Shown here: positions 1 to 64,000 of the stretch, piece by piece
How positions within the stretch are numbered: position 1 is the stretch's first letter
How the letters are laid out: each line of letters begins with the position of its first letter
Assembly (NCBI RefSeq): GCF_024139115.2
Contig: NC_085139.1
Coordinates: 251,010,067-251,074,066 of the forward strand
Direction of reading: 5' to 3'
DNA: 64,000 bases
Source: Armigeres subalbatus
Lineage: Eukaryota > Arthropoda > Insecta > Diptera > Culicidae
Program-made: the position numbers and the translations under genes
The notes under the pieces: model-generated
Told to the model about the DNA's origin: nothing
Database searches by the model: none
What the model saw: only the letters and a program-made list of their open reading frames with translations

Positions 1-193
1 GTCGAGAGTGTCGTTTGGCGGTACGGGTCACTTCTCCGTTCGATTAACCCTTATGCGGCCAACAAAAAAAACACACGTCGATGGCCGACAGGGTACCCGT
101 GTTCCACTAAATTGATATTCTCATAACTTCAACAATTTTCAACCGATTTGGATAATTTTGACAGTTTTGGAAACAGAAACTCATATACTTTTT

Positions 194-451
194 ATAATTA
201 GCCTGTCTTGGTACAGTGATCACCACGTCACTATCCAAGCCGTTCCTGGGTGGACGTTAGGCAGAATAACAGCGATTTCAACAATGTTTGTTCTCTCATA
301 TGGCCCTCTGCTAATCTTCAGCTTCTATTCATTTCACACTTGCCGCTCGCTTGCGGTGTCAATCGAATCTGTATCTTCATTACTTTCATCTACTCCCTTT
401 CGCTTTGAGTAGTATAATTATCACCGAAAAAAGCCAATAAATTAATTTCGA
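194..451. mobile_element. 258-bp insertion with 13-bp target duplication in the left arm
   Basis: The 13-mer TCATATACTTTTT occurs at 181-193 and again at 452-464. The right arm of the host element (about 5550-5575, reverse complement) runs straight through this point without the extra DNA. That makes 194-451 an insertion with a 13-bp target-site duplication, typical of target-primed retroposition. The insert has an AATAAATTAAT-like end near 436-448. It shows no clear Pol III boxes and no coding similarity I recognise. It could be a 5'-truncated non-LTR fragment or a retroposed transcript. Confidence 0.6.
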
Positions 452-464
452 TCATATACTTTTT

Positions 465-1790
465 GCCTATTGTCAAAGTTTACAGCATATGCCCATGGTT
501 ATACAAGAAATATTTGAAGTAAGGCTTAGGAGTCTACACGCGTAACCAAAGGCCATTCAGCCAGTTTCAAATATGCTACAAGCTCTTTGCGCTTCTTAGA
601 ATTGAAGGTGTTTACAGTATATGCTTCGGTAATGCAAAAATCCCTGAAATGAAGTCTTAGTCATCCGAGAAATCCCTGGAGTAAAGCCTAAAGATCTACT
701 CGCGTAACCAAAGGCCTATTATGCAAATTCAAACACGGTACATGCTCTTTGTGGTACTTAGCATAGAATGCGTTCACAGTATATGTTCCGAGTCATCCAA
801 GAAATCTCTGGAGTAAGGCCTTAAGGTCTACACTCGTAACCATGGGTCTATGGACTTGTCTCAAAAGTGGTACATGCTCTTTGCGCATCTTAAAATCAAA
901 TGTGATCACTACATATGTTCTGCGCAATCGAAGAAATCTCTCGGATAAGTCCTCTGGTGCCTTCATTGCATATGTTCATGGTCATCCAAGAAAACCCTGG
1001 AAAAGGCCTTCAGGTCTACACGCGTATCCAGAGATCTTTTAGATTGTTTCAAAACTGGTACATGCCCTTTGTGGTACATAGAATAGAACGCCTTTATTGC
1101 ATATGTTCATGGTCATCCAAGAAAACCCTGGAAAAGGCCTTAAGATCTACACGCGTAACTAAAGATCTTTCAGATTTTTTCAAAAGTGTTACATGCCCTT
1201 TGTGGTACATAGAATAGATTGCGTCCATTGCATAGGTTCATGGTCATCCAAGAAAACCCTGGAATAGGACTTTAAATCTGCATGGGTACCCAGAGATCTT
1301 TTGGCTTGTTTCAAAAGTGGTACATGCCCTTTGTGGTACATAGAATAGAATACTCCATTGCATATGTTTATGGTCTTCCAAGAAAATGCTAAAATAGGCC
1401 TCAGGATCTTCACACGTAACCTTTCGGATTGTTTCAAAAGTGGCATATGCCCTTTTTGGTACATAGAATATACCGCTTTCATTGCATATGTTCATGGGTC
1501 TCCAAGAGAACAGCAAGAACTTCACGCGTAACCAGAGTTCCTTCGGCCTAGTTGAATAGTTATACATGCCATTTATAGTACGTAGAATAGAATGCACCCA
1601 TTTTAAATGTTCATGATCATCCAAGAAAACCCTGAAGTAAGGCATTAGGATCTACACCAGAGATATATCAGCCTCCTGTTTTAAATTTGGTACATGCCTT
1701 TGGGGCCCATGAATAAAATGCGTTCATGGCATATGCTAATGGTCATCCTAGAAATTTATGGAGTTAGACTTCTAGGCTTACACGAATATC
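465..1790 (+). repeat. 131-bp tandem satellite in the left arm
   Basis: Recurring units contain GTGGTACATAGAATAGA, then a CATATGTTCATGGTCATCC block, then ACACGCGTAACC. The phrase TATGTTCATGG lies at 971, 1102 and (as TAGGTTCATGG) 1233, so the period is 131 bp. Copies become more diverged toward both ends. The open frames across it, up to 133 codons on the minus strand, are products of repetition and are not genes. Confidence 0.85.
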
Positions 1791-1800
1791 TAGAGGGTCT

Positions 1801-2029
1801 TTAAGGTCACTCCTTACGGAATCCAAGTTTCAAAGTGCTCGCGTTTTCGGGGGCACACCACTCGATACGGAAGCAACGCACAACTGTCATTTTTATTATT
1901 TCACGCATGCTGCGACGCAGCAAAGCTAAATCAACAAAAAATACAGTTGTGCGCCGCCTCCGTATCGATTGGTGTGCCCCCGAAAACGCGAGCACTTTGA
2001 AACTTGGATTCCGTGAGGAGTGGCCTTAA
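1801..2029. mobile_element. TTAA-flanked foldback MITE, family A copy 1
   Basis: TTAAGGTCACTCCT opens the unit and GGAGTGGCCTTAA closes it. The whole 229 bp is close to one long palindrome: a GCTCGCGTTTTCGGGGGC block on the left and GCCCCCGAAAACGCGAGC on the right, with a short centre at about 1905-1925. Other copies lie at 37560-37788, 45204-45432 and (degraded) 40515-40772. TTAA ends fit a piggyBac-type target preference, although the inverted repeat does not start with CCC. This copy is nested in the larger TTAA element. Confidence 0.85.
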
Positions 2030-2417
2030 TCTAATTTTAATATGGTACATGATCTTTGCGATATTAGCCCGTTTTTTCCCTCACGTTCTCGGCGTGAAGT
2101 TGTATCGTTCCAATTTATTTACATTTTGCATTTCCAAAGCATAGACTTCATATTAGTGATATCAATGAAGTTTGTATACTACCTGGAACCAACAACATCA
2201 AGACAACAATAACTATTTGGAATGCTAATATATCAAGATGAGGTTTCACATCTTGTTTATTCTTCAATAACTGTCCAGAGCTAATGACAACAACTTGAAC
2301 TACTTGAAATGCAAACATATACCAATAGCCTTCCGTTCGTGGGTTGATCTACAGATCATTCCTATATGGAGTTCATAGACTACCTAGTACCATGGCAAAA
2401 ACAAAAACTACATCGTA

Positions 2418-2655
2418 CGTTCGATAACTGGAAGTCATTTAACTGCAATTCGATAGTTGCAACAGTTTTACAGTTATCGAACCGCTAAACTTCAAACCGA
2501 TGACAGACTCAATGACAGCTGCATTGCGCTGCACATTTAGATGCACTTTTCTTGTATTTGACGTTCGATTGACAACCGTTTGACGTCTAGAAGGCATTGC
2601 AGTTATCGAACGGCATTCGATAACTGAAAAGTAAACATTTTGCAGTTATCGAACG
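2418..2655. mobile_element. Small inverted-repeat element with CGTTCGATAACTG ends
   Basis: CGTTCGATAACTG at 2418-2430 is mirrored by CAGTTATCGAACG at 2643-2655. Further internal TTCGATAACTG-type motifs occur in both orientations between them (about 2459, 2492, 2600 and 2617). There is no coding capacity. It interrupts the 143-bp tandem array, which is recognisable on both sides. No convincing target duplication is visible, so the superfamily is unassigned. Confidence 0.65.
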
Positions 2656-3171
2656 GCTGCTGTACTAGTACTGCGTATATTCACTCAGATGAGGTTGACC
2701 TGATTTTGTCACTCCCAGATTTTGTCTACCCTGATTTTGCCTAACCCGATTTTATCACGTTTTCGACCCAATTTGCCGCAAACAATAAAGATTTTCATGA
2801 AATAACTTTCACTGCCTGTAGCTTATTATGAATCATTTATGAGTACCTGTTGATAAGTTTGTACGTCTCTTCGACAAAAAAAATACGGATTCCATTCACG
2901 TATTCTGCCTTGCCTTCATTACGGAGCCCACGACAATGAAAATAACTACTTAAAATACAAACATATACCAAGAAGGAGTCTCACAACTTGCTTATTTTCA
3001 AATAACTGCCTCTATTAAGGAGGTTGATCCATCGACCTTGACTCTATTTCATAGACTACCTGGAGCTCAAGACAACAACAAGAACTACGAACTATATCAA
3101 GATGGGGTCACAAAACTTGTTTATTCTTCGACAACTGCCTCCATTACGGAGATTGATCTAGAGAACTTCGG

Positions 3172-3668
3172 TGGGGTTTGATCCAACGAAACCAGTACGC
3201 TAGACAGGTGTTTTCCCTACTAAACTATGAAGGACCTCCGTCGTCCTCCGCAGCTTAGCGGGTACTGATGAAACCAAATTCACAGCACCGGGCATGTAGC
3301 CGAACTCTCGCAATACATTCTCAGAACTAACTCTCTCATATATGTTTTTGTACAATGCCAACCAAGTAGGATGAGTATTTAGTGTTATCTGGCTCCTACA
3401 CACTTGCTTCATCACCAACGGCGTTCGATGAAGTAGGGTTGTGTGAGATTGGGCCAGTCAGATCCCAACTCGACCACATAAGCGAAGAGAGATCGCCTTT
3501 CGAGTTCAGTACATTCAAAGTTAATTGCCTATGTTCCGGGTATTGAGCCACCCGGAGTGGAAATTAATTACTATGTCTGAAACTCGATTATACATATGCA
3601 CAACATGTAATAGATTAAGTTCGGAAAAGGTATTGGAGGAAAACCGCTACCTTCCATCCCTCCCAGTT
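3172..3668. other. Unassigned insertion within the 143-bp array
   Basis: This ~500-bp stretch does not match the tandem unit on either side. Read on the minus strand it has a short open frame (3200-3418, 72 codons) with no similarity I recognise. The block resembles 5' leader DNA of a LINE in composition (GC-richer than its surroundings), but that is only an impression. No target duplication was identified. Confidence 0.35.
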
Positions 3669-5224
3669 GTTCTTCAATAATTGCATCCATTACGGAGGTT
3701 GATCCACCGACCTTGAACCTATGGAGTTCGTAGACTACCTGGAGCCCACGACAACAACAAGAGCTACATGGAATACAAACATATACCAAGAAAGGGTCAC
3801 GCTACTTGTTTATTCTTCGATAACTGCCTCCATTACGGATATTGATCCGAAGATCTTGACTGTATGGAGTTCGTAGACTACCTGGAACTCACAACAACAA
3901 CAAGAAATACATGAAATACAAACATATACCAAGAAGGGGTCACGCAACTTGTTTATTCTTCAATAACTGCCGCCATTACGGAGGTTGATCAACAGACCTT
4001 GAATCTATGGAGTTCGTAGACTACCTGGAGCCCACGTCAACAAGAACTACTTGGAATACAAACATATACCAAGAAGAGGTCACAAAACATGTTTATTCTT
4101 CAATAACTGCCTCCATTACGAAGATTGATCCACAGACCTTGACTCTATGGAGTTCGTAGACTACCTGGAACCAATGACAACAAGAACTACTTAGAATACA
4201 AACAAATACCATGAAGGCGTGACACAACTTGTTTATTCTTCAATAACTGCCTCCGTTACCAATGTCGAACCCCATACCTTGACTCTATGGAGTTCGTAGA
4301 CTACCTGGAGTCCTCGACAACAACAAGAACTACTTGGAATACACACATATACCAAGAAGGGGTCACGCAACTTGTTTATTCTTCGATAACTGCCTCCATT
4401 ATGGAGATAGATCCGAAGATATTGACTGTATGGAGTTCGTAGACTACCTGGCACTCACGACAACAACAAGAACTACATGAAATACAAACATATACCAAGA
4501 AGGGGTCACACAACTTGTTTTTTCTTCAATAACTGCCTCCATTACGGAGGTTGATCCACCGACCTTGAATCTATGGAGTTCGTAGACTACCTGGAGCCAA
4601 CGACAACAACAAGAACTACTTGGAATACAAACATATATCAAGAAGGGGTCACACAACTTTTTTATTCTTCAAACGCTGCCTTCGTTACCGAGGTCGATCC
4701 CCAGACCTTGACTCTATGGAGTTCGTAGACTACCTGGAGTCCTCGACAACAACAAGAACTACTTGGAATATACACATATACCAAGAAGGGGTCACACAGC
4801 TTGTTTATTCTTCATTAACTGCCTCCATTACGGAGGTTGAACCACAGACCTTGAATTTTTGTAGTTTGTAGACTACCTGTAACCAATGACAACAACAAGA
4901 ATTACTTGGAATACAAACAAATACCAAGAAGGGGTCACACAACTTGTTTATTCTTCAATAACTGCCTCCGTTACTGAGGTTGATCCACAGATCTTGACTC
5001 TATGGAGTTCGTAGACTACCTGGAGCCCACGACAACAACAAGAACTACTTTGAATACAAACATATACCAAAAAGGGGTCACGCAACTGGTTTATTCTTCG
5101 TTAACTGCCTCCATTACGGAGATTGATCCGAAGACCTTGACTGTATGGAGTTCGAAGACTACCTGGAATCAATGACAGCAACAAGAACTACTTGGAATGC
5201 AAACATGTTTTAAGAAAAGGTCAT

Positions 5225-5670
5225 TGGATGACCAGGAACATATCCTGTGAAAGCATTATATGCTAAGCACCATAAAGAGCATGTACCGTTTTAAAATTTA
5301 CACGATAGACCTTTGGTTACGTTAGCAGACCATAAGATCTTATTCCAGGGATTTTTTGGGTGACTTAGGCCTTACTCCAGGGGTTTTTGGAGACCCATAA
5401 TGTATACTGTGAACACCGACTATTCTAAGAAGCGCAATGAGCATGTAATACATTCGAAACTGGTTGATAGTCCTTCGGTTACGTGTGTAGACTCTTAAGT
5501 CTTACTTCAAAGATTTCTTGTATAACCATGGACAAAAGCAGTGAATCTTGGCAAAAAGTATATGAGTTTCTGTTTCCAAAACTGTCAAAATTATCTAAAT
5601 CGGTTGAAAATTGTTAAAGTTATGAAAATATCAATTTATGGGAACACGGGTACCCTGTTGGCCATCCACG
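5225..5670 (-). repeat. Right inverted arm of the TTAA element
   Basis: The reverse complement of this segment aligns with 120-190 plus 455-830. Both contain the GAAACAGAAACTCATATAC block, the CCATGGTTATACAAGAAAT block and the GTACATGCTCTTT block in the same order. It lacks the 258-bp insert found in the left arm, so it shows the pre-insertion state. A second, outer copy of the GGGTACCCGTGTTCC block (5826-5842) brings the arm to the TTAA end. Confidence 0.75.
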
Positions 5671-5914
5671 TGGTAAAAAATCAGATGCCCCTTCCCACGT
5701 CCCTCCTCACTGTATCAACGTGATTTTCTCACAGAAGCTACATTTTATGGAGTTCTTAGATGTCACCGAGTTTCAGCTTTCAGCTATAAAAATTCATTGA
5801 AATATCACCACTTGAATTTGAAAAAGGAACACGGGTACCCCGTCGGCCGCATAAGGGTTAAAAAAGCAATTTAGCCGGTCATGCGGCCAAAAATGTCGTT
5901 TAGCCGAACAAGTG

Positions 5915-6600
5915 AATTGGGTTGTTTAGAAAAGAAAAATATGAGGTTTTGTATAGTTTAACCTAAAGAGCATGCTATCCTGATCTCCAACATATTCATA
6001 TTTTTTTTTGTAAACCTTTTATTTACATTTTTGTGCTTTCAATCGATAGCAATAACATTCATAGAATGACATTTGGCCCATGCAGCACAATAACGAATTT
6101 TTAGTCCCATACAAATTTAAAATGCAAATTAAAAATAGTTCCGGGGCTCCAAAAATTCTGAAAAATTTTGGTTAGGCTCAGTTTTTTATGCAGATTCAGA
6201 ATATGTAAAAACATATATACCCCTAAACAACGCAATTGTCGAAAACGATGTTTGGCCAAATTGGGAATTGGGTTGTTTAGCTCAGAAAAATATCGAGTTT
6301 TTTTGCAGTTTAATATAAAGAGCATGCTTTTCTGATCTCCGACATATTTTTATTTTGTTTGTAAACCTTTTATTTACATTTTTATACAGCAAACAATAAG
6401 CCATTTTAATCGATAGAATGACACTAACATTCATAGAATGACAGTTGGCCCATGCAGCATAAGAACAAATTTTTAGTTTCATAATTATTTAAAATGCAAA
6501 TTAAAAATAGAGGCTCCAAAAACTCTGAAAAATTGGAGTTCGGCTCAGTTTTTTATGCATATTCAGAATATGTTAAAACATATATACCCCTAAACAACCC
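5915..6600 (+). repeat. ~335-bp tandem duplication
   Basis: Two head-to-tail copies run from about 5915 to 6245 and from 6258 to 6600. Shared landmarks are TTGGGTTGTTTAG, AAAGAGCATGCT, TCTGATCTCC, TGTAAACCTTTTATTTACA, TTTGGCCCATGCAGCA versus TTGGCCCATGCAGCAT, and ATATATACCCCTAAACAAC. The copies differ by small indels, including loss of 'TTCCGGGG' in the second. No open frame is conserved between them. Confidence 0.8.
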
Positions 6601-6960
6601 AATTTGGCCGAAAATATCGTTTGGTCGAAATAGTCGTTCAGCAGAAAGAGACAATTGGTCAAAAATGCCGTATGTCCAAAATATACAAAAAGGGCCATTT
6701 GGCCGAACGGGCCATACCGGCCGAAAATGTTGTTCGATCGATTTGGCCATTTAGCCGGAATTTTAGTTTGGCAGAAAGGGCCATTTGGACGAAAATGTCG
6801 TTTGGCCAAACAGGCCATTTGTTCGAAAAAATCATTCGGCGAATAGCTCGTTTGGGCGAAAAAACTTTTTGGGTTCGAAATGGACGCTCTACAGAAAGAG
6901 AGCGATAATACGGCCGATAATATCGTATGGTCGAAATGGTCGTCTCCAGTTAGCCTTGCG
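6600..6960 (+). repeat. Degenerate 17-bp array (TTTGGCCGAAAATRTCG)
   Basis: Units such as TTTGGCCGAAAATATCG and TTTGGACGAAAATGTCG recur every 17 bases with many substitutions. Since 17 is not a multiple of 3, each reading frame cycles through the unit and yields a 17-residue protein period. That explains the overlapping open frames of 60-130 codons on both strands. Related arrays lie at 31370-31860 and 52960-53790. Short pieces (about 5865-5915 and 6230-6260) border the duplication just before it. Confidence 0.75.
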
Positions 6961-7176
6961 AGCAAAAGCGTAGGATTTCCAATCCGGAGATAGCGAGTTC
7001 GATTTTCGGTCCGGTCCAGGATGTTTTCGGGTGGGAAACATTATCGACTTCTTGGGCAACGAAAAGCATTCAAGCAATAACTGCGGAAATGCTAATAGAA
7101 TACTAAGTTGAAGAGCAGGCGAAGTTTCAGTTGAAATGTAGAGTTATAGAAGAAAAAGAAGAAGAAGAAGAAAAAT
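6935..7176 (+). mobile_element. tRNA-derived SINE with GAA-triplet tail (Feilai-like), copy 1
   Basis: Contains an AATCCGGAGATAGCGAGTTC block with a B-box-like GTTCGATTTTCGGTCC, then GGTCCAGGATGTTTTCGGG, GGGAAACATTATCGAC and TCTTGGGCA. It ends in an AAGAAGAAGAAG run at 7149-7175. The same ordered blocks occur at 42249-42566 (plus) and 18750-18995 (minus), which defines a family. Mosquito Feilai SINEs are tRNA-related; I assign this family tentatively from memory of its general form. The A box is poorly preserved. Confidence 0.65.
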
Positions 7177-7179
7177 GGT

Positions 7180-7420
7180 CGTTTGACAGAAAAAGTCATT
7201 TGGTCATATGGCTGAAAATGTGAAAAGTGAGAAGTAGGAAATGAGAAGTGGGAAATGATCTGTTGGGAGCGGAGTCAGTGATCGTTGTTATGTGTTCTAA
7301 GCTGAGAAAGTTTGGCCTATTTTTCGTAGAACTTTAGGATTTCGTATATTCGGAGCACGACTTTTACATCTCCCTTAAAGGCGATTATCAGAGTGGAGCT
7401 CATAAATTCCTGCAGCGAGT
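7180..7420. other. No recognisable feature
   Basis: Purine-rich leader (GAGAAGTAGGAAATGAGAAGTGGG-like runs, 7225-7258) followed by unassigned sequence. I see no gene or repeat boundary. Confidence 0.3.
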
Positions 7421-8730
7421 TTAATATGGAATGCGCTGGTGGGGAAGCACACAAATATGGCTATGTAAGTCCTTGTCGGTGATCAAAATATTCCGTACTG
7501 AAGACCTGAGAAATATCGGGACACAGTGATCCACACCAGAAGTTAATAGCGGCCATGCTGACATGACACGCGGCAAATCTGCAGTGCTCTGCTGGATGAT
7601 TTGCGGCTTAGCGCTGAAATTTTTTTGACGCGTCGGTGTTCGGCTCAGGTATCTCCCACCTCATTATTTCTGGCGTGAAGTGGATAGCATCAACTGGGGA
7701 TTAGGATGAAGAAGAATCATAAAGTAGTTTCGTAGAGGATGCTTAGTGAATGAACAGGATAGAATGTTTGCTACTAAAACAACATACTTGTTGTAAACAA
7801 GCTTATGCACGACCAAATCAAGGCATATTTGAGTTGCTGTAACTTCAGGTGCATTAGCATTCCTCAAGTGCCCGCCATCACAGAGGAGTCCACCGAGAGA
7901 CAAGGGTGTCTTCAGCCATTTCAATTGGGCATCTTCCCGATGGATTTAATTTCTGCTTTGTTACTTTGCGTGCCGAGATAATGCATGGTCAGCTGCCACC
8001 AAATCTGCTTTCGAACAGAGGAGAAGTTCTTCTTGATGAAATGATGATAAAACGGCACAACGTCTGGTCTTACCAGTTATGAAGCATTGGAAAAGAGGTG
8101 TAGCTGGATCCTTGGTGCATCGGCATATGAAACGATACGATACTATTGCATGGCAACTGCTCGATAGTCGTCGACAGTAACCGTGGAAGGCAAGTCAGAA
8201 TCGAGGAAGGCGAGGTACGATCTACCTTCCGAGATGAATTCGGGTAGTAGTGCAGGCATAAATTTCTTTGCATCAATTTTCTTCAGCGAAATCCTTCGGC
8301 GAAATCGAGAAGAAATCGGATAATATGACCTTGCTCGACTTGATTAGATGGAGAGATGAATTTCAGCGGTCCCCATGTTTGTCGACGTAGGTTGAGATAG
8401 CTGCTGTACAGTCGCTGTACATTCGACGAGCTGACATGCCGATGGAAATCCTCGACCAGTATTCAGCTCCTGTGTTGATTTCCGCTTCATCGGAATTAAA
8501 TCGAATAACCGTTTGAATAGCCCCTTCCGCAAAACCACCACCGCCGTGTGAACCTTGAAATAAATATTCGAATGTTGGGTCACATTGTTTAATTCGGCAG
8601 ATAGTATAGGGTCCGGCAATTGAACTACTTCATCAGACTTTTCATGCTGCCCACGGAACTGACCACACATGCAATGATTTCGAGTCATTTGGGACAAAAA
8701 ATCAAGACATTTGGTTGGAATGCGGCCGGG
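7420..8730 (-). pseudogene. Decayed BEL/Pao retrotransposon pol (RNase H and integrase part)
   Basis: On the minus strand, frames scattered by indels carry landmarks of BEL/Pao polyproteins in the right order. Near 8075-8120 is 'LHLFSNAS', matching the RNase H start usually seen as LHVFSDAS. At 7664-7924 is 'GGLLCDGGHLRNANAPE' followed by 'HPLRNYFMILLHPNPQLML', which corresponds to the histidine/cysteine zinc-binding head of the integrase (LLRVGGRL-NA-LP, HP-T, H-HAGPQ). At about 7500-7600 is 'QQSTADLPRV' then 'TSGVDHC', matching the DLP-RV and GVDYAGP motifs before the catalytic core. Upstream frames (8344-8697) are open but not confidently assignable. No LTRs were found. The catalytic aspartates beyond the GVD motif are not traceable, so it is inactive. 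Confidence 0.65.
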
Positions 8731-8734
8731 TTAT

Positions 8735-9335
8735 TAACGTTGCAGACGTACTGCACAAGTGGTCCTTCTCCCTACTTATGGGACTTTATAAGAACAAGAT
8801 GTGTATTAGCTGTCAGGCCATGTTTTATGCATATTTTGACAGACAGCAATGATTTTTCAATACACTCAAGAAAAAAAGTACCCAGCGTTGAGTTTTTTAA
8901 CCCGTAAATGCCCAGGACGAACTTTTAATTTTGAAAACCATATATCTCTGAGGTTTTTAGAGGTTTTTATTCGGAATTTTCACTAAAATCAAGGGGAATA
9001 GTTGTACTTTTAGGCACATGCAAACTCTCTCCTCCGGACCCTCCCCCCTTTTTATGGTTGAGAAAACTAGGCGGCCCAAAAGCGTAATTTTAGGCAGTGA
9101 TATATGAAACTGGTCATATTTGGAGATTTAATAGTCTGCTTAACAGCCCGTTAATGGAAAATAAATAAATAAATAAATATGCACAGAGCTATTCAATATG
9201 ATTCAATTGTATGAGATTTGTGCAAATAATGTAACAAAAACTTTTTTAAGGCCTCTAATACATCTGGCAGATTGTGGTGAAGTTGCTCTGAATATATTAA
9301 AATTGCATGTGCCTGAAGCATGAACTTATAGTGTT
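8735..9335. other. Unassigned AT-rich stretch with an (AAAT)n run
   Basis: No gene is seen. AAAATAAATAAATAAATAAATA at about 9159-9180 looks like the tail of a retroposon or a microsatellite. A phrase at 9098-9130 (GGCAGTGATATATGAAACT) recurs in altered form at 11600-11625. Confidence 0.3.
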
Positions 9336-9339
9336 CCAA

Positions 9340-9990
9340 CAAGTCCATATAAGTCCCTAGAGCCCGTGCGAATGTTTCACCATTGAATTATGTCCAACTC
9401 AGATGTTCTAGGTTCTCCAAAATGTCCGGAAGTAGAGTTCAATTGGTCTAGCAGGTCAACTACGCCTGATATCAAACCGCAGCGACCCGGCATGTCCTGT
9501 CCATGTAAGTCCTAAGAGCCCATGCGAATGCTTCATCATTCAAATAAGTCCAATTCAGATGTTCTAGGTCCTCCAAGTTGTTCTGAAGTTGAGGTCAATT
9601 GGTCTACTAGGTCAACAACACCTGGTAAAAACAAAAAGCAACCCAACTTGCCCATGTAAGTCTATTGAATCCTAGCGAATGTTTCGCTATTTAAATAAGT
9701 CCAAAGTAGATGTTATAGATCCACGTCAACCACACCTGGTACCAATCCGAAAGCAACCCAACATGTCCATACAAGTCTCTGAAGCTCTTAGGAATGATTG
9801 GCAATTCAAATCGGGACCAAGTAGATGTTCTAAGTTCTTCAAGTTGTCCTGAAGTTCAGATCATTTGATCCACCAGGTCAACTAGGCCTGGTGCCAAACT
9901 TATAGGAATCCAGCATGTCTATGTAAGTCCCTAGAGCCTTTGTGAAAGCTTTATTAGTCAAATAAGTCCAAAATACACGTAAGGCAGCGT
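9340..9990 (-). repeat. ~153-bp satellite array, minus orientation
   Basis: Units begin near 9351, 9507, 9658 and 9924 (a 9773 unit is shortened by a deletion), giving a period of 151-156 bp. Blocks AAGTCCCTAGAGCC, CAGATGTTCTAGG, TCAATTGGTCTA and AGGTCAAC recur. The reverse complement of these blocks is the unit of the array at 12960-13770, so the same satellite occurs twice, in opposite orientations. Confidence 0.8.
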
Positions 9991-10377
9991 AATATGCCGA
10001 AGATCAGGCTTACAAGGAGGATTTTCAAGATTTTTACAAAACACACATAAAGTATTCAGAACTTTATTGCTTTATTTTTTATTCCATCATAACAAATTTA
10101 TAAACGAAATAACTCTTGGCGACTGTGGAGAACTTAATTGAAAATCAAGTCGTTTTCGGCCGTTGCAGTCTTGTAAAGCAGCAAAAACAAGTTTACTTCA
10201 GCATCCGACGGTTTCGGTAATTTAGTTTACTTTTTTCATGGATTTGAAGCTTGTTTCGTTGTTAGAATGATAGTGTTACACACTAATGTAGTCTATTCAA
10301 TAGAAAAATGGCGCCCGCTTCGGTACATAGGTTACAGTTATTTTGCGTGGCACTGTATTGGAGGTGGCTTTTTCCAC
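9990..10377. other. No recognisable feature
   Basis: AT-rich with no conserved frame. It carries the left flank of the plus-strand RTE copy. No target duplication matching the other end of that copy was found. Confidence 0.3.
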
Positions 10378-10480
10378 CGGGCAGCAGGGACTATGTCCAA
10401 GGGCTTGACGATCCCTCCCCAGGCCATCTGCGAGTTGTGGCGCCTGCCTAGTATGTGGTGGGGTTTGACAGTGGGCCCTG

Positions 10481-10501
10481 TTTTTTTTTTTTTTTTTTTT
10501 T
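10481..10501 (+). repeat. 21-nt T homopolymer
   Basis: An uninterrupted T run directly follows GTGGGCCCTG, exactly where the two RTE copies stop matching each other. In the minus-strand copy the same phrase continues TTAAACCTCTATAAAAAG. The run may be a retroposition tail in reverse orientation or a slippage expansion. Confidence 0.7.
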
Positions 10502-10739
10502 ACAAGGGAGATGCATTTACACACTAACCCAGTACACGTGCATTGTAGTTGCCAAACTACCACACGGAAGTGTACTGGAGTGTCGGACTCGACCATACCG
10601 GTAATACCGACTAAACTCCCTTGGGCTCCACCATCGATTCCCCCAGGAACTACCTCGCAGTACTACTTCTGAGGGGACGGCAGTACTAAGCGTACTCGCT
10701 CATTATCGCTCACACAGGCACTCGTCCCACGCGAGACTG

Positions 10740-11009
10740 ACTTGGGTGCTCGCACACCATTCGCTCCATTTGAGTCTTACTTGGATGCTCTCCCGGGCGC
10801 TCCGCTACCATGCCTCGAGGTGTCAATAGCGGTAACTGCCTGGGCCTACAGATATTACGCTACGACACTCCTACCTCAGCACGAGCAGATCAATCACACC
10901 ACTGCCGAAGCAGACCACACGCTACCCTGCCGAAGCAGGGACTCTCCCCATGCACCACATGTGCACAACTGTAGGTGTGTGGGTACAACCCACTGCTACC
11001 CTGCCGCCG
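10740..11009 (+). repeat. RTE 5' UTR repeat unit, first copy (interrupted)
   Basis: The segment from about 10820 to 11009 is nearly identical to 14715-14905: both carry GGTAACTGCCTGGGCCTACA, CAGCACGAGCAGATCAATC and CTCCCCATGCACCACATGTG. In this copy the unit stops at CGCCG (11005-11009), where the nested element begins. It resumes at the second CGCCG (14559-14563). Confidence 0.85.
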
Positions 11010-11045
11010 CACAGTGATGCCACTCCATTCAAAACACGGAAAAGT

Positions 11046-11560
11046 CTTTTCAATCACTTTTTGTCAACCGATTTTCTCGCAACAGGTTGCATTCGATGCG
11101 GAATATTGTCTCATTGTTTCCTATTGAAAATTGGCCGGATAAGGCTATGGGCTCAAAAGCTGTGGACAAAATACATTTTTTTCATACAAAAAACGGGTAA
11201 AACCTCATCAATCATTTGTTTGGCACTAATGCTCAACCGACTCGCTCGCAACAAACTACATTCAAAGCAGAATCCTGTTCCATTGTTTGTTATTGAAAAT
11301 TTGGTCAGATCGGAAAATGAGATCAGAAGTTATGGCCAAAATACTAATTTCATTATTACAATACAAAATCACTTTTTTTGGCACTTATGTGAATCCGATT
11401 TGCTTGCAACAAGTTGCGTTCGGCGAGAAATTGTATTATGCATATAAACAAATATGAAAAATAAGACCTATCCACATATTTGTGTTATTTTTACCTTTTC
11501 TTACATATTTCTTAATTTTTTTGAACGAACGAGAAAGGCACCATCACCGATTATTTAGGG
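11046..11560 (+). repeat. Dispersed repeat with internal ~175-bp periodicity
   Basis: Three diverged units contain CCGATT-TC-CGCAACA, CATTGTTTNNTATTGAAAATT and ATGGNCNAAANAC. The block AATCCTGTTCCATTGTTTG...AGAAGTTATGGCCAAAA also occurs at 44357-44428. After it comes AAAGGCACCATCACCGATTATTTAGGG, which matches 44490-44515 in style. This defines a family with at least two loci here. No function is inferred. Confidence 0.65.
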
Positions 11561-11846
11561 TTTTTGTGCTTGAGATTGCTACGAAGCTTTTTTTAAGACA
11601 GTGATATATAAAACTTATCATATACATATGACGATTTTATGACCCTGAAATAAGCCTTAAGATCTGAGGGAAGGGTTTTCCGTTAAAAAAGCACGTGGTA
11701 TCCCTCTCTGAGAGAGAAAATTGCCCAATTCAGCCCGCCAGAATGACGTTGTCAGTGTCGCCAAAATTATTTCATCATTATGCAGTTTACAATTGCTTTA
11801 GAATTTGCCGTAAACGGAGAACAATGGGGAAGAAATTTATCACTCA

Positions 11847-11864
11847 TGCATGCATGCATGCAGT
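11847..11864. repeat. (ATGC)n palindromic microsatellite
   Basis: ATGCATGCATGCATGCAG-like run, self-complementary, inside the nested Transib-like element. Short simple repeat only. Confidence 0.7.
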
Positions 11865-11995
11865 GTTTCGGCGAGAGAACAGCAGCAACGCCGACCAATC
11901 ACGCAATGAGCAGATCAAAATAAACAAACTCCAGCTGGTTTTGGAAAATGAAAACATGAGCCATGAAAAGCATTTGTGTAATAACAGTAGTGCTG

Positions 11996-12084
11996 ATATA
12001 AATAAGAAAAATAAGACAAACAAGACAAATGAGACAAATAAGACAAATAAGATAGCCATAATAAATAAGACAAATAAAATTAGT
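11996..12084 (+). repeat. A-rich ~9-bp minisatellite (ACAAATAAG)n
   Basis: Repeats such as GACAAACAAGACAAATGAGACAAATAAG run without C-rich interruption. Read in the plus frame they give a KTNKTNKTNK stretch, which is the tail of a 150-codon open frame (11695-12147). That frame is probably not a gene, since its second half is wholly simple repeat. Confidence 0.75.
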
Positions 12085-12089
12085 TCCTC

Positions 12090-12940
12090 CAGGAATTCCT
12101 CTGGAAGTTCCTCAGCAAATTTCTCCGGAAGTCCCCCCCCCCCCTGAATTCCTTCGGAAGTTTCTACGGGAATTCTTCCAGGAGTTCCTAAGAAAGTTCC
12201 TCCAGGAATTTCTCCGGGAGATCTTCCAGAAATTCCTTCGGAAGTTCTTCCTGAAATTCCTTCGGAAGTTCTTCCAGAAATTCTCCAGGAATTCCTTTGG
12301 AAGTTCCTCCAGGAATTCCTTTGGAAGTTCCTCCAGGAATTCCTTTGGAAGTTCCTCCAGGAATTCCTTTGGAAGTTCCTCCAGGAATTCCTTTGGAAGT
12401 TCCTCCAGGAATTCCTTTGGAAGTTCCTCCAGGAATTCCTTTGGAAGTTCCTCCAGGAATTCCTTCGGAAGTTCCTCCAGGAATTCCTTCGGAAGTTCCT
12501 CCAGGAATTTCTTCGAAAGTTCCTCCAGGAATTCCTTCGGAAGTTCCTCCAGGAATTCCTTCGGAAGTTCCTCCAGGAAATCCTTCGGAATTTCATCCAA
12601 TAATTCCTCCGGAAGTTCCTCCAGGAATTCCTTCGGAAGTTCCTCTAGGAATTCCTCCGGAAGTTCCTCCAGGAATTCCTCCGGAAGTTCCTCCAGGAAT
12701 TCCTCCGGAAGTTCCTCCAGGAATTCCTCTTCCGGAAGTTCCTTCTGAAATTCCTCCGGAAGTTGCTTTTTGGAAAGCTTTGGAAGTTATTTCTGGAATT
12801 CATCTGGAAGTTCCTCTTGGAACTCCTCCGAAAGTTCTTCCTAGAACTCCTCCTTTTGGAGTTCCTGCGGAAGTTGCTTCGGAAAATCTGAAGTTCTTCC
12901 AGGAATCCTTCTGGAAGTTCCTCTAGGAATTCCTGGTAGA
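12090..12940 (+). repeat. 24-bp minisatellite array (GGAATTCCTTTGGAAGTTCCTCCA)n, best-preserved copy
   Basis: About 30 units of GGAATTCC-TYN-GGAAGTTCC-TCCA run head to tail; units 12290-12460 are nearly identical. The period is a multiple of 3 with no stop in several frames, so long open frames appear on both strands: 209 codons plus (an EVPPGIPL period) and 250 and 162 codons minus (NSWRNFRR and EFLEELPK periods). The three different 'proteins' from the same DNA argue against selection for any of them. Related, more decayed arrays lie at 33870-34560, 52060-52700, 54560-55020, 59480-60060 and 61600-62000. Confidence 0.9.
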
Positions 12941-12959
12941 CCAATTGATACGAACTCCT

Positions 12960-13770
12960 ACACAGTTTGAAAATTTTTGAACTTCTGGTTTAGATGAGGT
13001 GCGAATCATATACGCGAGCTCGACGGACGTGTATGGACATGACTAGTCAATGTCAGATTTTGATCTGTTAAACCAATTGTTCCAAACTTCACAATAGTTT
13101 GGACAACCTAGAACATCTGGTTTGGGTATAAGTGAAACGAAATTTGTAAGCGTGGTGTCTACGGACATGTATTAACATGAATGTATGATATCATGTTTGT
13201 ATCGAGCGCAGTTGACCTTGTAGACCGATTGATTCCAGAACATTTTGGGTAGCTCATAACATCTGGTTTGGATATAACAGAGTTGCAAATCACACATATA
13301 GGCTCTACGAACTTGTATGAACATGACTGGTTGATGTCAAAGTTATATTGAGCGCAGTTGACTTGATAGACTCCAGAGCAGTATGGAGTACTTCGAACAT
13401 CTGATATTGGTATAACTGAGTTCCAAATCGTATGCATGGGCTCTACTGACTTGTATGGACATCTTATTGCTGTCAGATTTGTACCGAGCGCAGTTGACCT
13501 GGTAGACCAATTGATCCAAACTCCAGAACAGTTTGGAGAACCTGAAACATCTGGTATGGGTATAACTGTGCTGTAAATCATATGCGTGGGCTCTAAGGAC
13601 TTGTGTGGACATGATTAGTTGATTTCAGATAGCTATCAAGCTCAGTTGACTTGGTAGACCAATTGATCCAAACTCCTAAACAGTTTGGAGATCCTAGAAC
13701 ATCTGATTTGGGCAAAACTGAGTAGAATATCATTCCCCTGGCCTCTATTGACCTATATGGACATGACGGG
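12960..13770 (+). repeat. ~153-bp satellite array, plus orientation
   Basis: Units carry GACCAATTGATCCAAACTCC (for example about 13503 and 13656), ACATCTGGTATGGGTATAAC and GGGCTCTANNGACTTGT. This is the reverse complement of the array at 9340-9990. It lies inside the Transib-like element, while the other array lies outside, so they are independent copies rather than arms of one element. The minus-strand frames up to 140 codons are repetition artefacts. Confidence 0.8.
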
Positions 13771-13774
13771 TTTC

Positions 13775-14545
13775 CATTGGCGCGGGTTTCCGTAGTTTTC
13801 ATCGTCAACATTTGCATATCATCTTTCATTACTATAGAGGTCATTTTGGAGTCGCTAGGGATGTACAGAAGAAACATTTTGTTGACACATAGTATAGTCA
13901 ATGCTAGAATAGTGTTATAAAACATTTTTTGAACCTGTAAGTTCCGACTGAAGAATGTCATGTAAATCGAAATTTACTATGTTTTGAATAAAAAAACATC
14001 CTTATTCACGCCCCTCTAGGGACAAATTGAGCATCCCTAGAAACATATCTCACCAGTATGAAAAAATTAGATGAGATAGGTAAGACATCCGTAAAAGAAT
14101 TGTGAAAATCGGTCGAAAGACGCTTGAGATACAGCTGTTCGAAAATTTAGTTTCCACGATTTTCTGATCACTGTATTCGGCGTGTTAATGCTTATGTTTA
14201 CTTCAAGAATGCTTTGAAGAAAAATGCTATTTGCGCAGATTTGCGCAAAACAATCATCATATCTCCGAAAAGCTGGATAAATAAGCTTTGAAATAAGCCC
14301 AATTCGGCATGCGTGCGATTGCGTGCTCATAGTTAAAAATCAGGTTGAACAACATCATGTCTTCGCCATACATGTTACAAGCAATTTTAAAAAACATCTT
14401 TGATTTACCATTGGATCGATGGATCGTGCAATTTTCATCCAATCTTCGTGAAATTTTGAGGAAAGACATTTCAAACATTTTGAAAAATTATAAAAATACT
14501 TTCGAAGCTGTACGATCAACTCAATTTTCTTCATTTTTTCCGCCT
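13775..14545. other. Interior right flank of the Transib-like element, unassigned
   Basis: Moderately AT-rich, with short overlapping frames (up to 126 codons across the element boundary) and no similarity I recognise. I looked for a RAG1-like catalytic core here and did not see one. Confidence 0.3.
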
Positions 14546-14558
14546 TGGCATCACTGTG

Positions 14559-15150
14559 CGCCGAAGCAGCTTCTCCAAAGACCATTCGCTCCATGTGACC
14601 CTTTTTCGGGTGCTCACTCTAACACTCCACTGCCATGCCTCGAGGTGTCGAGAAGGTACCTCGACTCCTACCTCAGCATGTGCAGTCCATACTCAGACTT
14701 CTGCTGCGCTTCGAGGTGTCGATAGCGGTAACTGCCTGGGCCTACAGATATTACGCTACGACACTCCTGCCTCAGCACGAGCAGATCAATCACACCACTG
14801 CCGAAGCAGACCACACGCTACCCTGCCGAAGCAGGGACTCTCCCCATGCACCACATGTGCACAACTGTAGGTGTGTGGGTACAACCCACTGCTACCCTGC
14901 CGCCGAAGCAGCTTCTCCAAAGACCATTCGCTCCATGTGACCCTTATTCAGGTGCTCACTGTAACACTCCACTGCCATGCCTCGAGGTGTCGATAGCGGT
15001 ATGTAGGGACGAATCAACGATACTACGCTACGACACTCCTACCTCAGCATGTGCAGTCATACTCAGACTTCTGCTGCGCTTCGAGGTGACAATAGCGGCG
15101 GCGACACGCTATGACACTCCTCCAGTCGGCCCTCTATAAAAAGCTACATG
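14559..15150 (+). promoter_or_regulatory. RTE 5' UTR tandem units and TATA-containing leader
   Basis: The block GAAGCAGCTTCTCCAAAGACC starts at about 14562 and again at about 14904, a 342-bp spacing, so the leader is built of tandem units. A third, partial unit follows to about 15120. The leader ends with CCCTCTATAAAAAGCTACATG (TATAAAA at 15135-15141), which is also kept in the minus-strand copy (about 26208-26222, reverse complement). Tandem leader units and an internal promoter are common in LINEs. Promoter activity here is inference. Confidence 0.5.
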
Positions 15151-15366
15151 TATCAGCAAGCAGCCTCCGCCAAAGCTACCGTGTGCCGCTTAAAGCGCAC
15201 AAGCCCAATCCCTGGTGTTAGGTGCGACGCTGAACAGCCCTGACACGACGGCCCTCCGACGAGACAGGAGGCTTGCGCAGGCCCAATAAGCCGCCTTTAA
15301 AAACAACCATTACGAACGACATAGAAGATAAAACGAGTCGACACAATCAGCAACGACGAATAAAGG

Positions 15367-16330
15367 AAGCTCGGAACATGGAACTGCAAGTCACTGGGCT
15401 TCGTAGGTTGCGACAGGATAATCTACGATGAATTACATCCCCGCAACTTCAACGTCGTAGCGTTGCAGGAAATCTGCTAGATAGGACAGAAAGTGTGGAA
15501 AAGAGGGCATCGAGCGGCTACCTTCTAGCAAAGCTGTGGCACCACCAACGAGATGGGAACCGGCTTCATAGTGCTGGAAAAGATGCGCCAACGCGTAATT
15601 TTGTGGCAGCCAATCAACGCAAGGATGTGCAAGCTGAGGATAAAAGACCGTTTCTTCAACTATAGCATCATTAACGTGCACTGCCCACACGAAGGGAGAC
15701 CCGACGACGAGAAAGAAGCGTTCTACGCACAGCTTGAGCAGACATACGATGGATGCCCACTGCGAGTCGTCAAAATCGTCATCGGTGACATGAACGCACA
15801 GATAGGAAGGGAGGAAATGTATAGACCGGTCATCGGACCGGATAGTCTGCACACCGTATCGAATGACAATGGCCAACGATGCATTAACTTCGCAGCCTCA
15901 AGCGGAATGGTAGTCCGAAGCACCTTTTTTCCTCGCAAAAATATCCACAAGGCCACATGGAGATCACCTAACCAAGAAACGGAAAACCAAATCGACCACG
16001 TTCTAATCGACGGTAAATTCTTCTCCGACATACGAACGTCCGCACTTACCGCAGTGCGAATATTGAATCCGACCACTACCTCGTTGCAGTATGTCTGCGC
16101 TCAAAACTCTCGACGGTGTACAAAACGCGTAGAAGTCGGACGCCGCGGCTTAATATTGGGCGGCTACAAGGCGGTAGACTAGCAGCAGCTGGAAGTGCCA
16201 CTCCCAACGGAAGAGCAGCTCGCAGCATCTCTTGAAGATGGCTGGAGAGATATTCGATCCGCCATTGGAAGCACCGCAACCGCTACACTAGGCACGGTGC
16301 CCCGGATCGGAGAAACAACTGGTATGACGG
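15367..16330 (+). pseudogene. RTE apurinic/apyrimidinic endonuclease domain, broken
   Basis: The frame starts recognisably at 'KLGTWNCKS' (15367) and keeps the endonuclease/exonuclease/phosphatase signatures: Asn in TWNCK, Glu in 'ALQEIC', 'IGDMNAQIG' near 15785, 'HKATWRSPN' near 15950, 'IDHVLIDG' near 15990 and 'SDHYLV' near 16065. These nick target DNA for reverse transcription. Defects against the minus-strand copy are a TAG at 15478-15480 replacing Trp, a small deletion and frameshift near 16030 that puts SDHYLV out of frame, and a ~14-bp deletion near 16180. No functional start codon was sought, as the copy is dead. Confidence 0.85.
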
Positions 16331-16339
16331 CGAATGTGA

Positions 16340-18142
16340 GCAGTTAGTGGAAGAGAAGAATGCAGCATGGGCGAGATTGCTGCAATACCGCACGAGGGCG
16401 AACGAGGCACGATATAAACAGGCGCGGAACAGACAAAACTCGATTTTCCGGATGAAGAAGCGCCAGCAAGAAGAACGAGACCGTGAAGAGACGGAGGAAC
16501 TGTACCACGCTAATAACGCACGAAAGTTCTATGAGAAGTTGAACCGTTCACGTAAGGGCCACGTGCCACAGCCCGATATGTGTAAGGACATAAACGGGAG
16601 CCTTCTTACGAACGAGCGTGAGGTGATCCAAAGGTGGCGGCAGCACTACGAAGAACACCTGAATGGGGATGTGGCAGACGAAGATGGCGGTATGGTGATG
16701 GACCTGGGGGAACGCGCGCAGAACATAATTCTACCGGCTCCGGACCTCCAGGAAATCCAGGAGGAGATTGGCCGGCTGAAGAACAACAAAGCCCCTGGGG
16801 TTGACCAGCTACCAGGAGAGCTGTTTAAACACGGTGGTGAGGCACTGGCTAGAGCGCTGAACTGGGTCATTACCAAGATTTGGGAGGAGGAAGTTTTGCG
16901 TCCCATCTACAAAAAGGGCGATGAGCTGGATTGTAGCAACTACCGCGCAATCACATAGCTGAACGCCGCCTACAAGGTACTCTTCCAAATTTTATGCCGT
17001 CGAATAGCACCAACTGCAAGGGAGTTCGTGTAGCAGTACCAGGCAGGTTTTATGGGCGAACGCTCTACCACGGACCAGATGTTCGCCATTCGCTAAGTAC
17101 TGCAGAAATGCCGCGAATACAACGTGCCCACACATCATCTATCCATCGACTTCAAAGCCGCATATGATACAATCGATCGGGACCAGCTATGGCAGCTAAT
17201 GCACGAACACGGATTTCCGGATAAACTGACACGGTTGATCAAAGCGACGACGGATCGGGTGATGTGCGTAGTTCGAGTTTCAGGGGCGTTCTCGAGTCCC
17301 TTCGAAACCCGCAGAGGGTTACGGCAAGGTGATGGTCTTTCGTATCTGCTATTCAACATCGCTTTTAAGGGGTAATACGAAGAGCAGGGATTAACACGAG
17401 TGGTACAATTTTCAATAAGTCCGTCCAGCTATTTGGTTTCGCCGACGACATAGATATTATGGCACGTAACTTTGAGAAGATGGAGGAAGCCTACATCAGA
17501 CTGAAGAGGGAAGCTAAGCGGATCGGACTAGTCATCAACACGTCGAAGACGAAGTACATGATAGGAAGAGGTTCAAGAGAAGACAATGTGAGCCACTCAC
17601 CGCGAGTTGGCATCGGTGGTGACAAAATCGAGGTGGTAGAAAAATTTGTGTACTTGGGCTCACTGGTGACTGTCGAAAATGATACCAGCAGAGAAATTCG
17701 GAGACGCATAGTGGCTGGAAATCGTACGTACTTTGGACTCCGCAAGACGCTCCGATCGAATAGAGTTCATCGCCGTGCCAAACTGACAATCTACAAAACG
17801 CTCATTAGACCGGTAGTCCTCTACGGGCACGAAACCTGGACGATGCTCGTGGAGGACCAACGCGCAGCTGTTGGAGAACCATCCATCGTTCACACTGCGA
17901 AAATTGGACGACTGCGGTGGGCCGGGCAGGTAGCCAGCATGTCGGACAGTAACCCGGTGAAAATGGTTCTCGGCAACGATCCGACGGGCACAAGAAGGCG
18001 AGGTGCGCAGCGGGCAAGGTGGATCGATCATGTGGAGGACGATTTGCGGACCCTCCGCAGACTGCGTGGTTGGCGAAGTGCAGCCATGGACCGAGCCGAA
18101 TGGAGAAGACTCTTAGCACAGGCTACTCCGGTCTTAGTCTGA
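16340..18142 (+). pseudogene. RTE reverse transcriptase and C-terminal region, broken
   Basis: Frames at 16347-16958, 17124-17375 and 17459-18142 together give an RTE-type RT. Signatures are 'NNKAPGVDQLPGEL' near 16785, 'LDCSNYRAIT', 'FKAAYDTIDR' near 17150, 'RRGLRQGDGLS' near 17310 and the catalytic FADD box at 17438-17449. The C-terminal part has 'ETWTMLVEDQR' and 'RLRWAGQVA'. Against the minus-strand copy it has in-frame stops near 16956, 17030 and 17095, a frame change around 17370, and loss of about 95 bp at ~17867 that removes the segment ending in LHQL. GTG-start frames at 16347 are only open-frame boundaries. This copy cannot make a full protein. Confidence 0.85.
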
Positions 18143-18164
18143 ATAAATAATAATAATTGCATCA

Positions 18165-18745
18165 AGCAATCGGAATTGAGATTAATTTTTTGGAACTGAC
18201 CGTTTGCCTGGAATAAGTCAATGATGAATGTGATCTCTTCCTCGGAAGTAGCTCTGTCGTTTCGTTTGTCCGTCTTTTCGAGAAATGTCTTCCATCAGTC
18301 TAAATTTATCAGAACGTATCCTTGGTCTACTTTATCTATGTGAAAAAATGTATCGAATAACCCTTTCTGTTTCACAGTACCAAATGATCTTTATGCCTTC
18401 ATACCAAATGACCCAGACCTGATATGAAGAATGGAGCGTTTCAATTACGCATATCGTATTTATGCCCCACGTCGGGCACCCACAGCCGTTTGACTTTATT
18501 AAGGAATAAGCGGAGAAGATAACATAGCGGACGCGTTATAACTTGGTATAGCTTGTCTAATTTGCTGCTCTCAGGAACCAAACTTCGATGAGGAAAATGA
18601 TTGTCATATGCTGTGCAGCTTGGATGCATGATGCATGAACCTTTCGTTGGGTGAGTTCGGGATCAGTGTTACATTCTTAGTATGCAAGCTGCACATTTGA
18701 AGAGCTCAAAGTGAAGGAAAATGGAATCGAAGCGACACCACGATC
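18165..18745. other. No recognisable feature
   Basis: Mixed-composition DNA after the LINE tail. No frame longer than about 60 codons, no repeat unit and no RNA gene were recognised. Confidence 0.3.
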
Positions 18746-18749
18746 CATA

Positions 18750-18995
18750 ATAAAAATAGCGGAAATAGTTTTCTGAACTCTATACCTTGCATTACCCAGA
18801 AATTATTGCTGCTCTTGAACACGAAAAAAACCTTATTAGAAAGTTTATATATTCCTGCATTTGCATGTGATTGTAAGTTGTATGGCAAGGCAAATGAATG
18901 CCCAATATGCGAGCAATGTTTCCTATACGAAACCATCTTACACCGGACTGAGAGTCGGACACGCCACCTCCGGAATGGCAATCATACGCCTCGCG
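18750..18995 (-). mobile_element. tRNA-derived SINE (Feilai-like), degraded copy, minus strand
   Basis: The reverse complement reads ATTGCCATTCCGGAGGTGGCG, a TCTCAGTCCGGTGTAAGATGG block, GGAAACATTGCTCGCATATTG and GGGCATTCATTTGCC. This is the same block order as the copy at 42249-42566 (AATCCGGAGATGGC, CACGGTCCGGTCTAGAATG, GGAAACTTTATCGAC, GGGCATGGTG). The B-box-like region has drifted and the GAA tail is not obvious. Confidence 0.6.
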
Positions 18996-18999
18996 TTGA

Positions 19000-20975
19000 C
19001 TTACTTCGAAATATCCATTGAACATTCTTCAGAATTTTGACTAAAAAACCTTTGAAAATTCTTTTACAAAATTGATGTTTTGATTTGAAAAACTCATTTG
19101 AAACATTATTGGTTGCCAAATTTCGGATCGAGATTGAATTCGAAATTTCTTTCTTAGTCATCGTTTCAAGATCTTAATTCAATGTTTTCAGGCTAAGATT
19201 ATTTCTATGCCAAATTTCGTGTTGATTGACTTAAGCCTCCTCCACAGGGGACCTAACAATCAGCATAATTCTAATAAATCAAGGGATAATCGTCGAATCA
19301 TTTCTCCAAATATGTAATCAATAAACAAATCAACCCATCAGGAAGATACGAAAATCTCTTCCCGAGGGAACCCCAAATGATCCCCAACGCTAATTGGTAC
19401 CTCCAAAAATCTACAACCGGCATCTCCGATGAAAAAAAAATCCGCGTATCGAGTTGACGTCAAATAGTTTCAGAAGCTGCTGAACACACAACGCAAAGAA
19501 TCGAACAAGTGGATAAAAAAAACTCTCCCCTCTATTAATTCCGCTAATTGATTTCCTCTTGTTCGCTTTCCTCCTGCAGACATCGATGCGATCCCATTGA
19601 TCGATCGATCGATCCATCGATAGTCGTTTCGAAAATGGAAATTAGAAATTTGCCACATTTCCATTTGATGGAGGAGCGACGGATTCGCGCGCGGGATCAG
19701 CATCACCGACGACGGGCTGCGACGAATAAAAGAGGTGCGACCAATCAACGGAAAACGAAGAAAGACTTGCTCTCGAGCAGCAAGTGGACGTTTGCTTGAC
19801 GCGGTAGGTAATTTGTGTTTTTTGGCGTTTGTTTACTTTGGCAATTCGTTCCGCTCGATGAAGAAAGGTTTCTCAGAAGTGGGTTGATTTTTCGCCACAA
19901 GAATTTGCGCATTTTTGTTTGGCAAATTCGAATATATTATTATTAATCGCATCAAAAAGTTAAGTCATTTAGGAGAAACATTATTATTATTATGACTATA
20001 TTTTGGGGACTTGCAGCTCTTGGCTGGTTGGTCTCTCAAGGAAGAAACATCAAACATTTGATCATGCGAAAGAAGATTTTTGCGTATCTTAGAGGAAAAT
20101 TATAGCCACAGAAAGCGATGCCAAATGGGGGGGTGTGTTTGCCTTAAATTGGTGTGGGGTAATTTTCGGGTTTCGATGATCGTTTCCCTGCATGAGTGCG
20201 TTGAGCATGCCGGACCGGAATAGCTCTATGAAATCGGATAATTGCTGGGCAGTGGTGCTGCTGTCTGTGGTGCGCTGGGGAGAGCCGGCAGAAAGATGTA
20301 GCAAAAAGGGAGAAGGGCCAATTTACAAAATAATCAAAATGAGTAGCTGCCGTAGTTCCGGGCTTCTTTACTGCGGCGCCGGGCGCTTTCCTTTGGAGCT
20401 GGACGAGTTTGGATCACGCTACAAATCGTTGGTTTGAGTTTGGGTAGGTGTGATTATAGCAATTTTGCTCATGATTCATTGGATCGATGCGTGTGCCGAA
20501 GATCTGTGAGTGAACATGGTTGGTGTTTTGGTTTCGCTATTTTAAGCCTGGATTGGTCTTTAAAGGCCAATTAGGTAAATTTGATGCCCATCCATGCCCA
20601 TCGGAAAAAAATACCTTCGAATGCAAAATGTAAACAAAACTAAAGTTATATCGAAATCTTCTACTATGAATACTATGTTCAAGCTATTTTAATGGAAATA
20701 GTTCGAAGCCAATCTAAGTAAAAAGTAAGGGCAAGAAACGACTTTTTGTGAGCGACTGAGTCAATCTAAGGCATATCCGAGAGTCAAACTGAAGCCAACC
20801 CACGTAGCATGGATTACAAATCCTAGATAAATTCGGTGTAGAGCCAAATGAAAACCGTAACCGAATCCAGCGTTGGTCCGATGACAAACATAACTTGCCA
20901 AATCCGTACCCAATCCAAAACAAATGCATAGAAAGTGAAAGAACAAATCGAAGTTTTACAGCATCATGAGTTACA
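19000..20975. other. Unassigned, probably low-copy DNA; contains (ATCG)n at 19598-19620
   Basis: About 2 kb without a recognised gene. A GC-richer patch at 19480-19800 holds an ATCGATCGATCGATCC run and an 83-codon plus-strand frame of basic composition, with no homology I know. The 15-mer AGAATCGAACAAGTG (about 19497) recurs near 38208 in another GC-richer patch. A second patch lies at 20200-20420 and has an 81-codon frame. A host exon or regulatory DNA is possible but not supported. Confidence 0.35.
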
Positions 20976-20980
20976 AAATA

Positions 20981-21518
20981 GGGTAAAATGCCCAATAGTG
21001 GACCCCTAGTAGCGAAATTATGCTCCTCCTGGCATAAGGAGTGGAAATTGTCAAAATATTAATTTTGCGTGATGTCTAACATCAAGCTCTGCATCTCCTC
21101 TTCACGATACATACATAAAACACTCAAATATTCGACGTTATTCTTTGAAATTAACATTCTAAAGTTGGACTAAATTTGTCCTATAGTAGACCCCTAGAAG
21201 TCCATAATAGGAAATTGCTTTCCTATAGTCGACACTTCATTTGATTTTCATGTTTCGTTTCGGGACGTTCATCTTCCTATTATGGACCCCCAAAATATTC
21301 CTATAATGGACACTCTCGTGTTCATTTTTATAGAATTGTAAAAATCAACTAATTTTACCTTCCAGAGCATTTTCAATGCATGTAATCAAATCATAGGACT
21401 GTAAGGTAGGTTCTCCCGATGGAATTTCATAGCAAAATATTTCCATTGTGCTGTAATAATGAAAAAATGTCTGGAGGGTCCACTATTGGTTGGGGGTCCA
21501 CTATTGGGCACTTTACCC
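20981..21518. mobile_element. TA-flanked MITE (TIR GGGTAAARTGCCCAATAGTGG)
   Basis: The left end GGGTAAAATGCCCAATAGTGGACCCC (first 20 bases at 20981-21000) is mirrored by GGGGTCCACTATTGGGCACTTTACCC at 21493-21518, 25 of 26 matching. TA dinucleotides flank both ends (20979-20980 and 21519-21520), which suits a Tc1/mariner-type target. Inside, the motif CCTATANTGGACNCC occurs about four more times in both halves (21180, 21224, 21276, 21299). No coding capacity. Confidence 0.85.
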
Positions 21519-21859
21519 TACAAATCAAGTACTAAAACAAGCCCAAAGCATTTGACTAAGCATTTGAACTAAGGCACAAATCGAAAATAAGGTCAATCAA
21601 TTGTGAATCGAATGCAAACGACAAATGCTTTCCCAAAAATAAAAATAAAATTGGGCTCTGGTTAGATGCGTCATCGATTAACCATTGATTTATTTGAGCT
21701 ATTTATTCCAATAAAATTTCGACTGATCCAAAAATTAAATTTTAGTTGTATTCTAATTCAGTTCAAAATGGAGTTGAATAAAACTCTGATAATGGCTTGG
21801 ATGAAAGTTTGGTTAGATTTCTTGGATAAGAATAAAGGTAGAATTTGATTTGGATTTTA

Positions 21860-23058
21860 TTCGAATTGGACATGAACTAAACTTTGGTTGAATTTGCATA
21901 TAATTAGATTTGATTTGGAGTTGGAATAAGTCTAGAGTTGTACTCGGATTGGTTAAGGAGTTGATTTGGATTAGACTTGGATTGGATTAAGACTTGGATA
22001 GGATTTAGATTGAAATTTAATTCAATAAAGATTGCATATAGTTTGGTTTTGAATAAGATATGAATTGGGTTCGGATGGGGTTTGGATTGTATAAGGATTA
22101 GATTTGGGTTGGATTTGGATTTAATTTGAATTGAATTTGAATTAGCTTTGGATTGAATTAGGATTGGAGGTGAATTTGATTTGGAATAGGTTTGGATTTG
22201 ATCTGGATTGGTTATGAATTGGATTTTGATTTGTATTGGATTTTAATTAAATTCGATTAAGATTTGGATTTGGATTGGATATTGATTAGATTTTAATTGG
22301 CTTTCGATTGGATTTGGATTTTTATTGGTTTTGGATTAGATTTCAATTGGATTTGGATTGGATTTGGACTCGAATTGAATTGGATGTGGACTGGATTTGG
22401 ATTGGATTTGAATTGAATTTGAATTGGATTTTTACTCGAATTGGATTGGATTTGGACTGGCTTTAGATTGGGTTTGGATTGCATTTTGAATAGATTGAAA
22501 TGGATTGAATTTGGATTGGATTTGCAAAGGATTCGAATTGGATTGGATTTGGATTGAACTTGGATTGAATTAGGATTTGATTAGGATTTGATTTGGATTG
22601 CATTTGGATTTGATTTGGATTGGATTAGATTTGGATTGGATTTGGATTGGTTTTGGATTTGAAATGTATTTGGATTGCGATTGGATTGGAATCGGATTAG
22701 ATTTGTATTGGATTTGGATTTGGATTTGGACTCGAATCGGATTGGATTTGGACTGTATTTGCATTGGATTTGAATTGGGTTTGGATTGGGACTGGATTTG
22801 GATTGGATTTGGATTGGATTGGATTTAAATTTGATTTGGAATGGATTTGGATTGGATTTTTACTCGAATTGGATTTGGACTGGCTTTGGATTGGATTTCT
22901 AATGGATTTTGATTTGGTTTGGATTCGAATCGGATTGGATTTGTTTGGGATTTGGATTCAAATTGGATTAGATTTGAATTGCTTTTGGATTGGATTGGCA
23001 CTGGATTTGGATTAGATTTGTATTTGGATTAGATTTGTATTTGGATTGGATTTGTATT
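21860..23058 (+). repeat. TTGGAT-type degenerate minisatellite, left part
   Basis: Runs of GGATTTGGATTGGATTT with substitutions; the basic beat is 5-6 bases (GGATT or GGATTT), often grouped as 11-12. The plus strand is almost free of C. The array sharpens toward 22570-23058. It continues beyond the RTE insertion at 26332. Plus-strand frames read as DWIWIGFGLDL and minus-strand frames as NPIQIQSKS; these are repeat translations. Confidence 0.9.
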
Positions 23059-23063
23059 ATTTG

Positions 23064-24995
23064 TTATTTAATCAGACTAAGGTCGAAGTGGCCTGTGCGG
23101 TATATAAAAGTCTTCTCCATTCGGCTCGGTCCATGGCTACAACCACGCAGTCTACGGAGGGTCCGCAAGTCATCTTCCACCTGATCGATCCACCTTGCCC
23201 GCTGCGCACCTCGCCTTCTTGTGCCCGTCGGATCGTTGTCGAGAACCATTTTCACCGGGTTACTGTCCGACATTCTGGCTACGTGCCCGGCCCATCGCAG
23301 TCGTCCGATTTTCGCGGTGTGAACGATGGATGGTTCTCCCAACAGCTGATGCAATTCGTGGTTCATTCGCCTCCTCCACGTACCGTCCGCCATCTGCACC
23401 CCACCATAGATGGTACGCAGCACTTTCCTTTCGAAAACTCCAAGTGCGCGTTGGTCCTCCACGAGCATCGTCCAGGTCTCGTGTCCGTAGAGGACTACCG
23501 GTCTAATTAGCGTTTTGTAGATTGTCAGTTTGGTACGGCGGCGAACTCTATTCGATCGGAGCGTCTTGCGGAGTCCAAAGGACGTACGATTTCCAGCCAC
23601 TATGCGTCTCTGAATTTCTCTGCTAGTATCATTTTCGGCAGTCACCAGTGAGCCCAAGTACACAAATTCTTCTATTACCTCGATTTCGTCACCACCAATG
23701 CAAACTCGCGGTGGGTGGCTCACATTGTCTTTTCTTGAACTTCCACCTATCATGTACTTCGTCTTCGACGTGTTGATGATTAGTCCGATCCGCTTAGCTT
23801 CCCTCTTCAGTCTGATGTAGGCTTCCTCCATCTTCTCAAAGTTACGTGCCATAATATCTATGTCGTCGGCGAAACCAAATAGCTGGACGGACTTATTGAA
23901 AATTGTACCACTCGTGTTAATCCCCTGCTCTTCGTATTACACCTTCCAAAGCGATGTTGAATAGCAAACACGAAAGACCATCACCTTGCCGTAACCCTCT
24001 GCGGGTTTCGAAGGGACTCGAGAATGCCCTGAAACTCGAACTACGCACATCACCCGATCCATCGTCGCTTTGATCAACCGTGTCAGTTTATCCGGAAAAC
24101 CGTGTTCGTGCATTAGCTGCCATAGCTGGTCCCGATCGATTGTATCATATGCGGCTTTGAAGTCGATGAATAGATGATGTGTGGGCACGTTGTATTCGCG
24201 GCATTTCTGCAGTACTTGGCGAATGGCGAACACCTGATCCGTGGTGGAGCGTTCGCCCATAAAACCCGCCTGGTACTGCCCCACGAACTCCCTTGCAGTT
24301 GGTGCTAGTCGACGGCATAAAATTTGGGAGAGTACCTTGTAGGCGGCGTGTGTGATGTGATGTGATTGCGCGGTAGTTGCTACAATCCAGCTTATCGCCC
24401 TTTTGTAGATGGGACACACGACACCTTCCATCCACTCCTGCGGCAAAACTTCCTCCTCCCAAATCTTGGTAATGACCCAGTGCAGCGCTCTAGCCAGTGC
24501 CTCACCACCGTGTTTAAATAGCTCTCCTGGTAGTTGGTCAACCCCAGGGGCTTTGTTGTTCTTCAGCCGGCCAATCTCCTCCTGGATTTCCTGGAGATCC
24601 GGAGCCAGTAGAATTATGTCCTGCGCGCGTTCTCCCAGGTCTATCACCATACCGCCATCTTCGTCTGCCACATCGCCATTCAGGTGCTCTTCGTAGTGCT
24701 GCCGCCACCTTTGGATCACCTCACGCTCGTTCGTAAGAAGGTTCCCGTTTATGTCCTTACACATATCAGGCTGTGGCACGTGGCCCTTACGTGAGCGGTT
24801 TAACTTCTCATAGAACTTTCGTGTGTTATTAGCGCGGTACAGTTGCTCCGTTTCTTCACGGTCTCGATCTTCCTGCTGGCGCTTTTTCCTCCGGAAAGTC
24901 GAGTTTTGTCTGTTCCGCGCCTGTTTATATCGTGCCTCGTTCGCCCTCGTGCGGTGTTGCAGCAATCTCGCCCATGCTGCATTCTTCTCTTCCAC
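23064..24995 (-). pseudogene. RTE reverse transcriptase and C-terminal region, two frames
   Basis: The frame 23937-24995 holds the fingers and palm: 'NNKAPGVDQLPGEL', 'QYQAGFMGERSTTDQV', 'FIDFKAAYDTIDRDQL'. A one-base loss near 24030 then shifts it before the 'GLRQGD' motif. The palm FADD box lies at 23862-23873, and frame 23064-23852 carries the thumb and tail with 'SKTKYMIG', 'VYLGSLVTAEN', 'YGHETWTMLV' and 'RLRWAGHVARM'. One further in-frame defect lies near 24350, where 'ITLLNAAYKV' is distorted to 'ITSHHTRRL' or 'SHHITHAAYKV'. Apart from these the domain is complete. Confidence 0.85.
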
Positions 24996-26080
24996 TAACT
25001 GCTCACATTCGCCGTCATACCAGTCGTTTCTCTGATCCGGGTGCTTCCAATGGCGGATCGAATATCTCTCCAGCCATCTTCAAGAGACGCTGCGCCTAGC
25101 TGCTCTTCCGTTGGAAGTGCCACTTCCAGCTGCTGCGCGTATTCTTGGGCTAGTCTACCGTCTTGTAGTCGCCCAATGTTAAGCCGCGGCGTCCGACTTC
25201 GACGCGTGTTGTACACCGTCGAGAGTTTTGAGCGCAGGCATACTGCAACGAGGTAGTGGTCGGATTCAATATTCGCACTGCGGTAAGTGCGGACATTCGT
25301 GATGTCGGAGAAGAATTTACCGTCGATTAGAACGTGGTCGAATTGGTTTTCCGTTTCTTGGTTAGGTGATCTCCATGTGGCCTTGTGGATATTTTTGCGG
25401 GGAAAGAAGGTGCTTCGGACTACCATTCCGCGGGAGGCTGCGAAGTTTATGCATCGTTGGCCGTTGTCATTCGATATGGTGTGCAGACTATCCGGTCCGA
25501 TGACCGGTCTATACATTGCCTCCCTTCCTACCTGTGCGTTCATGTCACCGATGACGATTTTAACGTCCCGCAGTGGGCATCCATCGTATGTCTGCTCCAG
25601 CTGTGCGTAGAACGCTTCTTTCTCGTCGTCGGGTCTCCCTTCGTGTGGGCATTGCACGTTGATGATGCTATAGTTGAAGAAACGGCCTTTAATCCTCAGC
25701 TTGCACATCCTTGCGTTGATTGGCTGCCACCCAATCACGCGTTGGCGCATCTTACCCAGCACTATGAAGCCGGTTCCCAGCTCGTTGGTGGTGCCACAGC
25801 TTTGGTAGAAGGTAGCCGCTCGATGCCCGCTTTTCCACACTTTCTGTCCTGTCCAGCAAATCTCCTGCAGCGCCACGACGTCGAAGTTGCGGGGATGTAA
25901 TTCATCGTAGATCATCCTGTCGCAACCTGCGAAACCTAGCGACTTGCAATTCCATGTTCCAAGCTTCCAATCGTGATCCTGTATTCGTCGCCTAGGTCTT
26001 TGCCGATTATATCGAGTCGCATTATCTCTTATATTGTTCGTAATGATTGGTTTTCTAGGCGGCTTATTGGGCCTGCGCAA
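24995..26080 (-). pseudogene. RTE endonuclease domain, intact frame (361 codons) ending at a frame switch
   Basis: This uninterrupted frame covers the endonuclease. Catalytic landmarks are N44 in TWNCK, E73 in LQEIC, D179 and N181 in GDMNAQVG, and S273-D274-H275 in the ESDHYLV motif. HKATWRSP sits at 232-239 and the DHVLID motif at 248-253. The N-terminal 35 residues are basic (RQRPRRR). The frame ends in a TAG just where the RT frame opens; in the plus-strand copy the same switch occurs. I call it a pseudogene because the element as a whole has a broken RT, though the endonuclease frame itself looks complete. ATG at 26080 is the first in frame; the true start is not certain. Confidence 0.85.
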
Positions 26081-26331
26081 ACCTCCTGTCTCGTCGGAGG
26101 GCCGTCGTGTCAGGGCTGTTTAGCGTCCCACCTAACACCAGGACTTGGGCTTGTGCGCTTTGAGCGGCACACGGTCGCTTTGGTGGGGCCTACTTGCGGA
26201 TACATGCAGCTTTTTATAGAGGTTTAACAGGGCCCACTGTCAAACCCCACCACATCCTAGGCAAGCCCCACAACTCGCAGATGGCCTGGGGAGGGATCGT
26301 CAAGCCCTTGGACATAGTCCCTGCTGCCCGA

Positions 26332-29300
26332 ATTGGATTTGTATTGGATTTGAATTTGGATTCGAATTGGATTAGATTTGAATTGGTTTTGGATTGGATT
26401 TGGACTCGAATTGGATTTGATTTGGACTGGATTTTGAGTAGATTCGGATTGAACTTGAGTTGGATTTGTATTAGATATGGTTTCGAATTGGTTTGGATTT
26501 GTATTGGATTAGGTTTGGATTTGGATTGTGTTTGGGTTGGATTTGGACTCGAATTGGATTGGATTTGGATTTGCATTGAATTTGGATTGGATTGGATTTA
26601 GATTTGATTTGAAATGGATTTGGATTGGTTTTTTACTTGAATTTGATTGAATTTGGACTGGTTTTGGATTGGATTTCTAATGGATTTTGATTTGGTTTGG
26701 ATTTGAATTGGATTTGGATTTGATTTAAGTTGGATTTGGATTTGGATTTGATTTGGTTTTGGATTGGATTTGGATTGGATTTGAATTTGATTTTGATTGG
26801 ATTTGGAATGGATTTCAATTGGATTTGGATTGAATTTCGATTGGATTGGATTTGGATTGGATTTGGATTGGATTTGAATTGGATTTGGATTGGTTTGGAA
26901 TGGATTTGGATTGGATTGGATTTTGATTGGATGGGATTTAGATTTGATTTGAAATGGTTTGGATTGGTTTGGACTGGCTTTGGATTGGTTCTAATGGTTT
27001 GATTTGTTTGGGATTTGGATTGGTTTGGATTTGATTTGGTTTGGATTTGGTTGGATTTGATTTGGTTTGGATTGGTTTGGATTGGATTGGTTTGGATTGG
27101 TTTGAATTTTGATTTTGAATAGATTTGGTTTGGTTTGAATTGGTTTGGATTGGATTTCGATTGGATTGGATTTGGATTGAATTTCGATTGGATTGGATTT
27201 GGATTGGATTTGGATTGGATTTGGATTGGATTTGGATTGGATTTGGATTGGATTTTAATTGGATTTGGATTGGATTTGGATTGGATTTGGAATGGATTTG
27301 GATTGGATTGGATTTGGATTGGATTTAGATTTGGATTTGATTTGGATTGGATTTGAATTGGATTTGGATTGGATTTGGATTTGATTTAGATTGGATTTGG
27401 ATTTGGATTGGATTTGGATTGGATTTGAATTGGAATTGGATTGGATTTGGATTGGATTTGGAATGGGTTTGGATTGGATTGGATTGTATTTGGATTGGAT
27501 TTGGATTAGATTGGATTTGGATTGGATTTGGATTGGATTTGAATTGGATTTGGATTGGATTTGGATTGGATTTGGATTGGATTTAAATTGGATTTGGATT
27601 GGATTTGGATTGGACTTGGATTTGGATTGGATTTGGATTGGACTTGGATTTGGATTGGATTTTGATTGGATTTGGATTGAATTTGGATTGGATTTGGATT
27701 GGATTGGATTTGGATTTGGATTGGATTTGAATTGGATTTGGATTGGATTTGGATTTGATTTGGTTTGGATTGGATTTGGATTGGTTTAAATTGGTTTGGA
27801 TTGGTTTGGATTGGACTTGGTTTGGATTGGTTTGGATTGGACTTGGTTTGGATTGGTTTGCATTGGATTTTGATTGGATTGGATTTAGATTTGATTTGAA
27901 ATGGATTTGGATTGGTTTTTTACTCGAATTGGCTTGGATTTGGACTGGCTTTGGATTGTATTTGGATGGATTTGGATTGGATTTGGATTGGACTTGGATT
28001 TGGATTGGATTTGGATTGAATTTGCATTTGAGTTGGATGGGATTTTGATTGGACTTGGATTTGGATTGGATTTGGATTTGGATTTGGATTAGATTGGATT
28101 TGGATTGGATTTGGATTGGATTTGGATTGGATTTTGATTGGATTTGGATTGGATTTGGATTGGTTTGGATTGGTTTGGATTGGTTTGGATTAGATTTGGA
28201 TTGGTTTGGATTGGTTTGGATTGGTTTGGATTGGTTTGGATTGGTTTGGATTGGTTTGGACTTGGTTTGAATTAGATTTGGATTAGATTTGGTTTGGATA
28301 GAATTGGGATTGGTTTTGGTCTCGAATTGGATTGGATTTGAATTGGACTTGGATTAGGATTGGATTGAATTTGGATTAGATTTGGATTTGGGTTGGAATT
28401 AGATTGGATTTGGATTGGTTTGGGAATGGATTTGGATTTGAGTTGGATTGGAATCGGCTTGAATTTGTATTGGATTTGGATTTGGATTGGGTTTGGATAA
28501 GATTTGGATTGGATTTGAATTGGATTTGGATTGGATTTGGATTCGATTTGGATTTGGATTGAATTTGGATTCGAATTGGATTTGGTTTGGATTTGGATTG
28601 GATTTGGATTGGAATTGGATTGGATTTGGATTTGAATTGGATTTGGATTTGGATTGGATTTGGATTTGGATTTAGAATGGATTTGGATTTGGATTCAAAT
28701 TGGATTGGATTTGAATTGGTTTTGGATTGGATTTGGACTCGAATTGAATTAGATTTGGATTGGATTTGGATTTGGATTGGAATTGGATTGAATTTGTATT
28801 TGGATTGGATTTGGATTGGATTTGGATTGGATTTGGATTGGATTTGGATTTGATTTGGATTGGATTTGGATTGGATTTGGATTGGATTTGGATTGGATTT
28901 GGATTGGATTTGGATTGGATTTGGATTTGATTTGGATTTGATTTGGATTTGATTTGGATTTGATTTGGATTGGATTTGGATTGGATTTGAATTGGATTTG
29001 GATTTGGATTGGATTTGGATTGGATTTGGATTGGATTTGGAATGGATTTGGATTTGAGTTGGATTGGAATCGGATTGAATTTGTATTGGATTTGGATTGG
29101 GTTTGGATAAGATTAGGATTGGATTAGGTTCAGATTTAGATTGGTTTTGAATTGGATTTCGATTCGATTTGGATTTGGATTGAATTTGGATTCGAATTGG
29201 ATTTGGATTTGGATAGGATTTGGATTGGAATTGGATTGAATTTGAATTCGATTTGGAAGGGATTTGGATTTGAGTTGGATTGGATTCGATTTGGATTGGA

Positions 29301-31250
29301 TTTGAATTGAATTTGGATTGGATTTGGATTGGATTTGGATTGGATTTGGATTGGATTTGGATTGGATTTGGATTGGATTTGGTTTTGGATTGAATTTAGA
29401 TTCGAATTGGATTTGGATAGGATTTGAATTGGATTTTGATTGGATTTGGATTTGAATTGGATTTTGATTTGGATTGGATTTGGATTGACTTTGGATTGGA
29501 TTTGGATTTGGGTTGGATTCGAATCGGATTGAATTTGTATGGGATTTGGATTTGGATTCAAATTGGATTGGATTTGAATTGGTTTTGGATTGGATTTGGA
29601 CTCGAATTGGATTGGATTTGGACTGGATTTGCATTGTTTTTGGATTTTTGGATTTGGATTTGGGTTGGATTCGAATCGGATTGAATTTGTATTGGATTTG
29701 GATTTGGATTCTAATTGGATAAGATTTGAATTGGTTTTGGATTGGATTTAGACTCGAATTGGGTTGGATTTGAACTGGGTTTGGACTGGATTTGGATGGG
29801 ATTTGTACTAAATTTGGATTAGGTTTGAATTTGGATTTGGATTCGAATTGGATTTGATTTGGATTGGGCTTGTATTGGATTTGGATTTGATTTGGAATGA
29901 ATTTGGATTGAGTTTGGACTCGAATTGAATTGGATTTGGATTGGATTTTTACTCCAATTGGATTGGATTTGGACTGGCTTTTGATTGGATTTGAATGGAT
30001 TGGATTTGGATTCAAATTGGATTGGATTTGAATTGGTTTTGGATTGGATTTGGACTCGAATTGAATTGGATTTGGACTGGATTTGGATTGGATTCGGATT
30101 GAACTGGAGTTGGATTTGTATTGAATTTGGTTCCAAATTGGTTTAAATCTGTATTGGATTAGGTTTGGATTTGGATAAGATTTTTATTGGATTCCAATTG
30201 GATTAGATTTGAATTGGTTTTTGATTGGATTTGGATTGGATTTCAATTGGGTTTGGTTTCGTATTGGATTGAATTTGAATTCGAATTGAGTCAGAATTGG
30301 ACTAGTTTTTGATTGGGTTTGGATTCGAATTGAAAAAAACTTAGAATAGATTTGGATTGGATTGAATTAGTTTTGGATTGAATTTGGATTAGATTTGGAA
30401 TTGGATTTGGATTGGATTTGGATTGGATTTGAATTGAATTTGGATTGGATTTGGATTGGAATTGGTTTCGAATTTGATTGGATTTGGATTTGATTTGGAT
30501 ATGGATACGAATTGGATTAGATTTGAATTGGTTTTGGATTGGATTTGGACTCGAATTGGATTGGATTTAGGTTGAATTTGCATTGGTTTTGGATTTAAAT
30601 AGAATTGAATTTGGATATGATTTGGAATGGATTTAGTTTGGATTTGGATTGGATTTGGATTTGAATTAGAATGAATTTGGATTTGATTTTGATTGGATTT
30701 GGATTAGTATTGGTTTAGCCTTAGGTTGGATTTGGATTCGGATTGGATTTGGATTTAATTTCCATTTATTTTAAATTGAATTTAGAGAGGATTTGGGTTG
30801 GATTTGGATTGGATTTGGATTGAATTTGGATTTGAATTGAGTTTGGATTTTATTTTGATTGGATTTGGATTGGGTTCGGATGGGATTTGAGTTGGATTTT
30901 GTTTCGAATGGAATTGGATTTTGATTCGAATTGGATTAGACTTGAATTGGTTTTAGATCGGATTTGGATTGGATTTGGTTTCGAATTTAATTTGGATTCG
31001 ATGAGGTTCGGATTTGGATTGAGTTTAGATTAGATTTGGATTGGATTTGGATATAATTATTATTAAATTTGATTTGGATTACTTAAGATTGGCTTTAGAT
31101 TGGATTTGGATCGGATCTGGATTAGATTTGAGTTGGATTTGGATTCGCATTGAATTGTATTTGGATTCAAATTGGATTAGATTTTGATTGGCTTTGGATT
31201 GGAATTGGATTCGAATTAGATTGGATTTGGATTGAATTTCGATTTGAACT
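26332..31250 (+). repeat. TTGGAT-type degenerate minisatellite, right part (about 4.9 kb)
   Basis: Continuation of the array at 21860-23058. It is most regular at 27180-28270 and 28800-29050, where GGATTTGGATT repeats almost perfectly for hundreds of bases, and more diverged after 30100. A GGTTTGGATT variant dominates 27000-27140 and 28160-28260. Higher-order blocks recur, such as GGATTCGAATTGGATTTGG and TTGGACTCGAATTGG. The longest repeat-derived frame is 300 codons on the minus strand (29113-30015). A smaller, much decayed relative lies at 55870-56230. Confidence 0.9.
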
Positions 31251-31369
31251 GGTAAGCAAATCCAAACTTTTTGCTTTCTAATCATTATTTATCACACCAC
31301 ATTTTTCACATTTACTATTGTGTGTCAAAACTTCACTTTTTGCTATATAACCCGTTCTGTAAGCGACTT

Positions 31370-31860
31370 TTACGGCTGCGTGACATTTTCGACTATATGG
31401 CTAATTGACCTTTTTTCGGCTAAATGGTCTTTTCTGTCAAACGACCATTTCGGCTAAACAATATTTTCGGATAATAACCTATTCGGCCATATGACCGGTA
31501 GGTCAAGTACGTTTTCTACCATAGGACTTGTTTGATCAAATTGCATTTTTGACTAAATAACCATTTCGGTCAAACGTTCATTTCGACCGTATGACATTTT
31601 GGCTAAACGACCATTCCAATCAAACGGTATTTTCGGTCATATGACCCGGTCGTTCGAATGAAATTTTCGACTAAATGACCCAACGACAAAGGACATTTTT
31701 GGCCAGGTGTCCTGTTTGGTCAAACGAAATTTTCGGCAAAATCACCAGTTCGGCCGCAAGTCGATTTCAGCTAAATGACATTTTCGACCGAACCGTTTTT
31801 GCCCTAATAACCGTTTCGACCAAACTACAAATATTCACAACTCAGAAAAATCGTGTTATC
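31370..31860 (-). repeat. Degenerate 17-bp array
   Basis: Units like ACCATTTCGGCTAAACG and ACATTTTCGACTATATG occur in the orientation opposite to the array at 6600-6960. More diverged than the 53-kb copy. It lies directly beside the end of the TTGGAT array. Confidence 0.7.
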
Positions 31861-33300
31861 CGACCGAGTGGCTTTCGACCGAATGGATTTGTGTCTTCAA
31901 ATAGGGTTCTTATAAAAAATCGTGTTTTGCAGTTCGAAACAATTAAAAAAACTCATTCCAGTTTGATTGAATGTAATCCAATCTCGACGATTTTTTTTCC
32001 ATCGGACTCAACTCGTAATCAAAACAAATTTAAAACGTTCCTCCAAGTGAGGTATTATTGAAAGCATGGAACATGCAAGTAAAGGATTTGAAAATCAAAT
32101 TAAAGACTACAAACCCACTGGTCGAAGAACCTCAAAATGGTGACCATCAACAAGCTATTGTAATCAGTCAAAACTACCCTTGCAGGCCCAAAACATCCCA
32201 AGATTTCCTATTTTCCCAATAACCGTCGAACAGTGTTATTAAAACAGACATCCCAAATTATGATGGGCAACAAAATTTCGCCTGCCACCTTCTCTTTAAA
32301 TTCAAAATATCTCGTTATCTTCTTTTGTGCCTAACCCTCAACGAACCACTTGAGCAATTACCACCTGATAGCCGAACATGATTCGACCTTCCGACCCGAG
32401 CGTTGTTCGTTATGTTCATCTTCTCGCAGCAGCAAAAAAATATCTGGGTGAACTAACTGATTTTCCTCATATCCAACATATCTACGCCTCCCCGAAATGG
32501 AGGAAAAAACAAAGATAGTGAAATTCGACCGGCTAAACACCACCTGTGCCGAGGCTCGCCCCCTCCCTCTCTCATACATTTCGGAAGGGGCGATCCGAGT
32601 AAGGCTTCTTCAAATAATTGGAACAAGTGTGCAGTTAACCCGCGTACTTACGCCGATTCCCGTACGTACATAATCCAACCGCGTGCGGATCGAAGTTGGA
32701 AATTTCTGTTAAAGATTTCGCTTCCCAGATATTTAATGATCATGATGATCGTTTGGTTTGGACTCACGGTGCGTGGGTATCGGCGGTCAGTGATGAGGTT
32801 CGCATCGAAAGGTGATGTGTTCGATTTGTAGCCTGACAAATCGAGTATTTTTTTATCCGTCATAATAATGACAGATTTCGTCGTTTTTGATATTAGGATT
32901 CAAAAGTTATTTCTGTTTTTCTGTACTGGAGCTCTTCAGTAAAGCCCCCTCGCTAAAAGTGAATCAATCTCCAGGCTAGGGGTAATATGAATAAATTCCG
33001 TTAACCGAGCAGGTTGGCGGCGGTTGCGGAAGCGTCGAAAGAATCGAAGAAATAGGTGAAGATTCTTCCTAATTTATACGCACCGCGATCGATCGATATC
33101 GAAATTTGGGTCTCTCGAGTCTCGCGCGCGCTCTTCCGCGTCCGCTGATCGTCCGTCGGCCACAAGGCAAGACAGCCGAAACGGTTAACCGGCGTTGTGT
33201 TTTGCTTTTCCAAACGATTCCCATCCTACATGGGGGATGTGTTTGTTTTCTTCCTCTCCGTCTTGAGGCATGTTTTGCTTGATTCGAGTGAGATGTAAAC
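31860..33300. other. Unassigned, probably low-copy DNA
   Basis: No repeat unit recognised. A GC-richer section at 32340-33300 contains ATCGATCGATATCG at about 33089 and several 60-80 codon frames without recognisable homology. A pyrimidine-rich CTCCCTCTCTC run sits at 32563-32573. Confidence 0.3.
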
Positions 33301-33302
33301 AC

Positions 33303-33345
33303 TATAAAATAAAGCGCAAATCACTGGACTGGAGGTCAGTCAGCG
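33303..33345 (+). promoter_or_regulatory. Candidate TATA/initiator pair
   Basis: TATAAAAT at 33303-33310 is followed by GGTCAGTCAG at 33334-33343, which contains the arthropod initiator core TCAGT at 33336-33340. The spacing (about 35 bases from T to the initiator A) is slightly longer than the usual ~30. A 78-codon frame begins at 33353 with no known homology. This may be chance in a GC-richer island. Confidence 0.2.
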
Positions 33346-33349
33346 CGAT

Positions 33350-33865
33350 GCGATGTGGAATATGGGAACGAAAACAGGTCGATGGAATGCGTTCGGGAAT
33401 AAGAACCGAGCGTCCTCCGGATCAGGTGCTTGGACGATCGGCCGTGAAATATGTCCGATTTTCAACGGGGCACACTGCCGGCGTTCGGAATTGTTTTGCC
33501 GGCGATGCTTGGAGGAAGGCAAATTTGGGATGCAAATTAAATTGGAGATTTTCGTTTATTTATGCTTCTTGAGATGGGCTTTGGTTTGAAAGTGGGATGG
33601 CCGTGAGTAGCTTGGCCAAGTGCTTATAGATCCGAATTTGAATTTAGATTACTATTCGTTGGTTGACGGAATATTGGAAATGGGTTTGTGGCGAGTTTCC
33701 CAAGCAACATAAGCTGATTCGATACAACTGTTTTATTGACGGTAGACCACAGTGGTAAGGTCATATGCCATTGCTTTCCGATGCATAACGGTGATTTTGT
33801 CTTCGACTATTTTTTAAAAAAATTGATTTTATATTTCAGTTGAGTTTTCGTTGAATTTTGATTTG
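33350..33865. other. GC-richer low-copy patch followed by AT-rich DNA
   Basis: 33350-33590 has a 78-codon plus frame and a 100-codon frame overlapping in another phase; I recognise neither. From 33600 the sequence is AT-rich and featureless up to the minisatellite. Confidence 0.25.
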
Positions 33866-33869
33866 GATT

Positions 33870-34560
33870 TCAATCCTCCTCCGGAAGTTCCTCCAGGAAC
33901 TCCTCCGGAAGTTCCTCCAAGAATTCCTCCGGAAGTTCCTTCAGGAACTCCTCCGGAAGTTCCTCCAGGAACTCCTCCGGAAGTTCCTCCAGGAACTCCT
34001 CCGGAAGATTCTCCAGGAATTCCTCCGGAAGTTCCTCCAGGAATTCCTCCGGAAGTTCCTCAAGGAATTATTCGGATAACTTCTCCTGGAATTCGTTCGG
34101 AAGTTCCTCCAGGAATTCCTCCGCAAGTTCCTGCAGGAATACATCCAGAAGTTCCTCCAGGAAATCCTCCGGAAGTTTCTCCAAGTTTTCCTTCGGAAGT
34201 TTCTCCAGGAATTCCTCCGGAAGTTCCTCCAGGAATTCCCCCGGAAGATCCTACATGAATTCCTCCGGAAGTTACTCCATGAATTCCATCGAAAGTTCCT
34301 AAAGGATTTCCTCCTAAGGTCCTCCAGATTTTTTTTGGAAGTTCCTTCAGGAACTCCTCTGGAAGTTTCTCCAGGAATTAGTTTGGAATTTCCTCCTGGA
34401 ATTTTTTGGGATGCTTCTCCAGGAATACCTTGGAAAGGTTCTCCAAGAATTCCTTCCGGAATTTCTACAAAAGACTTTTTAAAATTGTTCAGGAACTTTC
34501 TTCAAGAATTTCTTCGGAAGTTTCTCTATGAATTCATTCGGAAGTCCCTCAGCTAGTTCA
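33870..34560 (+). repeat. 24-bp minisatellite array, second copy
   Basis: Same unit as 12090-12940 (GGAACTCC/GGAATTCC-TCC-GGAAGTTCC-TCCA). It is regular from 33870 to 34260, then decays through 34560. A 135-codon plus frame with a PEVPPGTP period results from the repeat. A short TTTGATTTGGATTTCAA piece at 33856 recalls the TTGGAT family at its border. Confidence 0.85.
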
Positions 34561-34564
34561 GGTA

Positions 34565-35060
34565 ATTTTGAGCAGCCAATGTCATTGACTGCGGAATTTC
34601 GAAAATCAATAAGAAATACCAACTCATGCAATTCCAGTTCCCTCCATGATGCTTCACGAAAGACTTCTGGAATGGCACCGCATGTTTAAAAAATATGGCT
34701 AAATGAGATTTCATCCACCGTATTTGCCAAGCTTGTTTGCGTTTACCGATATTTCAACTTAGTACCGAAATAAGTAATTCCGAATTAAAACAATTGAATT
34801 TTTAAATTATGATATCAAAAACTTTAAGAAAAACAATTGATTTTCTAGGCTGCAACTCGTTTCCTGATTTAAAATCAAATTAAACTCAAAGGTAATAGTT
34901 CAAAAATCAAAAATCAACCGGTCCAAAATATAGCAGGTTCTTTTCAATAAGACCGATAAGATATTTATCTGTCAAACATAATTTTATTATGTGAGCAACG
35001 TTATTTGTAAAATATTCAATTGTCACTTTTAATTTGTGGGATAAGGACGGATAGGAAAGG
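34565..35060. other. AT-rich, no recognisable feature
   Basis: Long runs of A/T with AAAATCAAATTAAAC-like words; no gene, RNA or clear repeat. Confidence 0.3.
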
Positions 35061-35064
35061 AAAC

Positions 35065-35790
35065 TTAGGAAAGGAACACTTAAATGGCGCTGAGAGTACA
35101 GGCGGTGAAAGTCAAGGCAGTGGAGGATATGACTACGTCAGTTCAGCGGACGATAGAAGCCAATCATCCCCCACCTTGAGGGAAGTTAAGGATAGTATGG
35201 CCAACAACTAAAGACCAATAAAGCAGCTGGTAAGGATGGTATGGGAGCTGAACTCATTAAGATGGGGCCGGAAAAGCTGGCCACTAACCTGCACAAACTG
35301 ATTGTCAGAATCTGGGAAGCTGAATAGCTACCTAAGGAGTGGAAGGAAGGGGTCATATTCCCCATCTAAAAGAAAGGCGACAAGCTGGAGTGTGAGAACT
35401 TTCGAGCGATCACCATCACCATCCTTAACGCCGCCTACAAAGTGATATCCCAAATCATCTTCCGTCGTCTGTCACCAATAGCGAATGTGTTCGTGGAAAG
35501 TTATTAAGCCGGCTTCGTTGACTTAATTGGTCTCGACAATGGACCAGATCTGTTCTGCACAGTAAATCCTCTAAAAATGTCTTCAATACCAGATCACCAT
35601 CTGTTTATCAATTTCAAGACGGTATACGACAGTATATACCACGAAGAACTATGGAAAATTATGGACGAGAACCTCTTTCCCAGACTGATCAAAGCAACGG
35701 TGGATGGTGTGCAAAACTGTGTGAAGATTTCGGGTGAACACTTCAGTTCGTTCAAATCCAACACCAGGTGATGGAGTTTCGTGTCTGTTG
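35065..35790 (+). pseudogene. Reverse transcriptase fragment of an RTE-like LINE, heavily decayed
   Basis: Translating through frameshifts shows 'TNKAAGKDGMGAELIKMG' (35215-35270), 'LPKEWKEGVIFPI', 'GDKLECENFRAIT' (35375-35410), 'LNAAYKVISQII' (35425-35460), and a decayed 'AGF...STMDQI' with 'HLFINFKTVYDS' (35600). The order matches the RT fingers and palm of the two larger copies, but the sequence is clearly from a different, older family. It lacks the FADD region, with several stops (for example near 35325, 35370 and 35505). The start of similarity may be as early as 35040. Confidence 0.75.
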
Positions 35791-36042
35791 TTAAATACAC
35801 GGAGTGAAATAAACTTAGCACCACCATCTTTTTTTACCAATATTTTCTTAAATTATGAACAGATGATAGCTCAGAATGTAAGTAAATTCTGATTCGCAAC
35901 TTTTCAGTACATTTCATTCGTATTAAGGCGGACCATTTACATTTAAGCCGAAAAACTCATGAAAAAAGGTGCGAAATAAAAAATAGTTCCTCCTTAAGTT
36001 TTTTTTATCAATGTTTGGTAATATTTTAGCAAAAACCATAAT

Positions 36043-36444
36043 GCAACGTACACACTAGTCAAGCAGTTTGACGAACATTGACTCCGCCCCTAAGAAAACG
36101 CTTCGGTTGCTGCTTTGTTTGAACGTGTGTGAAGTTGTTCGAACAACCATTTGACAGTTGGCGGCTCGGTTGGAAAAAATTAAAACGGTTTGATTTTGGT
36201 TTGAGTTGTCGGGGGTGGAGTCAAGGTTCGCCGAACATGTTTGAGCATTTGTAGTGAAGTTGCACAAACCCCCATATATTTTTTTATGGTTGGTGCTCAA
36301 GTTGGCGCTTCGGTCGTTCGTGTGTGATATTGTTGGTTGAATAAATTGATTGTTCGTGTCACTGTTGGTAAAACTTGATGGATGTTTGAATAAACGAGAG
36401 GTGGAGTCAATGTTGGTCAAACTGCTTGACCGTGTGTACGTTCC
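36043..36444. mobile_element. MITE with ~40-bp terminal inverted repeats
   Basis: GCAACGTACACAC at 36043 and GTGTGTACGTTCC ending at 36444 open long inverted repeats. The left CAAGCAGTTTGACGAACATTGACTCC pairs with the right GGAGTCAATGTTGGTCAAACTGCTTG. The interior has repeated GTTTGA and GTTGGTT words. It lacks coding capacity. Flanking ATAAT/ATAAC is only an imperfect duplication, so the superfamily is open. Confidence 0.75.
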
Positions 36445-36449
36445 ATAAC

Positions 36450-37300
36450 GGCCTACAATTCAGGCTTGGGACCATTTGGAAACCCACCGAAGAAATTCTG
36501 CCGTATCATCTAAATTGATTCCATGTATCGGATAGATTCAACTGGGCTACCGCCCCGTGCCACTTCCCGGGATGATAACACCGATCATTCCGTTTGTGTT
36601 TCCATTCCATTAGCTTTCATCCAGCAACGACGGCGACGACGACAACAACAACCGGTTTATTGAAACGCGATCCTCTCTTTTTTGTAGGCTAATATGATAA
36701 TTTGCATTTTTGGTGTGTTTCGACACCTCTCGATCTTTAACCTATTTGAAGTAGTCGTAAAGTTATATGTCCCACAATAAATTCGATTCCCTTCAGTTTT
36801 TTTAACCAACTTCCCAAAGCGCTTATTTTTCAATCGCCACTAAGTCCGTTATAAACAAAAATCTTCAAAGTAATTGCATCTACTTCAAGTTCACATTGAA
36901 CAGTTTAAACTTATTGGCATTTCTGAGCACTGCTGGCTGCGGCTTAACAAATTATAAAACAGAATGAAAAGACATCAAAAGTTGGAATGTAGTGACGGAC
37001 GAGATGAAATGATCATCAAAGGACGCTCCAAATTTTGAAATAAATAATTGACAAGTTGGTATGGCCTTTTAAAACCAAGAGACGTTTGAAGATTGCTCAT
37101 GTTGCGATAATTGCATGAGAGTTTGGATATTCTAATGGATTGAGTATAACATGATTAGAAGTTTGGTTTAATTAACGAATTAAAATATCTTTGTCTGGTT
37201 GTGATGAACGTCTAGAATAAATAACATGGTTGATAGATAGATTATGCTGACGAGTTGGATTAAGCCTGTTGCCTGAAAGTTGGGTAATGAACAATAGAAA
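36450..37300. other. Unassigned, probably low-copy DNA
   Basis: Includes a GACGGCGACGACGACAACAACAAC triplet run near 36626-36650. Otherwise no gene or repeat recognised. Confidence 0.3.
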
Positions 37301-37301
37301 T

Positions 37302-37530
37302 TTCACTTGTCATAAGACGAGTTTGTACAATCCCATTGAAATTCCACCACTTAATTGTATCTTGACAGATACGTATTTCGACCTCACCAGTAAGGCCGTC
37401 TTCAGTGTCTTGTACTTGACTCGACGCTGAAGACGGCCTTACTGTTGAGGTCGAAATACGTATCTGTCATGATACAATTAAGTGGTGGAATTTCAATGGG
37501 ATTGTACAAACTCGTCTTATGACAAGTGAA
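37302..37530. repeat. Near-perfect hairpin, 104-bp arms and 21-bp loop
   Basis: Left arm 37302-37405 and right arm 37427-37530 match at 102 of 104 positions; the loop is 37406-37426. Landmarks are TTCACTTGTCATAAGACG, TACGTATTTCGACCTC and AAGGCCGTCTTCAG, each mirrored. The words 'TACGTATTTCGACCTC' and 'GGCCGTCTTCAG' are, as I recall, widespread in mosquito repeats. High arm identity implies a recent event or ongoing correction. No target duplication was found. Confidence 0.95.
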
Positions 37531-37559
37531 GACATTCCACTAAAAGCTCAATGATTTTC

Positions 37560-37788
37560 TTAAGGTCACTCCTGACGGAATCCAAGATTAAAAGTGCTCG
37601 CGTTTTCGGGGGCACAACACTCGATACGGAAGCAACGCACAACTGTCATTCTTATTATTTCACGCATGCTGCGACGCAGCAAAGCTAAATCAACAAAAAT
37701 GACAGTTGTGCGCCGCCTCTGAATCGAGTGGTGTGCCCCCGAAAACGCGAGCACTTTTAATCTTGGATTCCGTCAGGAGTGACCTTAA
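37560..37788. mobile_element. TTAA-flanked foldback MITE, family A copy 2
   Basis: TTAAGGTCACTCCTGACGG at 37560 mirrors CCGTCAGGAGTGACCTTAA ending at 37788. The internal blocks (CGCGTTTTCGGGGGCACA, ACGCATGCTGCGACGCAGC, TGACAGTTGTGCG) match copies 1 and 3. It lies 29 bp from the hairpin at 37302-37530. The 62-codon frame inside is a repeat product. Confidence 0.9.
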
Positions 37789-37789
37789 T

Positions 37790-40510
37790 AGAAATTTGTA
37801 TAGCCTGAATATAAATCTACCAAATTGAGCGACAAATGTCAGTCAGGCCGACCATCTGATACTTCGGAGAATGCTTAGTAGACTCCTTGGTTGAACATTA
37901 ATGAATTTATTTTAAAGATTTTTTTCCTTTGCAGTAAAGCATTTATTTGGCTACCAATTGATTTTTTCCAACTCTGCTCCGGAACAAGTAACCAACCATG
38001 CGAACGTCCCCTCTAGCTTGCGTGTGGAAGACCCGCGAAGGGAATGCAAACATCCCACCCAGCCGCCAACTAACCAATCGGACCCATTTCACAGCTGGAT
38101 TTGCCGCCGTCTTAGTAGGCACCGAAGTTTTCCTGGACGACGCCTCGGTCTCGGACGAGTTCGAATTTTGGACGGTCATCGCCGGCCGCACCACGCCGCG
38201 CCGGAGAGAATCGAACAAGTGAACAGAAATTAGCTCCACGCTTGTCTGTGTCAGTATATTTATCGTCTTTGATCTGGCCACAGCAGGCAGGGCCGGCTGC
38301 TGCTGCTGCTGATGGTGGCAGACGCGTGTTGGTCAATTGTCGTCGAACGGAGCTGGCGACGTTGAAAGTGATTGTGCTGCGATGACGAAGCGGGATAAAA
38401 GTGTTAAATCCAATTACACTTCACATGTCGGAACCCGAGCGGAGATGGATAACCGATCAAGAGTAGCAATTTTTTATGATTATTCTGGAACGCAATGTCC
38501 AACCCGATTTATTCTGTACACCAAAGTAACTGAAAAGTGTGTCACTGAGTACATTTTATTCAACCTAATTCTGATAAATTGTGGTATTTGCATCAAATCG
38601 GGAAGGCATTTTCTCGCAAACGGTTGGGTGCGGTCTACTCGGGAATGGACCTTGTCGGTCGGAGGAACGTGCAAGTTCTTCGTCGGGGACTTCATACCAA
38701 TGATGATGACGATGATGATGAGTGTTTAGGCGGTTTAGTTGGGTTAAAAGGCTGTTGAGGCTTGATACTTAACCCTAGGGTGAGTGACGCGTGCGTTTGT
38801 GATAATAGAGCGTTTCGAGTCGGTGGATTAGACGGCGGGATCCGTCTCGCATTGATAGATGGGACGCACACGGATGATTAATCGATTCGCTCGCGAGATC
38901 CCGGCGGTGTAGGAGGTGATGATGGCCCGAGGGCGTTAACCATGGGGTAGGATATGTGGCAGTGGTTTCTGGAGTGGTATTTTGGAAGGGAAAGTTTTAA
39001 GAGTTGCTAATGCTTAAATAATGTATGTTTTGTAGTCCTCATAAATTCGACTGATCATTCATTTTGGACCGATAGAATGTCATAAGATAGAAATGTGAAA
39101 TAAATTAAATATGAGTGGTTTTCTCCCTGTTCAACAGTATCATGTATATGACTGAATTCTAAGGAAAAATGTAAACCCTTTCTCCCTTTCTGTCACAGAT
39201 TTTTATCTACGCTTCTGAAGTTTTTGAATGAAACACTACTCAAAATATCGCCTTTTATACAGCAACAAGATTTATGGATGTTCTCTAGCATAACAAACGA
39301 AGGAAAAGGACCATTATCTTATCAAATTGTAACAGTCCTAATGTACTAGCAAAAAAGACAAAAGCTTTTGTAGTTATATCATCCGAGATACTTTCTCTGC
39401 ACTCATATTTCAGGTTATTGGGCCCTTGGTCTGCGGGGTGAAACATTCGTTTTTAGACTCCCGTTTTCCGCCATGATAGTGGTGAAGGAAAATATCATGA
39501 TGCCCTTGATAGCCCGAGCAACACACATATTGCACATCGATTACAGTAACTTATATATGACCGGATTCAGCTACAATATGGTTATTGCAACCAGATTAGC
39601 TCAATTTGTGCGGCTTGGGAGACTAAGGGTCGATTTATTTACCTACCTCCGGCTAGAGAGGATCACCTCAGGGTGTACGTTCTCCTCTATTCAGGAGAAT
39701 TGGCCTATACAAGTTTCATCAAGCACGTAAAAGGAAGAAATCATTGGACTCATATCTTCTCAACTACATGAGTATGGGTTCCATGGTCAAGACATACTTT
39801 TGGAAAATTGAGGATCGTTGAGTAACCCGAATAGACTGGACCAAGGTTCTTACATCATCTTGAGCTGGACATTGTCCAATATAGCCATTGCCTTGTTCTT
39901 GGACATGAGACTAAACATTTCCCCATGAAGCCTCGCCATGGAAAGTGTGCGAGTGCTTTTGAAAGGGCTGCGAGTCTTAGAATGGAAGAATAGACTCAAA
40001 TTGTGTGCCAGATATGATGCCAATCACGAGACCTGTAACCGTGGTATCCTTCACTAAAAGGTACCGCTTCATCCAAAACTGTCATCAAGCTTTTTGTTAC
40101 CCGTCGTAGTCTGTTTGGTAACGTTTTGCGGCATCGCCATTTTGGTTTTATTCGTGTAAATTTCTCCATAGGAGCTTGAGTTCGTTTATAATCTTGATCC
40201 TCAGTACGGAAAACCGATGAAAGTTTAAGTTACAGGATGCTAAAACGTCAGTGTTCGGAATGTGAGTCATGTTCGTGATTTGTGTCAAAACGGTACATCT
40301 AGTATTTTTCAAAAAAAAGGAGACGACGATGTTTTTGAAAAAATAATTTTAAATTGAAATTTTTATTTAAACTTGAAAAAAAAAAATTTAAAAACGAAAA
40401 CTGAAAAATAGATCCATTAATGTTTTGACTTCTTTACTCGATGTGTCCTCTAAATCGATGCAAATCGTGGCTACTGTGATGAATATTGGATATTTATGAA
40501 AACTCCTCCG
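37790..40510. other. Unassigned DNA with a GC-richer island (37950-38960)
   Basis: The island has higher GC than its surroundings, CpG-containing words, and several frames on both strands. The longest are 112 codons minus (37943-38281) and 130 codons plus (38337-38729); I recognise none and they overlap each other. A (GATGAT)n run lies at 38700-38720 and (CTG)n at 38297-38312. The 15-mer AGAATCGAACAAGTG near 38208 repeats at about 19497. From 39000 the DNA is AT-rich; a block at 39430-39740 has an 85-codon frame without homology known to me. Confidence 0.35.
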
Positions 40511-40514
40511 GTAA

Positions 40515-40772
40515 ACAACCTTTTTTTCCTCACGGTATCCAAATTCAAAATTACTCGCGTTTTCAAGGGCACACCACTCGATATGGAAATAACGCACAAC
40601 TGTCATTTTCATTATTTCACGCATGCTGCGACGCAGCAAAGCTGATATAATAAAAATGACAGTTGTGCGTTGCTTCCTGTGCAGGAGTTCATCAAATTCA
40701 CTCACCCGATGGATTTTTACATTTGAGCGGGTCCTGCACTTTGAATTCGGATTCCGCGAGGAGTGTCCTTAA
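40515..40772. mobile_element. Foldback MITE family A, degraded copy with an insert
   Basis: CTCACGGTATCCAAATTCAAAATTACTCGCGTTTTC through ACGCATGCTGCGACGCAGC matches the left and centre of the family. The right arm is disrupted at about 40677-40735 by unrelated sequence before TTCGGATTCCGCGAGGAGTG and TTAA (40769-40772). The left TTAA is lost. Confidence 0.75.
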
Positions 40773-40774
40773 AC

Positions 40775-42245
40775 TAGTTAAAAAACTTAATCTCTCCAAC
40801 TTGATTATCTAAATATTTAAATTCACTTGTTATTTTTTTCTTAGAAAATTTTGATAATTTTCAGTGTTTTAAGCCAATTTTTTGAATTAGGCTTTCAATG
40901 TTTTCACGCAAGGTTTGACTTTTGATGTGGGGTTTTATATTTGAATATTTAGAAACTTTCTACAAACAGTTCATTTAATTTTGAACTTTTTTCAATTTTG
41001 GATCATTTGATTTTTTTGATAAAATTATTTAACAGTATCTTGAATGAATTTAATCGAATATATTTTCAAGTTTTTCTCAGAAACGTCGTTAAAGAAGATT
41101 AGGCTGAAGTTTCTGGCGATTTTCTCCAATGTTTGTCAAATTTTATTGTTTTTTTTTTCATTTTTATGTAACGAAATATTTTAATACGAGATGAAATTTT
41201 CTAAACTTTTAGACATTGATTTTATTAAATCTATTCACTGATATTTTTTTAAATGATTTCATAGAAGTTTTGAAAATTTTGAAAATAATAATTGAAATAA
41301 TTTATTATAATTTATATTGACTGATATGCAATCATAGGGATTTTACTTAAACTGAAACAAAATTTTAAAAATTTAAAAATTAAATAAATGAAATTTAACA
41401 AATTTCCAGAAAAGTCATATATTTTTGAAAAAAAAAAAATGAAATGCGTTTTGAGTTTTTGAAATATGTATACCTTGAATAAAAATTTATGCAATTTGGA
41501 TTTGGGAATTTTGGACGTTATTTTCAAATTATTTAACAAAAAAGATTTGATGACAATTTCGGCTACGGTTTCTTCTAAATCTTTTTCCCATCAACGTTGT
41601 TAGCTCGAAGGTGACTTTCTTTAATGTTTGTCAACATGTTAGGATTTTTTTTTCCAACGACGAAATACTAAACTTTTAGGCACCGATTATAAAAGAAACA
41701 AGTTCTAAGATATTTTTACAATGATTTTTATAGAGTTTCTGAAAATTTTAGACGCAATTTTTGAAACATTTGAAAATATTGAACGAACTTTTTTCAATGA
41801 AATTTTAGTATTACTTTGGCATTTTGGATTAAGATTTTTTGACGACTTTCGGCATTTTTGATTACCAATGACCTTGCCAATAACATTTTTTCCATCCCCG
41901 ACGAAATTTAAAATAGGGTTTAATGATTTTTTGATTTTGATTTTTGAAATTGAATTTGAATAAAAATAAATCTTTTTTTTTTCCTTTTTTTTCCTTTTTT
42001 TATTTTTTTTCAAAATTTGATTCTTTTTATTTGTGGAACAAAATGCTGACAATATGGATTTTTTTTTAATTTAAAGAAATTTAATTATATTGAATTAATA
42101 ATAATAATGTTTCTTCTCGTTTTGAAAATTTCAAATAAAGAGTGAAAATTAGGACTACTGTTTTTCCTAAATCCAACAAGACTTATAAAAGTTCTTGCAA
42201 TGACATGTTTCAATTATAACTTTTGATTATTTTTTTTGCTCTTTT
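40775..42245. other. Very AT-rich degenerate DNA
   Basis: Dominated by TTTTGAAA, AAATTTT and TTTGATT words, with suggestive repetition (for example CTTTAATGTTTGTCAA near 41621 and CTCCAATGTTTGTCAA near 41125). The 115-codon minus frame at 41705-42052 is lysine- and isoleucine-rich, low-complexity. I do not support any gene. Confidence 0.35.
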
Positions 42246-42248
42246 TGG

Positions 42249-42566
42249 CGACTTGGTCTGCGGTAGTCCTGTGAGAAAAGGTGTAGGTTTGCCAATCCGG
42301 AGATGGCAAATTCGATTCACGGTCCGGTCTAGAATGTTTCCGGGTTGGAAACTTTATCGACATCCTGGGCATGGTGTACCCTTGCCACACGATATACTTA
42401 CTCATGCAATAGCTGGCATAGAAAAGCGTCCAATTAACAACAGAGGAAATGTTAATAGAATAGAACTTAAAAGGTAGGCCAAATGTAGCACCATACAAGA
42501 AGAAGAAGAAGAAGAAGAAGAAGAAGAAGAAGAAGAAGAAGAAGAAGAAGAAGAAGAAGAAGAAGG
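42249..42566 (+). mobile_element. tRNA-derived SINE with (AAG)n tail (Feilai-like), best copy
   Basis: Head GGTCTGCGGTAGTCCTGTGAG, then GCCAATCCGGAGATGGC with a B-box-like AATTCGATTCACGG at about 42308-42321. The body contains GGAAACTTTATCGACATCC, GGGCATGGTGTACCC and ACTCATGCAATAGCTGGCAT. It ends in about 22 AAG triplets (42498-42566), an unusually long tail. It is the best reference in the window for the copies at 6935 and 18750. Confidence 0.75.
42498..42566 (+). repeat. (AAG)n microsatellite, SINE tail
   Basis: About 22 near-perfect triplets forming the 3' end of the SINE. Likely length-variable. Confidence 0.95.
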
Positions 42567-44220
42567 AGATTGTCGACTATTTTTATGCAGTTCTACAAAA
42601 AAAAAACAACAACAGTAATTTTACTTTTAGAAATTTTCAAAAAAATTCCGCTATTTTTTGTATCCCTTATTTTTTTTTCAAAAAATACAGGTACAACGTT
42701 TGTGGAATACAGCCTTTCAAAAATTTCGTTTTTAAACATTGCAATGATTTCTTAAAATTCTCATTGGTATCCAAAAATTATTTCGACCAAATTAAAATGT
42801 GTTTTGGTTTAATTTCATTTTAATAAAAATAATATTTTTCATTAATATGACAATTTTTGAAAAAAGCGATTTTGACATGGATTTTCGACTTATTTTTTGA
42901 TATATTTCATATTATTTGTAAGCATTTTGTTCTGAATTTTGTAACCTCTTTGATGTTGTTTGTCTTCACCGGAATTATTAGAAACATTCGATGACCTTCA
43001 AAAATTTCAATCTATTAATTTTTTATTAGTTTCAGAAAACTTTGACTATTTTGAAATTTCATAGATTTTTTTTTTCGACTTTTATTTTATTCTCTGACGT
43101 AAATTTTGATACTTCTGGGTTACAAATAAAAATTATGAAAATCAGACGAAAGTACTTTTCTGCTTTCCGATGATTTTTTGGGTTTAAAAATTCAAAGTTT
43201 TGGGTGCTTAAAAAAGTCATTGGTTTTTGTCAAAGGTTTAGATTTGTACAAGGTTTTGAATTTGTTTCTGACGATGTTTTGAAATAGGATAAAAAGCTTA
43301 GACAATTTGTTTTGTAATTTCAGAAGATTTTTTGTGGCTAATTTGCTTATGAAATAATCGACGTTTTTGTGTAATTCCCAAATAAATGTTTCATATATTT
43401 TGTTCAATTTGTTTGACGGAATTTGGAATTTGGAATTTTAGAAGTTTTTCGGCAATTCCTGATCATAATATTTAGTTTACAGTTCGCCTTTGAGTTATAA
43501 AACGAAACTTTTCCGTACCAACGAAATGGTTGCTTTAATGAACATTACGCAACTCAAATGGGTTGCATAATATTCATTAAAACACTCATTTGGGTGCTAT
43601 AATGAAAAACCAGCATCAGAACAGTAGTTACATGACTATATTTTACTAAATTAGCTTGAGTAAGTGCTCAAATAGTGTATTCTTTGCGTCGCGTATAGAT
43701 TAAATAGACATGACATCAAAAATTTCCAAAGACAATTTCATCTATCGCTTAACGGCTTGTCGAAATATGAATGTGGCACTATGACATGGAATCTGATTGT
43801 TCTCTGCATCAACGTAATTTATTGGCAAAAATGATCACGTGAAATAATTAGACTGTAGAATTTTGGTACAGATTTATCACATTAAAGCCCATTTTTTGTC
43901 ATTGCAAAAAATAGCGTGTGCAACTCGTTGCACAAACTGCTATTTATTAATTTTTCAATGAATGAAGTTTGACAATCTTTCGATGATTATGGAAGTTGAC
44001 ACAATTTTTTTTCTTTCTCGTACGGATAGGTGTACCCAACAACTGAATGTTTACTTCAAAACTGAACTTATGATGGAAGGCCCCCAATAAACCAATAAAT
44101 GCATAATAGGTGGAATAATTAGGGTTTTCAAAGTTATAATTAAACAACTTGACGAAATGTTTCGAGTTTGAATGTTCTTTTAAATTGCGCGTACATTATT
44201 TTTTGAAAATTTTTGAAACC
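42567..44220. other. AT-rich DNA without recognisable gene
   Basis: Low-complexity to about 43450, then ordinary AT-rich sequence. A ~60-bp section at 43520-43610 repeats GCAACTCAAATGGGTTGC and ACTCATTTGGGTGC words. Confidence 0.3.
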
Positions 44221-44224
44221 AAGT

Positions 44225-44520
44225 TTAAAATTTTTGAGGTCTGACTGAGGTGATGTCTGTATGTGTGTATGTATATGCGTGAATGTGTGTACGTATGTGT
44301 GGGTGTATATGTGTATATGTGTATAAATTTACATGCAACAGGTGCCATTCGACGGTGAATCCTGTTCCATTGTTTGCTATTGAAAATTGGCCAGATCGGA
44401 ATATGAGATCAGAAGTTATGGCCAAAACACTTTTTCTATGCGCAAAACACGCTAAAAACACTCTTTCATATTTTTAATATTTTGTTACACCGCTGGGTGG
44501 ATTAATCAGGGTTTTTATAT
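44225..44520 (+). repeat. Dispersed repeat (same family as 11046-11560) with a TG-rich microsatellite
   Basis: 44357-44428 matches 11271-11341 (AATCCTGTTCCATTGTTTG, AGATCGGAATATGAGATC, AGAAGTTATGGCCAAAA). The stretch 44254-44325 is a GTATGTGTGTATGTATATG-type microsatellite. The GCTGGGTGGATTAATCAGGG phrase at about 44492 also has a relative at 11540-11565. Confidence 0.7.
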
Positions 44521-44524
44521 TATG

Positions 44525-45194
44525 TCCGATAATATTTTTGAAATATAAGAATCTGGATCTAAGGTAAAGTTTTCAATATCTTTTAATATCTTCTTTTTTA
44601 AATGTTTTTTTTGTCTGTTTTATAAAAAAAATACTAGCTGACACGGAGAACTTTGTCTCGCCAAAAAATGTTCAATTGTCACATACATTTTTTACGAACA
44701 CAATTTATCTAGAAAACAAATCGATTCTTTGGTCAAATCGGATAACATTTTCCTACTAATTAGGTAAACAAATTAAAATTAGCACATATCGATCTTTCAA
44801 TTATTGAATGTTTAAGATTTGAAATTCCGATACAAAATGGATAGTAATTTTCATTTTTTTTTTCAGTTTCATAGTAAACGAAAGAATAGAACGAACATGA
44901 ATTAGCAAAAATTAGGCTGTCTATTCTTGAGTAATGCACGGTCATGCAAATGTAAACTTTGTTTTATACATATGTAAGATGATTCCGTCGAATATTTTAG
45001 AATTTATTTACAATTACTCTTCAAATGATATGTTTGATAAAATTTCTACGAAAAACCTACGACCAATTTGAAGTTTTCTTCCCAAGCACCTTATTGTTCA
45101 TACAAGTCTTATAATTATTGTCGAGTGCCTGCCTTCTTGGCGGATTTTCAAATGATTTGTGCTTTCGTTATAATTCGTACGTACGAGATGCGAG
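44525..45194. other. AT-rich, no recognisable feature
   Basis: No gene or structured repeat. It forms the left flank of the nested MITEs. Confidence 0.3.
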
Positions 45195-45198
45195 ATGT

Positions 45199-45682
45199 CT
45201 CGCTTAAGGTCACTCCTGACGGAATCCAAGTTTCAAAGAGCTCGCGTTTTTGGGGGCACACCACTCGATACGGAAGCAACACACAACTGTCATTTTTATA
45301 TTTTCACGTATGCTGCGACGCAGCAAAACTAAATCAACAAAAATGACAGCTGTGCGCCGCCTCCGCATCGAGTGGTGTGCCCCCGAAAACGCGAGCACCT
45401 TGAAACTTGGATTCCGTCAGGAGTGACCTTAACTTTTCAAAAGGACCTAAGTAACATTTTTTTCATGAATTAATTTGAATAGCGCAATCAACAGAACAAC
45501 ATGAAAGCTATTGATAGCAGTATTCAAATGACATAACATTTTTTTCATTTCACAGTAACATTTTTTTCATGAATTCATTTGAATACTGCTATCAATAGCT
45601 TTCAAGTTGTTCTGTTGATTGCACTATTCAAATTAATTCATGAAAAAAATGTTACTTAGGTCCTTTAGAAAAGTTAAGCGAG
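45199..45682. mobile_element. MITE family B (CTCGCTTAACTTTTC ends), host of a nested MITE A
   Basis: Without the nested element the ends read CTCGCTTAACTTTTCAAAAGGACC on the left and GGTCCTTTAGAAAAGTTAAGCGAG on the right. ATGT flanks both ends (45195-45198 and 45683-45686), a possible 4-bp duplication. The interior has AAGTAACATTTTTTTCATG in both orientations and a partial internal duplication (45540-45570). A shorter copy lies at 58978-59129. Confidence 0.85.
45204..45432. mobile_element. TTAA-flanked foldback MITE, family A copy 3 (nested in MITE B)
   Basis: TTAAGGTCACTCCTGACGG at 45204 and CCGTCAGGAGTGACCTTAA ending at 45432. The empty site CTCGC-TTAA-CTTTTC exists in the other MITE B copy (58978-58992), so the TTAA was duplicated on insertion. 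It is 229 bp, like copies 1 and 2. Confidence 0.92.
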
Positions 45683-45686
45683 ATGT

Positions 45687-46667
45687 ATGTGAATGTATTC
45701 GTTGTATACAATATCGATCTGGAGGTTTATCTACTTATTACTTTACAATAATAATGTTTGGAGTGCGGGTGAGTAAATTAATCAGAAACTGTAAATTTGT
45801 TTCTTGTCCAGTCGTGTTTCTCCACTAAGCAGAACGATCGGCCGGTCGTCGAAATTTTGTTCTACATTGTGCGGTTACTCACCCGTTTTCATCAGAAAGT
45901 GAAAATTTGGTTCGCATTCAGTTGTGTTGTGCGGTCGATAATTAAAATAATTGGTGTTCGTTCGAATGTGTTTGTTTAAAATCAATCAAACTACACGCTA
46001 TACACGGCAGACCGTTTACCAAAACGAACCCTGCCACACTCCCTACCCCATATATCCAACATCCCAGTGATTTCTCGCAGATGACTCGTCGGTTTCTATC
46101 AAAGCGAGTACCACGTCAACAATTTCCTACCTATTCCTCAATTGACCTGCATTTGGACACGGCCGGCGCTGGTACACCCAATATTTTTTTTACACGGTTG
46201 GTATTCTTTAATTTCCAGGGTAACCTGATTTTTCATAGCTTTCTAAATACCACCTGAATTTTCTTTGATTTTTTTGTGTATTTTTTCATGGGGTTAACTC
46301 ATAGTTTCGTCAACGCTAAAGTTCGTAATCAACTAAAACCCACTCGTGTAAAAAAAGAACCGGGTGTATTGCTTATTTTTGGGTCACCAGTTCTTACACA
46401 TTGATGATAATGTTAGTCCCAATCTTTACTGTTGGTTCTTTGTGTACAGCTGACCTGGCAATAACGGAGTAGCAACCATGGGCGGTCAATCATGCTCAAT
46501 TGCTCATGCTCATTACTTTACAATAATAATGTTTGGTAGATAAAGGTTTTTTTTGTATTTTTAGGAGTTGGCGCTTACAATAGTTACAAGAATAAAAGCG
46601 ATGGATAGTTTAGATCTGTAGGTGTGTTTATCTTGACTTCAAATTTTGTATGCCTGTAGACACGTTT
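45687..46667. other. No recognisable gene
   Basis: Mixed AT-rich DNA. The phrase TTACTTTACAATAATAATGTTTGG occurs twice, near 45737 and 46512, suggesting a further short repeat. Nothing else assignable. Confidence 0.3.
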
Positions 46668-46792
46668 ATCTAATCCAGGCCTGCCCAACCTTTTCAAGCC
46701 ACGGGCCAATTCTTAGAATTCACACTTGCTGGCGGGCCAGAAAATATTCGGTACCAAATTTTTTAAATATTCGAAGCATATTTTTTAAATAT

Positions 46793-47015
46793 ATAGGGGA
46801 ACTGTTCCGATCTCCATCTCACTGTACATATATCCATCTCATCGCTAAACAAAGAAATACGGGACCAAATTCGTCGCTTCTTTTTGTTTACATGTGTGCT
46901 CACTGCTGAAAAAAATCACAAAAATAATAAACGAACCAAATTCCTTTCCATTGCTTTGTTTTTGATGGGATGGAAATGGGAGCTATGAGATGAAGTGGCA
47001 AACCGTTCCCCTATA
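46793..47015. mobile_element. Small TA-flanked MITE inside the hAT element
   Basis: TATAGGGGAACTGTTCC on the left is mirrored by AACCGTTCCCCTATA on the right, with TA (or TATA) duplications. CCATCTCA words on the left pair with TGAGATG words on the right. No coding capacity. Confidence 0.75.
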
Positions 47016-47499
47016 TCAAAATAATCATTGTTTTTTTTCATTTTCTAGAAAAACTAAACACAATTTTATTGTGTTCAAACAATCTTTTTTGTTTATTTTT
47101 TTTTCGTCATTGCATAATAGATCCATTTGAAACATTACATTAAATTATTCACACCATTTCCCGGGTGTTAAAAAAATGGAAATTTCGTTACTTTACCAAC
47201 ATATTGAACAGATTTGCATGAACTGTTTGTACACAGAAAAAAATTCCATGGTAACAATTACTATTTTGTAGACTACGCCCTGCTTTTAAAACAACCACAA
47301 ATTTTCAGTTAAATTAACCATGCATTCGGACAAATTCACCACTGATTCAGTTCATGTAACAACATTCCACCAGGACCACAGTTGATTTTTACTGCGCGCA
47401 TGGTAAAATCAAACGGATTTGTTGTCTGCTGAAAATCGTCGGTGCGTATTCTTAAATTAACCCTCGGAATGGTAGTTTCGACCGCAACATTTTTTGCGT

Positions 47500-48130
47500 G
47501 TAGAAATGTACCAGATTTCAGAAACCCACTGTGCCAAAGTGTTGAGATGTTTAGAGATATCTGCTAGAAATGCCAAGTAACTCATCTATTCAGGATCATT
47601 CAGCTCGGGCAGTGGTTTACCTCCATCTTGTAGAAATGGTGCCATTTTTTTTCGAAAAGAACAAAATCTTTCAAGCATGGTATCACGGCTTAGTCACTGA
47701 AATTCGCAAGCTTGAGTTCCCTAACGTTGATAAAGTTGATTGTCTTAGTATCGAAGAATATTGATCGTTTTTGCATATAGATTCTTTGGATGAATATGCA
47801 ATGGCAGGGAAAAATCGCCATTACCTATGTGATTGTTTTTCCTTGCTTAGAATTGTCACAACGCCATTGTTCTTTTCTGTCATTGCTGATGCTCCATCAA
47901 TCGTAAGGTCATTTAAGTTTTCGAAGGAGAAAAAAAGTTCCTTCACATAGGTCTTAAAACAGCCATCAGGCTTTTCCCGTTGGTTATTCCCTGCATTGGG
48001 ATTAAAGCTGCCAATTTCTCTGTCATTCGAGAATGACTGTAACAACTGTAACAAATCAAAAACTAAATCTATTCTAAATCTTAATAACGGTAGCAAATCC
48101 TACCAAAAGTTGCCTGAACGCCAACGAGTC
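47500..48130 (-). pseudogene. hAT transposase relic (Charlie/GTF2IRD2-like)
   Basis: On the minus strand, frame 47821-48096 carries 'LTIDGASAMTEKNNGVV', which matches the conserved TTDGAPAMTGK block of hAT transposases related to the GTF2IRD2/ZBED group. Farther along the same strand, near 47530-47590, another frame gives 'FLADISKHLNTL', matching the FL-DIT-HLN-LN motif. Frameshifts and stops separate them, and nothing between is a continuous frame. The N-terminal zinc-finger part and the C-terminal dimerisation part were not recognised. Inactive. Confidence 0.7.
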
Positions 48131-48318
48131 TTGGCAAATTGTCCTATAATCAGATTCTTTACTACACTTAACTAACTCTGTTGATCCTACAATTAAATTG
48201 GATTACAAATGATTCTCGCGAAAAATCAAATGAATCCCACACTAAACAATCAAATCGATACTTGTCGTAATCTCAAATCTGCATTCGTATCATTGTGGGT
48301 TTTTTAGCTGGGCGCTAG

Positions 48319-48813
48319 TGTAACAGCCCCACGTTACTATTATTTTATACAAACATAAAGATTAACTATCAACATGTAACAAATAACAAATTAAAATAAT
48401 GCACGTTCTCTCCTGGTGCCCTGAGAGAGACGGCTAGGTGGTGCCCACTACGGGAAATGACGAGGTTTCATATGAGATTTTGGTCCATCAGTCAAATCCC
48501 GCAAATATATTTTTATTGCGTATTGCGCTTTTTGTCTACAGCAATTAGTTTGCCGTATTCATAGCTGAGCCTTTCGGTGTAGGATTCAGATCCTATTTGG
48601 GCACCTCGAATCAATTAATGCCACTTGGAATCAACGATTCGATGTCTGTGTCTGGAACGAACTTGGGACAAATCACAACTTAATATTTTGTTGTCTACTT
48701 TCAGGCTTTCCTCTTCAGTCCAGACACTGAATCAATAAATAAAACATATACAAAATAGCGCAAATGATACAGACTCGATCGAATATTTACAACTATTCGA
48801 ACAACATAAAACC
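48319..48813 (+). other. Possible solo LTR or LTR-like insertion inside the hAT element
   Basis: TGTAACAGCCCCACGTTAC at 48319 and CCGTAACA at about 48806-48813 give TGT...ACA ends. AATAAATAAAACATAT near 48731 could be a polyadenylation region. No target duplication fits. The segment differs from the flanking hAT DNA in composition. Weak call. Confidence 0.3.
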
Positions 48814-48881
48814 AACCGTAACATGACCTCTTATGAAGACAGCCACCTTCTCTACGTGTTTCACGTCAGTATTTTCATCGT

Positions 48882-49214
48882 TTGCGAGAGAGTAGAATAG
48901 CGGCTTTTTCACGTAACGTAGCTTTCAAATCTTCTGAGAGAACTTTTACTCTTCACCATCTTCCGCGCAAACTAATGCAACCTCAAAATTTTGTAGCCAA
49001 ATTTTATTATTTGAGGGGGACTGCAAAGTTTTACCGGGAAAATAATAAAATATTGAGCTTTCACAGAAAATTCTTTAAGAAAACTGATGAGTTTTTTTTT
49101 ATTTTATCAATTTACGCCTTTAATTTTTATTTCCACCCCCTTCATTATCGAAAGGTCAATGGGACGAAAGAAGAAATAAATATTTGTTCCGTCCTAAATG
49201 GAAATTTAAATTGA
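48882..49214 (+). other. 110-codon frame within the hAT element, probably not a gene
   Basis: No recognisable domain. It runs in the direction opposite to the transposase relic and has an ordinary mosquito codon mix. I list it only as the longest frame in this interval. Confidence 0.15.
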
Positions 49215-49612
49215 TTGAGCTTTGAGCCTTTGAAGTTCTATCAACTGGGCCCTTATAAATTTTATATTTCATAGAATGCTTGCATTCAGATTTTATTCCT
49301 TCAATGTATCAAACATTTTCGAACAAATTAAGCAAACCTTCTGTGTCATGCATGTCATGCTTCTTCATGCAATCATTTCAAATTATGTATTTTTTTTCAA
49401 ATTCAAATAAACGGTTTTGCAGCGGAACTTTTGATTTAAAACTTTCTTAATCATGAATAATAAAAAAGAGCTTCTCGAGCTAGATAGAAAAGCTGGCGGG
49501 CCGAATATGAGGATATTTTTCTTACATGCCGCGGACCACAAAAAATAGGCCGCATCCGGCCCGCGGGCCGTACTTTGGACTGCCCTGATCCAATCGGTTC
49601 GACTTCGTTTCA

Positions 49613-49867
49613 TCACAGAGAGACAGACGTCTCACTTAGAACAAAATGCAATCAAAACCATCGTCACGGAAGCATTATCGCCCAGTGCTATATGCACTAT
49701 GTTAGGCCATGAGGCAACCAGATGGCGATAGTGTGCAAACATCAAACACAAGCGAATCCGATGAAAGCGCCATCGGTGGCCGTTTGACCACCTACAAAAA
49801 TTTGAATTCACCGTGAAAAAGGTGAACGATGGAACAAGTGTTAAGTGAGACGTCTGTTTCTCTGTGA
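49613..49867. mobile_element. 255-bp DNA element with 5-bp TTTCA duplications
   Basis: TIR TCACAGAGAGACAGACG at 49613 is mirrored by CGTCTGTTTCTCTGTGA ending at 49867. The TIR continues inward as TCTCACTTA and TAAGTGAGA (about 26 bp with one mismatch). TTTCA flanks both sides (49608-49612 and 49868-49872). It lies just outside the hAT element (21 bp from its end). No coding capacity; superfamily unassigned. Confidence 0.85.
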
Positions 49868-49872
49868 TTTCA

Positions 49873-52055
49873 TGATATGTGAGAGCGTTCACGTGGGTTT
49901 GTTGGAATATATGAATGTTTGTTTGATAATATTGGATTTTATCAAATAATTTCAATTTACTTGGAGGCCTTATTTTGGTAAGTGTTAAACATGTTCGAAA
50001 TATCCAGAATAAATAAGTAACTGGAATTGGCGGCAAAGAAGATCATAATTGTAAATACAGTAGCTTCGTAAAGGCTTTCAGCTATGTAGGAAGAGCCATA
50101 TACATTAAAAGTTGTCTAATATTTTTAATGGTCGAATAAAAAACTTGATCACTTATACTCCTCATAATTATACAAATTTCTCAGTTAATTCGGTGAATTA
50201 TGAACCTATCCAATGTGTCTCAGGGCGATTGTACCTAACGATGATTGTTGAATGCATCACCACCTGCAATTGGGTTAATTTGACTTTTGAAGCAAATTTT
50301 CACTCCACAGGTTGCATAATATTTCAAAGACCCAGTTTGCCGCTCATTAGTTGACGAAGTGTTGTTTAACGTTTTAACAACGATTATTATCTGTGACGCT
50401 CATTAACTAATAAAACACCTTCCGCCGTGTCAGTTCTAGGGCCAAAATCTTCACGCACCATCTTCCCACAAACAACTGACAACTTCATACGCTGATGATG
50501 ATGATGATCGACCGACAAATGAATTATTCATAGGTGACCCACATCTTGCTCAAGAAGTTCTTAGCGGTCGGTCGGTCGGTCGGTCGGTAGCCATGAGAGT
50601 AGAAGCCACCAAACTCCAACCGAGAAAGACGAAAAGCCGCAATCCGCTTTGGTAACCGTTCCGTGGTTGTCTGTAGAATTTAGACTTTTGTGTGCGATTC
50701 TCACCTTGTTGTTTACCACTCTAACAGCAATGACGGATTCCGATGAAAATGGAAAACCCCCCAACAACGGAAAGTGGTCATGTGCGAGATTACCCAATTG
50801 CGCAATCATGTTCGTGGTCTTGTGTTGCGCAAGGTGCGTGTTCATCATCCACGCGGGGTCGTAACTCATGGTTAAGCTTGAATGATGAGATCATCATTCG
50901 GATAGAGGATTGGGACGGGTGGTACTCGACGATGCATTTTGTAGGTAATTGGAAACGATCTGCGCTGACAAGAACTCGGCATGCTGATGAAAGGGTCGTG
51001 GCAAGGGGTTAATTTGGATTTGATGAGATGCACAAAAGCGCCTAATTGGTGGAATTGTTGTACAGCGCTTACTGACTTAAGATAACATGATTCATAAGGG
51101 GAATAAGTACATACTTCATTTCAAAACGGAATGTGATCCGTTAACCCGTTCTTCAAATGAGATTCGACATCATCCAGCAGGTTTTGATTTGTATTACCTA
51201 TAAAGAAGAAGAAAAAAGATTGATTAGATTTTTCTCGCTAACGGATTAATCGATTTGCTGTAATTTTTGTTATGTTTGTCTTTCTCGACAAAGACATATC
51301 CAATGAAAGGAAACGATTCTGCAGCGATGAAAAATTTATATATTTCGAAACAATACTCCTGATTTCGTCGGACACGTGATGTGGAACCTTAAATAGGTGA
51401 CCTCCATTGCCGTTGCTGTGGCGAGCAACGAACTGCAAGCGTAGATAATTATTTGTGCATGCCGTAAACCATGCTGTACCGTTTTTTTGCCCGTCCATCG
51501 ATTGCAGTGCGACAGTTGTCACAGTCATGGCGATTCACTTGACTGGACAGAAATCGAACCAACGTCCGGGAACAGCTTGGTTGACCTATCTTGTGTTTCG
51601 CGAATTGTAAAAATCCCTAAGCGAAGCCGGAAATTTTCCGGCACGTGTTCATCGTGTGCATTGCACGTTGCGAATCGACCAATTTATGCAGGATGTAGGT
51701 CCACGATGTGGGTAATTAGTACGGCCTTGGTTTTCGAGACGCGATGGAAAGCAAGTTGGTTTGAATATCATCATCAAGATCGTGTGCCATAAAAATGCAG
51801 AGATCAACGGCTTTTGCAGAGCTGGACGATGTGATTGTGAACACGGCGGGGGTGAAAAATTCATTTTCAGTGCAAAACGAAAACAAACCAACTGGCTCTC
51901 CCATACTAAAATACAAGATGGCTGAATCGTGAATTTGGCAGATTGGAACACCTAGTGGTGTATTCATCTTGGTCTTGACGTTTACTGGCTTTGAGTCGAG
52001 GCGACTTAGTCGAGTGACAATGACAGTGACCGTTAAATCATTCCTCTAGAAAGAA
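49873..52055. other. Low-copy DNA, several overlapping short frames, (TCGG)n at 50569-50588
   Basis: 50560-51010 is GC-richer and has frames on both strands (102 codons minus, 71 and 89 plus) that overlap and match nothing I know. 51480-51960 has another set (101 plus, 100 and 83 minus). A (GATGAT)n tract lies at 50493-50510. Nothing here shows splice-linked exons or a domain. An AAAGAAGAAGAAAAAAG run at 51204 recalls SINE tails. Confidence 0.3.
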
Positions 52056-52059
52056 CTTA

Positions 52060-52950
52060 AAGTTTTTTCCTCGTAGATTGCCTCAGAAATTTCTCCAGGA
52101 ACCCTTTTGGAAGATCTTAGAAAGTTTCTTCGAAACTTTCTCCAGGAATTCCCTTATCATTTTTCAAAAATTCCTACAGGTATTAATTATGAAAGGCTCT
52201 CAGAAATTGCCTAGGAAATTCCTCCAGAAGTTCTTTCGGAAGTTCCTCAAGGAATTACATCGGAATTTTTTTTGATTAATCTGCAAGGAATTATTTCGGA
52301 AATTCCTTAAGAAATTACTAGAGAAATATCTCTTAGAATTTCTTAGGAAACTCGTCGAAGTACTCCTTCTTAAAGTCATCCAGGAACTTATTTGGAAATC
52401 CTTTTGGGCAATACTCCTCCAGAAGTATCTCCAGATGGAGTATAATTTCCCTCAGGAATTCGTTCAGCAGTTCCTGAAGGAGTTACTTCTTAAAATCCTT
52501 TAAAATTCCTTTAGAAACTTCTCCAGGAGCTCCTTTAAAACATTGTTTCAAAAATTCCATTTGAGTTATTTCCAGGAATTCTTTCGAAAATTCCTCTTGA
52601 AATTTATTCGCAAATTTCTATACTTACAGGGATTGCCTCAGAAATTTATCCAGGAATCCTTTCGGAAGTTGCGTTGGAAATTCCTAAAAAAAACGTCCAT
52701 CTGCCAGCATACCCCATCGATAAAAAAGTTCGGTTCCGATGTGTGCCGTAGAAGCTTCTCTGAATACTTCACGCGAAAACTGGTTATTAACGGGAAAACA
52801 CGATTCAATTTTTTTTTCTGTGAATTACAAAAAAAAAAAAATCTGAAATTTCAAAACAAATTCCTTCAGAAATTCCCCCAGATGTTGTTTATGAACCTTC
52901 CTCAAGAATTGTCTCAAAAATTACCCCATTTTTTCAGAAGTTCTTCAATG
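52060..52950 (+). repeat. Decayed 24-bp minisatellite (GGAATTCC/GGAAGTTCC family)
   Basis: CAGGAATTCNNTCGGAAATTCCT words recur with weak 24-bp phasing, strongly diverged. Unrelated insert-like DNA occupies 52690-52860, including CAGCATACCCCATCGATAAAAAAG. Confidence 0.65.
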
Positions 52951-52959
52951 GGGGAAGGG

Positions 52960-53790
52960 TCGTTTGGCCGAAACCTATTCGTCCGAAAGCCATTTGGCCG
53001 AAAGTCATTTAGCCGAATAGTTATTTTGGCCGAAACGAACACTTGTCCAAATTGGACATTTGGCTGAAAAGGCCATTTGTCCGAATAAGACATTTGGCCA
53101 AATAGAACATTTGACCAAAAAAGACATTTTCCCGAAAAGCACATCTGGCTGAATAGGTCATTTGGTTGAATAGGACATTTGGCCGAATAGAACATATGGC
53201 CAAATAGAACACTTGACCGAATATAGCATTTCGCCAAATGGGACATTTGACCGCAAAGGTGAATTGACCATATAAGGCATTTGGCTGGATAAGTCATTTG
53301 GCCGAATAAGACATTTGGCAGAATAGGTCATTTAGCCGAATAGATCATTTGGCTGGGTCATAGGTCATTCGGCCGAATAGGACATTTGGCCGAAAAGGTC
53401 ATTAGGGCGGATAGGTCATTTGGCCGAATAGGTCATATTGCTGGATATGACAATTGGCCGAAAAGGTCATTTGGCCGAATAGGACATTTCGACTAATAGA
53501 ACATATGACCAAATAGAACACTTGGCCTGATATGACATTTGGCCGAATATGACATTTGGCCGAATATGACATTTGGACGAAAAGGTGAATTGACCGAAAA
53601 GTACATTTGGCCGAATAGGACATTTGGCCGAATAGGAAACTCACTTTCTAACTGACCTATTCGGTCAAATGACATGCTCGGTAAAATTACATTTTAGGCC
53701 AAATGTTTTTTTTCGGCCAAATGAATTATTCGGCCAATTGGCCTATCAGGCTATATAACCCTTTCGGCCAAACAGCCCTTTTCCTTCAAG
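52960..53790 (-). repeat. Degenerate 17-bp array, best copy
   Basis: Units of TTGGCCGAATATGACAT repeat every 17 bp, most regular at 53530-53580 and 53280-53420. Three units make 51 bp, so every reading frame has a 17-residue period on the minus strand (FGQMSYSAKCHIRPNV). The orientation flips near 53650, where CGGTCAAATGACAT and CGGCCAAATGA words begin. Confidence 0.85.
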
Positions 53791-53839
53791 GAATTACCCT
53801 GGAAATTCATTCAAAAATTTATTTGAAATTTTTTTCTGA

Positions 53840-53884
53840 GGATTTTATTCGGAAATGCCTCTACGAATTCCTCTGGAAATTACT
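53840..53884 (+). repeat. 45-bp direct repeat, left copy
   Basis: Begins GGATTTTATTCGGAAATGCC and ends TGGAAATTACT. It is repeated exactly at 54560-54604, on the other side of the 675-bp block. Confidence 0.95.
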
Positions 53885-54559
53885 TTTATATACTTTTTCT
53901 TGTTTTAGATTGCTCGAAAAAGTCGTCTTGAGGTGACTTTTAGAGCTCAAATAACTTATGATGGGTAAATATGCTCAATATCTTTTTCCGATAGAAAGTT
54001 ATAATCGTTTTTCGGTCAAAATTACATTTTTTTCATAAGTTGATTTCTCCGGTTAGGGCAGATCAAAAAAAATATATTTACACGGCATTTGAAAGAGAAA
54101 GTAATATTCTTTATTATGTCAACAAATTGGGGATATGTTATTTTTTCATCTCAAGTTTTATCAATTTTACTTAAATCATGTTTTTTAAAATAAATTGATA
54201 TGACTCGGCAACGGAAGAAGATACAGACGATATTCTTATAGCAAAACACGCGTTTTGAAAAGCCCCAAAAGCCTTCAGAAGAAGATATTCGTGAGAAATG
54301 AAAAATAGCTCGTGTGGTTTTATTGAAGTTTGGATTTCAATATTTTCAACTGTATTTGGTTCATCATGAAACAAGGAATCTGTACAAAGGTTTACATGTC
54401 AAAAAGGACCGCTATTACCACCGTACGAGGCATTTTTGTGCCTGTGTAACTGTCGCTCATTTTGTGTGAAGCAAACACATCTCAGTGTTATTGATTTTAA
54501 GCGTGTGGGACATAAGAAGTGATATGGAAGAAGTAAAGGGTCAAACACAATGGATACGT
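53885..54559 (+). repeat. Segmental repeat copy 1, bracketed by a 45-bp direct repeat
   Basis: This 675-bp block is about 95% identical to 56980-57671. Landmarks are AAAAAGTCGTCTT, TCCGGTTAGGGCAGA, TTACACGGCATTTGAAAGAG, GGACCGCTATTAC and ATTGTGTTTG-type end words (ACACAATGGATACGT). Differences include a ~14-bp indel near 54455 and scattered substitutions. The 67-codon minus frame (54171-54374), conserved in the second copy (57268-57471), is short and may be a by-product of the duplication. Confidence 0.9.
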
Positions 54560-55080
54560 GGATTTTATTCGGAAATGCCTCTACGAATTCCTCTGGAAAT
54601 TACTCCAGATATTGCTAATGAACTTCTTTCAGGAACTCCTCTAAACATTTTTTTGGAGATACCTATGATTTTTCCGGCAGTTCCTCGCGGAGTTACTTCG
54701 AGAATTCCTCCCCTTCGAATTTCATTCTGAAATTCTCAACGAATTCTCCTCTAAATTTTTGGAAAAACTCCTTACGAATTCACGCAGAAACTGTCCTCCG
54801 AGTTTCCGTAGGCATTCCCCTTCGATTTCCCAGAGGAACTTTTCTCCAAGCCCTTTGGAGAAATTTCCTTCAGAATTCTCTAAAAAATTCTCCTCCGTTT
54901 TCACAGAGTAACTTCGTAACGGAAGTGTTCCCCTCTGAATCCGCGAATGAATGCCCTTCCGAATTTCCTCATCGAATTCCTCTCCGAATTCCCGGGGGAA
55001 TTTTCCTCTGCATTTTTGGAAAAATAAACCTTTTTTTAAATGGATTTTTAAAATGGCATACGCAATCGTTTTAGCATCGG
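54560..55080 (+). repeat. 45-bp direct repeat (right copy) and decayed 24-bp minisatellite
   Basis: 54560-54604 equals 53840-53884. Beyond it, degraded GGAATTCCTC/GAATTTCC words continue, with GAATTCTCC and GAATTTCC motifs through 55020. A 121-codon minus frame here is repeat-derived. Confidence 0.65.
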
Positions 55081-55112
55081 GGGGCAAAAACTCAAAATTT
55101 GAATCACTCTAG

Positions 55113-55196
55113 TGGGCAGGTTGTATTCGCTGCACTTCTGCAATATCTGGCGTACGACGAACACATGGTCCGTGGTAGAGCGTTCGCCCATGGAAC
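55113..55196 (-). pseudogene. RTE reverse transcriptase fragment
   Basis: GTGGGCAGGTTGTATTCGCTGCACTTCTGCAATAT... to CGTTCGCCCATG matches 24180-24263 of the minus-strand RTE copy. It corresponds to the palm stretch between the ERSTTDQV motif and the NVPTHH motif. It is only about 84 bp, so it is a relic or a chimeric piece. Confidence 0.75.
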
Positions 55197-55319
55197 CTGT
55201 GTGATACTTATTCAGATATTGTACTTTTTCCTCAAAATAAATACGGATATTCTCTTTGAAATTGTCGAGGCAAGATTTTTCTCATTTATTTCTCTTAGGG
55301 TCACTGCAAAGATTTTTAC

Positions 55320-55860
55320 GTAAACTTCTTCAGGAATTTTATTTGGCAATAATTTCAGGATTGCTTCAAGGACTCGTTTGGGAATGAATTCAGAAAGTTA
55401 TTTAGAAACTTCTTCATGATATTTTAAAAAAAGTTTCTTAGGAATTCTTCATAGATATCCCCAGGATTGCTTCTGACCTTTATCTGAATAATATAAGAAT
55501 CTAATACTGAAAACCTTTTTGATAAAAAAATCGAGTTGAATTTCTGTATTTCTTCTAGATATTTTACCTGTTACAATTTTAATTATTTTCGAAGAGATTC
55601 GTCCAGAAAATCAGCCGAAACTTCCTCAGACGCCTTTTTCAAGGACTTGTGCAAAAATTGTAAATGATTTCTGCAGCGTTCCTCTGAGGTTTCCAAACAT
55701 TTATTGCAACCCATCAGGTATTTGTATTTATGTATTTGTTTCATGTATTTATTTCAAAAAAGTGGATAAAAATGAGATCGCGTTAGATTAATCAAATCAT
55801 GATAATAAATCATTTCATACCCCTTCATTTCATTTGCCAAAAAATGCAGCAATTTTCTAT
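55320..55860. other. AT-rich DNA with traces of the 24-bp minisatellite
   Basis: GGAATTTTATTTGGCA, GGAATGAATTCAG and GGAATTCTTCATAG traces occur up to 55455; the rest is unassigned. Confidence 0.35.
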
Positions 55861-55869
55861 TCCATCTAG

Positions 55870-56230
55870 ATTGAAATAAATTAGATTTGAGTTGGAATTT
55901 GATTTGATTTGCATTAGATTTGGATAAGATCTTGATTAAATTTTGATTAGATTGGAATTGGATTGGGATAGGATTTAAATTACATTTTGATTGGATTTAA
56001 ATCGGATTTGCAATCAATATTAATTAGATTTGGGTTGGATTTGCATTAGATTTGGATTGAATTTGGAATGAATTTAGTTTAAATTTGGATTTGAATTGGA
56101 TTTCGATTGAATTTAGACTCAATTTGGATTGGATTTTGATTAAATTTGAATTGGGCTTGGATTTGTATTGAATTTGGATTGGATTCAGATTGGATTTGGA
56201 TTTTTGAATGATAATTGGATTAGATTTGTG
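55870..56230 (+). repeat. Decayed TTGGAT-type array
   Basis: GATTTGGATTAGATTTG words of the same kind as 21860-31250, but far more diverged. No coding content. Confidence 0.7.
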
Positions 56231-56234
56231 TTAG

Positions 56235-56979
56235 ATTGTGATTGTATTGAACTTCATTGTATTTGCCAAAATCTCTGTATTTTATTATTATATTTCTAAG
56301 TGCCTGTCCCTAGTCGTCATTCATATGTTCACCTTCCTCTAATAACAAGTTATTCATTCATGGATGAAGGTATAAAAGTATGAATCAAAATTAGTGTTTT
56401 GCGACCCATCATTGACCACGATTCCCAAGAATGTCGCGACTTACAATTTGGTAACCCATGCTATAGAAAACTCACCAGTAGTTTTTGTTCGAAATCTGTT
56501 GCAGATTTGTTTCAACCAATTATAAGTTTAGGATTGTTTTTTTTTTGGGAATCCTCACAGTCAGCAATTTCTTAGATATTGGGCAGATTATAAAAATCGA
56601 TGGTAGCTGATGTTCAAAACTATCTCCAGATCATCAAATTAATGGAATAAAAAATGACGGTTGATTCACACACACACACACACAGTTTTTGTAACATTGC
56701 ACTATGGTCCAGGACAGATTTACGCGGAAAGATGAATTTAACGCCAAAACTATATTTAAAAAAAAACTGTTCTACAAAAAATAGGGTGGCCCATCATATA
56801 AAAAAAATAGAAAATATTTTTTTTATTTCTCGGAATATTGACATGTTATGTTCTACAAAGTTGTAGCGTAGCTTATTCCAATCAATTTTGCTAAAAAACT
56901 TTTTCTGTAGCTCTTAAGTTAGCTGATTTAGAGCAATTTTACCTAATTGGATTAGGGTGTACCTAAAAAAACAGTATTT
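56235..56979. other. AT-rich DNA; short (CA)n at 56668-56685
   Basis: CACACACACACACACACA at about 56668. No gene or other repeat recognised. Confidence 0.4.
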
Positions 56980-57671
56980 TTTATCTACTTTTTTTGTTTC
57001 AGATTTCCCGAAAAAGTCGTCTTCAGGAGACTTTTAGAGCTCAAAAAAATGCAACTTTTGATTAGTAAATATACTCAATATCTTTTCCGGTCAAAAGTTA
57101 TAATCGTTTTTCTGTCAAAATTACATTTTTTTCATAAGTTGATATCTCCGGTTAGGGCAGACCAAAAAATATATTTACACGGCATTTGAAAGAGAAAGTA
57201 ATATTCTTTATTATGTCAACAAATTGGGGATATGTTATTTTTTCATCTCAAGTTTTATCAATTTTACTTAAATCATGTTTTTTAAAATAAATTGATATAA
57301 CTCGACAACGGAAGAAGATACAGACGATATTCTTATAGCAAAACACGCGTTTTGAAAAGCCCCAAAAGCCTGCAGAAGAAGATATTCGTGAGAAATGAAA
57401 AATAGCTCGTGTGGTTTTATTGAAGTTTGGATTTCAATATTTTCAACTGTATTTGGTTCATCATGAAACAAGGAATCTGTACAAAGGTTTACATGTCAAA
57501 AAGGACCGCTATTACGACCGTACGAGGCATTTTTGTGCCTGTGTAACTGTCGCTCATCTAGGTTTTGTGTGAAGCAGTGAAGCAAACACATCTCAGTGTT
57601 ATTGATTTTAAGCGTGTGGGACATAAGAAGTGAGATGGAAGAAGTAAAGGGTCAAACACAATGGATACGTT
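56980..57671 (+). repeat. Segmental repeat copy 2
   Basis: Homologous to 53885-54559. Here the end runs into the palindrome at 57653-57740, which supplies a continuation that copy 1 lacks. This suggests copy 2 is closer to the source arrangement. Confidence 0.9.
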
Positions 57672-57740
57672 TGCGTGCGTTTTGACAGTTTTCCCATGGG
57701 AAAACTGTCAAAACGCACACAAACGTATCCATTGTGTTTG
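57653..57740. repeat. 88-bp palindrome with no loop
   Basis: Arms 57653-57696 and 57697-57740 match at 43 of 44 positions. The centre is CCCATGGG. No spacer separates the arms. Embedded words are ACAATGGATACGTTTG and TTTTGACAGTTTTCCC with their complements. Confidence 0.97.
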
Positions 57741-57744
57741 GCCC

Positions 57745-58977
57745 ATAAGAGAATGGGCATTAGTGAGATGTGAGCAAAGAGACAAAATAAACAGATTTTT
57801 AGTTTAAGCGCAATCATCATTTTAATAAAGTATACTACTCAAATTTTAAGTCTCGTTTTTAAAGAAATAAAGTCGGATTTGATTCATGAGTTCATTTAAA
57901 GCTTGAAGAACTCAGATGTAAGAAGTGAAAATAGAGAAGCAAGAAAAGAGCAGTATAAAATGAGAAATAAGTTGTGAGCTGGGTGCTGCGGATAGAGCCG
58001 CTTTTCTGCGCTCAAGCGAGTAGAGGGATATTTTGAAATCACTCCCATCAACAAAATTATTTTGCAGTTACTTGGCTGTCAAACATTTCCCGCTCTTCGA
58101 ATTTCTCTTTTCACGCTGCATGAGGGCGCACAAATGCGCTAGACTCTACATGACTTTACGATTGTTTACATACATTCAAGCTCCAATCAGCTGCTGAATC
58201 TCGTTAAATTTCGTAACGAGTGCTTTTTAGTTGCATTCCCACTAATTTTCCACTCGAAAAATAATGTGAGAATATTAGTTACAAAGAATACAAAACTCAA
58301 ACAAAGTTTATTTTTATTTTTTTTCCCAAATAATAACAATACTTCTCAATATTAGATCAGAAACAAACATAACCACAATATTCAATGTTTGGCTCCGGCA
58401 CAATAGAAAATTTTGGCTTCAGTTTGACAACCAAATCGATTCTATCCGCACCACCCAGGTTGTGAGAAGTGCTCAAGTATAGCTGATACAGCTGTGCCAT
58501 CTCATGCTCCGGTTTTGACAGCTGGGCAGACCAGAAAGAAGAAGAAGAAGAAGAAGAAGTGCTCAAGAATAAGAAGTGGAATGTGAGATTTGAGCCGAAT
58601 GGAACGAGGCGCTAGTGTCATATTTTTCTTCTTGCTGGGTTGCTGTTCGATTGGTTGCAATTTCAATTGTAAACCTTTTTCTATGCACTTACTTGCTTAT
58701 TACTTTGCATAAACAGCTAGAACTCTGCCTCCTATCTGATATTATTACGTCTAGATACAGAATTACAATGATTGGTCGCTTATTTTCGACGCAGCGTACA
58801 TTGATGTTTTAGTTTAGTAAGTGCGTCTGTTTACACTCCTCTCCATATTGATCAGATGTTGTAAATTCTCTCAAAACGTGTTGCATCTTCCCGAGTAAAA
58901 GAAAACGCTTTTCCCATACCATATTTTAGATGAAATACTTTTTGCAAGCGAATTGTCTGAATTATGATGAAAGAATT
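57745..58977. other. No recognisable gene; (GAA)n at 58535-58558
   Basis: AGAAGAAGAAGAAGAAGAAG at 58535-58558 may be a retroposon tail or a microsatellite. Frames up to 70 codons match nothing known to me. The words GAAATAAGTTGTGAGCTGGG and CGCTTTTCTGCGCTCAAGCG (a short stem at 58000-58020) are present. Confidence 0.35.
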
Positions 58978-59129
58978 CTCGCTTAACTTTTCAAAAGGAC
59001 ATAAGTAACATTTTTTTTCATGATTTTGAATATTACAATCAACAGACCAATATGAAAGCTTTTGATTGCAGTACTCAAATTAAATTATGAAAAAAATGTT
59101 ACTTAGGTCCTTTTGAAAAGTTAAGCGAG
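58978..59129. mobile_element. MITE family B, uninterrupted copy (empty site for MITE A)
   Basis: CTCGCTTAACTTTTCAAAAGGAC at 58978 and GTCCTTTTGAAAAGTTAAGCGAG ending at 59129. The interior AAGTAACATTTTTTTTCATG is mirrored by the right arm. TTAA at 58983-58986 is present once, so this shows the site before insertion of MITE A in the 45-kb copy. Confidence 0.88.
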
Positions 59130-59134
59130 ATATC

Positions 59135-59475
59135 ATTTATGGAAATTTTGCGTTTTATTTTCAATGGAACATTTTGATTTTTTTTATGAATTTGCTATTG
59201 AAGATTGACTCACTCGGCCATTGTGTTACGGAGTTATTAAAAAAAAACATAGTTTTTTCCCCATTTTTCCCAAAAGTTCACTTGAAAAAAAAATTAAATC
59301 GATTTTTTTTTCAAAAACTGATGCAATGCATTCAAATGAACGCAAATAAATGTGAATTGATAAAAATTACTGAATCTATCTCCCCAAAGTGCAGTTTTGA
59401 CCTCTCCTCAATGCTTTTCTTGTTACATTTTATAATACACGAAAAGGGTGGATTATTCTGAGTTTATTTAAGCTT
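59135..59475. other. AT-rich, no recognisable feature
   Basis: The 95-codon plus frame (59174-59461) is lysine/leucine/phenylalanine-rich without homology known to me, and probably fortuitous. Confidence 0.25.
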
Positions 59476-59479
59476 TTAC

Positions 59480-60075
59480 AAAAATCGTCTGCGATCTTTG
59501 AGATTTCTTTTAAAATTTCCATGGAATTTCCTCTGAGCATTCTTTCGGGAATCTCTCTGGAAAGTGCTGAAAGTCTCGCTAATAAAGACAAAAAAAAAAT
59601 CTTTCTTCACAAAACCTTTAATGTATTCTTCGTAAATTTCATTTGAAAATTATGTTGGGAATTCCATCGAGAATTCGTTAGAAATGGCTTACAAAATACC
59701 TTCAGGAAATCCATTAAAATTTCTGTTAGAAAGTACTGCGGAAAGGTCTTTAGGACTTCCGATTTCGTTTTTTTTATTATTTTCCGGAAGAATTCTTTTA
59801 ACACAATTTCCGGAATAAAACCTGCAGGTATTTTGAAAAGAATTTTACATTGTTTTACTAAAGGAAATTCTGGAGAATTTTACAAAGGCCTTTCGGGAGG
59901 TTTTACGAGAGAATCACTGAAGAAATATTTATATGACCTACAGGGGAATTTTTTTATAAATTAATCCTGAAGGAGTTGCTGAAAGAATTTCTGGAGGGTT
60001 TACTAAAGAAATTATAAAATAAATTTCTGGAGAAATTTTCAAATGAATTTTAGGAGAAATTTCCGTCGAACAACC
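59480..60075. repeat. Decayed 24-bp minisatellite, mixed orientation
   Basis: GGAATTCC/GGAATTTTAC words with GAGAATTTTAC and GGAAATTCTGGAG. Strongly eroded. Ends directly at the SINE head. Confidence 0.6.
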
Positions 60076-60079
60076 AGAG

Positions 60080-60377
60080 GAGCTCGGTGGTCTAGTGGCT
60101 ACCGCTTCTGGCTTATAAGCAGGAGGTCGTGGGTTCAATTACAGGCTCGTCCCTTTCCTACTTTGCATTCCCAAGCAGGACAACTTGTTTCACTACTAAA
60201 CATTTCACTGTGTTGCAACTGTTCGAGAAGAATCAATCTTTGCGTATGTGCCATCAAATATAACTCTCTTGCAATCTAAAAAGCGCAAGAGGTGGAGCCT
60301 ACGGAAACATCCTTCGATTGCAGTAAAATTGCAATAATGTTGCAAAATACTACAGCAGAAAAAAATAAATAAAGAAT
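60080..60377 (+). mobile_element. tRNA-derived SINE with clear A and B boxes
   Basis: The head GCTCGGTGGTCTAGTGGCTACC (60082-60103) contains an A box TGGTCTAGTGG (60088-60098). A B box GGTTCAATTAC (60132-60142) follows 33 bp later, with GGAGGTCGTGGGTTC upstream. After ~70 bp of tRNA-like DNA comes an unrelated body ending in AAAAATAAATAAAG (60360-60373). This is a different family from the GAA-tailed SINEs. It appears to have integrated next to the decayed minisatellite. No target duplication was found. Confidence 0.75.
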
Positions 60378-60381
60378 ATAA

Positions 60382-61075
60382 AACTGGGTTAAATTTATGG
60401 ATCTTGTCTTTCTTCATTCTACCGCAGCACTATTCAACACTTCGAAGGGACTGCATGTTGATTGTTGTCTCACCATAAAAACCATACGATTATGAAGTTT
60501 TGTACTCGGAGTTTCTGTTACTTGATTGCACCATCACCGGATAAAATTGAGAGTTGTCAAAACGTTAAACGATGCTAAATTAAACATGAAGACACACTCA
60601 ACTTATCTGCAACTTAATTTAAACAAACAAATAAATTTTGAAAGACGCATTGAAGTTACATGGTACAAAATATGCAACTTGATGATTTTGTTTCGTGTTT
60701 GCAACATAAAGTGCAGTATGCTTTAGTTGTTTGTTTCCAAATGTCAAACACGTACTGCATTGCAATGTGAATGAAACATTGATCACAACTCGAACGTTTT
60801 GACATCTTGATGCAACTTTTTCGTGCTTTGATGTTTTCAATGCCTTTAATGAAACAGAATAGGAATAAGGTGCTTTTTAGAAGATGTTGCGTGTGCTACT
60901 TGGATTTCTATCTTAGTTCGTTCTGTGTTTCACGTTCTACCAAAACGATTTCTACTGTTATAAGGACTGTATCGAAAAAAAGTTATCCACTTTCAAAGTG
61001 TCACTACTCAAAATCTCATGAAGGTATTGCTTTGTTCCATCCTGTATTCGATTTATTCATGTGTTAAGTTTCAAA
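60382..61075. other. Unassigned DNA with repeated GTTGCAA and AACGTTTTGACA words
   Basis: GTTGTCAAAACGTTAAAC near 60555 and GAACGTTTTGACATC near 60791 are in inverted relation, about 240 bp apart. This could mark the ends of a further small element; I could not define them. Confidence 0.35.
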
Positions 61076-61109
61076 CCAGATTTTTTTTATTTATGTTTAA
61101 AATTGGTTT

Positions 61110-61345
61110 TTTCCGATGTATTGCAAGTGGAAAGTGATATTGGAATTCGAGTTTTGGACACACAGCTCTGTAAGAAGGACATCAAGATGGATTATTTGAC
61201 CAAGCGTTTTGCTATCCACCCTGCAAAAGTAAAATTTCATGGTCAACAAGCTTGAGGAATACTACACGCTCGCTAACCTGTTGGAAAAAGGAAGAAAATC
61301 AAGTGATCAGAACTTGAAGAACAAAGCAATTTTATGCCGATTTGT
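61110..61345 (+). pseudogene. Possible Tudor-like domain fragment
   Basis: The frame around 61061-61255 reads 'IGIRVLDTQLCKKDIKM' then 'LTKRFAIHPAKVKFHG'. This resembles the middle of a Tudor domain, where a DYGN strand precedes a conserved '-LR-L--RFA-LPAQA' run. The usual DYG is not present (LDT), so the match is partial. The frame stops after HGQQA, and frame +2 carries on with 'KLEEYYTLANLLEKGRK'. A short piece of a host gene or of a captured transcript is possible; this is my reading from family knowledge and is weak. Confidence 0.25.
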
Positions 61346-61489
61346 AACTAGGAGAAGAAGTTCCCTCTTTAAAAGTGGGTTGTTTCCCAGAATAATGAAA
61401 CAGCGAATTTATTTTTTTAAAGTTATTCTTTCTTTAATAAAATACATCTCCCCGGAATAAGGAATTGGAGGATATAATCCATTCTTTAA

Positions 61490-62040
61490 GCGAAGGCATT
61501 TTCACGAAGTAAGGAAATGGTAGATGTGGCTCATTCTTCACAAACAGGCGCTAGCTCGAAATAAGGCAAATGCAAATGAGTTTCCTTGTTGGAATATGTT
61601 TTCAAAGGGATTTTTAAAAAATCTGAAGAAATTCCTAAAATAATTCGTGAAGGAATTCCCGAAGAAGTTTTCGAAATTTTCTGAGAATTGTTTCTTTGAA
61701 TTTTCAAAGGAATGTCTTGAGGAATTTCTGGATTTATCTTCGAAGTATTTCCAGAGGATTTTCTGGAGAAAGTAGATTCCGAAAAAATGCTTGGAGGAAT
61801 GTCCAAAGAAATTCTTGGAGAAATTTAAGAATGTCGTAAATGCCTTAAGAAGTTCCTTGAGAAATTGCCTTAGGAATTCGTTCGGAAACTCCTAAGGAAA
61901 TTCCTGAAATTTTGTCTTAGATTTATGGAAAGCATTTTGCTTCAAATTCCGGAGGAATTACTGAAGAAATTTCGAGAAGATAAAAATAGCGAGAAAATAA
62001 AGTGGTAATTTTGTTATAAAAGAGACACCTCTTTAAAACC
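61490..62040 (-). repeat. Decayed 24-bp minisatellite, inverted orientation
   Basis: GAAGAAATTCC, GGAATTTCTGG and GGAGGAAT words occur in the reverse orientation of the 12-kb array. Clear from about 61610 to 61990. Confidence 0.6.
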
Positions 62041-62044
62041 AGGC

Positions 62045-62500
62045 GTCCGTGTGCTGTAGACGTGTCTTAAGTGCAGTCAAAGTGTGTGTAAGTGGAAGCT
62101 TAGGGGATGGTTTTTAGGTAATTCCCAAGTCTGTATTACGAAACTTGGAGTTAATTCCTCTTCTACGTCTCTTTTTGAACTTCTTTCCGTCCACACACTC
62201 CACAATTAGGAAAAATAAAATTATATTAGAAAAGTGAAAGTTCCCGGTGTTAGTTTTTTTTTGCCGCGAAAAAACCCTTGATTACCTAGTGGTTAGTCGA
62301 TCCTGGGATTGCCGGAGAGTCTCTTGTGCCCTGGTCTGGCATAGGTACTAATTGCCGACGATTCAGAAACTTAGTTTCACAATCACGCCAAAAACGCTGG
62401 TGCCCCACCATTACCAGTGCTCTAGCGCCGCCAGTGCTCTTGATGTAAGCCCAATTGAATATGTGTCAAAATATTTCTGAAGAAAATGTAATCAATCAAT
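62045..62500. other. Unassigned; possibly tRNA-related head near 62280
   Basis: GATTACCTAGTGGTTAGTCG at about 62279-62298 recalls a tRNA D-arm and A-box style (TAGTGGTTAG), but no B box follows. The rest, with CAATCAATACATT at the end, is unassigned. Confidence 0.3.
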
Positions 62501-62504
62501 ACAT

Positions 62505-62637
62505 TAGTGTTGTCCAATGAGAGCTCGAAGTAGCTCGAAGTTTCTCCCTGTCCTGCTCATGCCCATTTGTTGACAAAAAAGAACGAGCAGGACGGGAACA
62601 ACTTCGAGCTATTTCGAGCTGCTCATTGGACATCACT
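62505..62637. mobile_element. 133-bp foldback element
   Basis: AGTGTTGTCCAATGAGAGCTCG at the left mirrors GAGCTGCTCATTGGACATCACT at the right, with inner GAAGTAGCTCGAAG versus CTTCGAGCTATTTC. The middle GTCCTGCTC/GAGCAGGAC also pairs, so nearly the whole unit folds back. No coding capacity. Confidence 0.8.
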
Positions 62638-62639
62638 AT

Positions 62640-63060
62640 TGCTGAAAAAATATTCGAATAAGTTCCAGGAGGAATCCTTCACAGAATTACAAATGAAGTA
62701 ACTGAACAAATTTCTAATGGAATGATGAAACTAATGGCATGACGAAATTAATGAACCTAACGGCCTTTTTTGTGAAGTTCTTGACCCACACAGCAAAAAC
62801 TACATGGAAAAACGCAGCATATCCCTACAAACAAACTCTCAATGCTCGATTAAATTGGATTGATTTATAAAACTAGCGCAGTCTGAAGTAGCTACAACTT
62901 TTCTATGTATAAATCTTGAAGGATTATCTAAACAAAATTCTGAATACTTTTCGGGCGTAAATCTGTAACAATTGTTGAAATGGATTTTTGAAAGAATTCT
63001 GGAAGACATATCTAAGGATGAACATTCCTGAAAATTAACCAATGTAGCAATTCCTGACAT
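62640..63060. other. AT-rich DNA with traces of the 24-bp minisatellite
   Basis: Isolated GGAATCC and GAATTCTGG words. No gene. Confidence 0.3.
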
Positions 63061-63063
63061 TTT

Positions 63064-63501
63064 TTTATTCCTTTATTTATTTGATAGGCACTCTGTGTTA
63101 CTTAACCGCTACTGTGCCGAGATCTACTGTGGTATTCTGCTGTATATAATCTACACAGGATCTATTTTTAGATTTTTCCATTACTCATTTATTGTTGTCG
63201 TTGCCAGTCCATCTAATCGTGACCGTGAGTCAATTGTGTCCGATTTGTCCATATCATGTATCCAATGATCGTTGCATTGTTCGGTTTCCATTTATCCGAG
63301 AAAGGTTGGAGGATTGCCTCCGAGAAGAACAAGTTGTCAGTCGTCATCAGGCAGCCGTGACGGTAAGGCGCGTACCCCAAAACGCCACTGTTTGGGCTGC
63401 GGATCCTGCGACTGACGAGGGTTTGGTGGAGGGGCTGGGAATCGAACCCATGACCATCCTCTTGTAAGCCGAACGTGTAGTCAACTACGCTACGGGACCC
63501 C
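63064..63501 (-). mobile_element. tRNA-derived SINE, minus strand, with tRNA-like head at 63431-63501
   Basis: On the minus strand the head reads GGGGTCCCGTAGCGTAGTTG (A-box-like TAGCGTAGTTG), has a CTTACAA anticodon-loop-like stretch (TAC), and ends GGGTTCGATTCCC-AGCCCC with a perfect B box GGTTCGATTCC. The acceptor stem pairs only at the first 4-5 bases and the anticodon stem is poor, so it is a SINE head and not a working tRNA. The body continues to 63064 and ends in an A-rich AAATAAATAAAGG tail. Confidence 0.75.
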
Positions 63502-63504
63502 TAT

Positions 63505-64000
63505 TCCTGAAATTTTTGCTATAAAAAATACATGACTAAATCTCAGACGAATCTTCATTCGATCCTGTCCCGCAAAACATGTTGAAAATAGCGCGTGACA
63601 CGCTGGAGTACATCTTGAGCGGCATCTTGCCAGTCTCTTTCTTTTGGTTAGCAGCTTTTAACCACTTGACACGTTCAAAGTCCTCTCACCAGTAGTATAT
63701 GTAGGCAGCGATCATTGATCATCCGTGAAGTTTGCGAGTGCGAAGAAAGATGCCAACCAACGCAACGCCGGATAACAAGTTGATTCAATATTTATTCAAC
63801 CTACTACCAGTTGCTACCGACTGGTTCTTCTACCATCGTTAATCGTGTCCAATGGGGCCTACTAACCAACCGACCGGACGGACGACGGGCACAAGTAGAA
63901 AATCGAAAGCGGATCGAACGGACCTGCTCTGCTGGCTGGTGGGTTGAAATGCCAATTCGAATGGCGTATTTACGCCACTTTGAAAATTAATTATGTAGAT
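63505..64000. other. No recognisable feature; probably low-copy DNA
   Basis: Moderately GC-rich toward 63890 (GGACGGACGACGGGC). No gene or repeat recognised before the window ends. Confidence 0.3.

What the first reader, a model, noticed from the sequence alone, without database searches (positions are those of the whole stretch)
11010..14558. Element with V(D)J-type heptamer ends inserted in an RTE leader
Ends are the 7-mer CACAGTG, identical to the recombination-signal heptamer, with a perfect 13-bp inverted repeat and 5-bp CGCCG duplications. An uninterrupted copy of the target is in the next leader unit (14895-14915), so the insertion is well supported. The right end has a 12-bp gap and then AAAAAATGA (14539-14531 on the minus strand). 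The left end has a 23-bp gap and then AAAAGTCTT (11040-11048). That hints at a 12/23-type asymmetry like RAG substrates; the nonamer part is only A-rich and could be chance.
Basis: partly seen in the sequence, partly recalled or inferred. Interest (0 to 1): 0.75.

Follow-up and report, generated by a model that had tools for sequence, protein, structure and literature searches.

The report
Non-autonomous Transib transposon in a mosquito
This is most likely a 3.5-kb mosquito jumping gene, with no detectable enzyme of its own, of the Transib kind whose ends resemble the cutting signals of antibody genes; that resemblance is already known, and the hinted 12/23 spacing is not better than chance.

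Summary
The insertion is real. Positions 11010-14558 are bounded by a perfect 13-bp inverted repeat, CACAGTGATGCCA, and by 5-bp CGCCG duplications. An uninterrupted copy of the target lies in the next tandem unit: 14708-14905 is 98.5% identical to 10812-11009. Heptamer-like CAC ends, a 5-bp duplication and a CGNCG target are published marks of the Transib superfamily, from which the RAG1 core and V(D)J signals are held to derive. No transposase was detected inside, so I read it as a non-autonomous Transib-type copy in a mosquito, probably a culicine.

The 12/23 hint is not supported. The proposed pairing matches the consensus nonamer at 8 of 18 positions, which 17.7% of random local pairs reach. 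The left end matches better at a 12-bp spacer. Asymmetric 12/23 Transibs are in any case already described from Anopheles.

Part of the body is repeats with relatives elsewhere in the window: a 24-bp minisatellite, a tandem repeat of about 150 bp and a subterminal repeat. Copies in the rest of the genome could not be checked: the genome search did not complete in nine tries. New member of a known kind; low interest.

The parts
11005..11009 (.). Left 5-bp target site duplication CGCCG
   Evidence: fits CGNCG, given as the Transib preference in PMC4735498 (passage)
11010..14558 (.). Non-autonomous Transib-type DNA transposon, 3549 bp
   Evidence: Ends, duplication and empty site; no transposase detected
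11010..11022 (+). Left terminal inverted repeat CACAGTGATGCCA (heptamer 11010-11016)
11064..11412 (+). Two degenerate direct subterminal repeats (11064-11254 and 11233-11412, 68% alike), related to 44327-44435 elsewhere in the window
12082..12853 (.). 24-bp minisatellite, about 32 copies, inside the element; related array at 33877-34465
12932..13772 (.). Degenerate tandem repeat (periods 138 and 152 bp reported) inside the element; related repeats at 9340-9938 on the other strand
14546..14558 (-). Right terminal inverted repeat (heptamer 14552-14558)
14559..14563 (.). Right 5-bp target site duplication CGCCG
14708..15098 (+). Next tandem unit with the uninterrupted target (paralogous empty site near 14895-14915)

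Best explanation
A non-autonomous Transib-superfamily DNA transposon inserted by cut-and-paste into a tandem repeat unit upstream of a non-LTR retrotransposon in a mosquito, probably a culicine. Inferred mechanism: a Transib transposase supplied from elsewhere bound the heptamer-like ends, cut the element out (hairpins on the flanks, blunt cuts on the element ends, as published for the Helicoverpa zea Transib) and joined it across a 5-bp stagger at a CGNCG site, duplicating CGCCG. Shown here: ends, duplication, empty site, no detectable transposase. Inferred: the enzyme, the donor and the chemistry.
For: Perfect 13-bp inverted repeat starting CACAGTG; 5-bp CGCCG duplication; empty paralogous unit. 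Published marks of Transib: 5-bp duplications and heptamer-like ends (PMC8355894, PMC7204232, PMC4411706; passages), CGNCG target (PMC4735498, passage); a relative, TransibSU-1_PM, is said to have 13-bp identical inverted repeats analogous to known Transibs (PMC4411706). Hairpin mechanism of Hztransib: PMC6941560 (passages). Host: the best named matches to the neighbouring retrotransposon are mosquito proteins. Mosquitoes hold Transib in part: one passage notes its absence in neotropical and New Guinean anophelines (PMC7728395).
Against: One copy only. No second copy with these ends lies in the window, and the genome search did not complete in nine identical tries. No transposase piece ties the body to Transib, so the assignment rests on ends, duplication length and target. 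These family searches had no positive control with a known Transib transposase; a degraded one could be missed.
Confidence: 0.9

Rival explanations
1. The ends form a true 12/23-type asymmetric signal pair, so that the element moves under a 12/23-like rule, as V(D)J segments do.
For: A residues at the named spacings are more than usual (11 of 18; 3.0% of random local pairs). Asymmetric 12/23 Transibs are described for Transib5 of Drosophila and Transib2, N1, N2 and N3 of Anopheles gambiae (PMC8355894, legend and passages).
Against: Nonamer score 8 of 18 (17.7% of random pairs); the left end scores 6 of 9 at spacer 12 against 3 of 9 at 23. The symmetric 12/12 sum is 11, reached by 0.4% of random pairs at that one spacing and by 5.1% when any symmetric spacer of 10-25 is allowed; symmetric 20-22, also reported for Transib (PMC8355894), gives 10 (3.5%). 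None of these was corrected for the number of tests.
Confidence: 0.04
2. A DNA transposon of another superfamily (hAT, CACTA, Chapaev or similar) whose ends look like the heptamer by chance.
For: CAGTG or CAC begin the ends of several superfamilies (recalled, from no call). The body carries no transposase that would decide.
Against: No duplication of 6 to 12 bp at any end shift of up to 4 bases; 4-bp matches only with a shifted end. The 5-bp duplication fits CGNCG.
Confidence: 0.05
3. No transposon: a chance inverted repeat around unrelated repeats, or an assembly artefact.
For: Part of the body is tandem repeats with relatives elsewhere in the window, and tandem arrays are prone to misassembly (general knowledge). 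The 13-mer alone is not rarer than chance.
Against: Duplication, inverted repeat and empty site agree to the base; none of 10 shuffles gave a 13-bp inverted repeat with identical 5-bp flanks.
Confidence: 0.01

Closest known systems
Transib superfamily of DNA transposons, non-autonomous members such as TransibN1-N3 of Anopheles gambiae (that N marks non-autonomous is recalled)
   Same: Heptamer-like CAC ends, 5-bp duplication, CGNCG-type target, cut-and-paste insertion
   Different: This copy is 3.5 kb and holds minisatellite and tandem-repeat DNA; its sequence could not be compared with any named Transib, since no Repbase or Dfam is on hand
Hztransib of Helicoverpa zea (active Transib)
   Same: Symmetric ends with likeness to the heptamer but little or none to the nonamer (PMC8289069 passage); chemistry inferred to be the same
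   Different: Hztransib encodes its transposase; none was detected here
V(D)J recombination signals and RAG-like transposons (ProtoRAG, TransibSU)
   Same: Heptamer CACAGTG identical to the RSS consensus (PMC8289069 passage); 5-bp duplications
   Different: No RAG1 or RAG2 gene detected, no nonamer above chance, no 12/23 asymmetry shown

Membership tests
Transib superfamily | Terminal inverted repeats starting with an RSS-heptamer-like CAC motif | tested here: met
   CACAGTGATGCCA at both ends, 13 of 13
Transib superfamily | 5-bp target site duplication | tested here: met
   CGCCG, the longest match over lengths 4-12 and end shifts of up to 4 bases; empty site
Transib superfamily | CGNCG-like target | tested here: met
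   CGCCG fits CGNCG, stated in PMC4735498 (passage); one insertion only
Transib superfamily | Transposase related to the RAG1 core (autonomous members only) | tested here: inconclusive
   No transposase family in 10 open frames of the element (Pfam), in 7 (NCBIfam) or in six read-through frames (Pfam); no positive control. Absence is expected for a non-autonomous copy.
Transib superfamily | Further copies with the same ends and duplication length | not tested
   The genome search unanswered nine times; no second copy in the window
12/23-asymmetric RSS-like ends | Nonamer at spacer 12 on one end and 23 on the other | tested here: not met
   Scores 8 and 9 of 18 in the two orientations; 17.7% and 7.6% of random local pairs do as well
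hAT superfamily | 8-bp duplication next to the ends (length recalled) | tested here: not met
   No match of 6 to 12 bp at any end shift of up to 4 bases
CACTA and Chapaev superfamilies | 2- to 4-bp duplication next to the ends (lengths recalled) | tested here: inconclusive
   4 bp needs a shifted end. Lengths 2 and 3 were not scanned; read, the bases next to the ends are CCG and CGC (no 3-bp match), while the 2-bp CG match is part of the 5-bp one. The empty site shows CGCCG once, so 5 bp were duplicated.

The most novel reading that the evidence does not exclude
A Transib family in a culicine mosquito with functional 12/23-like asymmetric ends that carries minisatellite and tandem-repeat DNA as cargo and so spreads satellite seeds by cut-and-paste.
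Probability: 0.03. Interest if true: 0.5.

Novelty: new member of a known kind. Interest (0 to 1): 0.12.

Why it matters
It adds one clean insertion of a Transib-type element with a consensus RSS heptamer in a mosquito. It would bear on the origin of the 12/23 rule only if an alignment of many copies showed fixed, unequal spacing at the two ends.

Tried and rejected
12/23 asymmetry: scored against the consensus nonamer and against random local pairs; not above chance. The A-count test (3.0%), the 12/12 test (0.4% at that one spacing, 5.1% over spacers 10-25) and the 20-22 test (3.5%) were made after the sequence had been seen and are not corrected. Beyond the 13-bp repeat the two ends are slightly more alike than random pairs: 11 of 23 (2.5%), 14 of 32 (2.9%), 17 of 47 (9.6%).

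A second copy in the window: none. Inverted repeats inside the element: 10 pairs, among them the terminal one; the others were not found to mark a nested element.

Copies elsewhere: an exact 14-mer of the left end in viral contigs gave 104 stretches, 80 of them listed. BLAST of the element against all 104 found only one 22-bp match at E 0.82, so they are taken as chance matches. A protein search with the open frame that runs across the left junction gave no match at E <= 0.01 among 72 candidates.

Transposase: weak matches only, none to a transposase; one frame (14260-14487, minus) had no match in the PDB at E <= 5. The DUF445 match (E 5e-5, below its curated cut-off) covers residues 440-571 of that frame, which lie in the 24-bp minisatellite; it is taken as a repeat artefact.

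Papers: Kapitonov and Jurka 2005 is not held; what I say of it comes from passages of other papers. All papers cited were seen as passages only; passages of PMC3442997 and PMC9033116 added little. In the listings of six literature searches I saw no paper on this very element, but Repbase could not be searched and I do not claim that it is unnamed.

Full report
What is there. The element at 11010-14558 (3549 bp) has a perfect 13-bp inverted repeat, CACAGTGATGCCA, at both ends and CGCCG on both sides. Over duplication lengths of 4 to 12 and end shifts of up to 4 bases, the only 5-bp match is at the unshifted ends; three 4-bp matches need a shifted end. The joined flanks align with the next tandem unit, 14708-15098, straight across the junction (89.5% over 392 columns), and 10812-11009 is 98.5% identical to 14708-14905. 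This is the empty site. Among 13 left-type and 13 right-type heptamers in the window it is the only pair under 8 kb with identical 5-bp flanks. With the large satellite region cut out, 3 of 516 pairs of 13-bp inverted repeats have identical 5-bp flanks and 1 of the 3 starts with CAC; none of the pairs in 10 Markov shuffles has such flanks.

What it is. Heptamer-like CAC ends and 5-bp duplications are published marks of Transib elements and their RAG-like relatives (PMC8355894, PMC7204232, PMC4411706; passages), and CGNCG is given as the Transib target in PMC4735498 (passage). CGCCG fits. The 8-bp duplication of hAT (recalled) does not fit; shorter lengths (CACTA, Chapaev; recalled) are unlikely because the empty site shows five duplicated bases. 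No transposase was found in 10 open frames against Pfam, in 7 against NCBIfam or in six read-through frames against Pfam, but no Transib positive control was at hand. I file it as a non-autonomous Transib-type copy on the strength of ends, duplication length and target.

Host and surroundings. The window holds two copies of a non-LTR retrotransposon, 91.2% identical over 15131-17866 against 26222-23445. The second copy has RVT_1 and Exo_endo_phos above their cut-offs; of three frames of the first copy, one has a sub-threshold RVT_1 match and two have none. Its reverse transcriptase frame also matches LINE-1 ORF2 chains in the PDB (E about 1e-6). Anopheles matches are lower (59% or less in the rows that I compared). 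So the host is a mosquito, probably a culicine. The tandem units that hold the insertion lie upstream of the first copy, but the similarity of the second copy does not reach them, so calling them its leader is an inference.

The body. Left subterminal repeats (11064-11412, 68% alike) have a relative at 44327-44435 (76% and 90%). A 24-bp minisatellite (12082-12853) is shared with 33877-34465, and a tandem repeat with periods of 138 and 152 bp (12932-13772) with 9340-9938 on the other strand. The stretches 11441-12080 and 13776-14558 have no match in the rest of the window at E 1e-4. Whether the repeats were captured, expanded in place or inserted later is not settled.

The 12/23 hint. In 20,000 random local pairs 17.7% reach this in their better orientation; the opposite pairing scores 9 (7.6%). 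The left end scores best at spacer 12 (6 of 9). The symmetric 12/12 sum is 11 (0.4% of 50,000 pairs at that spacing; 5.1% over spacers 10-25), and symmetric 20-22 gives 10 (3.5%). A-richness as such is above background (3.0%). The best reading is symmetric ends with A-rich subterminal DNA, in line with the statement that most Transib families have symmetric ends and that those of Hztransib have little or no likeness to the nonamer (PMC8289069 passage). Even a real asymmetry would have precedent: 12/23 Transibs of Drosophila and Anopheles are in print (PMC8355894).

How it works. Inferred from published Transib biochemistry (PMC6941560 passages): a transposase made elsewhere binds the ends, cuts with hairpins on the flanks and blunt ends on the element, and inserts with a 5-bp stagger. 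Shown here are only the end product and its empty site.

Limits. One copy, no genome-wide search (nine unanswered tries), no Repbase. Verdict: real, well observed, ordinary; a new member of a known kind.

Noticed in passing
22064-23058 and 26333-31244: Arrays of 11-bp units (ATTGGATTTGG- and TTGGATTGGAT-like) lie on both sides of the second retrotransposon copy (23056-26222, minus strand), which seems to sit inside one satellite array.
   Followed up: no
12082-12853 and 33877-34465: Related arrays of a 24-bp minisatellite occur inside the element and about 20 kb away.
   Followed up: partly
44327-44435: A relative of the element's left subterminal repeat stands directly behind a TG-rich microsatellite (44253-44324), with no exact CACAGTG heptamer between 33.8 and 47.5 kb.
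   Followed up: partly
3670-5206: Tandem array of a 143-bp unit, about 10.8 copies, 84% matches.
   Followed up: no
52991-53637: Tandem array of a 17-bp unit (CATTTGGCCGAATAGGA), about 38 copies.
   Followed up: no
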